Source: Prorocentrum cordatum (Eukaryota; Sar; Dinophyceae; Prorocentrales; Prorocentraceae). Taken from it: a stretch of 64,000 bases of DNA. Made by a program: the position numbers and the translations under genes. The notes beneath the pieces were generated by a model, which saw only the letters and a list, made by a program, of their open reading frames with translations, was not told the DNA's origin and did not search any database. Shown in pieces: positions 1 through 64,000 of the stretch. Each line of letters opens with the position of its first letter. The first letter of the stretch is position 1. The stretch is from contig CAUYUJ010011270.1 of NCBI GenBank assembly GCA_963575745.1, positions 1 through 64,000 of the forward strand, written 5' to 3'.

Positions 1-1870
1 GGCGGTGCCAGGCCTTGAACAAGAAATGTCCAATCCGGTGGGTTCCTGAGGCCTGGATCAAATCTTGATGGCCCCAGGGCTGGGAAACGGCTTCTGGGTG
101 CCGAAGCGAAGAAAAACGACGGGGCTGAAAAAACAACAAACGAACACAAACAAGTAGTTCTGGGTGACCGCCCATCCCCTCGTTCAACCAGCCCTCGCGT
201 GGCCTGCTCGAGGACGGCCTCGAACATGGCGTCTGTCAGCAACTGCGCGGTGAAGAGGCGGGGCCAGCTCAGATCCCGCTCGCACCACTCAACGAAACGA
301 TCTCCCCAGGAGGTGTCTGGAGGTCTTCGAAGCCTCCCGAGGCCCAGGATTGTCCAAACACCTGCATGCCTCTTCTCATGCCTCCCCGTCCTGCTCGTGC
401 TGACCCTGTTCCTGCTGCCGAACATCCTCTTCCCCCTCGAGGAGGAGGAAGAGGAGGCGAAGGAGGAGGAGGGAGATGAGGAGGAAGGAAGTGGGCGAGG
501 AGGAGGAGGAGGAAGTGGTGGAGGTTGTGGAGGCGAGGAAGGGCGAGAAGGGCGAGGAGAAGGGCGAAAGCGCGCCTTGTTGGGCAAGCCAGAAATGGTC
601 GCGGTGTAGGCGGACCACTGCTCCTGGTGCACTTCTACCTGTCCGGGCTCGAGTAGGCAACAGGCGGCCATCACGATCACGATCAGGATCTGGAGATCGA
701 GGCTCGAGGATCGAATCTTGAAATCGCAGGACCTCTGGATATGTTTGGAGTTCTCTGGCGACGTCGGGGGGCCCTTGGATCTGGCGCCACGGAAAAATCG
801 TGACGGCCTTATTTTTCGCAATTTGAGCCTCTGGAAACCTAGGTGTGGAAACAACAACATGAAGATGTATCCTCACCCTCCGCTGTTATTTGAAGATCGT
901 CAGCAAGTCAGTCACACGAGCAATTCAACCCTTCAGGGCCGACCGACTGGTTTCCAATGCGCATCTGCATCTGCGCTAAACTCGTCAACACGAGCTATTC
1001 AACAAGGTGAGAGCGCATTCCAAATCCGCTTGCCTTGGAAAATGCCCAGAAAAGAGGAGGTCTTGACACTTGTTTCCGAAAACAATTCCGGAGACGTGCT
1101 CTGACGCCGACCCCCCAAACCCTCCCCCCACCCTGGCGAAAGGGGGAGTGGAGGGTTTCGGATCCCTCCCCGGCCTGTCGCAAGAGGGGGTGGGGTGAGA
1201 ACCATCCCCCTTCTCGCCGCCGTCGTCGTCATCGTCCCTCGCCGTCGTCGTAGTTTGCAGGCGGAGAAAGGGAGGGGGTCCAAAACCGCCCTCCCCCCTT
1301 GCCTTGAAAGTGGGTTTCCGGAACCTCCCATCACCCCTATGCGCCAGGAAGACGTTTCGTGAACCTCAGGGAGCTCCGCCGACGGCCGTAGAGGCAGGGT
1401 TCGCGCGCGTTCACCCCACCAATTTCGCACACTTCTGTGACGGATCGTGTCCCATAGGGAGCTCCACCCACGACCTCAGCGGAATTGTTTGTACGCGTCC
1501 CCCACTCATGCCGACACATCCACAGATCGTGCATACAGAGGTACATCACCAACGTTACCGAAATCTGCTAGGCTTGGGCTCCTCGCCTAGCTACCTTGTT
1601 TCAACGCGCGGCCTCCAGAAGTCTCGACCCTTCCCCCAAGTCTGTCTTTCCATCCAGCCGTTTTTTGACAGCCCCTGGGCCAAACAAGGGCCCCAAGAGG
1701 CCGAAGACGGTAAAAACTTCACCTTGCTCTTGCGTCTTACTGCATTGGCGGTATGTGTTCTGCCCCCCCCCCGGCGTGATCGCCTCCTCCGACAGAAGGC
1801 AGGCCGCCGCCACGGCGCCGGCGGCGGACTCCTCCAGCGGCGGCTCCTAGCAACGTAGGGGCGAGCAGGG
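1..1870. other. intergenic DNA, no gene recognised
   Basis: No reading frame here looks like a conserved protein on either strand. It contains a short GAGGAG-type purine tract near 430-560 and an inverted repeat near 1,113-1,163, where AAACCCTCC is matched by GGAGGGTTT across a G/C-rich loop. The longest frames are Arg/Ser/Glu-rich by-products of composition. I see no RNA gene. Confidence 0.6.
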
Positions 1871-1874
1871 GGCG

Positions 1875-2270
1875 AACGACAACGCATGGAGACGACAGCA
1901 ACGGCGACGGACGGCGAACGACGACGGTGACGACGACGGCGACGACGGACGACGGACGACAAGCGACGGACGGCGGACGACGGACGACAGGTGACGGACG
2001 CCAGACAGCGGACGACAACGACGACGACGAACGGCGTCGTCGACTCGACGACGGCGGTGAAGACGACGTCGACGTCGATGGCCACATCGACGTGCGCTGC
2101 GCGCCGTGCGCCCTCGCAGTCGCTGCGTTCCTCGCACTCGCCCGTCCCCCTCTCTCATCCACCCTCCTCCTCCACTTCCTCCTCATCCTCCTCCACTTCC
2201 TCCTCCTCCACTTCCTCCTCCTCCTCCAATTCCTCACTTCCTCCTCCTCCTCCTCCTCTTCCTCCGAACC
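1875..2270. repeat. GAC/GGACGAC microsatellite followed by TCC tract
   Basis: Positions 1,875-2,085 are an irregular run of GAC, GGACGACG and ACGACG units. From about 2,160 to 2,265 it becomes a CCT/TCC tract. All frames are open only because the period is three, so the Arg/Asp/Thr-rich and Ser-rich translations should not be called genes. Confidence 0.85.
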
Positions 2271-2659
2271 TTGAAGGGCGGGCCCTGTCACAAATACGTG
2301 TTTCGGTGCGGATCGTAAGCGCGCCTCGTCTTCGTCGTCGTCGTCGGCGGCGGCAGCGTCGCCGTGGTGCGTCTTGCTTCCCTTATTCGATGATCACCTG
2401 GTACCTTCACCCCTCACTTCCTCCTCACCCTCCTTAGTGCCTTAACGGGGCGGGCCGGCCTGTCAAAGACTAGAGCCCTCATACGCCCCTTCCACCTCGG
2501 CCAACCGCCAGGTGGAGGGGTATTTAGCAACATGATTGTCATTATTCGACGCGGAGATCCCCATGCGTGCATATCTTTTCTGACGGTTTCCATGTCTATG
2601 ACTGCCCGAGTATCAGCGAGTCTGAGTGATTGAGAATTACTGGGTCTGAATGAAAGTGA

Positions 2660-3350
2660 GTCTCTGTATCGGTGGGCTTCCACTGGCGGGTCCTCCTGCG
2701 CATACTCATCGCCTGCTACATCACAGTGGCCATGGGGCTCTGAAAAGACACCTGCCTAAATGCCCCAATCGGCAATTTTGCCTGAGACGAGACGTCCACA
2801 AATTCAGGGCACGAACGGGCCAATGCAACACCCCCTGGTGACTCCCCTCTGATAATGCCGTGCCTGCTGCGTCGCGATGATCATGCGACGCTGAAGAGGT
2901 ACACGTCTACCCCTTCAAAGCGGTCAGCCTGTCTGATAGATCCAAACAATTAGGGCGCGAACGGGTCCGTGCAGAACCCCCTGGTGGCTTCCCACTTCGG
3001 GAGGCCCAAATGCCATGTCTACTACATCGCGGCGCTTATGGGGCCTCTGCGAAGAAACTCGCCCACTGAGCCGAAACAGGCTTTTCGCCAAGGAGGTCCC
3101 CACAATCTGGGCGCGAACGGGCCCGTGCAACACCTCTAGTCGTCATCCCCTTGGATGGCCCAAATGCCATGCGTGCTACATCACGGTGATCATGGGGCTC
3201 TGAGAAGAGACATGCACACTGGGCGAAAACATGTTTTTATCTGATAGGTCCCGGCAATCGAGGCGCAAATGGACACGTGCAACACCCTCTGGCAACGACC
3301 ACTTGGGAGGCCCGAGTGCATTCCGTGCTACGTCGCGATGATCACGGGCG
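2660..3350. repeat. diverged tandem satellite, period about 153 bp
   Basis: A block containing TGCTACATCACGGTGATCATG and similar sequences recurs at about 2,714, 2,866, 3,020, 3,174 and 3,326, a spacing of 152-154 bases. Within each unit a second landmark, GCGCGAACGGGCCCGTGCAA with changes, also recurs. Five copies are present with many substitutions, so it is an old tandem array. No coding frame persists through the units. Confidence 0.8.
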
Positions 3351-3900
3351 TGAGTAAGGCTGAGTATAAGTCTGAATGTGAGAGGGTATGGACATCGTTG
3401 GGTCTGGATACATCTGCATATGAGCCTGAACGTTTAGTGTATGAGTGTACGTCTGGCTGCGTGAATATGAAATTGAGTGCCAGTGTGCCTGCGTGTTGAA
3501 TGTTTGCGTGTGAGACGTCTGAGGAAACAACATTGGGTACGAATGCATCCGAATGGGTCTGAGTGTGGGTAAAGCTGAATAGTGGCGGACCAATGTGAGT
3601 AACAGAGCATGACGAGCAGAGTATGCGAGGGAGAAGGAAGCGGGAAGGAGGAAGGAGGGGCACGGATACATTACACGAATAGCGCACAAAGCATGCGTAT
3701 GGTATGAGGGAACTGAAATACCCTTTGCTCCTTGCGAAACAGATCGGATGAGAAAGAAGGGAACGACAACACGGCGGAGACGACAGAAGGACTGCCGGGA
3801 GGAGGGGGGACAGGCTGCGCATCGGCTGCGCAGCGGTGTCGGTGGGAGGCCCGAGCGCGGGTTCCACCCTCCCGAGGGAGAGGGAGTGACCCACCTTGGC
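3351..3900. other. non-coding, degenerate GTCTGAATGTGAG-like repeats
   Basis: From 3,351 to about 3,560 words such as GTCTGAATGTGAG and GGGTCTGGAT recur loosely. A similar texture is seen again near 49,330-49,500. The rest shows no gene. Confidence 0.45.
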
Positions 3901-3902
3901 GC

Positions 3903-3942
3903 GTCCTCCTCCTCCTCCTCCTCCTCCTCCTCCTCCTAGTCT

Positions 3943-3981
<39 letters not shown>

Positions 3982-4013
3982 TCCTCCTCCTCCTCCTCCT
4001 CCTCCTCCTCCTT
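3903..4013. repeat. TCC and CTG trinucleotide microsatellite
   Basis: A run of TCC, then a run of CTG, then another run of TCC. It gives poly-Ser, poly-Leu or poly-Gly/Ala in different frames, which accounts for the long reading frames crossing it. No independent sign of coding. Confidence 0.9.
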
Positions 4014-4490
4014 TGAGGGGGGACCCATCAGCCTCCTGTCCATATCCTGCATTAGCAAGGCAGGGATAAATGATGCAACATCGTGGGAGTAATGAGAGCT
4101 GTACGGCGAGCAACCTGCGTCCGGTGTGCAGGCGAGTGAGGAAGGTTTGGCGGGTAGTACGTGAGGTGTGCCCGCAGTGCGGCCCGAGCGGGAACCATAC
4201 TACCTCCGAGGGGGGGGGGTAGGGGCCCTCCTCGGCCTGGCGCTTGGTGTCTCTCCGCTGCGCGGGACGGCCGAAAGCGAACTCCATGACAGCGCCTCAC
4301 CCCCAGCCGCCCCTCAGGTCAGCACACGCCTCCCCTTCCCGTAATTAGCGCCGAGGAGCGCAGGATCAGAGGTGAAGTTCAGAGGGATTGGCGCAGACCA
4401 GAAGATTCGGAATATGGCAGTCGCGGTAACCACTGAGAGTTGAGAGAGGTCGGTGGCGCTGGCGTATCAGGGAGTGGCGTGGGTGGCGCT
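4014..4490. other. intergenic, no feature recognised
   Basis: Mixed-composition DNA with no recognisable coding segment, RNA gene or clear repeat. Frames crossing it are fragments without domain signatures. Confidence 0.5.
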
Positions 4491-5764
4491 GCGTGGCAGA
4501 AGCTGGAATCCGCCGACCCCCGCTTGCCGGGGGTGCAAAGGCGTGTGAGACAATTTGCTCGCCCCCCTCCCCCTGTCCACCTCCCCCAAGGCCCAACATC
4601 TTGTTTAAAGCGGGGTGTATCCGAGCTCCTTGGCGCACCCTTAGAGCCTCCAAAGCCTCCAAATCTACATTCCGTGGCCTCTGCGACGTTTCCGCATCGC
4701 CGAACGATCGGGACAAGACACCTAAGATAGCTCCAAGACGGCCCGAGAAGTCGAGAAGCCTTCCAAACGCTCCCAGACAGGACAAGGACTCGTCCCAAGA
4801 GGGCCCCGAGCAGCAAAAACAAATAGTTGTCCTTAGGTTTTTCAATGCTTGCAAGCTTCTCGCCTTCTTGAGTTTCCGACGCTCCAAGACGGCCACAGTG
4901 GCCCCGTAGACCGCTCGAAGACTGCCCAAGAGGGCCCCAAGAGGGACCAAAGACAGACAATGCTCGCCCCGAAAGGGTTCCCCAAAAAGCCCGAGGGGGA
5001 GCACGAACCGGAAATCCGAGCTTTCCGCCCCAAGAGGCCCCGAACAGGCCCCACGAAGCCTCCAAGCCCCCCGAGAGGCCAAAAAGAGGCTCCAAGAGGC
5101 GTCCAAATGGCCACCAAGACGGTCCTAAGAGGGCCCCGAGTAGCAAACACCAATGGATTACCACAAGCTTCTCAATCCGCCGATCTGGCGTGTGAATTTG
5201 AAAGAGCGTGGGCTTGAGCTTCGCTCGAGCTCTGCTCTGTGGGGGGGGGGGGGGCGGTGCCCGCTTTCCGCTCTGTCGCAGCTCCGCTCTTTGTGTAAAT
5301 GTGTGTGTGTGTGGTGGGGGGGGGGGTGCGATGTGCTCCGCTTTCCGCTCCGTCGCAACTCCGCTCTGTGGGGGACGGGGGGGGGTGCGATGTGCTCCGC
5401 TTTCCACTCCGTCGCAGCTCCGCCCTGTGGGGGGGGGAGGGACGAAGGAGAAGGAGGTGGGGGGGAGGGACGAAAGGGAGGAAAGAAATGACAGGCAGGG
5501 GGGAAGGAGAAGAAACGCACAGGACTGCTGCCAATAGCAGCGGGAGCCCCCCAGATCGGCGGCACTGGCCTGAGGCCAACACAATATTTGTTGCGGTTCT
5601 GACTCGGAACTCGGACTGACTTTTCGAGCCGCCCCCCCTCAGAAGAGAACCGACGAAACCGCCAAATGGCGCCCAAGAGCCCTCAAATGGTCCCCTTGAG
5701 AATCCCAAAAACCTCCTCACCCGCTCTTCGGGGGGTCGGCGGAATGGCGTAAGCCACTTGAATA
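4490..5764. mobile_element. TIR-bearing non-autonomous element, copy 1
   Basis: The left end near 4,507 reads ATCCGCCGACCCCCGC. The right end near 5,745 reads GGGGGGTCGGCGGAAT, its inverted form, and weaker inverted similarity continues outward (GTGGC... against ...GCCAC). The right end matches that of a second element near 51,322-51,350 (TCGGCGGAATGGCGTAAGCC here against TCGGCGGAGTGGCGCAAGCC). Inside are CCAAGAGGCCCC-type repeats (about 4,730-5,150) and a G-run tandem repeat (5,225-5,470). No transposase frame is visible, so it would be non-autonomous. No target-site duplication was established. Confidence 0.5.
5225..5470. repeat. tandem repeat of about 60 bp with G-runs
   Basis: The block CTCCGCTTTCCGCTCCGTCG followed by CTCCGCTCTGTGGGGG repeats about four times with 55-64 base spacing. 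Each copy carries a G homopolymer and two share TGCGATGTG. A short GT run lies in the second unit. The overlapping His/Pro/Ser-rich frames are translations of this repeat. Confidence 0.75.
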
Positions 5765-6324
5765 GAGGTAGTGTTGCAGTCGATGCCGTAGAGGCCGCTA
5801 CGGCGGACGCCCTGCTGAGTGTTCAAGGTGTGCGTCGAGTGCCTCGACTGCCCGCAAACTGTGCAGGAGGCAGGGGTAGCCTGCGGCGAAAGCGGTCGAG
5901 AGGTGGTCGTTTAGGAACGGCTGCGGGATCGGAGCCGCGCTCAGGAGTGGCATCTGCACCTGAACCTTGCTGGTGGGTGTCCAGCCTGGCGATGGGAGTG
6001 ATCGGCGCGCCTGCTCGCAGCGGTGGGGCATGGGATGTATGAGTTGGCGGCAAATTCTTGGCATAATAGTATGCTGGCTCGCCCTCTGCAAGTAGGCCCG
6101 CGCCACGAGTCCAGCAATGGAGTGCATCGGTAATTGTCCGAGGTCCTCCGAAGAGGTGGTCGTAAACAGAGGGGACGGGGCTGACGTGCGTTAACGGCCA
6201 AGCCAGCGCGGAAAAGGAGGAATCTGGAGGATGAGGAGGCCAACGACTATGAAACAACTCGCGCGTGCGCAGACTGCTCAAGGAGGACCGCTCTCGCACC
6301 AAAGCCATCGCGAGGCCAGTCGAG
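5765..6324. other. intergenic, no gene recognised
   Basis: GC-rich unique sequence between the TIR element and the pyrimidine tract. Short frames exist on both strands but show no recognisable domain. Confidence 0.5.
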
Positions 6325-7035
6325 ATAGACGAGGCTCCTCCTCCTCCCCCTCCTCCCCTCCCCCTCCCCCTCCCCTCCCCCTCCCCTCCCCCTCCCCCCC
6401 CCTCCCCCTCCCCCTCCCCTCCCCTCCCCCTCCCCCTCCCCCTCCCCACTCCCCCTCCCCACCCCTCCCCCTCCCCCTCCCCTTCCCCCTCCCCTCCTCC
6501 CTCCTCCCTCCCCCTCCTCCCCCCTCCTCCCCTCTCCTCCTCCCCCTCCTCCTCTCCTCCCGCCTCCTCCTCCTCCGCCTCCTCCTCCGCCGCCTCCGCC
6601 TCCGCCTCCCTCCGCCTCCTCTCCCCCTCCTCTCTCCTCTCTCCTCCTCCTCCTCCCTCTCCTCCCTCTCCTCCCTCTCCTCCCTCTCCTCCCTCTCCCT
6701 CCCCCTCTCCTCCCTCTCCTCCCCTCTCCTCCCTCTCCTCCCTCTCCTCCCTCCTCCCCTCTCCCATCTCCTCCCTCCCTCCTCTCTCCTCCCTCTCCTC
6801 CCTCTCCTCCCTCTCTCCCTCTCCTCTCTCCTCTCCTCCCTCCTCCTCTCTCCCTCTCCTCCCTCCTACCTCCCTCTCTCCTCCTCCTCCTCCTCCTCCT
6901 CCTCCTCCTCCTCCTCCTCCTCCTCCTCCTCCTCCTCCTCCTCCTCCTCCTCCTCCCCTCCCTCTCCTCCTCCTCCTCCTCCTCCTCCTCCTCCTCCTCC
7001 TCCTCCTCCTCCTCCTCCTCCTCCTCCTCCTCCTC
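6325..7035. repeat. 700-base homopyrimidine tract (CCT/CCCCT)n
   Basis: The plus strand is almost exclusively C and T for about 700 bases: first CCCCT-type units, then CCTCT, then a pure (TCC)n run from about 6,888, broken near 6,955-6,965. The minus strand is therefore all purine. This composition is compatible with triplex (H-DNA) formation. The very long Pro/Ser/Leu-rich and Glu/Arg/Gly-rich reading frames on both strands are artefacts of the triplet period. Confidence 0.9.
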
Positions 7036-7560
7036 CAAGAGGGGAGCGCAAAAAGCAGGAGAAACCACGACAGGCTGGAGCCCGACATACGGCGTACGAC
7101 ACGGCGACCGCAGGCGGTGGCTCACGCGGGCCTCCAGCGCGGCAGACTGCGTGGAGAGGAGGGCGCTCACGCGCGCCATTGCGCGGGCAACTCACGCGCA
7201 TGTGCACCCGGCTGCCTGGCACTGACACGGCCCCTCTTCGGGTCAAGACTGGTCGAGCCTGGACTTTTGCCAAGTTGGCCACCGCCCGCTCCTGTGCCCA
7301 ATGGCCCCGCCCTGTTGGTGGGGCGGCGGCGGGGGGGGCCTCCGTCGTCACGCTGGCTGCGCTGGTGCTGCAGGAGGAATACGCCTGGATTCCGAGCTTT
7401 TTTTGCACGTTCGACCATGGATCCCTCGCCAGCCATCGGCCTTCAGCGGTCTTCGGCGGTCTGTCCCTGCTGGGCATCTGCGCTAAAGCTCGCTGGTTTG
7501 GTTTCCCAAGGGGTCCATGATCGGACATCTGGGGTCCTCCGCCGCCGCCGCCCTCGTCGT
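7036..7560. other. non-coding flank of the pyrimidine tract
   Basis: Mixed sequence with a G-run near 7,330. No protein domain is visible in either strand's frames. Long open frames here are continuations of the neighbouring simple-sequence tracts. Confidence 0.5.
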
Positions 7561-7599
7561 CGGAGTTGTCGTCGCCGTCGAAGACGACGACGACGACGA

Positions 7600-8235
7600 C
7601 GGCGGGCGGCAGCGGCAACGGGCGCTGTGGAGGAGGGAGGAAAAGGACGAGGAGAAGGGAGGAAGAGGATGAAGGAGGAAGGAAGAGGAAGGAGAGGGAA
7701 GGAGGGAGGAGGGAGGACAAAGAGAAGGGATGGGAGGAGGGAGTAGGGAAGCGGAAGAGGAGGGAGGGAGGAAGGAGTGGGGTGGGGGAGGAGGGAAGAG
7801 TCGATCGTCGCCGCCGTCGTGGTCGACGACGACAAAAATCACCCCCCACAGGCGGCGCGGAGGCGGTCCACGCGCTGCCTTGGTGCGCCCCGCCCGGGCG
7901 CCGCCCCCGCGCGCGGCCGCCTTCTCCAGGCCGGGGGGCGCGCACATGGCCTCGCGTCGACCGGTCCAGCCACGCCACGAAGGAGGGACCGGGGATGGAG
8001 GAACATCGAGGATCGGGGCGGCCGCCGAGCGCGCCCCGATACTCCTCGATCCTCGATGGACGCCTCCGGGGCCCCGAGAATCTCGACAGGGACCCAAACT
8101 TCCAAACCCTCGTTCTTCGACGCTTCCTGGAGGAAGAGGGGGCGGGAGGGGGAGGGGGAGGGGGAGGGGGAGGAGGGGGAGGGGGTGGAGGAGGAGGAGG
8201 AGGAGGAGGACGAGGAGGAAGAGGAGTACGCAGCA
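7600..8235. repeat. polypurine GGA-rich tracts
   Basis: Two purine-rich stretches, about 7,615-7,800 (GGAGGAAGGAGG-like) and 8,128-8,225 (GGGGGA then GAGGAG), surround mixed sequence. Around 7,985-8,085 GATCGAGG/CCTCGATC words recur, as they do near 60,180-60,480. Reading frames through here are compositional. Confidence 0.75.
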
Positions 8236-8448
8236 TAGAAGGGAACCGTCGCGCATAACACAAACGGCCACTTTCAAAGGGCCCACTGCCTTGGCAGCGG
8301 GCCGAGCGCTGCTCGCGGCACCACTCGGTGCCCACCCAAGGGGGGTCGCGGCGGAGAGGCGCCACAACGCAGCTGTGCAACAAATAAGTGAAAGCGAAGA
8401 GCTTAGATTTGTGATGAATTCGCGAATTAATCAACATGCATTAGGCGT

Positions 8449-10399
8449 CTACGCGAAGCCAGGCGACCTCTGGGTCGGCAACTTGCAAACGTCTCTGCCC
8501 CGAGATGCTCTCAAATCGGTGCAGATCGGCAGGATGCCTGTTAGTATTAAACCTGTGGATGTGGGAATGACCTCGCTTGGAAACTGGGGGCGGGGGGCAC
8601 GGGTCCAAAAGTGAGGACGCTCTCCCCATAGAAATCCCTCCACACAACAGACAAATGACAACCTTGCCTGGGGCCACGAAGAGTTCGTGCCCCCTGGCCG
8701 CGCACGGAGGAAGGTCACCTTGCTCGGGCAGCTCGGCCACGGGACGCGCACTCGGCGCAGTCGAGCCCCACGAAGGGGCAGGCGGCGGGCCTTGCACGGC
8801 GGCTTAGGCTCGTCGGAGGAGCGAGGGTGAATTCGATCGGCAGCAGCAGAGGCGGCAGCGTCGACGTCGCTTCGGAAACGCACCCTTCTCTCGCCTGCGA
8901 GCGGAAAAGCATCAGAGGCGAGGCCAGCATGACGTATGCGCGGGGGGAACTCTCTCCGCGATCGGCTCCGAAGCGGCTCTGGGTACCCTTCGGGGGGCCT
9001 CGGGCGCGCTCGGATCCCGTCCGCAACTCCTTCCCGCGAGACCCCCCCGCCCAATCTATCGCGAGCAGCGAGCTTAGCTGGACAGACTCGGCGCACCAGC
9101 ATCTTGCGTTGGGCCTCGGAGCAAGTGTTGCGGCCGCAAGTGAAACATCTCCAACCACCACGCACAGCATACATAGTATGCAAACAGTTTTGAACTTGAC
9201 CAGCACCCCCCTCCGCCCGCGACAACCGAAGGCGACGACGTTCGTGGAAACGTTTCTGGCCAGGGGGGGCGGTCCGTTCCATGTATAAAGTGTGTGCTTT
9301 GGCCATCAAAACAAACGTTTTCTTGACTGACAACGCTGAAACGAGCTTTCACGGCCTTCACCTGGGCATGCGGAGCCGCGTGGAGGCCCCTGCCTTGGAC
9401 GGCAGCAATATCGGCCCACCGATTCCCTCGGGCCTCAACAGATCGACCTGTCTGATGGCATGGCGTGAAAAGAATCTTCAAATCTGGGCTCAGTCCTCCA
9501 AGATCCTCTATTCTCGTCCAAGTCTTGGTCCACAGATCTGCGCCCGGTCGGCGCGGCCAGCAGCGCAAACGTTTGCCTCTGGCAAGACCCTGTGGCAGCT
9601 CGATGAAGTCGGCCCACACTGACACTGGAAACAGAGCCACCTTGAGGAGCTGGGCAACCGCATGCATCTCGGCTCGCGGGCTGCTCTGTATTGGGCCAGG
9701 CAGAGCCCCAAAGACGCGCATCTCGACGGTCGATTCTGCGACTCGGGCGAAGCCCCACCCCGCGCGGGTGGCCTCCTTCCAATAGTGGCACTTGTGGCAC
9801 GCCCCGCCCGTAAAGGCAACTCCTGACACAACCGAACAATCCCCGCATATGGAATGCCACCCCTTCGGGTTGTCACGTGGCGGTACTCCGGGCAGAAGAG
9901 CCTTGGAGTAGAGGCCGCGATTCCAAAACCAAGCAGTGGTGGTAGGATATGGCAAAACCTCGATGTCTGCGCCGTTGTAGAGCGAGTTCCCCCCGTCCCC
10001 CGTCGCATCACATACCCAAGGAATATGGAAGCAATCAGCTACAATGCGGGCGTCTAAAGTACATGTGGGGCTGTCAACATAGCCGAGGGAATGGCGACGG
10101 ACAGGCGGCCAGAATCCACCCATGGCCAATGCGCGAAGTGCGCCCGCCTGCTGGAGAGACAGAACGCGAGGGCGCTCGGGGCCCTCATTTCCACGGGCCC
10201 GTTGAAGGACGGCCAGTGCAGGGTCCAGCCAGTAGCCTGTTGGTGTCTTGGAGCCCAGGTGCTCAAAACCTCGGTTGGGCCCGCTGGCCCAGTCGATCCA
10301 CGACCCCCGCGCTGCGGCTTCGCAAGCAAGGTACTTGAGCGCACGGGGAGAGAAAGTCCTCGGGTCCAAAACGTCTCCAAGGTCAGTCCGAACATGCAA
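8449..10399 (-). CDS. LINE RNase H domain and C-terminal Cys motif
   Basis: The frame opening at 10,399 carries an RNase H pattern: GWGFARVAEST, then SSPRAEMHAVAQLL (conserved Glu), VWADF (Asp), and finally GNRWADIAA (Asn-x-x-Ala-Asp). A shift near 9,300 leads to the frame opening at 9,333, with WRCFTCGRNT followed by a further Cys about 20 residues on (roughly 9,150-9,080). This is a C-x2-C-G...C tail like the one seen at 22,954-23,832. The frame continues open to 8,449 but loses recognisable content. RNase H would remove the RNA strand after first-strand synthesis. The tail's function is unknown. Confidence 0.6.
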
Positions 10400-10428
10400 G
10401 GCCGAAGGCGCAACCCATCCAAGCTATG

Positions 10429-11951
10429 TCATAGCAAGTACCGCGGCCCCTGCAGGTCCTCCAGCGCGCCCCCAAGGATGAGCAGATTGCAGCACCGCTG
10501 GCGCCGTGCGCTGCCACGCCTGTTGTAGAGTGCCGTGGTGCCCCGAGTCCCAACATAGAAGGCCCCGCTGGTATATAGGGTCGACCCAAGCCGTGATTGA
10601 GGGCCCTGCGATCCCCCACTGCGAAGGAAAGACGATAGCCAAGCAGAGCCCCCCTTCCCAGGTGCATACCACGAGCCCCTGAGGGCCGCGCGCATAGCCC
10701 GTGCAAATTGCGGCGGCGCTCCGTGTGCGCCCGCGCCATGCGTCAGAGCAGATGGGATCGCAGCCTTAGCACATCGGCAAGCCAACTGTCCTGCCCTCTT
10801 GATACGTCGGAGTCGTGTTTGGCGCCTCTGCATCTTGCGTAGTCGACTACGCAGGCGTGAGAACTTGAGAGATTTCCCTGGTGATGCCTCCACGCCGAGA
10901 ACCTCCAAATAATCGAGGGAACGATTTCCCAGATCAAACAATACCCGACACACCCGCTTCGCAATATGCATGTAAGTTGCTGTGACTGTCATCTTCCTCT
11001 TGGCGGGAGCCAGTTGTAGATGCTGCAATGCATCGACCACCCCTGGCAAAACCTGGCAGGCATGTTTCGGCATCCGTTCCCGGCTGGCCACGATCTGCAT
11101 CGTGAGACCGTCAGCGCACACATGCAAAGCCATATCGACCGAGACCGAGGATGTCGCCAGATCGCCGAGGGGGGTGAACATGACCAGCTATAGCATGTAC
11201 ATCGCCAAGCTACACCCAGGCAAGACTCCCCGATATGCCCAAACACCTCCCGAGTAAACTCCTGACCACGAAAATCTACGAGGGGCGACATACATATGTA
11301 AAGCGAGAACCAGTAGGGGCCAGGGAACCCGCGTTGGAGCCCCGCGCGCACGATGATAGCGCACCCCACGCGACCGAAGCACTTCTCAATGTCAACAGTG
11401 GCATGTACACACACAAGGTCGTCGCAGCGCATATTTTTCTGAAGCGGGCGCGCCTCTCCATGAAGCAAGACCCGCGCTGCAACGTCTGTCGTCGCACGGT
11501 TGGCGCCCAGCGCCAAGTTGTCACGACCGAGCAGATTCGCCCAGTCTCTCACAAAATCCAATCGGGCCTTGGCACGCAGGCGATATGGCGAAACCAATAA
11601 GGCGATCGGTCGGTAGCCACCTACAGGCTTCTGTAGTAGGACTATGTGCACCTGCTGCATGTATCTAAGCCATGCTCCCCACTGTTCACACACGTAGAAG
11701 AAATGCCCCGAGACTGCCAAAGCCTGATCCGACACAAGGGCCCAATGAGGAGGCCTCCAAGAGTCCGCCCCCGCAGCGGTTCTGACGGGGCAGGACTCGG
11801 CGGCCTTGCGGAGCCTGGAGGTCCCAATGGGCGGCGCGCGAAGCCCAATATCCCGCAGACGGTTGGGTTCATCTTGCAGGGGCTCAAGCGAGGTCGGTGC
11901 ACCTCCCCCGCCCCAGGTGCCCCCCAAAAAATCTCGCTGCGCATTGGCCAC
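10429..11951 (-). CDS. LINE reverse transcriptase, frameshifted, with altered active site
   Basis: Motifs appear in order but in different frames. In the frame opening at 11,951: LLQKPVGGYRPIALL (finger motif), then VHATVDIEKCFGRV (motif A, with the metal-binding Asp). In a second frame near 11,190-11,240: RGVLPGCSLAMYML (motif B-like). In a third frame from about 11,181: ALHVCADGLTMQ, at the position of the Y/F-x-D-D motif C, where the second Asp appears to be Gly. Then comes LDYLEVLGVEASPGK, matching the thumb-side LGV motif. The RT would copy the element RNA at the nick. At least two frameshifts and the changed motif C suggest an inactive copy. Confidence 0.65.
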
Positions 11952-12581
11952 ATCGTCGTCGTAGTTGGAAGGGGCCCAAGGAGGTGTGTACCTGGCTGAG
12001 CTGCCACCCTTTCGGTTTCGTCCATCTATGAACTGGCTTCGGGCGATTGCTCAAGCTGTCGCGTAGCCACTGCGAAAGAAAACCCTTGCCACGAGCGCGT
12101 GCCACGCGTTGTTCCCCACTGACCCGCCAGCGTCGCAAGGCTCGCTGCAACCGCTCGAAGCGCCGGAACATGCATCCAAGTGGGTTGCGAAAAGATAACA
12201 CTGAGGTAGTATGCAAGCTCGGCCAGGCGCATTGCTGGCATCACTTGCGCCAAACGCGCAAGCCGTCCTTTCCCAGCAATGAGATCTCGTAGCGGTTGCC
12301 ACGCTGAATGATGCTTGGCTTCGGGAATCGACCCGTGCTTGCGCGCCGCGCGGGCAAGGTCCTCAACTCGGCGCTGTAGCGTCAGTAGAACACGAGAGTA
12401 TGTAGTGCCAGCAGGCTTGTGCTGCGATAAACTTCAGCCAGCGATGCTGCGATGGTATTCGCGCCCACTTCCGCGCCCAGCATGCTTGGAAGGATCGTCG
12501 CACGGGAAGAGCGGGAGCAGCTCCTTCCCTACCCCACGGCACACTGCTTGACACATGTTATCAAGGCGATCTTGTCTCGCA

Positions 12582-13541
12582 TCATCCGTCCCAGAGATGT
12601 GCATCGGCCTCCGTGAGTCCCATCCAAGAACAACCAGGATGCCCCAGCTCAACCGCATTCGCAAGAGGACCGTCGTCGCTTTCCAACAGTGGTAAGCATG
12701 CTGGCTTTGGCGCGCATAGGCTCGGGGCCTTGAGCCCGACGACCTGCGGGGCTCTGGGTCGGGGCCCGACGCCCACGGCCATCGGGTAGCGCGGGCGGGC
12801 AGGGCAATCCGCAACCCGGCGAGCGCGCGCCATCTCCGCCGCCAGGCTGCTGCTGGCAACCCAGTAATCTAGAAAAGTATGTTCACCCGTCTTTGCCACT
12901 CTGAGCGAGCTCTGTGAAGCAACGACCAGATGGCCGTCAATCTTCTCAACAAAATTGGACTCGCTCAGCTTAGTCGGGCTCATGTTCCAGTCCGCCGCGA
13001 CATGTACGGGGCGTGGTAGTAGCATAGCACCAAGCCTCTCCGGTCGAGAAGCATTGTCCCCTCGCAGAGCTAGGCCTTGCTCTAAGTAAAGAGAGCAGGC
13101 CACAAAACCGCCGCGAGGGCCTGCGTGGACAAAAACACCCACGCACCAGCTCGGCACAATCACATGTCGAATGCCTGCCATGGCGTCGAGGTAGGTCGTG
13201 CCAATGTGATGTCGCATGAAACAGCCTGCACCAGCCATCGGCTTACCAGTTGGGCCCAACACGCAATCAATAATGAATGCCTTCCGACCGTGGCGATGAC
13301 ACCACTCTTCGGCTTGCAGCTCAACACCCCCTGCGAGGCACACCTCCTGAGATGCCACGAGTAAAGGGCCACCAGCACCATCCTCCAGGTAGTCCTCGAG
13401 GCGTGCCCATCTATTGGCGTTGTAGGTGGAGCTGGTAAATTGTCTGCGAGACGCCGTCCTGGGAGCGCGCCGTGCAGCTCTCGGCGGCATGCGTTGCGCG
13501 GAGGCCATAGTAACTGAAACCTCCCACCCACCACGCGGCAT
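12582..13541 (-). CDS. AP-type endonuclease-like domain of the LINE
   Basis: A 319-residue frame with an exonuclease/endonuclease/phosphatase-like pattern: VASQEV near residue 65 (position of the catalytic Glu), VHVAADWNMSP near 186 (the D-x-N core), and HTFLDYWVAS near 222 (equivalent to the S/T-x-x-D-Y motif). In LINEs this domain nicks the target DNA to prime reverse transcription. The frame starts inside Arg/Ala-rich sequence and no special start is evident. Downstream, from about 12,580 to 11,960, the reading line is broken among short frames. The family assignment rests on these three motifs and on position before RT. Confidence 0.55.
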   Translation of the reverse strand: MPRGGWEVSVTMASAQRMPPRAARRAPRTASRRQFTSSTYNANRWARLEDYLEDGAGGPLLVASQEVCLAGGVELQAEEWCHRHGRKAFIIDCVLGPTGKPMAGAGCFMRHHIGTTYLDAMAGIRHVIVPSWCVGVFVHAGPRGGFVACSLYLEQGLALRGDNASRPERLGAMLLPRPVHVAADWNMSPTKLSESNFVEKIDGHLVVASQSSLRVAKTGEHTFLDYWVASSSLAAEMARARRVADCPARPRYPMAVGVGPRPRAPQVVGLKAPSLCAPKPACLPLLESDDGPLANAVELGHPGCSWMGLTEADAHLWDG

Positions 13542-13569
13542 CCAATATCTGTGGTAAGTGAATGCCCAA

Positions 13570-14432
13570 TCAGCTTCCTATAGTATCCATCGCACCGCCT
13601 GAGAGCACCGTGCCCCATGGGTGTGGTTGAGCGTTCGGATCGTGAGCCGCTCCTGCGGGGAGCGAGGCGACGTCGCACGGCGTCGAAGGGGTTGGCGTTG
13701 GAGTAGTAGCCGCCGCTGTCGAGGCGCCCGCTGATGATGCAGCGCCCGCTCCGCTGCCCGCCGGTTCTCTCACGCTCGCCACCGAGCCCAAGAGCTCTTT
13801 GGCCTGCTGCTCCAAGGCGCCGAGCATGGCTTGCTGGTGGCCCGCCAGCAAAGCTCCTGGAACACCTTGGGCCACCGTGACCAACCGCTGAACTGCGCCG
13901 GATAGTAGGCGTGGGGGGGGGGGCCACCGTGCTGGATCCTGTTGACGCCATGGCCGCAGCTTGTGCCAGGTGACCCTCCTGCTGGATGGCGGTGAGCTCG
14001 GCTTTGGCCGTCTCCAGTAGTTTCCGCTCTGCGGTGAGCTTGGACTCCATGTCGGCGACGCTGGCAGTGCGCTCGTCCACCTCCTTGGACTTGTGGTTGG
14101 GGCGGTCGAGGCTACGTCGGAACATGTCGTCTGGCGTGCGGTGGGACTGCTCCTCTGCCTCGGCCGCCTGCAACTCCTTCTTGGCCTGGATGAGGAGCGT
14201 GGAGTCGTCGGCCAAGCCGAGCTTTCGTAGTGCATCGAACGCCCGACGAGCCCTGACCACCGCACCTCCTGCTGAGATGTCGGCGGCATCTTTGTCGTCA
14301 GACTGTCGCCCTTCCGCCCCTGTAGCTCGTGTGCGTGAGGGAAGCCTGGACGAGGAACGCTGCTTCGGGATGAAATTGGGATCGGAAGCGCCTCTCTTGT
14401 CACGCCCGCAACGGTAGCAATTAGACTGGCTT
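13570..14432 (-). CDS. LINE ORF1-like coiled-coil protein, frameshifted
   Basis: The minus-strand frame opens near 14,432 with SNCYRCGRDKRG, a small Cys pair, and runs through a Lys/Glu/Ala-rich heptad region (KELQAAEAEEQ, then MESKLTAERKLLETAKAELT) that should form a coiled coil. At the nine-base G-run at 13,914-13,923 the reading line moves to another frame, continuing as Ala/Ser-rich sequence to about 13,570. No in-frame ATG is visible at the start. Its position 5-prime of the endonuclease fits LINE ORF1, which usually binds RNA. The role is inferred from position and the coiled coil only. Confidence 0.45.
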
Positions 14433-14770
14433 GATTTAGGGCGGGGTTTTCGGACTCAACTGACTCAACCTGTTTTTGCATCATCGTCATCATCATCGCC
14501 ATCATCGTCGTCATGATATTCATCATCGTTCGCGTCATCGCCAACATCATCACCATCTCCTCATCATCGTCATCATCATAATATCCAGCATCATCTCCTC
14601 GTCATCGTCATCATCATGTAGTGATGATGATGATTAAATCAAGACCCGCATGACGATGATGCTGATGATGATGATGACGATGATTATGAAGCCGATGATT
14701 GCGATGATGATGGCGATGAAGATGATGACGCGGATGATGCTGATGAGGATGACGATAACCTTCTTTCGGA
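14425..14770. repeat. GAT/ATC microsatellite with flanking GACTGGCTTGATTTAGGG motif
   Basis: Positions 14,480-14,765 are dominated by ATC/GAT triplets. At its left edge lies GACTGGCTTGATTTAGGGCG (14,426-14,445) followed by CTCAACTGACTCAAC. The same two words occur beside another GAT microsatellite at 48,176-48,219, where the first is on the opposite strand. A diverged GACTGGTTGGGATTAGGG lies near 35,314 beside a GAT-rich run. Open frames inside (poly-Met, poly-His) are not genes. Confidence 0.8.
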
Positions 14771-14791
14771 CTGCGCGGGCCGTGCTGAGTA

Positions 14792-17700
14792 CTAATCGGA
14801 AAGCCCCACAGCCTCCGTGGAAGCGGGCCACCGCATTTCGTCAAGCACCTCCGTGAGGTCGGGCAGCGCCACGGGGACCCGCGCCAGGTGATCGGCCACG
14901 ACGTGGTTCACGGGGTTGAAGAACTCCTTCGGGCCAGGCGTGGCGTCGATCCTGCGCGCCCTGAACTCCCGAAAGACGTCGGAGCGGATCATGACGGCGA
15001 TCTGCAGCCTGCTGTCGTCTACGCGCTGTTGCAGCTCGTGGTGGGTCGCGAAACAGTCCTGGCAGTCCACGGAGGCGTGGTGGTGCACGTTGTGCTCGAG
15101 GGAGGACAGGGTGCCCATGTAGAAGGGCCCAGGCTTTTGCTCGAGGGTGACGACCCTTCCGCAGGAGGCTGTGCTCGAGGGTGACGCCCCATCATGTGCT
15201 CCCAGGACCCCTGGGATCCTCACTTGCACGGAGCGCGTCCCCAAAATCGTCACGGCCGAGTGCAACAGGGAGCATCCGCCATCTGTGTGCCAACCATCGT
15301 CCAGTGCGCCTGGTTGCATGAGCTGGATCGATGCGTACGCGAACGCGTTGTCGGCGAAGTGCTCTGTCATGATGGGCTTTCCGTTCTGCTCGACGATGGC
15401 AGGTGGCATGCCGTCGGCTTTGACAGCCTCGCGCATTTTGTCTCCCAGCTGTTGCAGCCACGGGCGCATCTTCTTCCGCAGCGCTCGCGCGAAGGCGGCC
15501 ATGTGGGGCGAGGGGGTGATCTGCAAATTCCCGTCCTTGTTGAGGCTGCGGCACTTCGGGGGGCTTTCGTCGTCCACGATGCCTGCGACCTCTGTTTTCA
15601 AGCCCTTTGCCGCCTCGTCGCCTCGGACGCATTTGGAGACGGTTGTTCCCGTGTCCAGGCGCTCCTCGGCCAAGTTCTGCCAGCACGGGTCTCTCTGCAA
15701 GAAGCGGAGCAAGTCTTGGTCCAGCTCCGCCCCCGCCATCGTGCCCGTGCCGTTTTTCCCCTGCACCATGGAGATGCGCACGTCGAGCTGGGCGCCAGCC
15801 GGCTGCAGGAAGCGACGAGCCCTTAGACGACTGATTGTCGCTCTGGCGCCAGGGTGCCAAAGCAGGCAGCTCTCGGCGGCCTTCAACAAGTCTGGGGGGC
15901 AGTCTGCAAGTTCGTCAACGGGCCAGCGTCCTCGGCCGTCGAGTGCCTTCGCCGTTTCAGCCTTTAGCCAATCCTCGCCCGACCGCTTGAACCACTTCTC
16001 AAAGAAAGGCAGGTTGTCCAGCCACGGGGCGGGTTCCTGGTCCTCGTACTTGTGGAAGTCTCCCGACCTGGCTCCTTGCCTGGGATCCCCAAGACCTCCC
16101 TGCAGAAAACCACGAAGTCTTTCGGGTGCCCCCCTGGAGGATGCCCGAGCGCGCCGCAAGGCTCTGGTGGTTGGAACAACACCTTGCGCGTGTACAACTC
16201 CGCCATCAGGCACCCGATGGACCACATGTCCAGGTCCTCTGAGTAGCGCTGGTTCCCCAAGAAAACGTACACCGCTCTGTAAGTGGGCGCGCATACTCCG
16301 AGGTCATCGCAGGTCGGGCTGTAGCGCAGTTTCCTCTTCAACCTGCCGTGGGGATCCGCCATCTCCACACAGCCGAGGTCGGCGAGCACCACCTGCGGAG
16401 AGGGGCGGATGGAGGAGAGGGGAGCTCTAACATGCTATGTTAGAACTCCCTGGGAGCTCTAACATGGCACGTGATACCATGTTAGAGCTCCCAGGGAGCT
16501 CCTTGGAGCTCTAACATGGCATGTGAGAGCTCCCTGGGAGCTCTAACATAGCATGTTAGAGCTCCCTGGGAGCTCTAACATGGTATCACGTGCCATGTTA
16601 GAGCTCCATGTGAGCCCTGACCACTCGGGATCTTAGTCGAAGGAACGACGATGATGACGAGGATGGCGACGACGACGACGAGGATGACGAGGACGACGAT
16701 GATGACGAGGACGACGAGGACGACGACGACGAGGACGAGGAAGACGACGACGAGGACGACGAGGATGACGAGGATGACGAGGACGACGAGGACGACGACG
16801 ACGACGAGGACGAGGAGGACGACGACGAGGACGACGAGGACGACGAGGGCGGCGAGGACGACGAGGACGACGAGGACGAGGAGGACGAGGAGGAGGAGGA
16901 CGACGACGACGACGGCGACGACGACGGCGACGACGACGACGAGCGCCTTGAAGGAACTCGGGGTCTGCCAGTCGAACTGCAGCTTGCTCTTTGGGCACGG
17001 CGCGACGGGATCCCATTCGCCAAGCTCACGTGATACAAGTGCCTGCTTCTCGAAGCAGCCGCGCGTCTGCGGCGATCCTCGCATCAGGATGTTCGCGGGC
17101 TTGATGTCGCAGTGAATGAGGCCCCTGTCGTGCATGTGCTGGGGCCCTTCGAGAACGCCGTTCAGGACGTTGCGCATCCTGTCTGCGTGAAGGAGGACTT
17201 CTTGAGGAATTGGCGGACATCGATCTCGAACAACTCGTACACGAGGCCGATGTGCTCCGTCTATTTCCAATCTATCCTTGGTACTGACTGTTGCAGTTCT
17301 CGGTGTGCTTTCTTCGGGGCCGTTGCAGTTCCTGGGCGCAACCTCCTGAGAAGGCCCACGTCGAGTAAGCGAACGAGACGCGGGTGCGTGCCCACAGCAC
17401 CGTGGCGAATGACCTCATCCAGAGCCCCTCCGATGGCATCCGCATTGAACCCCTTCTGCGCATCGCTGGGGTCGCCCCGCAGCATCTTGATCGCAAGGCC
17501 AGTCTTGTCGCCCCGTCGCGTGCCCAAGTAGACCTTGCCGAAAGAGCCCTGACCGAGCTCCCCTCCTTCCCACTGCACGTCGTTCTCGAGCGGCAGGTCC
17601 TCGCACTTGCCCTTCTGTTTGTTTTCGTACGCGTGCCCGACCGCGTCGAGCTTCAGTGCAAGTAGATTCACACGACCCTCGTCGTGGGACACCGCTCTCG

Positions 17701-18187
17701 GACCAGCAGACCCGCGACGGGCAGCTGCCGGTGGCGTAGGCTCCGATACCCCGTCCGCGGCGGGAACGAGCACCTTCCCCAGCGCGTCCTCTAGGGTTTC
17801 TCCTGCGACACCGTGGCCCTCGGCGACAGCTGGCTCATCTTCTGCAGCGTTAGATGTTCCAGCCCATTTCGCGCACCCTGGCACCCCCGCAGGCTTGCTC
17901 ACATAGTCTTTCCAGTTGGCGCCCAGCGCAATGTTGAGGAGCCGCGTGCAGGTGTCATGCGAAACTGGCTTTGGCCACGCCAACACACATTTGTTCTTCG
18001 TTACCTTCTCCAGCGTCACTTTTGCGGTCGGGGCCCCTTTTGCCACCCTGGCCATGCTATTGCTGCAGGTCTCCCTCAGCTTCTTGTTGATCTTGTCGTT
18101 GTTCGACCCGTCACCCTGCAGGTAACAGCCCCACTTATAGAAGAGAACCTTGTTCCTGTCGCGACCGCTGCCGCCCGAGGCAGCCAT
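14792..18187 (-). CDS. protein kinase fused to 2OG-Fe(II) oxygenase-like domain
   Basis: Start chosen at the ATG at 18,187 (MAASGGSGRDRNKV). About 290 residues of unrecognised N-terminal sequence come first. The kinase follows: GQGSFGKVYLG and AIKML (N-lobe), VYELFEIDVRQF (hinge, near 17,240), HMHDRGLIHCDIKPANIL (catalytic loop, Asp kept, Arg replaced by Cys), VVLADLGCVE (DLG instead of DFG), and YSEDLDMWSIGCLMAELYT (CDK/DYRK-like), ending with CLLWHPGARATISRL. After it, without a stop, is an oxygenase-like domain: DGWHTDGGCSLLHSAVTILG (H-x-D iron ligands) and LSSLEHNVHHH (candidate distal His). An intron lies at 16,393-17,042. Small frame changes occur near 17,180 and 16,080, and a short intron is likely near 17,260-17,330. 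Kinase would phosphorylate Ser/Thr; the oxygenase substrate is unknown. Confidence 0.6.
16425..16612. repeat. GAGCTC hairpin satellite inside the kinase intron
   Basis: Six or so copies of the palindrome TTAGAGCTCCC-TGGGAGCTCTAA occur here, with ACATGG/CACGTG-type spacers. Identical units make up the main array at 24-28.7 kb. The sequence around 16,455-16,480 recurs in reverse near 16,580-16,605, so the whole block is a larger inverted repeat. Confidence 0.85.
16640..16945. repeat. GAC/GAG microsatellite
   Basis: A long run of GACGACGAG-type triplets lies within the kinase intron. It produces poly-Ser/Val/Thr frames that fuse artificially to the kinase exon in naive translation. Confidence 0.9.
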
Positions 18188-18729
18188 CGCCGCGGAGGCC
18201 CGCTGACGGCAGTGTCGTCCCTGCGGGCCCCTCCTCCGTCCTCCTCCCCCCCCTGCGGCCGCTCCTCGGAGCGTTGCTTCCCGTGTCTTCCCTACCCTGC
18301 TGCATCCCCATCCTGGCCCGCCCCTACAGAGCGCCGTAAGGATGCAAGGGCCTTGGCGGCATGGTATATGTTGTTTATCCAGCTCCCCAGCTTCGGAACG
18401 GAAGCCGTAGGATGCAACGAGGGTACCCTTTCGAAAGGTAAGCATCCTGACTCTGCGCCTTGCCTGCGCCGTGGGCCAAGTGCGACGGATGGCGACGAAG
18501 GGGTGACGGAGGACTATGTTCCTATCCGTACGCAAGGTGCCGTGTGCTGCACAGGCCAGAATGTGGCGCGCGTCCCATTGCGAGAACGGAGGCGACGCCG
18601 CCAGCGCGCGACTGTTGCAGTCCAAAATCAAACAAGTGGCAGCTCCACGGGAACAGGAGCGGGCGGGCTGGCTCCTGCGTCGGAGCTGTCGAATTCTGTT
18701 GCAGCCTGTGCTCAAGCCTGTGCTCTGTT
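18188..18729. other. spacer between two minus-strand genes
   Basis: About 540 bases between the start of the kinase gene and the stop of the next gene upstream. It is Arg/Ala-coding in the kinase frame but has no domain. CTGTTGCAG occurs at 18,612-18,620, with related copies near 18,700-18,740. No promoter element can be identified with confidence. Confidence 0.4.
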
Positions 18730-20380
18730 TCAGCCTGTCTTCGGCTTCTTCTTCTTCGAGGCCGAGGAGTCGTCTGAGGGCGAGGAGTCTGAGGTCGAGG
18801 ACGCGTCGGCGTCGCGCTTCTTACCCTTCCTACCCTTCTTCTTTTTATCATTAGTGTCCTTATTCTTATTATCCTTCTTGTCCTTTTTCTTGTCCTCCTT
18901 CTTGCCCTCCTTCTTGTTGTCGTCCTCCTTCCCATCCTTCGGGTCCTCCTTCGGGCCCTCCTTTGTCAGGCGCAACTGCGCGGAGCGTGCAAGCAGATCC
19001 TCGCTCACGAACACCATAGTGCTGCCCCCGAGCATGGCCTCGACGGCACGCTCCACGAGAAACGGCTCGAGCACTTTCGCGTGGTGGTCGTCGAAAGTCA
19101 AGGCCAACACACTGCGCCCGCTCTCGATGCAGCCGTGCATGCCTGCGCCGCCCGCAGGCGTGCCGAAGTGCACCCACCTGGGCTTCCCCGCCTCGTGGCA
19201 GAGCTCCTTGAGGAGCTCGATGTCGTTGTCGTGCGGGAACCACGGCACCTCCGTTCCCGTGAGCTGGCGGTAGAGTTTCCGCTTCTTCACGGCCGCAGTC
19301 ACGAAGGCCTTCTCGGGGCGGACGGCTGTTGCAGCTTCGTCGCGCGCCTCGGCGCCGCAATCAGCGGCCTCGTCCTCCTGGAGAGGGTGGCAATACCCCA
19401 GCTTCTCTCGATCCTCGGCCGCCACCTCGGCGACGCACTGGCCGACCATGCTGGCCAAGCTGGTCTCCCGAACCTTTTTGGGCACGAGGGCGTGGCTCTT
19501 CTGCGGCAGGACAGGCACGTTCCTCATCACTTCGTTGAAGAGGGGGCTGTCCGCGTCCACGAACTGCCTGATCTTGGCCATTTGCTTCGGCTTCCTCCCC
19601 TTGTAGCAGAGCAACATGACCTCGTGCGAGCGCGAGTTCGCCAGGCCTCGCTGCCTCTGGAAGTGGCCGTACTGCTGCATCTGCTTCGTGTTGTAGGCGA
19701 GGTGGCATGTGACCGTGCGGAACTTGTTTGCGGCGAGGGTCTTCTGGATCTTCGGGGGGTTCGACTGCGCGCGGCCCGTCAGCACCCACAGCGCGTCCCG
19801 TCCACCGACCATCAGCGGTTCCAGGGACTTCAGGTAGCGTGTGAAATCCAACTCGTCCAGCGCGGGCTCACGGTGCGTGAGGCCTTGCCCCTCGAAGACG
19901 CAACGCAACTTCGCATTCTTGACATCGTAGAAGCCCATCAATGATGCATTATCTGTGAGGTTCTGGTATAGGCGTGTCTTAGTAACCGGAGCGTTGATAT
20001 CCATGGCGCTGCCCTCCGCCGCGATCATGACGACCCGCGTATCCAGCACGGTAGAGCACTGCTGCTCGCACAGCGCCTTGAAGTTATTCACGTCGCTCGG
20101 GGAGACGTCGATCTTCTTCTTGTCCTCGGAGGCCGCCTCCGCTGTTCCAGCGCCGCCCGCTGTTGCAGCACCGACCGTGTCGCTGTCTGCAGGCTTTTCC
20201 TCTGACGGTTCCTGGGGGTTTCCCACGAGGGAGTCGTGCGCGATCTGGAACTTCTCGAAGAACCTCTTGTTCACTCGCACGCTCCTGTGGAACTTGTCCA
20301 CGTTGTAGCGCTCGGCGCACGGCTGGGTGAGGTCGCCAGAGATCTCCTGCTTGTAGAATTCCTGGCCTATTTCGAGGAAG
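18730..20380 (-). CDS. unknown protein, faint methyltransferase-like C-terminus
   Basis: The longest intact segment of a disrupted gene, about 549 codons from a frame change near 20,380 to the stop at 18,730. I do not recognise a named family. The segment WVLTGRAQSNPPKIQKTL to LLCYKGRKPKQ reads as a folded domain. WVHFGTPAGGAGMHGC followed by GRSVLALTFDDHHAKVLE resembles the glycine-rich SAM loop and following strand of N6/N4 DNA methyltransferases, but no D/N-PPY motif is evident. The last 70 residues are a Lys/Asp/Glu-rich tail (KKEDKKKDKKD) ending in Ser/Lys, like a nuclear or nucleic-acid-binding tail. Two CTGTTNCAG nonamers read in frame as A-x-T-A. Confidence 0.45.
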
Positions 20381-22131
20381 TGTCATCGCCAGGCGCAGCG
20401 CCTCGGTCGGCAGTGACTGCACCCAGGTCGGGTCCTTGTCAGGCCCCTCAGTCTTCTCGAAGAACTTGAGCGGCGAGTCGAGGCATTGCCTCGCCATGAC
20501 CATGACTTTTCTCTCGGCGGCGTTCTCCTGTGTGTCTGTTGTTTCAGTGCTGTTGCAACCAGTGCTCCCTTTGAACAAGTCTGGGCACTGTTTCAGAAAG
20601 TTCGCCACGTACTTCTTCGCCCACAAGATCTCGCCCACTACCTGGCCGATGGTGGAGGCGCTGTACGGGTCCTTCACGCTCTTCCGCCACATCCGCGTGT
20701 ACAGGCTTTCCAAGACGTACCCCAGCGAGGTAGCGTCCGTCTTCGCGATGATCGTCCCAAGCTGTGTGGGCCTGTCCAGCAGATTGTCTCGCCCCCAACG
20801 GTTCACGGCGGCATCCAAAAGCAGCAATGCCCCCGGGCACTTTTCGAGAGCGAGCCAGTTGATCATGTGCGTCTTGACGGTCCTCAGGGTAGGGCAGTGC
20901 ATAAGTCACCACTTTATGTTTTTTCTCCAACCACGCCTGCACCTTCTCTGCCGAGGGGTTCCCGCCACCTGGCCCGCCGCTCTTCAAGATTTCCGCCGCA
21001 CGTGCCACGATGCGCATGAGGTTCTGGTTCTCGACCCCGAGGACATCGCGCAGGCGCTCGTGGCGGGCTCTCTGGTTGACAGGCCACTTGAACTTGTTCT
21101 CCTCGACCTCCTCAGCCGCGCGCCCCGGGATCAGCACGAAATCGAAGGGCCAATCCAGAATCAAGTCCTCCACCGCTTCTACGGCCTGCCTGTTGCCTTC
21201 CTCTTTCGCCTAGTAGTAGGCCAGCCAGACAGCGTTGACCACGACGTCACTGCCCAAACGCTTGAACTTGCCGATCTCGGGCACAGCGGTCTGGTTCACG
21301 TTGGTGATCATGATGGGGACCTCGAACCCTTTCTCAACCTGCTTCGGGATGTTCCAACGCCTGCCACCCTTGACCTTGCTTAGCGTCTCCACGATGCGCC
21401 GCTGTGGGTTACCCTGGGCTGTGCACTCGACGTCGCCAGCGCCCTCAAGAGAGTCGTTCGCTGTTTCAGCCGCGTCGTCCGTCGGCACGTTCCGCATGAA
21501 CGTGTCCGCAGCCACGTTCTCCACCTTGCCCGCCGTGATATTCTCCTCCAGGAAACTGTTGTCGATGGGCGCCGTATACGCCAGGTTCAGATAGGCATTC
21601 CTGCGCTCGCCCTTCTCGTTGCACTCCTCGATGATCCTGGCGAGCTTCTCCTGCAAAGGAGTTCTCTCCTTGCTGTCCAGATTCGAGATCTTCTTCGACT
21701 GGCCCTCCTGCGACTTGTCTGGCTTCTCCCTCTTCGGCTTCTCGGCCCTCTCGGCGACGCGCTTCGGAACGGTCTTGAGAAGCCGTTTGAAGTCAATCTC
21801 GATGAGGGGGGGAAACCTTGTCGGCCCAGAAGTCCTTGAACGGCTGCGCCGCGAAGCCGCTCGTCGCGCTCAGGCGGGCTGGTTCAGCTGCGGGCTGGCC
21901 GTTCCGCCTCGCGCGCCTGTTGCAGGTCGGGCAGGAGCCGTGGTGGGAATGGAATTGGGCAATGGTGGAAGAACAGGGGCCGTTGTAGCCGATGGAACGT
22001 CCAGAGGGCGGATAGGAAGCAGAGCGAAAATAGCCGCAACCAATTCTAGACGAACTCACGGATGTCGGAAGTCGCCCATTCCCTCGAAGCAATGCGAAGA
22101 TTAATGCATTTTCAGCGAGCGAGGGCGCCAA
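20381..22131 (-). pseudogene. N-terminal part of the same gene, broken by shifts and a stop
   Basis: Upstream coding continues in pieces. From 22,131: a stretch with CPTCNRRARRNG, then GFAAQPFKDFWADK. A shift in the C-run near 21,813-21,820 leads to a Lys-rich segment (LLKTVPKRVAERAEKPKREK). An in-frame TAG sits at 21,210-21,212 after VWLAYY. Coding then resumes at once (AKEEGNRQAVEAVEDL), with shifts near 20,890 and 20,380. The continuity of protein-like sequence across each lesion shows a single original gene. Function unknown. The lesions may be decay or base-calling errors. Confidence 0.5.
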
Positions 22132-22950
22132 GAGCCTGTCGAGTTCTCCCCAGATGGCCTACCAGCTCTCGATGGGTGGGCCCAGAGATTTTGCAAGACC
22201 CCAACGGCACCAAGAAATTCTAACTACCCTAAGGGCCTCAAGAGGAGATCCCAGAAATTCTATCTCCCCACAGGGCCTCAAGAGAGATTGCCAGAAATTC
22301 CTCGCCCCTCAGGGCGTCAAGAGGAGATCCCAATCTTCAACGCACTCATTTTTTGAGTCCTAGTAGATCCAGAACCCCATAAATCTGTTATGCTTTCGAG
22401 ATTCGCTGCCAGGCCGAAGGTTTCGACTGACTGCGCTAGCCGATAGAACAGAGAACAGCTACAGCGCGCCCCCCCCCCCCCCCGCCCTCGCGGCGGACAG
22501 CGTCGGATAATTCATGTAGTCGGGGGGGGGGGGGGGGCCCTGGGGGGCCCTGGAGCCATGGGGCGTTGATCCGATCGGCATAAGCCCGACACTTGCGCAA
22601 ACGTCCAGCGGTGCCAGTGTGGGGGGGGGGGGGGGGGGGGGCGCGCTGCGGGGCGGGGGATGAGACGGCGCGCATGCTGCAGCCCGCGCGGCCTCGCATG
22701 GAGCGCGCGCGTGGCATCGGGCCGACGGACCGTGGGAAGCAGCCGCGGGGGCGGCGTCCTGCAGGGCACAGAATGCAGATGAGGCCTAAGGATTAAGGGC
22801 GAGTCGGGTCGGGTCGTCGTCGCGTCGTCGTCGTCGTCACGGTCGTCGTCACGGTCGTCAAAATCTCTGATCATATCGCCTCGCCCCCATCTCCCCCCAC
22901 CCCTCCTCCCCCCATTTACTCCAACGCGCGGCGCGTGGCGGGCCCTCACC
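22132..22950. other. intergenic with dispersed repeat and long C/G homopolymers
   Basis: Positions 22,195-22,405 carry a dispersed repeat also found at 31,125-31,305. After it come a C-run near 22,471-22,484, a G-run near 22,523-22,538 and a G-run of about 20 near 22,621-22,640. A CGTC-rich stretch lies at 22,810-22,860. No coding sequence is supported. Confidence 0.6.
22195..22405. repeat. dispersed repeat copy 1 (CCTCAAGAGGAGATCCC family)
   Basis: The block running from CTAACTACCCTAAGGGCC through GGGCGTCAAGAGGAGATCCC to CCCCATAAATCTGTTATG matches 31,125-31,305 closely, with scattered substitutions. Inside each copy GATCCCAGAAATTCTATCTC-like sub-blocks repeat two or three times. Origin unknown. 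Confidence 0.75.
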
Positions 22951-22953
22951 ACG

Positions 22954-23832
22954 CTAGCAGCCCGCAAAATCGCGGTTAGTTTTGGGGTGGTGGCCGACGC
23001 GCATGTGAAGAAGGTTGCGCCTGCCATAGTGATCACTGCGGATCCCTGAACAGGGCGCGCAGAGCTTCCTGGAACATACACGCTCAGAGAAGCCGCCGCA
23101 TACGGTGCAGATGTCAACGCTGCGATAGCGGGCCATCACGTGGCTGCTGTGGTACCCGAGCGCGCCAGCCGCGAGGGGCAAGATCCGGCGGAAGTGCGGT
23201 GCGATCCACGGCGCAGTGGCTGGCCAGCCGAATTCGTTGGCCTCAGACCCCTCGGGCACCTCCAAGGCTTGCCCCGCTGGTGCCGGTGGAGGCAGCCCAG
23301 GCCGCCCAGGCTGCACAGCGACAGGAGGAGGCTGCCCAGCGGCAGCGACAGGAAGTGCTGGGGGTGGGAGTGGGAGCGCGGCCCCTGCGCCACCCGGAGC
23401 TGCAGCGGCGCCCACAGGGCCTGCGGCCGCAGCGACACCACCACCAGCAGCTGGCACATGAACCGCATGCTGGAACACGGCGGCGGCCCCTGGGGCGCGC
23501 TGGTCGTCGCCGCCGCCGCCCGCCACGACTCCATCTCCATTGTTGATGGTCACACCGCCCACCACGACTCCATCTCCATTGATGGTCACACGATGCTGGA
23601 GCTGGATGTGAATCGTCGTCGACGGCCCAGATGCTGCCATCGCGGCCATCGCGGCGAGCGTCGACGCCGCGTCGACGCCTGAGTCCGAGGCGGGGGGGGG
23701 TCGCCTGCTCAGGCTGAGGAGGAGTACAGCCGAAACACTGGACCTTCGCACTGCAGACGGCTGAGGCTGAGGGAGCGACGCCGACGGACGGCGACGACGA
23801 CGACGGGTCACGGGCCATGGGCCACCGGCCAC
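22954..23832 (-). CDS. Ala/Pro-rich protein with retroelement-type Cys tail
   Basis: A 292-residue frame. The first 200 residues are Ala/Gly/Pro-rich low complexity and may not be coding as such. The last 60 carry ICTVCGGFSERVCSRKLCAPC, then GRRNLLHMRVGHHPKT. This C-x2-C-G...L-x-x-C...G-R-x-x-L...G-x-H-P pattern is like the C-terminal Cys motif of the LINE at 8.4-14.4 kb and of similar dinoflagellate retroelement proteins as I know them. Most likely this is a 3-prime fragment of such an element. No RNase H or RT lies directly upstream; satellite begins at 23,950. Confidence 0.4.
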   Translation of the reverse strand: MAGGPWPVTRRRRRRPSASLPQPQPSAVRRSSVSAVLLLSLSRRPPPASDSGVDAASTLAAMAAMAASGPSTTIHIQLQHRVTINGDGVVVGGVTINNGDGVVAGGGGDDQRAPGAAAVFQHAVHVPAAGGGVAAAAGPVGAAAAPGGAGAALPLPPPALPVAAAGQPPPVAVQPGRPGLPPPAPAGQALEVPEGSEANEFGWPATAPWIAPHFRRILPLAAGALGYHSSHVMARYRSVDICTVCGGFSERVCSRKLCAPCSGIRSDHYGRRNLLHMRVGHHPKTNRDFAGC

Positions 23833-23954
23833 GGGGGAGACCGTCGGACCGTCAGGGGCGCCGCACGATGACTCATCTGCGAGGGCCCTCCGTCGGGAGG
23901 CCCCTCGACCACTCGGCCCTCCCGACGGGGGTCGACAGCCAGGGCCCGAGAATC

Positions 23955-26900
23955 CGATCGTATGTCAGAGCTCCAATGGAGCTCTAACATCGTATGTTAG
24001 ATTATGTTAGAGCTCCCTGGGAGCTCTAACATCGTATGTTAGAGCTCCGTGGGAGCTCTGAGGCGGCGGCGGCGGGTAGGTTAGAGCGACCAGGGAGCTG
24101 TAACATAGCATGTTAGAGCTCCCAGGGAGCTCTAACATGCTATATTAGAGCTCCCATGTTAGAGCTCCCTGGGAGCTCTCCCTGAGGAGCTCGAACATGG
24201 CATGTTAGAGCTCCGTGGGAGCTCAAACATGGCTTGTGGGAGCTCCAACGGAGCTCTAACATAGCATGTTCGAGTATGTTAGAGCTCCCTGGGAGCTCTA
24301 ACATAGCACGTTCGAGTATGTTAGAGCTCCCTGGGAGCTCTAACATGGTATGTTAGAGCTCCGTGGGATCTCTACCATGGCTTGTTAGAGCTCCAACGGA
24401 GCTCTAACATAGCATGCTCGAGTATGTTTAGAGCTGCAAGCTCCGAGAGCTCTAACATAGCATGCTCGAGTATGTTAGAGCTCCCGGGGAGCGCTAACAT
24501 GGTATGTTAGAGCTCCGTGGGAGCTCTAACATGGCATGGTCGAGCTCCAACGGATGTCTAACATAGCATGTTCCAGTATGTTAGAGCTCCCTGGGAGCTC
24601 TAACATGGTATGTTAGAGCTCCGTTGGGAGCTCTAACATGGCTTGTCAGAGCTCCAGCGGAGCTCTAACATAGCATGTTCGAGTATGTTAGAGCTCCCTG
24701 GGAGCTCTAACATAGCATGTACCAATATGTTAGAGCTCCCTGGGAGCTCTAACATGGTATGTTAGAGCTCCCTGGGAGCGCTAACATGGTATGTTAGAGC
24801 TCCAACGGAGCTCTAACATAGCATGTTCGAGTATGTAAGAGCTCCCTGCGAGCTCTAACATGCTATATTAGAGCTCCCATGCTAGAGCTCCCTGGGAGCT
24901 CTAAAATACCGAGCTCCAACGGAGCTTTAACATAGCATGTTAGAGCTCAGTGGGGCCCCCTGGGAACTCTAACATGGCATGTTAGAGCTCCAACGGAGCT
25001 CTAACATAGCATGTTCGAGTATGTTGAAGCTCCAACGGAGCTCTAACATGGTATGTTAGAGCTCCGTGGGAGCTCTAACATGGCATGTTAGAGCTCCAAC
25101 GGAGCTCTAACATAGCATGTTCCAGTATGTAGAGCTCCAACGGAGCTCTAACATTGCATGTTCGAGTATGTTAGAACTCCCAGGGGGCTCTAACATGCTA
25201 TATTAGAGCTCCCATGTTAGAGCTCCCTGGGAGCTCTAAAACACCGAGCTCCAACGGAGCTTTAACATAGCATGTTAGAGCTCAGCGGGAGCTCCCTGGG
25301 AATTCTAACATGGTATATTAGAGCTCCGTGGGAGCTCTAACATGGTATGTTAGAGCTCCAACGGAGCTCTAACATAGCATGTTCCAGTATGTTCGAGCTC
25401 CCTGGGAACTCTAACATGGCATGCTAGAGCTCCGTGGGAGCTCTAACATGGCTTATTAGAGCTCCAACGGAGCTCTAGAATAGCATGTTCGAGTATGCTA
25501 GAGCCCCCTGGGGGCTCTAACATGCTATGTTAGAGCTCCGTGGGAGCTCTAACATGGTATGTTAGAGCTCCAACGGAGCTCTACCATAGCATGTTCCAGT
25601 ATGCTAGAGCTCCCTGGGAGCTCTAACATGGTATGTTAAAGCTCCGTGGAGCTCTAACATGGTATGCTAGAGCTCCAGCGGATCTCTAACATAGCATGTT
25701 CCAGTATGTTAGAGCTCCCTGGGAGCTCTGACATGGTATGTTGGAGCTCCGTGGGAGCTCTAACATGGCTTGTTAGAGCTCCAACGGAGCTCTAACATAG
25801 CATGTTCGAGTATGTAAGAGTTCCCTGGGAACTCGAACATGGTATGTTAGAGCTCCGTAAGAGCTCTAACATGGCATGTTAGAGCTCCAGCGAAGCTCTA
25901 ACATAGCATATTCCAGTATGATAGAGCTCCCTGGGAGCTCTAACATGGTATGTTAGAGCTCCGCAGGAGCTCTAACATGGCTTGTTAGAGCTCCAACGGA
26001 TTTCTAACATATCATGCTCGAGTATGTTAGAGCCCCATGGGAGCTTTAACATGCTATATGAGAGCTCCCATGTTAGAGCTCCTGGGAGCTCTAAACTACC
26101 GGGCTCCAACGGAGCTTTAACATAGGCTAGAGAGCTCAGTGGGGGCTCCCCGGGAGCGCTAACATGGCATGTTCGAGCTCCAACGGAGCTCTAACATAGC
26201 ATGTTCGAGTGTGTTAGAGCCCCCTGGGAGCTCTAACATAACATGTTCCAGTATGTTAGAGCTCCCTGGGAGCTCTAACATGGTACGTTAGAGCTCTGTG
26301 AGCCCCATGGGAGCTCTAACGTGCTATATTAGAGCTCCCATGTTAGAGCTCCATGGGAGCTCTAAAATGCCGAGCCCCAACGGGGCTTTAACATAGCATG
26401 TTAGAGCTCAGCGGGAGCTCACTGGGAGCTCTAACATGGTATGTTAGAGCTCCAACGGAGCTCTAACAGGGCTTGTTAGAGCTCCAACGGAGCTCTAACA
26501 TAGCATGTTCGAGTATGTTAGAGCTCCCTGGGAGCTCTAACATAGCATGTTCCAGAATGTAAAAGCTCCCTGGGAGCTCTAACATGGTATATTAGAGCTC
26601 CGTGGGAGATCTAACATGGAATGTTAGAGCTCCAACGGAGCTCTAACATAGCATGTTCCAATATGTTAAAGCTCCCTGGGAGCTCTAACATGGCATGTTC
26701 GAGCTCCGTGGGAGCTCGAACATGGCTTGTTAGAGCTCCAACGGAGCTCTAACATAGCATGTTCGAGTATGTTAGAGCTCCCTGGAAGCTCTAACATGGC
26801 ATGTTAGAGCTCCGCGGGAGCTCAAACATGGCATGTTGGAGCTCCAACGGAGCTCTAACATAGCATGTTCCAGTATGTTAGAGCTCCCTGGGAGCTCTAA

Positions 26901-28685
26901 CATGGCATGTTAGAGCTCCGTGGGAGCTCTAACATGGCTTGTTAGAGCTCCAACGGAGCTCTAACATAGCATGTTCGAGTATGTTAGAGCTCCCTGGGAG
27001 CTCTAACATGCTATATTAGAGCTCCCATGTTAGAGCTCCCTGGGAGCTCTAAAATACCGAGCTCCAACGGAGCTTTAACATAGCATGTTAGAGCTCAGTG
27101 GGAGCTCCCTGGGAGCTCTAACATGGTATGTTAGAGCTCCAACGGAGCTCTAACATAGCATGTTCGAGTATGTTAGAGCTCCCTGGGAGCTCTAACATGG
27201 TATGTTAGAGCTCCGTGGGAGCTCTAACATGGCATGTTAGAGCTCCAACGGAGCTCTAACATAGCATGTTAGTATGTTAGAGCTCCCTGGGAGCTCTAAC
27301 ATGGTATGTTAGAGCTCCGTGGGAACTCTAACATGGCTCGTTAGAGCCCAACGGAGCTCTAACATAGCATGTTCGGTATGTTAGAGCTCCCAGGGAGCTC
27401 TAACATGCTATATTAAGCTCCCATGTTAGAGCTCCCTGGGAGCTCTAAACTGACGGAGCTTTCGTGGGAGGGATAACAGCTTCGTGGTGGAGCTGGGAGC
27501 TCTAACATAGCAGTATGTTAGAGCTCCCTGGGAGCTCTAGCATGGCATGTTAGAGCTCCGTGGGAGCTCTAACATGCTTGTTAGAGCTCCAACGGAGCTC
27601 TAACATAGCATGTTCGAGTATGTTAGAGCCCTGGGAGCTCTGACATGGCATGTTAGAGCTCCGTGGGAGCTCTGCATGTTCCTGTATGTTAGAGCTCCCT
27701 GGGAGCTCTAACATGGCATGTTAGAGCTCCGTGGGAGCTCTAACATGGCTTGTTAGAGATCCAACGGAGCTCTAACATATCATGTTCGAGTATGTTAGAG
27801 CCCCCATGGGAGCTCTAACATGCTATATCCGAACTCCCATGTCAGAGCTCCCTGGGATCTCTAAAATACCGAGCTCCATCGGAGCTGTACCATAGCATGT
27901 TAGAGCTCAGTGGGAGCTCCCTGGGAGCTCTAACATGGTATGTTAGAGCTCAAACGGAGCTCTAACATAGCATGTGCGAGTATGTTAGAGCCCCCTGGGA
28001 GCTCTAACATGGTATGTTAGAGCTCCGTGGGAGCTCTAACGTGGCATGTTAGAGCTCCAACGGAGCTCTAACGTAGCATGCTCCAGTATGTCAGAACCCC
28101 CTGGGAGCTCTAACATGCGATGTTAGAGAGCTCTAACACGGCTTGTTAGAGCTCCGTGGGAGCTCTAACATAGCATGTTCGAGTATGTTAGAGCTCCCAG
28201 GGAGCTCTAACATGCTATATTAGAGCTCCAATGTTAGAGCTCCCTGGGAGCTCTAAAATACCGAGCTCCAACGGAGCTTTCACATAGCATGTTAGAGCTC
28301 AGTGGGGGCTCCCTGGGAGCTCTAACATGGTATGTTAGAGCTCCGTGGGATCTCTAACATGGCTTGCTAGAGCTCCAACGGAGCTCTAACATAGCATGTT
28401 CGAGTATGTTAGAACCCCCTGGGAGCTCTACGTGGCATGGTAGAGCTCCCGGGGAGTTCTAACATGGTATGTTAGCCTCGAGCTCTAACATAGGATGTTG
28501 TTAGAGATCCCTTGGAGCTCTTCTATCATGGCATGTTAGAGCTCCCATGGAACTCTAACATGCTATGTAAGAGCTCCTTGGGAGCTCTAACGTGTTATGT
28601 TAGATTTCGGTGTGAGGGTTGTGAACTCTAACATGCTATGCTAGAGCTCGATGGGAGCTCTAGCATAGCATGTTAGAGCTCCCAT
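23955..28685. repeat. main GAGCTC hairpin satellite array
   Basis: About 4.7 kb built of the imperfect palindrome TTAGAGCTCC-xx-GGGAGCTCTAA, each a potential hairpin, with ACATGG/TATG or ACATAGCATG spacers. Three loop types alternate (CCTGG, CGTGG, CAACG). Together they form a higher-order unit of about 107 bases (for example the CCTGG loops at 24,591 and 24,698), with a recurring marker GCATGTTCGAGTATG. A second composite unit contains TGCTATATTAGAGCTCCC and AAAATACCGAGCTCC. No ORF or gene interrupts the array. Confidence 0.95.
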
Positions 28686-28701
28686 CGAGCCGTCCCCCCC
28701 G

Positions 28702-28742
<41 letters not shown>

Positions 28743-28770
28743 CCATCGCCCCCCCCCCCCCCCCACACAC
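28686..28770. repeat. GTC microsatellite and C-run at array edge
   Basis: A (GTC)n run followed by about 18 C residues lies just outside a long palindrome (CTCGATGGGAGCTC... to ...GAGCTCCCATCGAG at 28,647-28,690). The same association in reverse orientation is found at 35,500-35,622, so this satellite edge has been copied together with its microsatellite. Confidence 0.8.
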
Positions 28771-29913
28771 GCACACCCACCTACCCACCCCCCTCCTTTT
28801 AAGCGCACATAAGTAAGGAAACATGTCCGAACACGGCCGCACTCTCGCACGCACTGTTGCCCTGTCCTCGACCTCGAGAACGAAGGCCCCCCCCTTGGAA
28901 GGCGGGGGCGCAGGGGTGGAGCCCTGTCTTCGACCACGGTGAAACATGGGGGTGGGGCCCTGTCTTCGACAACGGTGAAACATGAATAGGGCGCGGCCCT
29001 TCCCGCCCTCGCGGGGCGGCCTTGCCCCCTGGGGCGCGGTCGGGGATCGGTGGCGGAGGGGATTCAGGGACTTCTGAATTAGAACTAGAAGGCGGGGGGG
29101 AGGAGGATGATGATGATGATGATGATGAAGCGCCTTGAAAGGTCGGTTCTCCCAAAACACAAACCTGAGAAGCCACCAATACGCCAAATGCGTACGGTAG
29201 AGAAAGAGAGAAGCGGGGGGGGAAGCGGGAGAGGGAAGGGGCAGAATAAAGATGAAGCCCAACCCAAGATTGAAACCCATGATACTGAAAGAAATCATGA
29301 ATGAAAGACTGTCCGATGTCCCCGAATGAAACCCACCACAAGGACCCTCTCGCTTTGAATGAAGATGAGAGCAATGAGAAACGTAATGCAAGGTAATGGA
29401 TAATGCTCAAATTGATCAAAATATCTTTAATGACTTGAGTAACTCGAGTAACTTAAGTAACTCTTGAAGCCAATCTTGAGGGCATGTGTTCCCACGACCT
29501 GAAGTGGTTAAGAAGTGAAGAGAACTTTCATTGAGTCCCATGAAACCCAATATACATAAGTGGCAACCCAGTCGGAAATATGTAGTGAAAGAAAGCCTGA
29601 CATTGAACTGAATGTCCCAAGCACGCAATGATCCCAGAAGATACGGAGGCATACAAAAAATGAACTGTAAAGCCGAGTGAGAGCCCAACCGTGAGAACCC
29701 ACCCCAGGTGAATCAAGGCATATGAAGTAAGATTGAATTCGAACAACTTTGACGCAAGAAGGCTGGGAATGTTTATGGCTTTGTATTTGCCAACCGCCGA
29801 CGTTGAAGAGCATGCAAGGGAGATTGAAGGGGACTGAGAGACCTCCAAAAGCCGCAGGCCCATGCACCGCAGACGCCAAGAGGTTCAGACTGTGGGAGTC
29901 CAAGGAGAAGCCT
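28771..29913. other. AT-richer unique DNA, no recognised gene
   Basis: Composition becomes noticeably less GC-rich from about 29,100. Short direct repeats (GGAGCCCTGTCTTCGACC-like) occur near 28,915-28,980. Minus-strand frames of 60-240 residues cross the region without a recognisable domain. An ATG/GAT run lies near 29,107-29,128. Confidence 0.5.
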
Positions 29914-30159
29914 TCACGGATACTTCCAACGCCACTTTTCCACAAAGAAGTCTCCGTCCCGCCAGTAGTCAGACAGGTACCACACCACTGGGTGGGGCCA
30001 GCCAGATTCGGGGTCGAACCACGTGTCATAGTACTCCGTATACCAGACTTTGGTGTAGACTTTTTCCTCTTCACGGTAGTTCCACATTCCACCTGGGCCG
30101 TGTGTCCACTTGAGACGCTTCCTAGCTGCTAGCTTGGCTGGAAGGCTACGTTTGGCCAT
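29914..30159 (-). CDS. small Trp/Tyr-rich hypothetical protein
   Basis: An 81-codon frame starting at a good ATG (MAKRSLPAKLAARKRLKW) with a basic N-terminus, followed by a region unusually rich in Trp and Tyr (WYTEYYDTWFDPESGWP). The composition is unlike random GC-rich frames in the window, which supports real coding. No family recognised. It could be an exon of a larger gene with 30,232-30,560, which lies just upstream on the same strand. No membrane segment or signal is seen. Confidence 0.3.
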   Translation of the reverse strand: MAKRSLPAKLAARKRLKWTHGPGGMWNYREEEKVYTKVWYTEYYDTWFDPESGWPHPVVWYLSDYWRDGDFFVEKWRWKYP

Positions 30160-30231
30160 CCCCTGAATTGTATATGGATGTTTCCCAGCCGTCTCGGACG
30201 AGAGTTCCCGTCAGGGTTTGAGGCGAAACGG

Positions 30232-30560
30232 CTACTGATTAACAGCCAGTTCTTTCCAAGGGACTCTCCGAACCCTTTCGTCGGGACCCCGAACGTTGAC
30301 ATACAGTCTATTAAAGCCGCTGTCCCGACAAGCTTTGAAGAGCGGGATTTTGCACCAGTCATATGTGAGATGTGGACCACCAAGGTCCGATGGTATAAGA
30401 AACCGAGCAGGCAACTTGACCACCCTTTGGAATAGCAGCGTAGAGCAGTATGAGAGTGCTTCAAGGTCTTGTTTGGACAGGAAGCAGACTTTGCGTTTAG
30501 ACCTGCAAAGCTTCCCCTGAAAGATAACGTAAGGGTCTGACGCCTTGGGAAGTAGCATAC
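30232..30560 (-). CDS. hypothetical coding segment upstream of the small ORF
   Basis: The minus-strand frame reads SDPYVIFQGKLCRSKRKVCF, then SKQDLEALSYCSTLLFQRVV, and ends RRVPWKELAVNQ at a stop at 30,232. Amino-acid use is balanced, unlike shadow frames. SDPYV is reminiscent of the start of C2 domains but nothing else supports that. The upstream limit is uncertain and could be a splice acceptor. Function unknown. Confidence 0.3.
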
Positions 30561-31010
30561 CGAAAGCTTGAGCCCGAGACTGCAGGAGCCGACAGGAGGC
30601 AAGGGACGAGGGAGGGCTCACCCGAGGCAGACAGAGGAAGTCGGGATTGTTGCGAAGCCACGGTGTCCCTAAGATCGCAGAGATCAGGCGGGTCCCAGAT
30701 AGAATCGCACAAGTGACATCTCCTGGTGTCAGCCAATCCCTTAGGCGAGAGGCAAAGAGAGAGGAGAGAACACAATGAGGTCTCGAAACAGACCCAAATG
30801 TAAATTCCGTGGGGTGTCAAAAACCCCCGCTCCATTAGTATTGGAGCCTGTTCTCTGAGGCTGCAATTAGGTAAGATACCCATACCTCTGAGGATTCCGT
30901 AACATTAAATTTGTGCACTTGCATTCCGTAACATTAAATTTGTGCACTTGCATTGAGGAGGAGGAGGAGGAGGAGGAGGAAGGCTTCACCGCCCTCCACG
31001 CACCGCCTAC
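30561..31010. other. unique DNA with a 31-base tandem duplication
   Basis: The sequence CATTCCGTAACATTAAATTT followed by GTGCACTTG is present twice in direct succession at about 30,893-30,953, followed by a GAG run (30,955-30,980). No gene is supported here. Confidence 0.6.
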
Positions 31011-31011
31011 T

Positions 31012-31120
31012 TTCATATGTTAGATCCCCCAGGGAACTCGAACATAATCTAACGACATGTTATGACAGAGCTCCAACGGAGCTCTAACATGTCATGTTAC
31101 AGCTCCCTGGAGCTCTAAAA
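31012..31120. repeat. short patch of GAGCTC hairpin satellite
   Basis: A few degenerate units (GAGCTCCAACGGAGCTCTAACATG and relatives) directly precede the second dispersed-repeat copy. Confidence 0.75.
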
Positions 31121-31124
31121 TCAT

Positions 31125-31305
31125 CTAACCGCCCTAAGGGCCCCAAGAGGAGATCCCAAACATTCTATCTCCCCATAGGGCCCCAAGAGAGATTGCCAGA
31201 AACCCCTCGCCCCTCAGGGCGTCAAGAGGAGATCCCAATCTTCAACGCACTCATTGTTTCAGTCCTACTAGATGCAGAACCATATAAATATGTTATTAGT
31301 TCGAA
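31125..31305. repeat. dispersed repeat copy 2
   Basis: Matches 22,195-22,405 along its length (CCGCCCTAAGGGCCCCAAGAG ... TCAACGCACTCATT ... CCATATAAATATGTTAT). It lies immediately before duplication copy A, so it may mark an insertion junction. Confidence 0.75.
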
Positions 31306-31315
31306 TTCGTTGGCC

Positions 31316-32265
31316 CGCTGCACGGGCGCACCGCGTGACCGCGGCGAAGGAGCCAGCGCGCGAGCCAGGCTGCGCGCCTCCGACATCGGCTACCAGACGC
31401 CCATGCGAGGTCACTTGTCCTGCTGCTGAGCTCACTGGCCCTCCTTCTTGTCCTGCTGCTTGAGCTCCTCCACTTTCTGATCGAGCTCCTCGACTTTCTT
31501 CTGCAGGTCCTGGGGCGCCTGTCCCTGTGCCCGCAGGAGGTCCAGAATATGATCCATCTTCTCGGCCATGTTGTTCTGCGCCATAAGGTTTGGAAAAGCG
31601 TTGGTCAAGAATTGAGCATCGATGTGATAACGGTGGTTAGCCCGTCCTGCTGCTGCTGCTGCGTAAGCTTCTGCTGCCACTGCTGTGCTCCTGCTGTTGC
31701 ATCTCCTGCTGTTGCAGCCCCTGATGGCGCAGCTCTTGGGCTGTTCCAGCTTTTCCAAGTGTTCTCTCCTGCAGCTGTTCCAGATTCTTGCTGATGGCCT
31801 TCGCTTTGCCATTGCCACTTGGGCTTCTTCGACGACCTCCAATCATCCGCTTCATCGTTGTTCCGGTTCGGGGCGTAGCTCGAGTGGAGCACCACAATGT
31901 TCATGATCTTAGAGCACCATGCGGCCTTCTCCTCATCAGGACCCTGTGGACAAGCATTATGCCACCAGAGATGCTTATTCTTTACATTCTTGATGTGGTC
32001 CGCCGAAATCTGGTGCGTCGGGGCTGCTCATTTCTCGCGCGGTAAACAGAACCACCAGGGCCCCTTAGGTTCTCCACTCTTCTTCGGAACGTACTCGCGA
32101 ACTTCTAGCCATGGCGCATCAATGGGTCCAGTGTCAGGGTCCATGATGACGGTTTCTGGACATGGGCCAGGCCTCCCTGCGCTGGCCCCCATTTCTGGCA
32201 TGGCAGTCTGCAGGCGCTGCAAGAAGGAATGCCTTGAGCCGAGGTGCCTGCGCTACAGGAAGGCT
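31316..32265. repeat. 0.95-kb coding duplication, copy A
   Basis: Close to 36,222-37,165 along its whole length, including the run of GGCTACCAGACGCCCATGCG, the coiled-coil coding part and the GGCGCTGCAAGAA end. Copy A lacks the 12-base CTGTTGCAGCGG array that follows copies B and C. Confidence 0.85.
31432..32222 (-). CDS. coiled-coil protein, copy A, frameshifted
   Basis: Two frames carry the product. Upstream (32,222-32,028): MQRLQTAMPEMGASAGRPG, then PCPETVIMDPDTGPIDAPW, then WWFCLP, stopping early. After shifts, the frame at 31,842-31,432 ends with a coiled coil: NNMAEKMDHILDLLRAQGQ, DLQKKVEELDQKVEELKQQ. Copy B (36.3-37.1 kb) retains more of the middle. I do not recognise the family. The WW-x-C-x-x-C fragment suggests a lost zinc site. 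Being duplicated among satellites, it may belong to an unidentified mobile element. Confidence 0.4.
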
Positions 32266-32365
32266 GGGTGATCTGATACATGGAACCAAGAGGGGTCCAG
32301 GAGGCTATTTTGTGGGTTCCCGAGGGGCAGGGCGATTTGAGGGATCCCCCTTCGTTGATCGATTT
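32266..32365. other. short unique spacer
   Basis: About 100 bases between copy A and the next satellite patch; nothing recognised. Confidence 0.5.
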
Positions 32366-32983
32366 CCCTCACATGGTAGAGCTCCCAGGGAGCTCTAACA
32401 TGGCATGTTAGAGCTCCCAGGGAGCTCTAACATGGTAGTTTAGAATAGCTTCAGGGAGCTCGAACAAGCTCTGTTATATCTCCCTGGGAGCTCTAACATA
32501 GGATGTTGGAGCTCCCGTGGACCTCTGACATGCTATGTTAGAGCTCCCGTGGAACTCTACCATGGCATGTTAGATCTCCCATGGAGCTCTAACATGCTAT
32601 GTTAAAGCTCCCACGGAGCTGAAACCTACGAAGTTAGAGCCCACAGGGAGCTCTAACATACTCTAACATGCTAAGTTCGAGCTCCCACGGAGCTCTGACA
32701 TGCGATGTTAGAGCTCCCAGGGGGCTCTAACATAATATAACATGTTATGTTAGAGCTCCGTTGTAGCTCTAACATACGATGTTAGAGCCTCCAGGGAGCT
32801 ATAACATAGCATGTTAGAGCTTCCACGGAGCTCTAACATACGATGTTAGAGCTCCCAGGGAGCTCTAACATGCCATGTTCGAGCTCCCACGGGGCTCTAG
32901 CATACCATGTTAGAGCTCCCAGTGAGTTCTAACATACTCTAACTTGCGATGTTAGAGCTCCCTGGGAGCTCTAACCCGCCCCC
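32366..32983. repeat. GAGCTC hairpin satellite patch
   Basis: Units of TTAGAGCTCCCAGGGAGCTC and variants occur every 30-45 bases, more degenerate than the main array and mostly with CCACGG or CCAGGG loops. Confidence 0.9.
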
Positions 32984-33868
32984 GCCGCCGCCGGCCACGC
33001 CGCCGCCCTTAACCGTTTGCGCAATCGATTGCGCAACGTAAGAACCCCCCCCCCCCCTCTCGCCAGGAAGGGGGGGCTTAACCGTGCCACAATCGATTGC
33101 GGCAAGGTTAAGCCCCCCCCCCCCCCCCTGGCCGAGAGGAGGAGGGGGGGCCTCAAACGTTTCGCAATCGATTGCGCAGCGGTTAAGGCCCCCCGCCCCC
33201 TCTCGCCAGGGGGGGGGCTTAACCGTGCCACAATCGATTGCGCAACTGTTGAGGCCCCACCCCGGCGAGAGGTGGGGGGGCCTTAACCGTTTCACAATCG
33301 AGGCCAACTGCGAGAAGTCCGGGGGGGGGCTTAACCGTTTCCACAATATCGATATACGCAACGGTTAAGGCCCACCCCCCCTCTCGCCGCCGCCGCGCCG
33401 TGACCGTTTCACAATCGATTGCGCAACGGTTAAGCGCCGCAGCCGCCGCCGCCGCCACCGCCGCTCCGCAACCGCTTAACCGTTTCACAATCGATTGCGC
33501 AACGGTTATTGCCCCCCCCCCCCCCTCCTGGCGAGAAGAGGGTCTTCAAAAAACCGTTGCGCGATGTCGAATCCTGGTTAAGACGGTGTCTTAACCAAGA
33601 TTCGAATCGAACGCGCAAGGTTAAGACACCCTCCCCCCCCAGGGGGGTGGGTGGGGCCTTAAGCGTTGCGCAAATCGATTGTGAACGGTAAAGAAGCCCC
33701 CCCCCCCCCCCCCTCCCCCTCCCAACTCGCCAGGGGGGGGCCTCGACCGTTGCGCAATCGATTGCGACACGGTTGAAGGGACCCCCCCCCGCCCTGGAGA
33801 GGGAGGGGATCTAACCGTTGCGCAATCGATTGTGAAACGGTTAAGGGGCGGCGGCGGCGGCGGCGGCG
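32984..33868. repeat. second palindrome array centred on ATCGAT
   Basis: About eleven copies of a long palindrome, arms AACCGTTGCGCAATCGAT, recur roughly every 65-80 bases (ATCGAT near 33,024, 33,092, 33,168, 33,234, 33,414, 33,491, 33,675, 33,757, 33,826). Spacers are C- and G-runs joined by CTCTCGCC/GGCGAGA, so they are inverted repeats too. One unit near 33,560-33,625 is a variant palindrome around GTTAAGAC/GTCTTAAC. CCG/CGG triplet runs bound the array at both ends, beyond which GAGCTC satellite resumes. Cys/Arg-rich frames here are artefacts. Confidence 0.95.
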
Positions 33869-35288
33869 GCGGGTTAGAGCTCCAGGGAGCACGAACATAG
33901 CAAGTTAGAGTTCGTTAGGGCTCCCGGGGTGCTCGAACATGGTTTGTTAGAGCTCCGTGGGAGCTCGAACATGGCATGTTCGAGCTCCCTGGAAGCTCTA
34001 ACATCGTATGTTAGAGCTCCAATGGAGCTCTAACATAGCATGTTATATTATGTTAGAGCTCCCTGGGAGCTCTAACATCGTATGTTAGAGCTCCGTGGGA
34101 GCTCTAACATGCTATGTTAGAGCTCCAATGGAGCCCTAACATAGCAAGTTAGAGTATGTTAGAGCTCCCTGGGAGCTTTAACATGGTTTGTTAGAGCTCC
34201 GTTGGGGGCTCTAACATGGCATGTTAGAGCTCCATGGGAGCTCTAACATAGCATGTTATATTATGGTAGAGCTCCCTTGGAGCTCTAACATCGTATGCTA
34301 GAGCTCCGTGGGAGCTCTAACATGCTATGTTAGAGCTCCCAGGGGGCTCTGACATAGCAAGTTAGAGTATGTGAGAGCTCCCTGGGAGCTCTAGCATGCT
34401 ATGTTAGAGCCCCCTGGGAACTCTAACATCGTATGTTAGAGCTCCATAGGAGCTCTAACATCGTATGTTAGAGTTCCGTGGTAGCTCTAACATCGTATGT
34501 TAGAACTCCGTGGGACCTCTAACATGTCATGTTATAGGTCCCTGGGAGCTGAAACATGTCATGTAAGAGCTCCCAGGGAACTCCCTGACACCTCTAACCT
34601 AGCATATTAGACCTCACAGGGAGCTCTAACATGGCATGATAGAGCTCCAAGAAGTTCTAACATGTTATGTTGGCACTCCCAGGGAGGTCTAACATGACAT
34701 GTTAGAGCTCCAGCGGAGCTCTAGCATAGCATGTGATAGTATGTTAGAGCTCCATGGGAGCTCTAACATCGTATGCTAGAGCCCCATTAGAGCTCCAATG
34801 GAGCTCTAGAGTAGCATGTTAGATTATGTTAGAGCCCCCTGGGAGCTCTAACATCGCATGTTAGAGCTCCGTGGGAGCTCTAACACGGCGGCGGCGGTGG
34901 CGGCGGGTAGGTTAGAGCGACCAGGGAGCTCTATCATAGCACGTTAGAGCTCCCAGGGAGCTCTAACATGCTGCGTTAGAGCTCCCATATTAGAGCTCCC
35001 TGGGAGCTCTAACATACCGAGCTCCAACGGAGCTCTAACATAGCATGTTAGAGTATGTTAGTTAGAGCTCCCTGGGAGCTCTAACATGGTATGTTAGAGC
35101 TCCGTGGGAGCTCTAAAATGCTCCAACATGCCATGTTAGAGCTCCCAGGGAGCTCCAACATGGCTTGTGAGAGCTCCAACGGAGCTCTAACATAGCATGT
35201 TAGAGTATGTTAGAGCTCACTGGGAGCTCTGACATGGTATGTTAGAGCTCCGTGGGAGCTCTTACGTGGCATGTTAGAGCTCCTGGCC
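33869..35288. repeat. GAGCTC hairpin satellite array, second large block
   Basis: The same hairpin family as at 24-28.7 kb. At 34,885-34,970 a CGG run followed by GGGTAGGTTAGAGCGACCAG is nearly the same as 24,062-24,110, showing that array segments have been copied between blocks. Confidence 0.95.
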
Positions 35289-35588
35289 TCCTCGTCGGAA
35301 GCGGCCCCCTCGACTGGTTGGGATTAGGGCTGGTTTAGGTTGATGTGTTTGATGTGTTTTTGATGTGATTATGGTCTTTCCTGTTGTTTGATTTTTTTTT
35401 TTTGATTTCGATTATGACGATGTCATGTTTTTCTGATTGTGATGATGACGATGTTTATGACAATGATAATGATAATTTCGAACGGCGACCATCATCACGA
35501 CGACGACGACGACGATGGCGGGGGGACGGCACGCGGACGCGCCCAATGGGACGACGACGACGACGACGACGGCGGGGGGGACGGCTCG
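35289..35588. other. unique spacer with GACTGG motif, T-run and GAC microsatellite
   Basis: Contains GACTGGTTGGGATTAGGG (35,314), a T-run near 35,389-35,402, GATGATGACGATG words, and GAC triplets at 35,497-35,575. The order (GACTGG motif, then GAT-type microsatellite) echoes 14,426-14,770 and 47,880-48,219. No gene. Confidence 0.6.
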
Positions 35589-36040
35589 ATGGGAGCTCTA
35601 ACATGCTATGTTAGAGGTCCCATCGAGTATGGGAGGCATCTCTAACATGCTGTTAACATAGCAAGTTAAAATATGTTGGAGCTCCTTGGGACTTCTAACA
35701 TCGTATGTTAGAACTCCGTGGGACCTCTAACATGTCATGCTATATATAGCTCCCTGGGAGCTGAACCATGTGATGCCAAGGAACTCCCTGGCACCTCTAA
35801 CCTTGCATGTTAGACCTCCCAGGGAGCTCTAACATTGAATGTTAGAGCTCCAACGGAGCTGTAGCACGTTATATTATATTAGAGCTCCCTCCTGGAAGCT
35901 CTAACATGGCATGTTCGAGCTCCAGTGGAGCTCTAACATACATAGCATGTTAGATTATGGTAGAGCCCCAATGGAGCTCTAACATCGCATGTTAGAGCTC
36001 CGTGGGAGCTCTAACGTGATATGTTAGAACTCCGTGGACG
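35589..36040. repeat. GAGCTC hairpin satellite patch
   Basis: Starts with the long palindrome CTCGATGGGAGCTC...GAGGTCCCATCGAG (35,585-35,626), the inverted counterpart of 28,647-28,690. Degenerate hairpins follow. Confidence 0.9.
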
Positions 36041-36221
36041 CACGAAGTCAGCGCCCGAAATCAATATAGCAACACCTGCTCCCAAAACGAAGTAGTCGAG
36101 GATCGAGCTCGAGGTGGGGCTCCGACAGGTGGGCGCTGTGGGGGCCATAATGAGCACACCCAATGTGCGAGCAAATGCAGAACCTTCCAAAACTTCAGGA
36201 GCCATATTCCAGCCCCCATGC
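36041..36221. other. unique spacer before duplication copy B
   Basis: Short sequence without recognised content. Confidence 0.4.
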
Positions 36222-37165
36222 GCCGCGTCAGCGCGGCGAAAGAGCCAGCGCGCGAGCCAGGCTGCACGCCTCCGACATCGGCTACCAGACGCCCATGCGA
36301 GGTCACTTGTCCTGCTGCTGAGCTCACTGTTGCTGCTGTTTGTCCTTCTGCTTGAGCTCCTCCGCTGTCTGGTCGAGCTCCTCGGCTTTCTTCTGCAGGT
36401 TGTCCTGTGCCCGCTGGACATGCACGGGCATCTGTCCCTGCACCCGCAGGAGAGCCAGAATATCATCCATCTTCTCGTCCGTGTTGCTCTGTGCGTTGGG
36501 CAAGAAATTGAGCATCGTGGTGATAACGGTGGTTAGCCCGTCCTGCTGCTGCCACTGCTGTGCTCCTGCTGTATCAGCTCCTGCTGTTGCAGCTCATGAT
36601 GACGCAGCTCTTGAGCTGTTCCAGCTTTTCCAGTTGTTTAGAGCTCCTGCAGCTGTTCCAGCTTCTTGCTGATGGCCTTCACTTTGCCATTGCTCTTCTC
36701 TGCCCTCTCTGGCCTTGACCTTGGCCTTCCTCATCGACCTCCAGTCCTCCGCTTCATCGTCTTCCCGCTTCTTCTGGACGTAGTTCGGGTGGAGCTCCAC
36801 AGTGTTCATGATGGTAGAGCACCATGCGGTCTTGTCCTCATCAGAACCCTGTGGACAAGCACCATGGAACCAGAGGTACCTATTCGTTACATTCTTGGTG
36901 TGGTCCTGCGAAATCTGGTGCGTCGGGGCTGCCAATTTGTCGCACGGTGAACAATGCCACCAGAGCCCATTAGGTTCTCCACTCGTCTTCGAAACGTACC
37001 CCTTAACTTGCAGCCATGGAACATCAATGCGTCCAGTGTTGTCAGGGTCCATGATGACGGTTTCTGGACATGGGCCAGGATGCCCCCCTGCGCTGGCCCC
37101 CATTTCTGGCATGGCAGCCTGCAGGCGCTGCAAGAAATTCCTTGGGCCGAGGTGCTTGCGCTACA
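36222..37165. repeat. 0.95-kb coding duplication, copy B
   Basis: Homologous to copy A (31,316-32,265) throughout, with small indels. It runs directly into the first CTGTTGCAGCGG array through GTGCTCTACTACTGCAGCGG. A third, short copy of only this right-hand end is at 43,547-43,632. Confidence 0.85.
36324..37133 (-). CDS. coiled-coil protein, copy B, one frameshift
   Basis: The frame from 37,133 reads MQRLQAAMPEMGASAGG, then MDPDNTGRIDVPWLQVKGYV, GLWWHCSPCDKLAAPTHQ (C-x2-C), YLWFHGACPQGSDEDKTAWC, and a Lys/Glu-rich stretch to a stop at 36,594. Downstream in another frame (36,515-36,324) is the coiled coil NLQKKAEELDQTAEELKQK ending in poly-Gln. Copies A and B agree on both halves, so together they define one ancestral protein: a WW-x-C-x2-C domain followed by a coiled coil. 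Family unknown; no catalytic motif. Confidence 0.45.
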
Positions 37166-37188
37166 GCAAAGCTGCGTGTGCTCTACTA

Positions 37189-37424
37189 CTGCAGCGGCTG
37201 TCGCAGCGGCTGTCGCAGCGGCTGTCGCAGCGGCTGTTGCAGCGGCTGTTACAGCGGCTGTTGCAGCGGCTGTTGCAGCGGCTGTTGCAGCGGCTGTTGC
37301 AGCGGCTGTTGCAGCGGCTGCTGCAGCGGCTGCTGCAGCGGCTGTTGCAGCGACTGTTGCAGCGACTGTTGTAGCGGCTGTTGCAGCGGCTGTTGCAGCG
37401 GCTGTTACAGCGGCTGTTACAGCG
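37189..37424. repeat. CTGTTGCAGCGG tandem array 1
   Basis: About 20 units of a 12-base repeat with variants TCGCAG, TTACAG and CTGCAG at the second half. All six frames stay open (AAV, CSG, LLQR, CNSR, LQQP, ATA repeats), so no coding inference is possible. Confidence 0.95.
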
Positions 37425-37530
37425 CACTGGCGATTCTGTCACTTCTGCATCGCAGCCTAGTCGTCCCAGAGGTGAGGTCGAAACGGGAGATCGTCCTCAC
37501 GCTCGCCAGTTTCTGGGTTGAGCTCTACTA
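37425..37530. other. unique link between arrays 1 and 2
   Basis: About 105 bases separating two arrays. Both arrays are entered through the same CTACTACTGCAGCGG sequence. Confidence 0.6.
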
Positions 37531-37706
37531 CTGCAGCGGCTGTTGCAGCGGCCGTTGCAGCGGCCGTTGCAGCGGCTGTTGCAGCGGCTGTTGCAGCGGC
37601 TGTTGCAGCGGCTGTTGCAGCGGCTGCTGCAGCGGCTGTTGCAGCGGCCGTTGCAGCGGCTGTTGCAGCGGCTGTTGCAGCGGCTGTTGCAGCGGCTGTT
37701 GCAGCG
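37531..37706. repeat. CTGTTGCAGCGG tandem array 2
   Basis: About 15 twelve-base units, some with CCGTTGCAG. It ends GCGTACTGGCGATGCTGTCA, and array 1 ends GCGCACTGGCGATTCTGTCA, so the whole unit (link plus array) is a duplication. Confidence 0.95.
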
Positions 37707-37824
37707 TACTGGCGATGCTGTCACTTCTGCGTCGCAGCCTCAGTCGTCCCCACCACGTACCACGTCTGGATAGTGGCCACTGCACGCACAAGACAGCGGA
37801 GCTGGGCAGCTTCGCAAATGGCGC

Positions 37825-39048
37825 TCATAATGTCCTACAGACATATAGGAAGCTGCATGCGCAGTGCCTGACCGCAAGCCCCTGCTGCGACGCGACCTTG
37901 TTGTCAGCGCGGGGGAAGTGCGCGATCACATGCTTCTCAACCTCTCCGCATTGTTTGTCGGGGAAGGACGCGACCACTTGCATCTCATCGTAGCTGAGCT
38001 TGCGCCTGCGCATGAAGCTTCGGTCGTTTCCTCGCCACCCCCACCCTCCATTCCATCGCCATGAAGGGTCGCTCGTCGTGCCGATGTAGACGGAGCGCCC
38101 AGAGGCGATGGCACGATCGTGGAGGTGCCGCACGCGCTTCATCACTAGACCAACGTCGATGTCGACGAGGGGCTGGTGCACAAACATCGATTGCATGCCG
38201 CAGCAATCGCTAAGCACCTGTCGAGCGTCCTCCCGGGCGCCTTCCCACATCATCTTAAGCCGCGTCTCTCGGCTGCGCGAGCGCATGCGACGCCTGGCAG
38301 GCGCGGTCACTCTTTTGCCGTTGTCGTCGAAACAGGCGACCTTCGCGAACTGAAATGCGCTGCCGCCATCGACCCCTGCAAAGGCCCTCGGGCTCCGAAA
38401 TCCAGAGGCCTTGTCGCCACCGTCGCAGCATCCTGCTCGGCCCTCGACAGCGTCGGCAGGCGGTCCCCCGCGTGAAAGGTCGAGCCCCCGGCGGTCTGTG
38501 ATGAACGAAAATGCGTCATTGTTCCCATTGCCCATGCCATCGGCGCTGATGGTGTCATTGGCCATGACCTTGACCTTGACGTTCACGCCGCAAGGCCCTC
38601 GAGCTGCTCCGCCGTCTCCGACGCTCCCTGGAGGAAGCGACGATGCTGATGCTGGATGCACCTGTGATGGAGAGGGCGATGCTGTCTGGATCTCGCAGGC
38701 CCTGATCTCTGGAGGCGATGCCGACGGCTCTTGCAAGCCCTTATCTCTGGAGGAAGCGATGCTGTCTGGATCTCGCGCTGCTCTGCGGGTGCCGCCAGCG
38801 GCGCCCACGCCCGCTGCAAAACCTCCCTGGTTGGCTTGTTGCGGACTCGCAGCGGCGGCGGCCACGGTCCGAACGTCCACGGCAACTCTGGCTTTAACAT
38901 AGAGCGTCATACCTTCAGTGGCCTCGTCATCCGAGCCGCCGAACATGTCTCGCAGAAGGCAGGCAGACACCGACTGCGAGTCCGCGCTGGGAGACCCCTG
39001 GGATGAGGTGCTGAATAAAGGATCCCCCATGGTTCTTGCCCCAGCCAT
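37825..39048 (-). CDS. GIY-YIG-like endonuclease domain protein
   Basis: An intact 407-codon frame with ATG at 39,048 (MAGARTMGDPLFSTSS). The first 230 residues are Ala/Ser/Gly-rich and probably disordered. The middle is basic (RRRMRSRSRETRLKMMW). Near residues 315-335 is SGRSVYIGTTSDPSWRWNGG, matching the GIY-YIG core (V-Y-I-G-x-T-x-D-P-x-x-R). EVEKHVIAHF about 50 residues later is at the place of the catalytic helix with Glu. GIY-YIG domains cut DNA, often in mobile elements or repair. It is one of the few undisrupted genes here. Family call from motif only. Confidence 0.5.
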   Translation of the reverse strand: MAGARTMGDPLFSTSSQGSPSADSQSVSACLLRDMFGGSDDEATEGMTLYVKARVAVDVRTVAAAAASPQQANQGGFAAGVGAAGGTRRAARDPDSIASSRDKGLQEPSASPPEIRACEIQTASPSPSQVHPASASSLPPGSVGDGGAARGPCGVNVKVKVMANDTISADGMGNGNNDAFSFITDRRGLDLSRGGPPADAVEGRAGCCDGGDKASGFRSPRAFAGVDGGSAFQFAKVACFDDNGKRVTAPARRRMRSRSRETRLKMMWEGAREDARQVLSDCCGMQSMFVHQPLVDIDVGLVMKRVRHLHDRAIASGRSVYIGTTSDPSWRWNGGWGWRGNDRSFMRRRKLSYDEMQVVASFPDKQCGEVEKHVIAHFPRADNKVASQQGLAVRHCACSFLYVCRTL

Positions 39049-39058
39049 GGGGAACTAG

Positions 39059-39075
39059 CTTGGGCCAACCAGATG
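39059..39075 (-). other. possible spliced-leader relic upstream of GIY-YIG ORF
   Basis: On the minus strand CATCTGGTTGGCCCAAG ends 10 bases before the ATG at 39,048. TTGGCCCAAG differs at one base from TTGGCTCAAG, the 3-prime end of the dinoflagellate spliced leader. The upstream half is poorly preserved. Relics like this arise when a trans-spliced mRNA is copied back into the genome. Could be chance. Confidence 0.25.
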
Positions 39076-39765
39076 TAAGGATGCGAATCCTGTCGCGGAT
39101 CTGATGGGGTGCTCGGGGCTATGTGGGGTCCTGGGCGTGGTGCCCTAGGGCCCTAGGGCCCTCTCTGGTGGCCTCTTCCTCCTCGCATGCTGCGTCCAGC
39201 TGGTGGCGACCAGGGAGGTACTGGGCACCAGAAGGCCGCAGGCTAGAGGCTAGAACAATTCGAACCGGGCAGCCCAAGCATCCAAGCGCTTAGCGCCTAG
39301 CGGCCTGGAGAGTGAGACAATCTGCATAATAAGGAATGCAGTTGATCTGAATATGGGCGTCTTTCTCCTCATCTCTGAGCTCAGGGGTGCATGGGAGCGC
39401 CTGCGCTCGCTGTTCCAGCCATGCGAAGCACATGCGCAGAGTCCTATCGTGGGCCTATTCCCACTCGCGCCAGTAACAGATGCTCTCGCGGGCACCTTAG
39501 CTCAGAGCATGATGCGCTCCACCCCCCTCCTCCCGCCTGGACTCCTCCTCCTGCTCCTCCTCCTAGCCTCGTCCTCCTCGTCGTCGTCATCCCGGTTCCC
39601 CCACGTGGGCCTGCGGGGGCGCCGCGGCCGCCCGCGGCGGCGCCGCCCGCCACCAGGGACCTGGGGGGTGGGGAGGCGCAGGAGCTGTTGCAGCGGAGGC
39701 GCAGCAGACGGCGAGAGGAGACGAGTCGGAGAAGCTCGCCGTTTTGTTGCCACGCTGCTCTGCAT
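39076..39765. other. intergenic, no gene recognised
   Basis: Mixed sequence with some GAGG/CTCC patches and CTGTTGCAG at 39,685-39,693. No conserved protein signature. Confidence 0.5.
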
Positions 39766-40972
39766 AACTTCAGGTCACCCGCGCCGAAGTGTATCTGACA
39801 GACAGTCACCACCCGACGCGACTGGAAGCACTTCGCCGACTGGGTCAGGCGCTCGAGAACTTGCGGTGTTCAGTCATGCTAGCCGCCCACAACCCCACTC
39901 GAAATGTGTGCGGCTGTTGCAGCGGAGCGCTGGCCACAAAGACTCTGCCGATTCCGCACAACCGTCCCCATCCCAGCCCCTTCCCATTCCCCTCACCACT
40001 GCCATCCCCCTGAGTAAGTCAACTGGCAACCTGAGGCCAGCGAGCTGGATGCCAGGGTCCCTGAACGAGTGGCACGCTCCTAAGATGAGACGCACGAGAG
40101 GACAATACCACACACAATACATGTACTTCGTGTTGATATGTGTGCTAATCAGAAACAAACACACACACACACCTCAGTCGTGCAGCCAAGCCGGCTCAGC
40201 ATCAAGGAAAACCGCAAGACAAACCCAGTCCGCACAGCGTCAAAGCGTATGCGGGCGGCCGCACAGGCGTGCCACTGTTACAGTATAAGGCAAACTTCAG
40301 GTCACCCGCGCCGAAGGGTATCTGACAGACAGTCACCACCCGACGCGACTGGAAGCACTTCGCCGACTGGGTCAGGCGCTCGAGAACTTGCGGTGTTCAG
40401 TCATGCTAGCCGCCCACAACCCCACTCGAAATGTGTGCGGCTGTTGCAGCGGAGCGCTGGCCACAAAGACTCTGCCGATTCCGCACAACCGTCCCCATCC
40501 CAGCCCCTTCCCATTCCCCTCACCACTGCCATCCCCCTGAGTAAGTCAACTGGCAACCTGAGGCCAGCGAGCTGGATGCCAGGGTCCCTGAACGAGTGGC
40601 ACGCTCCTAAGATGAGACGCACGAGAGGACAATACCACACACAATACATGTACTTCGTGTTGATATGTGTGCTAATCATATACAAACACACACACATACA
40701 CACCTCAGTCGTGCAGCCAAGCCGGCTCAGCATCAAGGAAAACCGCAAGACAAACCCAGTCCGCACAGCGTCAAAGCGTATGCGGGCGGCCGCACAGGCG
40801 TGCCACTGTTACAGTATAAGGCAAACTTCAGGTCACCCGCGCCGAAGGGTATCTGACAGACAGTCACCACCCGACGCGACTGGAAGCACTTCGCCGACTG
40901 GGTCAGGCGCTCGAGAACTTGCGGTGTTCAGTCATGCTAGCCGCCCACAACCCCACTCGAAATGTGTGCGAG
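39766..40972. repeat. tandem duplication, unit about 530 bp, 2.3 copies
   Basis: AACTTCAGGTCACCCGCGCC begins copies at 39,766, 40,293 and 40,824. The first two are nearly identical, including a CA microsatellite that differs in length near 40,160 and 40,690. The third stops at GAAATGTGTGCG near 40,970. Each full copy includes one CTGTTGCAGCGG and one CTGTTACAG. A 98-121 residue minus-strand frame repeats with the unit but has no sign of being a gene. Confidence 0.9.
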
Positions 40973-41180
40973 GGTGCCGCGTACTCGAATTGCGTGCGTA
41001 TCTGTTGCATAGCGGAAGGCAGGGCTCATCCGAGAGGCGCATCTGTGCAGGTCGGCCAAAACTGGCGCTGACAGAAGCAATGCCTAAACCAGAACTGGCG
41101 TGTCGCAGTCGACTGTTGCAGTCTACCAGAAGCGCGCCCGGAGAGGCCCCGCGATTTACTGTGACAGTCTGTGCAAGCTG

Positions 41181-42167
41181 TCAGCTGCTCCCAGACGCGG
41201 GCTGGTCCCACCGAGGCTCATCGAGTTGCTTTGCCTCGTCAGGGTTCGTGTAATAAATGGGCGCGACTCTGTCGTACATCGTTTTTGGGCGCGGGCGACT
41301 GTAGTAGTTGCCATGGTACTGCACCTGCACGTCCACGAGGATCCCGAAGATGTGCTCCCTGAAACAATAGCCATTGATGTTCTGCCTGATGCCGCCGATC
41401 CAGTACTTGTAATCGCGCCTGTGGAAGTCCCATTCTGCCTTGATCACAATGTGCGCGTAGTATTGGTGCTGCGGTTGCACCAGGCAGAAGACGATGCCTT
41501 CTTTCTGCACGGTGGACGCCTCCTTCACGACGCAGCCAGGGCCCGCTTCCGCTGTTACAGCTTGGATGGGGTGAAAGGTGCAGAAGTCGTGCGACCGCGC
41601 CAGAGGCCACATGGAGCTTCCCGAGCTCGGGTACCACACGGGGAAGCCGGCTAGGAGGTACTCATGTATCATATTGTTCCTCTCTGCCCGCAGCTTTAAT
41701 TCCAGAACGAGCTTGTCGGGGTCCGACCATGCGCCCTCGACCAGCGTCCAGTCCTTGTGGAACACGGGAATGGCCTCGTGCGGGGACGACAAAACACAGG
41801 GTGGAAGGCGCTTCGGCTTGCTCTGCTCGACGACTGCGGCCTCCTCGGGGGGCAACTTGGCCATGGACTTGTAACATTTGGACTGCTCCGCCGTCTGACC
41901 GACCTTTGCACGTAGTGGGAAGGCCGACATGGCTCTTGCAGCTATGCGGGCATTCGTCGTCTGTTCCGCCTGCCGCTTAAGAAGTTCCCCGCGCTCGATA
42001 GGCTCCTCGCTGTGCTTCATGGTGGCAGAAACCGTCGTCGGTGTGGCTGACCCACGTGGAGCCTGGGATAAGAGCTGGCGCCGCTCAGCCTCCATGTGTT
42101 CCTGCCGCGCTCGCTCTGGCTCGGGCTTGTAATGGTCAGCCTCTTGTCGCAGCTGCTCTCTCGTCAT
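41181..42167 (-). CDS. unknown protein, downstream ORF of overlapping pair
   Basis: A 328-codon frame from ATG at 42,167. The first 120 residues are charged and helical (QLRQEADHYKPEPERARQEH). The rest looks like a compact domain: GFPVWYPSSGSSMWPL, HDFCTFHPIQAVTAEAGPG, VIKAEWDFHRRDYKYWIGGI, HIFGILVDVQVQYHGNYYS. I do not recognise it. Its start overlaps the stop of the upstream ORF by ATGA, suggesting either one gene with a frameshift or coupled translation. A CTGTTACAG nonamer (41,552-41,560) is read through in frame. Confidence 0.5.
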   Translation of the reverse strand: MTREQLRQEADHYKPEPERARQEHMEAERRQLLSQAPRGSATPTTVSATMKHSEEPIERGELLKRQAEQTTNARIAARAMSAFPLRAKVGQTAEQSKCYKSMAKLPPEEAAVVEQSKPKRLPPCVLSSPHEAIPVFHKDWTLVEGAWSDPDKLVLELKLRAERNNMIHEYLLAGFPVWYPSSGSSMWPLARSHDFCTFHPIQAVTAEAGPGCVVKEASTVQKEGIVFCLVQPQHQYYAHIVIKAEWDFHRRDYKYWIGGIRQNINGYCFREHIFGILVDVQVQYHGNYYSRPRPKTMYDRVAPIYYTNPDEAKQLDEPRWDQPASGSS

Positions 42168-43117
42168 CGGCGGCGGCGGCGGCGGCGCGACCCTGCCCGA
42201 TAAATCGATTGACGTGGCGGGCGGGAGGGCATCCGTTTCGGAAGAGGCTGGCCCTCCGCGGGCGCGTCACTGACCCTCTTCGCTGGCGCGTGCTTGGCCC
42301 ACGGAGTCTTTTGTCTCCAATCATCCTCCTCCTGCCGAAGCGGAGACGTGAGAGGAGCACCCATCCCGCGCCGTGCGTGGCTTTCTGTCCATGTCCGTGC
42401 CGTGACAGGAGCATCCCGCGCCGTGCTGCGGGTGCGCTCTCTGCCTCTGCGGGCACGGTCACCAGCCTCTTCTCGGGGGGAGCCGCTGCCGGAGATCACA
42501 ATCGTGTGGTGCGGATCACCCGACTGCTCGGCCTGGGCCCGCGCGCTGTCGGCCTCCGACGGAAGCTCCGTCAGCCTGAGCCCGCTCCTCGCCGCCATCG
42601 GCGGGCCACTAGCGCCTGCGCCCCCACGAGCTGTTGCTGCCTCTCGCCGCCCGCTTGATGACGCTGTTGCAGCCAACTGGCGCTGGCGCGGCGACGCCTC
42701 TCTCTGGCGACTCTGGGCGTTTGACAGGCGCCGCTGCTGCCTCACCCACCGCTGCAGATCCCAGTGGTACCGTACACAGTCTTCGATCCCAGTCGCCCCT
42801 GGCGGGTTCCGACGCTCCCAGTCTATCATCTGAGTGTTCCACCTGATCTCCTCATCGCTCAACTGCCTGCGTGCGGTCGCGTCCAGGCATCCGTAGGGTC
42901 TCTCCTGGCCCTCCCAGACTCCTGGACGGTCGAAGATCATCATGCCGTCATTGTCCAACTGCTGCTGCTTATGTTGGACCCAGCGCAGGCGGCGCTCATG
43001 ATCCAACGCCTCATCGTGTTCGCCCTCCTGACGCGCTAACTTGATATTCAACTCGCACCGCTCCCTCTGGCTCCGCAAGCCTTTGCGCTGGTTGAGCAAG
43101 TACTCCCAGGTGCCGAC
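42164..43117 (-). CDS. unknown Arg/Gln-rich protein, upstream ORF of overlapping pair
   Basis: The frame is open from a likely splice acceptor (minus strand CTTCAG then GTCGGCACC, exon from 43,117) to TGA at 42,164, where it meets the ATG of the next ORF. It begins VGTWEYLLNQRKGL and has a charged helical N-terminal third with DWERRNPPGATGIEDCVRYH, then Arg/Ser-rich low complexity ending in an Arg run coded by a GGC repeat on the plus strand. No in-frame ATG lies near the start. GAGCTC satellite lies immediately upstream, apparently in the intron. Function unknown. Confidence 0.45.
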   Translation of the reverse strand, partial: VGTWEYLLNQRKGLRSQRERCELNIKLARQEGEHDEALDHERRLRWVQHKQQQLDNDGMMIFDRPGVWEGQERPYGCLDATARRQLSDEEIRWNTQMIDWERRNPPGATGIEDCVRYHWDLQRWVRQQRRLSNAQSRQREASPRQRQLAATASSSGRREAATARGGAGASGPPMAARSGLRLTELPSEADSARAQAEQSGDPHHTIVISGSGSPREEAGDRARRGRERTRSTARDAPVTARTWTESHARRGMGAPLTSPLRQEEDDWRQKTPWAKHAPAKRVSDAPAEGQPLPKRMPSRPPRQSIYRAGSRRRRRRR

Positions 43118-43124
43118 CTGAAGA

Positions 43125-43470
43125 TGGGAGCTCTACTACACATGGTATGTCAGAGCTCCCTGGGAGCTCTAACATCCTCTAGCATGCCATGTTAGATCTC
43201 CATGGGAGCTCTAACATGGTATGTTAGAGCTCCAATGGAGCTCTAACACCCTCTAACATGCCATGTTAGAGCTCCCAGGGAGCTCTAACATGGCATGTTA
43301 GAGCTCCCTGTGAGCTCTAACATCATGTAGCATGCCATGTTAGAGCTCCAGGTGAGCTCTAACATGGCATGTTAGAGCTCCAATGTAGCTCTAACATCCT
43401 CTAACCTGCCACGTTAGAGCCCCATGGGAGCTCTAACCATGGCATGTTAGAGCTCCATGGGAGCTCTTAT
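43125..43470. repeat. GAGCTC hairpin satellite, probably intronic
   Basis: About eight hairpin units with ACATCCTCTAACATGCCATG spacers. The block ends a few bases outside the apparent acceptor at 43,118-43,120, as the kinase-intron block does. Confidence 0.85.
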
Positions 43471-43546
43471 CAGACAGGGGGGGGGGGTACTACAGCTAGC
43501 CCAGATTTGGCTGGTCTGACCTGGCGCCCTTTGCCCTTGCCCTTGC

Positions 43547-43632
43547 GCCCCATTTCTGGCATGGCAGCCTGCAGGCGCTGCAAGAAATGCCTTGAGCCGA
43601 GGTGCTTGCGCTACAGGAAAGCTGGGTGTGCT
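43547..43632. repeat. copy C: right-hand end of the 0.95-kb duplication
   Basis: GCCCCATTTCTGGCATGGCA through GAGGTGCTTGCGCTACAG matches the ends of copies A and B. Like copy B it continues into a CTGTTGCAGCGG array. Confidence 0.85.
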
Positions 43633-43636
43633 ACTA

Positions 43637-43850
43637 CTGCAGCGGCTGTTGCAGCGGCTGTTGCAGCGGCTGTTGCAGCGGCTGTTGCAGCGGCTGTTGC
43701 AGCGGCTGTTGCAGCGGCTGTTGCGGCGGCTGTTGCGGCGGCTGTTGCAGCGGCTGTTGCAGCGGCTGTTGCAGCGGCTGTTGCAGCGGCTGTTGCAGCG
43801 GCTGTTGCAGCGGCTGTTGCAGCGGCTGTTGCAGCGGCTGTTGCAGCGGG
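43637..43850. repeat. CTGTTGCAGCGG tandem array 3
   Basis: About 18 twelve-base units, two with GTTGCGGCGG. It is entered through CTACTACTGCAGCGG, exactly as arrays 1 and 2. Confidence 0.95.
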
Positions 43851-44150
43851 GAAGACGGCCTCGTCGCTGCTCCTGCCTCGTCCTGCTCCCCCCTCCTCCT
43901 TCAGCCCCATCACCCCCCTCATCCCCCTCCTCCTGAGGGCGGCCCTGGGCGCCCGATGCTTCCCACCCCCGCCCTCCCACCCTCGCCGCCGACAACCGCC
44001 GCCACGGGCAACAGCAGCCCCCCCCCCCCCATCGGCGACCTTCAGGTCCCCAGCGGCGGGCAGCGCCGCCCGCGGCAGCGGCGCCCACTGAGGGGCGCAG
44101 GGGGGGAGGTAAGGTCGGACGACGTTGGGCGGCGCTCTTTTTCAACAAAC
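43851..44150. other. GC-rich spacer, no gene
   Basis: C/T-rich sequence with a C-run near 44,019-44,030. Pro/Ser-rich frames without domain. Confidence 0.5.
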
Positions 44151-45157
44151 TTATGGCACGGCCTTGGTGCCTGGGCACAGTGCTGCGACCGTCGCGTCGA
44201 AACGCAGAACCCAGTTCCCCGGGCTGCTGTAGAGCTGTTCGACGGCTCTGCCGGCACCCGCTTCATCCCCCGAGCGGCACAGCACGCAAGTTCGCTGCAC
44301 CAGGCGGGGATTGGCCTGCCTCTTGAAGAACTTGCAGAGCTTCCTGGGGCTCTTGTAATAGATCACACACCCACTCGGCGTCTGGGCAAGCGCTCGCAAA
44401 ACGTGGGGCAGCGTAGGCAGGTCTTCCGCGAGAGCCTCTGTTACAGCCACGTGGTAGCTCTTGCGCGAGTTCCGAAGCTTCTCCGTGTACTGGATGCCTT
44501 TTGGAGAATCCTCCCGTGCAAAGTCAGTCGGCGTTGTGAAAAAAAGCTCCCGTGAACGCTGCCACGATCTGGGCGGCGATGCAATGGTCGGTGTCAGCTG
44601 TTGGCGCCAAGACTACGTGCCCCTTCTTCTTCCCCTGGGCCGTGTGACTGGCAAGATAGTCCAGGAAGTCCACGGGGTCCTGAAACACATTGAAACGCAA
44701 GCGCTGCGCCTCGCTGCGAGCGCCCCCATCTACCATGCGAGCCAGCATGAGCCCAGCGGGGCGCGGGGGGGGCAGCAAGTAAGCGTCGCGGCCCGCAGCT
44801 GGCCTGGCACTGCGCAAGACTTTCTCCTTTCGGGTACCCCTGGCCTTGGCGGCGGCCTTCGCCCCCCCAAGATTGCGCTCTCGGATCTTGGCCCCCCGCT
44901 TGGCGACGGCGGCGGCGACTTTTGCAACGGGCCCGACTGGATCTGCGCCGCTCGCCTGGGCCGCCTCCTGAGCCAGCGCAGCGAGATCGGGGGGGGCCCT
45001 CGGCGAGAAGGCGGGCGCGCTTGCTCGGGGAAGCGGCCACCATGGCGTCGACGGCAGCTGCTCGCCTGCGCCCGAAGCCTACCTCTGTCCGACGTGCTGC
45101 CCCAGGCTCCCGCGTGCTTCCCTTGTCGCGCCCCTCGGCCCTCCTCAGCGGCACGAT
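44151..45157 (-). CDS. unknown gene with T-run frameshift
   Basis: Coding-like sequence follows the hAT-like gene on the same strand. An Ala/Lys-rich part (VAKVAAAVAKRGAKIRERN) leads to LRFNVFQDPVDFLDYLASHT and HVVLAPTADTDHCIAAQIV, with a stop at 44,524. One base of slippage in the T-run near 44,543-44,550 gives TTPTDFAREDSPKGIQYTEK. This continues through CVIYYKSPRKLCKFFKRQ and RTCVLCRSGDEA to a stop at 44,151. The continuity shows one product. Family unknown. It could be a second product or C-terminal extension of the transposase-like gene. Confidence 0.4.
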
Positions 45158-47852
45158 CTACCCCTGCGCGACCTCATGTAGCTTGGGCACATGCCTGTGC
45201 CAACGACTGGCGGCAGAGCTGCTCTCGTCGTTGCCACCCAGCCACGCGCGCAGCAACCTGCTGGAGGGCGCCTGGTCCACGAGCGTGCACTCCTCGACGG
45301 ACATGTCGAGGAGCCGCGCCCTCTCGGGGCAATGCGCTTCCGAGAAACGGCGGAATCGCCTCTCCAAGTTGCCCGTGCTCGTTTTCCATACAAGGAAGAG
45401 CTCCACGAGGCGACGGCCGCTGGGGAGCTCGGGCCACTCCACCGCAGCGCGGCCCCAAGCCTGCCGCGCGGTGCCCCCGTTTCGACGATGCACCTCGGCA
45501 CGGGGCAACATTTGCTGCAGCTGGGAGATTGCCTTCTGATCGGGGAGGTCTGCCGCCTGGCAGACGCGCTTCAAACGGGCCTCGGCTTCTGTTGCATGCT
45601 CTGCTGTTGCAGACAGGGGCAGGGGGGAAGGCAAGCGAAAGGCTGTAAAGGCGTGCAACCAAGAATGCTCTGGCCGATATAGCTTCATGTTCTCCTTCAC
45701 ATTGGCCGCGATCCCCTGCGCTCGTCGAAGAGCCGCGTGGGCGGTTTCGCGGGCTCGGGGCCACGTGCTCCAATCGCCGATGCCAGCGGTCTGGGCGCCA
45801 ATGCCGCACGCGAACCGCTTCGCGGCCTTCAGAAACTTGAGGGTGACGCCAGTAAACGTGTCGGGGATGGCCAGAATATTCCCCTGGACGAAGAATGTAT
45901 CCAGCTTGGAGAGGAAAGCGGCGGCCCTGGATTGAACGCTGGCAGCGTCGGGGTTGCTCTTGCCTCCGGTGGCGACCCAGGAGTAGCGCTCCGCGCTCAA
46001 GTCGGCCAGCAACCCCCCCAGGAGCAGGCGCGAACTGTTCTCGCCCCCGAGCCCTTCCAGAATATGTCGGGCGAGAATGCGCCGATCTTTGTCATTCCCC
46101 TGGGACTCCGCTCCGAGCGCCTCGAGAATGACTTCCCAACGCCGACTTTCCCGCGCATAGGGCCTCGCCCGACTGTTGAAACGCTGGGGGGCCCAGCCGA
46201 AGTTTTTGACGAACGCGGCGCCGTCTTCCACCAGCTGCTGCCCCCCGAGTGTGTTGCGGAACACGGTGGAGGTAGTCAGGAACTTGGCCAGACTTGGCGG
46301 CTTCTTACCCGGTCGTTATTTCGCTGTCTCCTTTCATCGAATTGGCCAGAACCTTCTGGGGCGAGTGAGAATCGCCCCACGCGCGAAACGCCAGCCCAGG
46401 GAACGTAGCTGTTGCAGCCAGGGGTACACTTAGATCCGCCCCATCGCTGCGCCATGCCCGAGTCTCCTGTCGCACATGCTTGCGCAAGTCCCCGCCCAGC
46501 CCCCCGCCTGCCGCCTGGCACGCGCGACGGACGCGCTCCTCCAGCATGGAAGCCTTGCCGTCGCAGCCCATGCCCCGCGGGAACTCCCGCATCCCGATCA
46601 CCCGATCCACGATCCAGGGCCCTCTGGGGCCCAGCTGTTCCAGCCAGCCTGCCTCGAGGCCGTAGCTTGGGAGGAAGTCCAAAGCCTTCGGGATCGACCA
46701 CAGCACGGTGCCAATTTCGACCTGGTCCGCGCGGTCGAGGCCGTCCGCAGCCAAACGAAAAACAGCACCATGTTTGAGGACCCTCTGCGTGATGATCTTC
46801 TCGTGCTGAGCCATGGTGGCCACCAGCCCCCGGCACTGCCGACTAGACTCCAAAACTTGGCGGTCGCCCCCAACGAAGGCATCCCGCCACACGTCGAAAC
46901 TACTGAAGGAAGTGGTTGTCTCCAACATTGCACGGGTGGCGACCACTGCGCGGCAACCAGGGCGCTGGTCGGCGTTGCGGACGACGGCGGGCGCAGGCGC
47001 CACGGCTGTTGCAGCTGCTGCAGCCGTTGTTGAGAACGCAGACACGGGGAGACCCTGGTGCGCACCTTCCGCTCGAATCCGCTCTTTCCACGCCGCTTCT
47101 GCCGCCTGGTGCTCCTCGCACTGTGCATGGCGCACGGGGTTTTCCTTGCGTTGGAAACTCGCGGATCCCTGGCCTATGGTGGAATGGCAGCGAGCGCCCT
47201 TGAACGCCGAGCAGAACAAGCAGACTGCAAATCTACCACCAACGCAGCCTATCCAAGTTTCACTCTTCAGTGTTACTGGATTCGTCGCAGACATCGAGGC
47301 GCCCCAATTCTCCTTGTTCTTCCAAAATCTGCAGGCGCCGCAGGTGGAGACGTGCTTTGGGTAGTCGTGGCTGGCGACGTGCTCCTCCAGGGTCATGGAC
47401 AACGAAGGCGGGAACTTCTCGACTACTTTGCTCGGGGCGGCCTTCGCCTTCGCTCTTGCAGCCGCGGCTGCCTCGCTGCTGGAGCCGCTGTCCTCTTCGG
47501 AGCCGCTGTCGGAGCCGCTGTTGGAGCCGCTGTCCTCTTCGGAGCCCGCTGCGTCGGCAACTCCGTCGGCGCCGTCGGCGTCGGACCCTACGTCAGCATC
47601 GGCGTCCGAGCTGTTGCAGCTGCCACGGCTTGGCGAAGCTGCCCTCGACGAGGCCGCAGGGCTCGGGCTCGGGCTCGGCGAAGCTGCCCTCGAAGAAGAA
47701 GCAGGGCTCGGCGAAGCTGCCCTTGAAGAAGAAGCAGGGCTCGGCGAAGCTGCCCTCGAAAAAGAAGCAGGGCTCGGCGAAGCTGCCCTCGAAAAAGGAG
47801 AGGGCGACGAGGCTGGAGGGCTCGGGGACACCGCCCCAGCGGACGACGACAT
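45158..47852 (-). CDS. hAT-transposase-like protein, one frameshift
   Basis: Start chosen at ATG 47,852 (MSSSAGAVS). Residues 10-80 contain an 11-residue repeat (SPASSSRAASP), coded by 33-base DNA repeats at about 47,690-47,815. An acidic Ser/Asp region follows, then a TTF/BED-like zinc finger: STCGACRFWK, WIGCVGGRFAVCLFC, and RHAQCEEH. Further on is RGLVATMAQHEKIITQRVL, then GCDGKASMLEERV, reminiscent of the hAT core around the second acidic residue. After a frame change near 46,305-46,330: PQRFNSRARPYARE, and ELFLVWKTSTGNLERRF with R-x-R-L downstream, like the hAT dimerisation segment. No TIRs were found, so a domesticated or dead transposase is likely. Confidence 0.5.
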
Positions 47853-47856
47853 TATT

Positions 47857-47875
47857 TTGAGCCAAGTCCTACGGA
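47857..47875 (-). other. probable spliced-leader relic at hAT-like gene start
   Basis: Minus strand TCCGTAG-GAC-TTGGCTCAA lies 4 bases before the ATG at 47,852. The dinoflagellate spliced leader (22 nt) begins with CCGTAG and ends TTTTGGCTCAAG. Both ends are present in the right order with a short internal loss. This position is where a leader would sit in a retroposed trans-spliced mRNA. Confidence 0.5.
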
Positions 47876-47879
47876 CCAC

Positions 47880-48219
47880 AATGGTGACAATGGTGATGGT
47901 GATGGCGATGCTGATGGTATGGATGGTGATGGTGATGATGACGATGACGATGACGATGGTGATGATAATGATGATGATGATGATGATGATGATGATGGGG
48001 ATGGTGATGATGGTATGGTGAGGGCGGTCGTGATGGTGATGATGGTGATGGTGATGATGGTGATTCTGGATGTGATGAGCACCACCATCATCACCATCAC
48101 CATCGCCACCACCATCAGCACTACGATTTGATAACCACCATCATTACAATCGTCGTCGGAATCAAAACACAAAAACACTCAACTGACTCAACTGAAATCC
48201 GCCCTAAATCAAGCCAGTA
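47880..48219. repeat. GAT/GGT microsatellite and CCGCCCTAAATCAAGCCAG motif
   Basis: GATGGTGATGATG-type triplets occupy 47,880-48,120. At 48,178-48,219 lies CTCAACTGACTCAACTG followed by CCGCCCTAAATCAAGCCAGT. The same two words flank the LINE microsatellite at 14,425-14,470, with the second inverted relative to the first. Confidence 0.8.
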
Positions 48220-48740
48220 GTATTGCTGTGATAATTACCCGAGAAACCACATTGTCGCGTAGCCACGCAAGACTATTTGGGCTCCTTTTGGATGGTCGAT
48301 CTCTTCTGCGAATTGGCGGTGCCATCGCCTCCCATCACAGGTGGCAGAGATCCGTGATGCTGATTCAGAATGTCCTTAGCCTGCTGTATCCTCAGAAACC
48401 TGCGAGCCGTCGAGCGCCGTCGGCGCAAGGATCGGTGCCACGCAGGAGAATGTGATCGGAGCGAAGGTAACCGTGAGCGGCCATGCGCCTCGGGGGAAGC
48501 GGGCACGGACAGGAGGAGGAGGAGGAGGAAAACAGGGCAGGAGGGGGCAGGGAGGGAAGCCTCCCTCCCACCTCCTCCCTCCTTGCAGATTTACTAAAAC
48601 TATGGTAATGAGGACTTGGCTCTGTTTTACAATCAGCGGTCGACGCAAAAGTACGAAGCTGTGCCACGCCACCTGTACGGGTTGCACGATAACCTCAGGG
48701 TCTACATCGAAACACCCCCCCTCGACCTGAAGACCCAGGT
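48220..48740. other. unique DNA, possible isolated exon-like segments
   Basis: Two short segments have protein-like composition but on opposite strands: minus 48,300-48,405 (FLRIQQAKDILNQHHGS) and plus 48,606-48,755 (LFYNQRSTQKYEAVPRHL, then YGLHDNLRVYIETPPLDL). Neither has a start or clear splice sites that can be trusted, and no family is recognised. A GGAGGAGG/CCTCCTCC patch lies at 48,510-48,595. Confidence 0.25.
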
Positions 48741-48744
48741 CGAG

Positions 48745-51350
48745 CAAGTTACGCGCAAAATGTCCGCCGACCCCCGCTTGCCGGGGGTGCATGGGCCTGT
48801 AAAATGACTTGCCCTTTTGCACCTCCCCTGGGATCTGAAATCCGATTCGGGGGGGGTCTCCGAGCTCACCAACTCTTCTCCAGCGCCTCCGGAGCCTCCG
48901 TTTCTACACTCAGCGGCCTCCAAGATACCTAAGAATCGATCTACGCTTGCTCAAACAGGGTTCCTGTGCCGAAGTCCTGAAGACGACCAAGATAGCCTCA
49001 AGACTGCCCTGGAAGCCTCAAAGACGCCCCGCGATGGCTCCAAGACGACCCCCGAGAGGGCCCCAAGAAGCAAGAATCGTCCAAATCCCCAGTGGAAACG
49101 TGTGACTTCAACATATTGCCAATTTCAATCTCAGCAACGTGCAGGACAGCTGAAGAGGCCCCCAAGATCATTCCAAGACGGTCAAAAATTAGACTGGCGA
49201 AGGACCCAACCATATGCAGTTGAGAGTACCGCAATTGTGAATATCTTCTTCGGTGGCGCTCCCTATGGGGCCACGGGCCGTATGAGGGGTGTGCCGAAAT
49301 GCGTGGCAGTGTACACAACACGAACGAAGACGATAGGTCCGAATATGAAAGCTTGAGCGCGTGCGAGTCGGATCGCGAGCGAGTCTGATTATGAATGAAT
49401 CTGCGCGCGATTGATTCTATTCGCATGAATGCGTGCATGGATACGCCCAGTGTAAATGTATGTATACGACTGTGAACAGTTTGGGTCTGCGTGACTCTCG
49501 GTACTCGTGACTCTGAGCGTCGCCTCTGCAGGGGGCTTCCCTGGGAACCCCGACGGCAGCGCCCGCGCGCCGCGACGCCCATGTCGGCACGCCACACACC
49601 TGGTGTGCGGGACGCATGCGGACGGCAGCACTGGGGCCTTCGGTGGAGCTCCCTGTGGGGCCACGAAACGTGTGAGGGGTGTGCCCTATGGGGCCACGAA
49701 ACGTGTGAGGGGTGTGCCGAAATGGGTGTGCGGGACGCATGCGGACGGCAGCACTGGGGCCTTCGGTGGAGCTCCCTGTGGGGCCACGAAACGTGTGAGG
49801 GGTGTGCCGAAATGGGTGTGCGGGACGCATGCGGACGGCAGCATGGAGCTCCCGGGCACACGTGTGATGTGCGAAATGGGTGTGCGGGACGCATGCGGAC
49901 GGCAGCACTGGGGCCTTCGGTGGAGCTCCCTGTGGGGCCACGAAACGTGTGAGGGGTGTGCCGAAATGGGTGTGCGGGACGCATGCGGACGGCAGCCATG
50001 GGGCCTTCGGTGGAGCTCCCTATGGGGCCACGAAACGTGTGAGGGGTGTGCCGAAATGGGTGTGCGGGACGCATGCGGACGGCAGCCATGGGGCCTTCGG
50101 TGGAGCTCCCTATGGGGCCACGAAACGTGTGAGGGGTGTGCCGAAATGGGTGTGCGGGACGCATGCGGACGGCAGCCATGGGGCCTTCGGTGGAGCTCCC
50201 TATGGGGCCACGAAACGTGTGAGGGGTGTGCCGAAATGGGTGTGCGGGACGCATGCGGACGGCAGCACTGGGGCCTTCGGTGGAGCTCCCTGTGGGGCCA
50301 CGAAACGTGTGAGGGGTGTGCCGAAATGGGTGTGCGGGACGCATGCGGACGGCAGTGGGGCCTTCGGGGGCCTACGAAACGTGTGAGGGGTGTGTGGGGT
50401 GTGCGGGGCCACGCATGCCGGACGGCAGCACTGGGGCCTTCGGTGGAGCTCCCTGGGGGAAACACGAAAGTGCATGAGGGGTGTGCCGAAAATGGGTGTG
50501 CGGGACGCATGCGGACGGCAGCCATGGGGCCTTCGGTGGAGCTCCCTATGGGGCCACGAAACGTGTGAGGGGTGTGCCGAAATGGGTGTGCGGGACGCAT
50601 GCGGACGGCGCATGCGGACGGCAGCACATGGGGCCTTCGGTGGAGCTCCCTGTGGGGCCACGAAACGTGTGAGGGGTGTGCCGAAATGGGTGTGCGGGAC
50701 GCATGCGGACGGCAGCCATGGGGCCTTCGGTGGAGCTCCCTATGGGGCCACGAAACGTGTGAGGGGTGTGCCGAAATGGGTGTGCGGGACGCATGCGGAC
50801 GGCAGCCATGGGGCCTTCGGTGGAGCTCCCTATGGGGCCACGAAACGTGTGAGGGGTGTGCCGAAATGGGTGTGCGGGACGCATGCGGACGGCAGCACTG
50901 GGGCCTTCGGTGGAGCTCCCTATGGGGCCACGAAACGTGTGAGGGGTGTGCCGAAATGGGTGCGCGGGACGCATGCGGACGGCAGGAGGAGAGGAGGAGG
51001 AGAGGAGAGGAGGAGACGCGGGGCACCGTCTCTTCAAAACGAGGACCCAACACCACAGGATGGTTGGGAACAAGAGGGTCCCGACGGCCCAAGAGGACCC
51101 CCAAGATGGCCCAACACAACCCCAACAGGGCCCCACGAGGGGCCCATGAGAGAAAACCCGAGCTGACATTCCGAGCCCTCCGCCCTAAGAGGACCCCCGA
51201 GACCGCCAGCAGACGCCCAAGAAACTGCCAAGAGGTCCCAAGAGGCCCCCAAGAGGCCCAATAGAGACTTTCTAAGGGTCCCCAAGGGGCCTCACCCGTT
51301 GACTTCACCCCTCTTCTGAAAGTCGGCGGAGTGGCGCAAGCCTCTTGAAT
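48745..51350. mobile_element. TIR-bearing non-autonomous element, copy 2
   Basis: Left end near 48,765: GTCCGCCGACCCCCGCTTGC, then GGGGGTGCA, matching copy 1 at 4,507. Right end near 51,322: AGTCGGCGGAGTGGCGCAAG, then CCTCTTGAAT, matching copy 1's right end. Ends are inverted repeats (TCCGCCGAC). The interior begins with a segment shared with copy 1, then CCCAAGAGGCC repeats (48,970-49,190 and 51,040-51,290) and a large 90-bp satellite. No transposase frame. Confidence 0.5.
49597..50988. repeat. 90-bp tandem satellite
   Basis: GCATGCGGACGGCAG recurs at 49,981, 50,071, 50,161, 50,251 and 50,341, and again at 50,701, 50,791, 50,881 and 50,971, exactly 90 bases apart. Truncated units lie between (49,614-49,890 and 50,408-50,611). 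Each unit contains GGTGGAGCTCCCTATGGGGC and GTGTGAGGGGTGTGCCG. Because 90 is divisible by three, frames of 150-540 codons stay open on both strands; none is a gene. A single ancestral-looking unit is at 49,253-49,310. Confidence 0.95.
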
Positions 51351-51650
51351 GACCTAGCTAGCTACAGGCAAAAACTGGAGCTGACTCGACAGCACAAAGG
51401 CTGTAGCAAGGCAAGTAACAGAAAGTGTGACAACTGCTCACAGAACAACATTCAAGATGTGTTGCGCAAAGCGGGCGCAGCTTAGCAGAGCAAAATGTGA
51501 CTTTGTTGTTGGCGGGATTGCAGCGCCATTGATACTCCCCATACATTGTTTTCACTTTGGGGGCCTGCTGAACGCGCGTGCGGACTGACTCTGCCGCGCT
51601 GCGACGTCAGATGTCTGCACTTCGAGATTATACGAAATTGGGCAGGTATG
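51351..51650. other. unique spacer, no gene
   Basis: Relatively AT-rich sequence between TIR element copy 2 and a CCGTCGCCGCC repeat. Nothing recognised. Confidence 0.5.
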
Positions 51651-51651
51651 C

Positions 51652-51905
51652 CGATCTGGCGGCTATGTAGTTGCCGTCGCCGCCTCGTCGCCGCCCGTCG
51701 TCTGGGCCGGTGTGCCGCTTTGCTGGCTATGCAGTCGCCGTCGCCGCCCCGTCGCCGCACGTCTTCTGGGCCTGTCGGCCTGTCTGGCGGTTATGTGTCC
51801 GCCGTCGCCGCAGCATCGCCGCCTCGTCGTCGCCCGTCGTCTGGGCCTGTCTGTCGCTCTGGCGGCTACGTTGCTGCCGTAGCCGCCCCGTCGCCGCCTC
51901 GCGAC
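51652..51905. repeat. imperfect tandem repeat, about 62-68 bp
   Basis: Units of CTGGCGGCTATGTAGTTGCC plus GTCGCCGCCTCGTCGCC and GTCGTCTGGGCC repeat four times. Val/Ala/Arg-rich frames on both strands follow from the repeat. Confidence 0.8.
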
Positions 51906-52587
51906 CTTTCGATTCTCTCTTTTGAGACTAGGACCCACCACCCTCCCGATGCCGGACTTTTCTGCCCCCCTTGGGGATGCGCAACTTACATATGATTATG
52001 CCTCATCGTTCATTCTAAAAATGAACTCATACGATCCCAGCCAAACCAATATCGACACCCCCTCATCCCTTGCAGAGAGATACTATGCGCGCGCACTTCT
52101 TCATCGCCAAAGACTTTATGTAAGACTCCTCTTCGCACAAATTGGACGAAGTGCGCACGCGCGCGTCGTCGCGCGCGCATCCCGAAATCCATCGAAAACC
52201 CTTCGAGCTCGACTTCGTAAGGATTTCGAAGTCGCGTGCCCCGAAAACAAATTCGCCGGCCCGACGGGCCACAGGCGTGCTAAGATCTCTAATAGCTGGT
52301 CACCAATCTTTCTAATTCGCGCGCGCGGGGCGGGCCCTGGGGGTCCCCGGACGAAAAGTACCCCGGCAGACTCCCGGCAAGTCCTGTTCAAGGATACTGG
52401 AACTCTTTTTCGGAGCCCCAGAGGGCTCCAAATCGGTCCAAGAGGGCCCCAAGAGGTCCCCCAGACGGTCCAAGAGGCCCCCGAGACGCCCAAAGAGCGC
52501 TCCAAGACGCCGATGATGACCCCAAGACGGCCCAAGCAAGTGGCCTCCAAGAGGCCTCACAAGAGGGCCGACAGGCCAAAATTATAA
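51906..52587. other. unique spacer ending in CCAAGAGG repeats
   Basis: No gene. Contains (CG)n-rich sequence at 52,150-52,182 and an inverted pair CTTCGTAAGGATTTCGAAG near 52,212. From 52,415 to 52,565 CCCAAGAGGCCCC-like words recur, as at 4.7-5.1, 51.0-51.3 and 59.2-59.5 kb. This is the sequence into which the 52.6-59.2 kb element is inserted on its left side. Confidence 0.5.
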
Positions 52588-52727
52588 AGCACAACCAGGC
52601 GGACGATGGATGCCAGACAACTTTTATGAGAACTCCGACCGCAGGCGACATCAGCCATCCATCCCGGGCCCCAAGGCCTAGGGCGAGACACGGGATCACA
52701 GGCCAGATGGCAGCAAATGAGATCCCC
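52588..52727 (-). repeat. split direct repeat B2
   Basis: The 3-prime terminal repeat of the element, 138/140 identical to B1, offset by 289 bases. The flanking sequence beyond it (...CCAAAATTATAA) is presumed target DNA. Confidence 0.85.
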
Positions 52728-52778
52728 AGACAGTGCAGCACAAAGGATGCAAGCGACAGGGAGGGCGGGAGGGAGAGC

Positions 52779-52877
52779 TTGAGCCGCGTGCCACGGATAG
52801 CACACGGGACTGTGAATTCTCACATGCGGCATCCTTGCGGCCATACCCTCCTGTGCTTACAGATCTAAAATCAAACA
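52779..52877 (-). repeat. split direct repeat A2
   Basis: Identical copy of A1 placed between B1 and B2. Its outer end abuts B1 directly, as expected for the circular junction. Confidence 0.85.
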
Positions 52878-53016
52878 GCACAACCAGGCGGACGATGGAT
52901 GCCAGACAACTTTTATGAGAACTCCGACCGCAGGCGACATCAGCCATCCATCCCGGGCCCCAAGGCCTAGGGCGAGACACGGGATCACAGGCCAGATGAC
53001 AGCAAAGGAGATCCCC
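52877..53016 (-). repeat. split direct repeat B1
   Basis: 140 bases beginning AGCACAACCAGGCGGACG and ending GAGATCCCC on the plus strand. It differs from B2 at two positions (ATGACAGC for ATGGCAGC, AAAGGAG for AAATGAG). Confidence 0.85.
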
Positions 53017-53204
53017 CGAATCCCGCAGGAATGACTGGGCCACCAAGGCCGAACCAAAAAGTCAAACTTAAAACGAAACACAGTGGTCGCCCACAGCCCC
53101 CAAGACGCACCAACAGGCAACAGTGTCAGCACCCCCCAAGAGGATCGGTACCAGCGGCAACCCGACCATCAGGGAAGTACACGACGCTGCTACCTGCCAG
53201 GCAG
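53017..53204 (-). other. 3-prime non-coding part of the retroelement
   Basis: Between the methylase-like stop and repeat B1. No coding signature. Confidence 0.6.
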
Positions 53205-54037
53205 CTAGACATCGAGTCCAGAGGCGAGGGCCCGCAAACGACGAATAGCGATTCGCATTGACCCATGGATCGTTAACTTCGCAACGGACTGAGCCAATCT
53301 CGGCGGATACGAGGCAGCTAAGGCGGTCCAGTTCTTGCCGCCAGGAGCCTTTCCAGTCAAGACAATGTGTGGCTTCTGGGTCCTACTGCACAGGCCGTGG
53401 CGACAATTGCATTTCTTCTGGAGTGAGTGGAGAGAGGGAGAAAGCCAGGCAGAGATACGAGTGGGCTTCATCCATCGGGTGCCATACTGACACATGTGGA
53501 AACAACTGACTTATGAATAGGGTTTTGGCACTGCTGTAGCATGCGGGGCGCAGACCACATCTGGGACAGGGCTGGGTTCTCGATATATACTGGAACACCG
53601 CACTTGATGCATAAATCAACTACTCGGCAACTGAAAGTGAAAGTGGCACTCCCTGCCGCCAGCCGCCCTTGCTCGGCCTGTGAGAGCAAAGCGGCAGGGG
53701 TGCCCATCGGGTGGTCGCGCGAGCGAAGTGGATGACGGAGGGCCCTGCTCCAAGACGTGCAAGGGGTTCCCAAGAACACCCCCGAGACACATCCACTAGA
53801 GATCCACCCACGAACGAGATTGATGAATGCAGGGCGCAGGTGATTCTCACCAGCCGAATTTTTAGAATCCAGGTCAAGGGCAGAAACGCCCAGGCCCCGA
53901 AGGGCCTTCGAAAGGGACCCGGACCCGGCAAACAATTCAAGAAACAACCGATACTGAGACGGATTATGGGACCCCTTTTCCCCTATGTAACTCCTCCTTA
54001 AAACGGCACTGCAGGTGGGCGCGAATTTCAGAGGCAC
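53205..54037 (-). CDS. C5-DNA-methyltransferase-like domain, one frameshift
   Basis: The frame from 54,037 shows YRLFLELFAGSGSLSKAL (motif I, the SAM-binding F-A-G-x-G), SGVFLGTPCTSWSRAL (motif IV, P-C-x-x-x-S with the catalytic Cys) and VPVYIENPALSQMW (motif VI, E-N). Near 53,475-53,490 the line shifts and continues as CQYGTRWMKPTRISAW, then CNCRHGLCSRTQKPH and the C-terminal helix PPRLAQSVAKL, stopping at 53,205. Such a domain would methylate cytosine in DNA, perhaps the element's own. DIRS-group elements often carry a methylase, more usually of the adenine (Dam) type. The domain call is good; the activity is unknown. Confidence 0.65.
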
Positions 54038-54055
54038 GGAGGGAGTAGGAGGGTC

Positions 54056-55093
54056 TCACTGGTGGCTTCTGTGATCTCCTGATGGGCGCAGCCTTCGGGC
54101 AGCTCGCACCGCCAGCACGAGCGTCGCTGGGATGAGGTGACCGATGCTGGCCTCCAGGGTCCCGTCTGCCATGACCACCGTCCAGACATGCTCCAACTTG
54201 AGATGTCCGAGACGAAATACGCCGCCGTGCGCAGAGCGGATCTCCGGCAGCAGCTTTGTCTCCTTGCCGTGCCGTTCTAAACTCTTCACGGATGCCAGCC
54301 TGCTCTGAAGCTCCCCCTGGAACGCGTTCCTTCGGCGACTGACCGAGCCGTCCAACGCACCCCCGCGGCGGAGGCCGCGCAGGTGGTCCGAGACCTGGGG
54401 GAAGCACAGGAGGCTTAAGCAGCGGGGCCTCAAGGCCTCGACCGCGAACGACCACAGGCACTTGAACGTCTCGCTGGGCCTCAGGTCGGCAACGAACGAC
54501 AGTGCGACCCAGACGGCCATCCAGGGCGCACCCGCCTCCACCAGCATCAGGCACATGGCCGTGGCTACCGCCTTCGGCAATGGCAGCTGGGGCCCCACAG
54601 GCACCCTCCGCTTCCAAGGGATCGAGGCGCGAGCAGCCCTCGGCCACTGCAGCTCCCACTGCACCTGCAAGCTCGGGTAGAGATGCGCGAGGCCGCCCAG
54701 CCGCTGCGTGCCGTGGTCGGACGACACGTTGTGGTGAGAGCAATCGTCCATGTGCTGGGCTAGGACCGCGCCCATCTCCACGACGTCGTGCCAGTCCAGG
54801 CCCAGCTTGGCGCACAGGTCCAGGATGGCTGTCGCATTTTTCTTGTAGAGAGCCTCCGTCACCAGGCGGATCGCAATCTGCTCGAGACCCGTGAGGGGCC
54901 CCAATGGCTCCCGCTGTGCGGTCAGGCGCTGGGCGGTGGCAACACGCGTATCGCGCTGTGCTCTGGCCCGCCCCTTCGCCATTCCAGGTGCGGCCCGCGG
55001 CGTCGCCCGCAGGCGGCAGGCGGCGCGCCGCGCGGAAGCCTGAGAACCATCCGAGATGGCAACGGGAGAGGCGATCCGACGGGTTCCTCTCAC
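54056..55093 (-). CDS. tyrosine-recombinase-like domain of the retroelement
   Basis: Follows the RNase H after a shift near 55,070. Content: a helical N-terminal segment (IAIRLVTEALYKKNATAIL), then RVPVGPQLPLPKAVATAMC, and WVALSFVADLRPSETFKCLW, matching the first conserved block of tyrosine recombinases (L-R-x-S/T-E with the catalytic Arg). Further on LRGLRRGGALDGSVSRRRN lies where the H-x-x-R block belongs, and VKSLERHGKETKLL is where the nucleophile Tyr is expected; here His seems to replace it. The recombinase would integrate a circular DNA copy. The catalytic loss is inference from a remembered pattern, not an alignment. Confidence 0.55.
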   Translation of the reverse strand: MRGTRRIASPVAISDGSQASARRAACRLRATPRAAPGMAKGRARAQRDTRVATAQRLTAQREPLGPLTGLEQIAIRLVTEALYKKNATAILDLCAKLGLDWHDVVEMGAVLAQHMDDCSHHNVSSDHGTQRLGGLAHLYPSLQVQWELQWPRAARASIPWKRRVPVGPQLPLPKAVATAMCLMLVEAGAPWMAVWVALSFVADLRPSETFKCLWSFAVEALRPRCLSLLCFPQVSDHLRGLRRGGALDGSVSRRRNAFQGELQSRLASVKSLERHGKETKLLPEIRSAHGGVFRLGHLKLEHVWTVVMADGTLEASIGHLIPATLVLAVRAARRLRPSGDHRSHQ

Positions 55094-57456
55094 TGGAGAT
55101 CCAACGAACGTGCAGACGGCATCCTGAAGCCAGTGACAACGAGGCCAACTTCAACATGACAGACTGAAGGTGAACTGATTTCGCTCGGCCCTTGCAGCAA
55201 GCCAGCGCCAGACACATGTTATCGACGAAGGCAACCACTCGCCGCCCCACGGCAGCACCAGCGCGCAGGATGTGCTTGTAGGCCAACACGAGGGCCTCAC
55301 CCTCTAACTGCATGATATCGGCGTCGTAGCCCACTCGAACGGCCAAGACATCCTTCCAATCCTGGGGCCTCATGAGGTCCGCGGGGATCTCCTCGAAGAG
55401 CAGGGGGTCCACGTCCATGAACCCGAGGGGCATGTAGTCCGGCGGGCGGGCGGCAGCCTCCGCGTAGACGACGTCCCGAGAGTCCTCGAAGTCCCTAGAC
55501 TCCCGAAGTGCGTTGAGGCGAGCCTTCTCCGCGCCCTCCACACGATATCTCACTCTCTCGCTTACTCGACCGATCTCTGCAACTTGATCCTCAGAAAGTG
55601 ACCGATGGCAAACTCCAAGACCGAACTCTGACGCGTCCGAGGCACAGATCTGCGGATGCCACCCTGCACACATGTCCGTTGTGAGGAGAGGGAGAGTAGC
55701 AACAATCCTACGAAGCTCTAATGCCACCTGAGGCCAGAGGGGGGTCACCACATCCTTTGCCGTCTCAATGAACGCGTAGCACGCATTCAGGATGGCCAGA
55801 GCTTCACGACGGACCATCGAGGACCACGTGATATGTCCCACAATAACTCTGAGCAGAACACCGCTGGCAGAACCCCTGGCCAAAAGGCGCTCAATGGCGA
55901 AGCGCAGGCGCCAGAGGCTCCGAGGCTTCACAGACAGCCAGCGGCCGGCGACGACGAGAAAAGGTCGAATCCCTAGACGGCTCACAGACTTCATGCACGA
56001 GGAGACCAACAGATCTGAGCCTAGCGCTAATCTGGTCAAAAGCAGCCTTCACATTTTTCTGAGACTGGCCCAGCACGAGAAAGTTATCAACGTAGCCCGC
56101 AGCAGCCGTATCATCGGCTGCCCTAAAGAAGACGCCGGGCTCACCGTCCGATATGACGCGACTCGGGCTGAAGCCCGCCTCTTGGATAGCGCTTCGCATC
56201 GCAGCCTGACAAAAATGAAGGGCCCAGGAGAAACCCATCGGCATCACAGTTATGCACGGAAGGAGGGCCTGTCCCGCCATCTGAGGAACACCCTCCAGTC
56301 CAAAGGACACGAGTAAACCCGAATCGATGGGCGGCAAAGAGAACCATTCTATCATGTCAGCGGGAACCCGCATGCGATAAAAAGGCACACTGAACATCAC
56401 CTGAAGCAGCAAGACAAGGGCCGCCTCTCGATTCGATGGCAGAGAAGGCGGAAGCCGAGGGGAGTCGAGTAGAGGGGGGGGCGTTGAAATAAAAATTGGC
56501 AACTCTAGTGTCGAAAATGAGACGTAATTGATCAGACTTCTTGGCCGCGCAGAATACTCCAAGGAGGCCCTTCCTACCCCGCGCAGGCTGAAAGCAACAT
56601 CCCGCGCCGGGCCAGACAGGCCAGAAAGTCAGCGTAATTACGCGGAGGGGGAGTGGGAGAGGATAGGGTCGATATAGGCTCCTTTGGGACAGGCCTCCTG
56701 CACCAAAACCTGGGCCTCAGTTGCTGGCCTCAGCATGTGAGATCTCCAATCCTTAAGCCAGGAGGAATCGGCCTGTGAGAGCAAACGATGAAGGTCAACA
56801 GGGACCGTGCCCTCATCAGGCCACGCAACGAGGTCACGCGAATAAGAAGGGGTGGGGCCCGCATCCCCGTACAACGACTGGTTGCTCAGAAGCTCGCTGA
56901 GGGCTCCCTGAGCGAATCCCGCCTCGCTGGGAGGAGGGCCCAGACGACAGCAGCAATCGCTGAAGCGATCGAGTACTCTTTTCTGAGCAAGAGAAGCGGG
57001 GGCCGGCGCAGTCTCCTTATATCCTGACATCTGGTTGAGGGCCTTCACAGCATCATTAGCCCAATTGACTGAATGCTGGAGGCGAAGGCGGCGACGGCGC
57101 ACGGCCCTGCAGACACTCGCTGGAGCATCGGAGCGAGGGCCGAGGAGAGGGAGCGGGAAAACGTCTCTCTGCCGGTAGCTGCCACCAGAACGGGGATTCA
57201 AAAAGTCGCTCGAGCCCGGGCCCCCATCTCCCGGGCTCGGGGGTAACTCACGTCCCACCGCCGGGCCCTGAACCATCCTTGCCGCCTTTCTTGGCGCCTT
57301 TCTTGGCCGGGCCCGCTCCCCTCGCGCCTTGCGGCGCTCCTTCGAGATCTGGTACTCCTTCGAGAGTTGATCTTTGACGAAATCGGCCAGCTGGGGGCTC
57401 ACGCACACACATCCTCGAATCATGTCCGTCCCCATGTACAGGTGGTTGTCGGCCAC
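55061..57456 (-). CDS. retroelement reverse transcriptase and RNase H, frameshifted
   Basis: A 272-codon N-terminal region from 57,456 (HLYMGTDMIRGCVCVSP...) leads to RT. Near 56,600 NYADFLACLARRGML occurs; the frame then moves to GVFCAAKKSDQLRLIFDTR (finger motif), GDVQCAF (motif A, with Asp), and after one T too many, FYRMRVPADMIEWF near 56,382. Next are TVMPMGFSWALHF (motif B) and AAGYVDNFLVLG (motif C, YVDN for YVDD) near 56,094. After another shift near 55,970 the RNase H follows: ICASDASEFGLG, MQLEGEALVLAY, VAFVDNMCLAL and NPSDRLSR. The Ty3-type RNase H layout fits DIRS-group elements. It would copy the element RNA and degrade the RNA strand. Confidence 0.75.
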
Positions 57457-58654
57457 GCTGTCCGATCCGCCGGCCTATCACGGTATCGTTCTTCCTGCAC
57501 TTGAATCACACGGCACATCGATTCGGCACACGCCAGGTTAGTGACCATGAGCTGATCGTAGAATACCATCTGCTCCAACATCCGACATGCTCTCTCATGT
57601 TCGTCAACCCCCACGTCGGACGACGACAACTTGGCCTCGGTCCGAAATCGCATATGACGGCCCATGGGCCAATGGGGCTTCCTCCATTTTGTTACATGAA
57701 CTTCAGCACCCATAGGACGGTCCGTGGGCCTCGGATTGGCCAGTCCGGCCACGCGTCCTCTCGCATCATCAGAATGGCGTCGCGGAAGGAGCGGTGGCGG
57801 TTGCCCTGCACGTCAAGCGACACGGGCTGCACGCGCACGTCGCTGATACCCTGAGGAGCAGCGGGAGCAGGTGCAGCACCAGGGAGCAGGGCCGCGGCGG
57901 CGGCGGCTGGCGCCGGGGCCAGAGCCGGGGCCGCCACCGCGGGGGCGCCCGCGAGACCCACAGGGCCCGCGGCGCCCGCGGGGGCCAGGCCCGGAGCCAC
58001 GGCTGCTGCCGGCGCCGGTGGCGCCACGGCAGGAGGCAGCAGGCCCCCCCCCCGGCCCCGCAAGGGCAGCTCCCACGGCGGCCAGCGCGGCCACGGGGAC
58101 GAGCCCTCCACCCGGTGCTGGGCCGTCGGCCGCGCCACCTGCTCCACCGCCTGCCGCAAGCGCTCCTCCAGGCGCTGCGGGCGCGGGCACGGCCAGGGCT
58201 GCCGCTGGGCCAGCCGCGCCTCTGGCCCGACAGCCCCGACAGCTCCAGCAGCGGGCATCGGCATTCCAGCGAAACCAGCACGGCCGACTACGTTCACCGC
58301 GAAGCCTGGGCGCAATGGCAGGCCAAGGCGAGCTGCAGCAGCGTCTCGAAGTCCCTGCATTGCCGCAGGCAACGGCACATTCCGAAACCTGTGCACATGA
58401 TCGGCCCCGACGGGTCCAGCATCTCGTCCGAGCGCCCCGCCCTCCAAGATCGCGAACTCCCGGATGTCGCCACCAGATGACAGATCCTCCTCGTACTGAT
58501 CACCGTCCGGGGTTAGAATGCTGACAATCGGCTGGGCCCCAGGAGGAATCAAGAGGATGATCCTTTCATGCCAGATCCGGGGCCCCACCACTCCGTAACG
58601 CACGGCGATCACGTCGCCCTCCCACAAGCCCAAGTGGGCCAAGGGGTTAGCCAT
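57420..58654 (-). CDS. retroelement gag-like ORF, frameshifted at its end
   Basis: ATG at 58,654 (MANPLAHLGLWEGDVIAV). The N-terminal domain includes GPRIWHERIILLIPPG and SILTPDGDQYEEDLSSG. A long Ala/Pro-rich linker (about residues 110-275) follows, then RVQPVSLDVQGNRHRSFRDA and IRGPRTVLWVLKFM with a stop at 57,692. In another frame coding continues: KWRKPHWPMGRHMRF, then EHERACRMLEQMVFYDQLMV, NLACAESMCRVIQVQEERY. The last part leads without a gap into the RT ORF. Position and composition suggest a structural or nucleic-acid-binding protein. Confidence 0.6.
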
Positions 58655-59028
58655 CAGCCCACACGTTGAGTCGCCTGGCTGCGGCTACGAAATCGAGCGG
58701 CCTGCTCACGGGCGATGTCCTCGATCGAAAGGGAGATGTCTATCTTGTGCGTGTCGTTAGTGCAGGCCTTCTGGTCGCAGCGGCGCCCAGCCGCGAAGCC
58801 GGCCGCGCCCACGATGCTCAGGCCGAGCACGAACCACACCCAAGGGAACGGGCAGCTGCACTCCACGGGCACCAGCTCCTTCACCGCCTCCCCTGGGCCG
58901 CACACGAGCTGGGGCAAGCAGTGGCAGTCGGGGCAGGGCGGCGGCGGCCGCGACAGCCCCCAGACCACGGCGGCTGTCTGCGCCGCCCGCGCTACCTCAG
59001 CCGTAAAGGCCTCGGCCAGCGCCTGCAT
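58654..59028 (-). CDS. retroelement ORF1: small Cys-rich membrane protein
   Basis: Start chosen at the first ATG (59,028, MQALAEAFTAEVARAAQ); an upstream open frame has no ATG. The 124-residue product has a Cys cluster (CPDCHCLPQLVC, then VECSC), a single membrane-spanning stretch (FPWVWFVLGLSIVGAAGFAA) and a charged C-terminal tail. The stop TGA overlaps the next ATG (TGATG), suggesting coupled translation with the gag-like ORF. Its role is unknown; an envelope-like or membrane-tethering role is only a guess. Confidence 0.55.
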   Translation of the reverse strand: MQALAEAFTAEVARAAQTAAVVWGLSRPPPPCPDCHCLPQLVCGPGEAVKELVPVECSCPFPWVWFVLGLSIVGAAGFAAGRRCDQKACTNDTHKIDISLSIEDIAREQAARFRSRSQATQRVG

Positions 59029-59068
59029 GCGCGAGCGGGGCTTTGGGACCGACCACCCCCTCAAGAGT

Positions 59069-59167
59069 TTGAGCCGCGTGCCACGGATAGCACACGGGAC
59101 TGTGAATTCTCACATGCGGCATCCTTGCGGCCATACCCTCCTGTGCTTACAGATCTAAAATCAAACA
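59069..59167 (-). repeat. split direct repeat A1
   Basis: 99 bases identical to 52,779-52,877, from TTGAGCCGCGTGCCACGG to AGATCTAAAATCAAAC on the plus strand. It forms the 5-prime end of the retroelement, ending 41 bases before the first ATG. It may hold the promoter and the start of the transcript. Confidence 0.85.
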
Positions 59168-59565
59168 TTTTACGATGGTGTTGGAAGGATGTTGGCCTTG
59201 TCGCCTTTTCGGCCATCCGATGCTCCAAGACGTCCCAAGAGGCACCCAAAAGCGCCCCATGACGGGCCAAGAGGCTTCCAAGAGGGCCCCAAAAGGGCCC
59301 CAAGAGGACCCAAGAGGCGCCCAAGACGGCCCAAGACAGACAGCCCCAAGACGGCCCCAAGAGGGGCCCAAGAGGGCCCCAGGAGGCCACGAGAGGCCCC
59401 CAAGAGGCCCCCCAGAGGCCCCAAGATGCCGCCAAGAGGACCCCAAGAGGCCCCAGGAGGCCCCCAGGAGGCCCAAAAGAGGTCCCAAAAGTTCAAACAT
59501 GCCTCCCAAGCGCCTCCGAACGGCTTCTCAAAAGACCCCAAGAGGCCTCCCATAGAAGCATCTTG
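59168..59565. repeat. CCCAAGAGGCCCC irregular tandem repeat
   Basis: From about 59,215 to 59,560 words of the type CCCCAAGAGGCCCAAGA recur every 9-15 bases. Minus-strand frames read as W-G-x-L-G-x-S repeats, which could be mistaken for a structured protein. Related blocks are at 4.73-5.15, 48.97-49.19, 51.04-51.29 and 52.42-52.57 kb. Confidence 0.8.
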
Positions 59566-59624
59566 ACGACGACCCTGTTTGGCCTCAAGAGCAACACAAG
59601 ATGCCAACGAGAGGCTTCCTCCTC

Positions 59625-59790
59625 CGCCCCTTCCCCTTCCTCCTCCTCCTCCTCCTCCTCCTCCTCCTCCTCCTCCTACTTAATTATCTTCATCCTCCTC
59701 TCCTTCTCATCCTCTCCTCCTCCTCCCCTCCCCTTCCCCATCCTCATCTTCCTCCTCCTCCTCCTCCTCCTCCTCCTCCTCCTCGGCGGC
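59625..59790. repeat. TCC microsatellite
   Basis: Pyrimidine-only triplet tract with one interruption near 59,676-59,690. Confidence 0.9.
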
Positions 59791-60170
59791 GCCACAGTGG
59801 CCCTGGGCCCACGGCGAAGCAGTAGCGATCATGCAACATGGGCCGGCGGAATGAGCGAAGCGATTGAATAAAACCAAGCGGCTTCGCAACAAGACCTTTC
59901 AAACAGAGCCCGCGCTCGCCTCCAGAGGAACGAAGATCGGCGGAGGAACAGGAGGGAGGGAGGGGGAGCAAGGGACGGAGGAAGAGGAGGCAGGGAGGGA
60001 CGCGACCGTCTCCTCGACCGTGGCGACCGACGACCGTCCGCCCAGGAGGCCTCCCGGCCAGCCAGCAGCCCCACGGAGGGCGGCACGGGGAGCCCGGGCG
60101 GCAGGTCGAGGCCTCTCGGGGCGCTCGGCGGGCGGCGCGCTCGGCTGGCCGCCGAAAGCGCCGCCCTCGA
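59791..60170. other. intergenic, no gene recognised
   Basis: Mixed, Arg/Gly-coding GC-rich sequence with GGAGGAGG patches; nothing identified. Confidence 0.5.
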
Positions 60171-60174
60171 TCGA

Positions 60175-60480
60175 GGGGCCGATGATCGGAGCTCGATCCT
60201 CGATCGAGCCTTGATCCTCCTCGATCCTCCTCGATAATCGTCGATCCTCCTCGAGCCTCCTCCTCCTCCTCCTCCCTCCTTCCCTCCCTTCCTGGGATCC
60301 TCGACCCTCGATCGAAGGCAGAGGACCTCCGCCCTCGATCGAGGGCCGAGGATCGGACCTGGATCGACTGTCGAGGATCGGACCTCGACCCAGGATCACG
60401 GATCGAGGAGGATCTAGGATCGAGGCGCATCGAGCATCGAGGAGGTCCGTGCCTTGATCGAGGACCGAGGGAGCATCGGG
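60175..60480. repeat. CTCGATC/GATCGAGG palindromic words
   Basis: Words such as TCGATCCTCGATCGAG, CCTCCTCGATC and GATCGAGGACCGAGG recur in both orientations. The region can fold into many short hairpins. A smaller relative lies at 7,985-8,085. Confidence 0.75.
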
Positions 60481-60665
60481 GCAACCTCCTCCACAATTAC
60501 TCAATTATCCCGGCAAAGCAACCTAACAGCGATGTGTAGAAGCATATCTGAAAGCATTCCCCTTAAGATTCAGACGAAAATCCAGTTGTCGAATTCTGCT
60601 GTTCTCGCAGTCGTAGTAGCATTCGCGATGACAGTCGCAGCGGCAACGGCAGTCGCAGTCACAGC
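60481..60665. other. unique spacer
   Basis: About 185 bases of mixed sequence; nothing recognised. Confidence 0.5.
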
Positions 60666-60669
60666 CTCA

Positions 60670-61405
60670 GCCTCAGCCTGCCTCCTCCTCCTCCTGCTCT
60701 TTCTCCTGCTCCTCCTCCTCCTCCTCCTCCTCCTCCTCTTCCTCCTGCTCGTCCTCGTTCTCGTCCTCCTCGTCTTGCTCGTCCTCCTCCTCCTGGTGCT
60801 CTCCTCCTCCTCCTCCTCCTCCTCCTCCTCCTCCTCCTGGTGGTCCTCGTTCTCCTCCTCCTGGTGCTCTCCCCCCCCCTCCTCCTCCTCGTCCTCCTCC
60901 TCCTCCTCCTCGTCCTCCTCCTCCTCCTCCTCCTCCTCCTCCTGGTAGTCCTCCCCCTCCCCTCCTCCTCCTCCTCCTCCTCTTCCTGGTCGTCCTCGTT
61001 CTCGTCCTCCTCGTCTTGCTCGTCCTCCTCCTCCTGGTGTTCTTCCTCCTCCTCCTCCTCCTCCTCCTCCTCCTCCTCCTCCTCCTGGTGGTCCTCGTTC
61101 TCCTCCTCCTGGTACTCTCCCCCCCTCCTCCTCCTCCTCCTCGTCCTCGTCCTCCTCCTCCTCCTCCTCCTCCTCCTCCTCCTCCTCCTCCTCCTCCTCC
61201 TGGTACTCCTCCCCCTCCTCCTCCTCCTCCTCCTCCTCCTCTTCCTGGTCGTCCTCCTCCTCCTGGTCGTCCTCCTCCTCCTGCTCGTCCTCCTCCTCCT
61301 CCTGCTCGTCCTTCTTCTCCTGCTCCTCCTGCTCCTCGTCCTGCTCCTGCTCGTCCTCGTCCTCCTGGTCTTGCTCGTCCTCCTCCTCGTCGTGCTCTTG
61401 CCCCT
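60670..61405. repeat. TCC/CTCGTC microsatellite block, 0.73 kb
   Basis: Long (TCC)n with CTGG, GTCCTCGTTCTCGTC interruptions. The larger pattern repeats itself: the stretch near 60,735-60,860 recurs near 60,990-61,110. Poly-Glu/Arg and poly-Leu/Ser frames follow from it. Confidence 0.9.
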
Positions 61406-61407
61406 GC

Positions 61408-61917
61408 TGAAAATGTGGCCCAGGAATGGGAGTTCTGGGAAGTCGAAGAGCACGAAGTTGCCTACAGTTGGCTACGGGCATTCAAAATGTGGCCCGGGAA
61501 TGGAGTTCTGGGAACTCGAAGAGCACGAAGTGGCCTACAGTTGGCTCCGGGCATTCAAAATGTGGCCCGGGAATGGAGTTCTGGGAACTCGAAGAGCACG
61601 AAGTGGCCTACAGTTGGCTCCGGGCATTCAAAATGTGGCCCGGGAATGGAGTTCTGGGAAATAGAAGAGCACGAAGTGGCCTACAGTTGGCTCCGGGCAT
61701 CCAAAATGTGGCCCGGGAATGGAGTTCTGGGAACTCGAAGAGCACGAAGTGTGTGACAGTTGGCATCCGGTTATTCCTAAATGTGGCCCGGGAATGGCGT
61801 TCTGGGATCTCGAAGAGCACGAAGTGTGTGACTGTTGCATCCGGGTATTCAGAATGTGGCCTGGGAATGGAGTTCTGGGAAGTCGAAGAGCACGAAGTGT
61901 GTGACTGTTGGTGAAAA
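61408..61917. repeat. 73-bp tandem repeat, 7 copies
   Basis: AAAATGTGGCCCGGGAATGG followed by TCGAAGAGCACGAAGTG recurs with the CAAAATG landmark at 61,483, 61,556, 61,629 and 61,702, then two further copies with AAATGTGG/GAATGTGG. The period of 73 is not divisible by three, so no common protein frame passes through all copies. Confidence 0.9.
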
Positions 61918-62345
61918 ACGAGCCCGGCACCCTGCCGCCCGGCAACTCCCCAACACCTGCCCGGACCCCCCTGTGGAGTGATCTGTGAGCTCTTTTGAAT
62001 CAACTAGAAACCTATCAGTTTTCGCTGTTAGGTAATATGAAAATACTCTCCCTCTTCCCCTGATGGCGTCCGGGTGATGGCCGCGCACCCTCCGCGTACT
62101 GTTTTTTACACAGGATGCCCGGGAAATCCGGGGAAACGACTCTCGCTGAGGCGCCGGCGTCATTTTTTCCCAAAATGCTGCTCTCGTTGAGGCGCCGGCC
62201 TCATTTCTGCTCCCGAATCGTTCCGAATCGTGCTCCCGCTGCAGCGTGGGCCTCATTTTCGGATCGGTGTTTGGCCTCCGTCGTTCAGGATGGCGTTCTC
62301 GCCCCAGCGCGGGCCTTTTTCTCGCGCGCCCATCCGCCCGCCACC
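61918..62345. other. spacer with loose GAGGCGCCGGCCTCATTT repeats
   Basis: From 62,135 to 62,330 units like CTCTCGTTGAGGCGCCGGCC and TCATTTTCGG recur imperfectly every 50-60 bases. No gene. Confidence 0.55.
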
Positions 62346-62423
62346 ACCGCGCCGCACCGCCACCACCACCACCACCACCAGCACCAGCACCAGTACCACA
62401 CCACCACCACCAGCACCACCACC

Positions 62424-62454
<31 letters not shown>

Positions 62455-62560
62455 CCACCACCACCACCACCACCACCACCACACCACCACCACCACCACC
62501 ACCACGACAACCACGCACACACGCACGCACGCACGCACGTGCACCACCACCCACTACGCA
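62346..62560. repeat. CAC microsatellite and ACGC run
   Basis: (CAC/CCA)n to about 62,508, then CACGCACACACGCACGCACG-type dinucleotide sequence. Confidence 0.9.
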
Positions 62561-64000
62561 CGCGCGCGCGGAGCCACAGGTCCGCTACGACACGCGTCCG
62601 CGGATAGAGAAAATCAGCGCCATGGTAAGGGATGGGAGGGAGGGGTAGGACGTCAGATATGACGCGAGCGCACCTAGCTTGTCCTCCCCCCCTCTCCTCC
62701 TCCTCATCCTCCTCCTTCTCCTCCTCCTCCCCCCCTCCCCCTTCCACACTTCCTCCCCATCCTCCTGCTCGTCCTTCTACCGCCCCTCCTCCCCCGCAAA
62801 AAACAAATCCGCCGACCCCGTCGGCGGGTGTGAGGGGCTTGTCTGTTCGAGTCGTCGTCTCCGTCAATCGTCGTCTCCGTCGTCCCCTGTCCCTGCACTC
62901 TCCTCAAGCGTGTCAGCAAAGGAAGAATCTAGCATTGTCGCAACCGAGTCGAAGGAAAGCCCCTTCCCTTTGATCCCTCCCCCGGAAGGGGGGGGAGGGG
63001 GGTCGCGGTGGGGAGGGGGTCAAGACACCCCCCAGATAGCAAGCCGTCCCACCCGCCCTCCCAACACCTAAGTAGCACCCGAGCCGCAGCGCGTTCAGCG
63101 GTCGTCTTTGGATGGGCACATATTGGGAACCAAAACCGACCCCATGTACGCGACGCTAGGGCGAGGTGCGCCACGCGCGCCAGGCACCCCTTGGGCCCGA
63201 GCGTGCCAGGCACGCCTGGTGCGCCAGATGCGCCAGGTGTGCCGCATACTCCAGCCGCGCCAGGTGCGCCACGTTCGGGGCACGCGCAGAGCGTGCCAAG
63301 TGCGCCTGCGCACGTGACAGCACACATCAGGAAACGTCGCCCCCCACCATCCTTGTCGAAAGCCAATGCCCATCATTGTGTCTGGTGGGCCTGCGCACAG
63401 CAGGCCATACGCCATCAACCCCGCCGTCCCTGTCAAAACCACTTGGCAGTGATCGCGGGGTGGCCGTGCATGATCCAGATTTAGCAGCGAGGTGCATGTT
63501 GTATTGTTATTGTGTTAGGGATGGTAGCTCTGCGCGCAGCAGGTAATATGCTGACACCCGCGCCGCCCCTGTCAGAAAAGTACAAAGTGCTCGCGGTCCT
63601 CACGAACATGACTCAAGACTTTGCCCCAAAGTGTACTTTGTGTGGTTTTTTGACAGGAAGGTGGGGGGCCGCATCGGGTTGGAGGCACTGTCACATGCTC
63701 CAAGTGTGGTTGCAGAGTGCGTGATGTATTTTTCGGGGGCCAGGGATGGTGGGGGGGGGGTGAGCATGGAGTCCTCATGGTTCCTGGTTGGCTGCCGGTC
63801 GCCTGGGGGAGGGGTGTATATCAACAGGGAACAATGATCGAGGGGGTCCCGAGGGGGGTAGCCTCCCCGCCCGCAAGCCGTCTCGCTCACTCCCACCCGC
63901 CCTCTCAACACAGAAGTAGTAACCCGAGCCGCAGCGTGTTCAGCGGTAGTCTTTGGATGGACATCTACTGGGAACCAAAACAGACCCCATGTGTGAAACG
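62561..64000. repeat. right-end repeats: 0.88-kb spaced duplication and GCGCCAGG words
   Basis: GAGCCGCAGCGCGTTCAGCG, then GTCTTTGGATGG and GGGAACCAAAACCGACCCCATG, at 63,070-63,150 recur at about 63,930-64,000 with few changes. Inside, CGCAGCAGG...CCCTGTCA...GTGATCGCGG near 63,395-63,462 recurs diverged at 63,533-63,596. GCGCCAGGTGCGCCA-type 13-base words fill 63,160-63,310. TCC-rich patches lie near 62,690-62,780. No gene is supported. Confidence 0.65.

Follow-up and report, generated by a model that had tools for sequence, protein, structure and literature searches.

The 64,000-bp stretch analysed here, which forms the start of contig C11270 and is called the window below, carries on its minus strand a member of a family of PAT-like tyrosine-recombinase retrotransposons. 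The point of interest is a subfamily, including the window copy, that appears to have spread without a working recombinase: a clade of copies sharing a deletion in the tyrosine recombinase gene (YR) quite probably went on spreading and would have been integrated in trans by the YR of full-length relatives. This reading draws on the presence of the shared deletion at different genomic sites and on a neutrally evolving YR next to other genes that were constrained. We also lean, by a small degree, towards a wider reading in which the clade represents a half-autonomous YR lineage. It would have lost integration permanently and kept its own Gag and RT along with a DNA methylase of a type undescribed in retrotransposons, and sister elements would integrate it in trans at a partly palindromic AT-rich target. 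If true, the copying step would be tied to the element’s own RNA and the integration step would be a shared property of the family. To our knowledge the division between cis- and trans-acting proteins in YR retrotransposons has been little studied. Clade-wide loss of the recombinase while the other genes remained under selection would amount to a natural experiment on this division of labour, and since the ends, junction and target of the element are defined, the question of trans integration is testable.

Read on the minus strand, the element consists of A1, the coding frames, B1, A2, a 51-bp spacer and B2, with the genes in the 5’ to 3’ order gag-like, RT-RNase H, YR and methylase. The terminal repeat A1 (59069..59167) forms the 5’ end of the element, for which 18 five-prime ends were compared, and in a self-comparison of the window it is identical over 99 bp to the internal repeat A2 (52779..52877). 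The internal repeat B1 (52877..53016) and the terminal repeat B2 (52588..52727), which forms the 3’ end and probably has its last T in common with the target, show two differences over 140 bp. Both pairs are therefore confirmed as they had been described in a first-pass annotation of this DNA, and a separate repeat search recovered them as 104 bp at 99% and 153 bp at 96%. A single T at 52,877 is common to B1 and A2, and the junction reads GTTGTGC-T-GNNTGATTTTAG in most copies, with slight variation. B1/A2 is supported as the junction unit and is the predicted circle junction, a role already proposed in the annotation. The spacer (52728..52778) has a length of 51 bp in 13 of the 15 copies compared; two copies have 53 bp. 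No inverted repeat pair of at least 25 bp was found between 51,500 and 60,500 of the window. The element does not correspond to a DIRS1-like element, with inverted terminal repeats and an internal complementary region, since the window repeats are direct.

The GC content of the window, 60%, agrees with the 59.7% given for Prorocentrum cordatum in PMC11453091. We searched the 4.13-Gb assembly (21,875 contigs) for further copies. Including the window, at least 40 of 45 candidates were scored as matches for repeat A and at least 40 of 67 for repeat B, and 20 genomic stretches (L009–L028) were examined for their layout. All 14 loci with two A matches (L009–L022) show A1, B1, A2 and B2 in this order and with the same ends, B2 being broken in L014. 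Recurrence of the layout and ends in 14 of 14 other loci means that the layout is not due to chance. It bears out the A1-ORFs-B1-A2-B2 arrangement proposed earlier, and both element ends had been called correctly, as other copies stop at the same places; the assignment to tyrosine-recombinase retrotransposons with split direct repeats is likewise supported. Among the remaining stretches L023 and L026 contain B1-A2-B2, A1 lies near the stretch edge in L025 and L027, and no repeat was found in L024. The diverged L028 is an exception to the layout, with A1, a single B and no A2. In the stretches examined, repeats A and B do not behave as unrelated dispersed repeats: both accompany the element body wherever the length of the stretch could tell. 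Among the matches listed, contigs C10903 and C1091 showed a B match without an A match. Within copies the repeat pairs differ by 0.4–5.5%; with a divergence of 2/239 the window copy is the second youngest of 15 copies by this measure. According to the ORF lists none of the aligned copies has all four genes open, so that constraint, as used here, means past constraint.

The YR gene of the window copy (54059..55072, minus strand) is defective. As a query we used the YR of L015, an open frame of 412 aa, for which the genome search gave 14,609 first-look candidates with 101 scored and at least 109 matches listed. In six copies, located on C13211, C17656, C14869, C6324 and C13270 and in the window, the matches are all broken at residues 210/276, with the two parts directly adjoining. 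These copies, 6 out of 17, share an in-frame deletion of 195 bp or 65 codons, which includes the GKTG lysine box and lies at 54,460/54,461 in the window. The deletion was also considered as a splice trace; this was rejected, the boundaries not being intron-like. In the 17-copy tree the six deletion copies form one clade with an ultrafast bootstrap of 100, irrespective of whether all columns, gag and RT-RNase H alone, or YR and methylase alone are used. L011, considered as a recombinant, takes a basal position within the deletion clade and was rejected as such. L023 and L026 show long branches, which may reflect badly aligned stretches. The earlier description of the element as nearly complete is not supported as it stands: in YR further catalytic positions are lost in addition to the clade-wide deletion.

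Comparison of 11 flanks of the deletion copies (1.1–1.8 kb, the 5’ flank of L023 left out) revealed only short repeats in common, the longest being 71 bp between copies, which places the deletion copies at different sites. The bodies of five deletion copies differ by 3.5–6.4%. Both findings speak against an origin of the six copies by segmental duplication or assembly redundancy instead of transposition, an origin that is scarcely credible even though some YR matches of equal score (C845/C20566, C8635/C14649 and C13527/C16148) look like duplicate contigs. We infer from the sequences that the 65-codon deletion was present in the common ancestor of the six copies; a single deletion event would have been followed by five insertions or more.

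Selection on the four genes was estimated as dN/dS, leaving out gapped codons and stop codons. In four deletion copies YR is neutral with a value of 1.06 (0.68–1.81), while gag with 0.42 (0.28–0.64), RT-RNase H with 0.50 (0.37–0.68) and the methylase with 0.38 (0.23–0.60) stayed constrained. L011 was analysed as a fifth copy; L023 was excluded, its 5’ part being unread (2,206 N), and paired with other deletion copies it gave YR values of 0.67 to 1.04. Eight full-length copies yielded 0.26 for gag, 0.33 for RT-RNase H, 0.30 for the methylase and 0.47 (0.35–0.65) for YR. The ratio of YR to the rest amounts to 2.35 (1.41–4.11) in the four deletion copies and to 2.88 (1.90–4.50) when L011 is included. 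In the full-length group, where YR is the least constrained gene too, it is 1.66 (1.14–2.45). The deletion-group ratio exceeds the full-length ratio with P = 0.14 for four copies and P = 0.03 for five copies including L011.

These values bear on the view that the window simply holds an ordinary decaying copy of an autonomous family, the YR deletion being damage without meaning for mobility. The lack of an aligned copy with four open genes and the weak constraint on YR in both groups fit this view. Outside the deletion clade, too, YR has decayed in some full-length rows: L030 and L031 are without W and Y, and L039 is without the lysine. However, the same deletion in a clade of six copies at different sites is most simply older than at least five insertions, and gag, RT and methylase were constrained after it, so that we regard mere decay as unlikely. 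A different possibility is that the shortened YR still works or has another role, for example in binding DNA as a cofactor of full-length YR. An in-frame deletion and a reading frame that is open in five of the six deletion copies fit this possibility, but the element has a GC content of 62%, by itself favouring open frames. With a dN/dS of about 1, the lysine box gone and W lost in five of the six copies (L011 keeps W and Y), a functional shortened YR appears highly unlikely. Among the six deletion copies the position of the catalytic Tyr is changed in the window copy only, whose YR is without K, W and Y and has altered GRW and KRY boxes.

The identity of the family YR was approached by profile comparison. 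Sequence searches of YR against Pfam (including PF00589), NCBIfam and PDB gave no match. Of 1,362 candidates in a genome search with PF00589, 150 places were scored, and these do not include any of the listed L015 YR matches. A profile of 23 aligned YR rows from the family and its relatives gave no alignment with lambda Int, Cre, HP1 Int and XerD (probability 0.7%). With eight ORFs of this genome that score above the Pfam cut-off for PF00589, the same profile does align (hhalign probability 99.8, E 1.8e-29, 269 columns), and the catalytic boxes are in register. The eight ORFs in turn align to four textbook recombinases with a probability of 92 (E 5.6e-7). These alignments indirectly point to the family YR as a tyrosine recombinase, with the PF00589-positive ORFs of the host as the connecting link. 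All five residues R, K, R, W and Y are kept in 18 of the 23 rows; losses concern the window copy, L030, L031 and L039, as given above, and L048, which is without the first R. Three positions before the box II Arg, the usual place of the His in HxxR, the rows carry Tyr (15), Cys (5), His (2) or Arg (1), and a His is found five positions before it in 21 of 23.

The earlier assignment of gag-like, RT-RNase H, recombinase-like and methylase-like ORFs proved right in kind, with degenerate frames in the window copy: gag contains one in-frame stop, the RT and methylase frames are broken, and YR is without the lysine box. According to the ORF tables the first part of the constrained gag-like ORF extends over 57692..58684 on the minus strand; the stop closes the frame, and related copies read on to ~57,250. 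The gag-like ORF has no Pfam match at E <= 1. On the same strand follows the N-terminal part of the pol frame (56638..57474), which in L009 is one ORF together with the reverse transcriptase (55891..56628 in the window). RVT_1 matches stay below the cut-off, with E 0.012 for the window and 0.0035 for the copy L009, indicating a divergent RT. We take GDVQCAF in the window to be RT motif A and YVDN to be motif C; the last residue of the latter is Asn (as YVDN or a variant of it) in 10 of 13 copies in which the pattern was found, covering both subfamilies. The motifs SDAS, LEGE, VDN and NPSD presumably belong to an RNase H-like domain with approximate limits at 55040..55690 (minus strand). No RNase H profile match was obtained, and no Pfam match at E <= 1 to a DDE integrase or an aspartic protease in 8 and 6 ORFs.

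The DNA methylase-like region (53205..53990, minus strand) is split into two frames in the window copy. Its sole significant profile match is to PHROG 757 (DNA methyltransferase), obtained in six of eight aligned members with a best E of 1.3e-9. In the same eight members no Pfam methylase passes the cut-off; the nearest is PF02086, the D12 adenine methylases, in three of them (best E 0.29), and PF05869 (Dam) and PF00145 gave no match. Of the reference enzymes compared with PHROG 757, Dcm matched weakly (E 0.063) and one phage C5 enzyme at 0.0068, and E. coli Dam did not match. The motif order FxGxG ... PCxxW ... EN resembles that of C5 enzymes, but profile alignments to Dcm and to phage C5 enzymes covered nothing beyond motif I and had a low probability of 3–4%. 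No relatives of the methylase were found in phages or viral contigs. The copies show no CpG depletion that would point to self-methylation, with observed/expected values of 0.87–0.93 in 15 copies vs 0.86 outside. The methylase is under purifying selection in both groups, with a constraint similar to that on RT.

This gene also bears on the placement of the element. The first-pass annotation had spoken of a PAT/Ngaro plan, thereby lumping two groups. Ngaro elements have split direct repeats without a methylase, whereas here a methylase is present and constrained. The element could be a Ngaro element only if the methylase-like region were spurious. In favour of this, the A1-[ORFs]-B1A2B2 plan is also that of Ngaro, where the internal repeats come after YR, according to the available parts of PMC8547959 and PMC4157794. 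A match to PHROG 757 at the E value given above and a constraint as strong as that on RT argue against it, making a Ngaro assignment quite unlikely. The PAT half of the earlier label fits in part. The accessible text on Pat1, Toc and Kangaroo (PMC4157794, PMC3266345) describes A1-B1-A2-B2 repeats, RT-RNase H, a methylase and YR, as in the present family, and the direction of YR is as in Pat1 and Toc (PMC4157794, PMC3266345). In contrast, the DIRS methylase is described as Dam-like in the part of PMC3783388 available to us, whereas the present family has no Dam match and carries the methylase after YR.

The closest known system is SymbioDIRS-Dnmt3 of Symbiodinium (de Mendoza et al. 2018, PMC5890265), which, in the portion of that report at hand, is a dinoflagellate DIRS-like element with A-coding-B-A-B repeats, a separate YR ORF, a methylase under purifying selection and an RT aligning poorly with Pfam. 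In that element the Pol ORF includes the methylase, a DNMT of the Dnmt3 type (PMC5890265, same portion), whereas the methylase of the present family follows YR and has no PF00145 match; a recombinase-deleted subfamily is not mentioned in this portion. The Ngaro elements of Cafeteria (PMC8547959) resemble the family in their A1-[ORFs]-B1A2B2 plan, a length of ~6 kb and a protist host, and deletion of ORF1 is reported in some types. The available part of this source does not mention a methylase, and the YR, predicted with PF00589, retains His-X-X-Arg, which sets these elements apart. VIPER/SIRE of trypanosomatids (PMC6681497) has split direct repeats in the same order, and SIRE is possibly a non-autonomous derivative. 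From what this source offers in part, SIRE corresponds to the A2-B2 region, whereas the window subfamily lost YR only and its other genes stayed under selection. Titles and abstracts found in the open-licence literature describe no YR retrotransposon subfamily that is recombinase-deleted and otherwise constrained. The family adds a second methylase-bearing split-repeat element from a dinoflagellate genome, and related recombinases may be very numerous there.

At the insertion sites, A is found at position -1 in 17 and T at -2 in 13 of 18 5’ flanks. All 17 3’ flanks have A at +5, and 16 of them have T at +6. AT at +5/+6 therefore occurs in 16 of 17 insertions, compared with a mean of 2.7 and a maximum of 9 in 20,000 draws of random offsets in the same flanks. 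It persists in 10 of 11 insertions when (TA)n flanks are excluded and is present in five of six deletion copies. The common target is approximately ATA|T-NNNN-AT(-N-T) and partly palindromic. No consistent target-site duplication was detected: suffix/prefix matches range from 0 to 7 bp in 15 copies, with a mean of 2.0 vs 1.28 for shuffled pairs (fraction 0.08). Flank matches of 7 bp were seen in L018 and L021, both in repetitive flanks. The 3’ flank of L015 consists of an array whose units include CCACTAAATGGCAATCTTCGG and CTACTAAATGGTAGATCTCGG; joined with one T, the L015 flanks read CCACTAAATGGTAATTCTCGG, and in this empty-site comparison, made by eye, no base is lost or duplicated.

The order of events proposed here follows the established model. 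An RNA spanning A1 to B2 would be copied by the element’s own RT, the repeated B1-A2 unit would template the joining of both ends into a circle, and YR would recombine the circle junction with a matching AT-rich genomic site. Circles of DIRS-1 are described in the part of PMC5633606 available to us. Deletion copies would supply their own Gag, RT and methylase, which were kept under selection, and would be integrated in trans by the YR of full-length relatives with the same target and terminal repeats that are 95–96% identical. Between the deletion and the full-length group the terminal repeats are 95.5–96% identical compared with 87% for YR and 90% for gag, an identity that does not exceed the level seen in the 3’ noncoding stretch (95.1%). 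Integration by the YR of full-length relatives would account for these findings as well as for the selection pattern and the common target. In the window the 5’ side of the target (-1 to -3) lies at 59168..59170, and the 3’ side (+1 to +8) at 52580..52587 has A at +5, and A at +6 where the other 16 have T (both minus strand). The predicted empty site of the window copy is CCAAAATTATAA joined to ATTTTACGATGG. Arrays of the 11-bp CCAAGAGG type occur in both flanks of the window copy, as expected if the element inserted within one such array.

In the tyrosine recombinase family of the element box II reads HxYxLRHGG, as seen in loci L015 and L029 of the host genome assembly and in their relatives. 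The position usually held by the histidine of the HxxR motif is occupied by tyrosine in 15 of the 23 aligned recombinase rows, by cysteine in five and by histidine in two, and a histidine is found two residues upstream of this position in 21 of the 23 rows. HxxR itself is present in several relatives that match the Pfam tyrosine recombinase family PF00589.

When the 412-aa open frame of L015 was used as query, the search of the host assembly returned 14,609 first-look candidates for related tyrosine recombinases, 101 of which were scored. They include many open frames of 400–500 aa with 39–47% identity, for example L034–L047. Related recombinases may have undergone a very large expansion in this genome. 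Strong PF00589 matches of 84–94 bits were found on contigs C554, C2511, C17589, C21419 and others, which are possibly bacterial contamination of the assembly. Recombinase matches were equal or overlapping across two contigs in the pairs C845/C20566, C8635/C14649 and C13527/C16148, perhaps representing duplicate haplotype contigs.

Motif C of the reverse transcriptase (window 55891–56628 and further copies) reads YVDN or a variant thereof, with asparagine replacing the second aspartate, in 10 of the 13 copies in which the motif was found; copy L021 carries DD. Contigs C10903 and C1091 contain matches to the B repeat of 85–87%, accompanied by no A repeat among the matches listed, and could hold diverged element copies or lone B repeats.

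Elsewhere in the window, an ORF on the minus strand (17261–18820) resembles protein kinases weakly, its PF00069 score (E 2.7e-4) lying below the cut-off. A 32-bp palindrome, ATGTTAGAGCTCCCTGGGAGCTCTAACATGGC with variants of it, is repeated in arrays at 24202–28604, 32373–32975, 33914–35276 and 43140–43467, the first of which also matches itself in inverted orientation.
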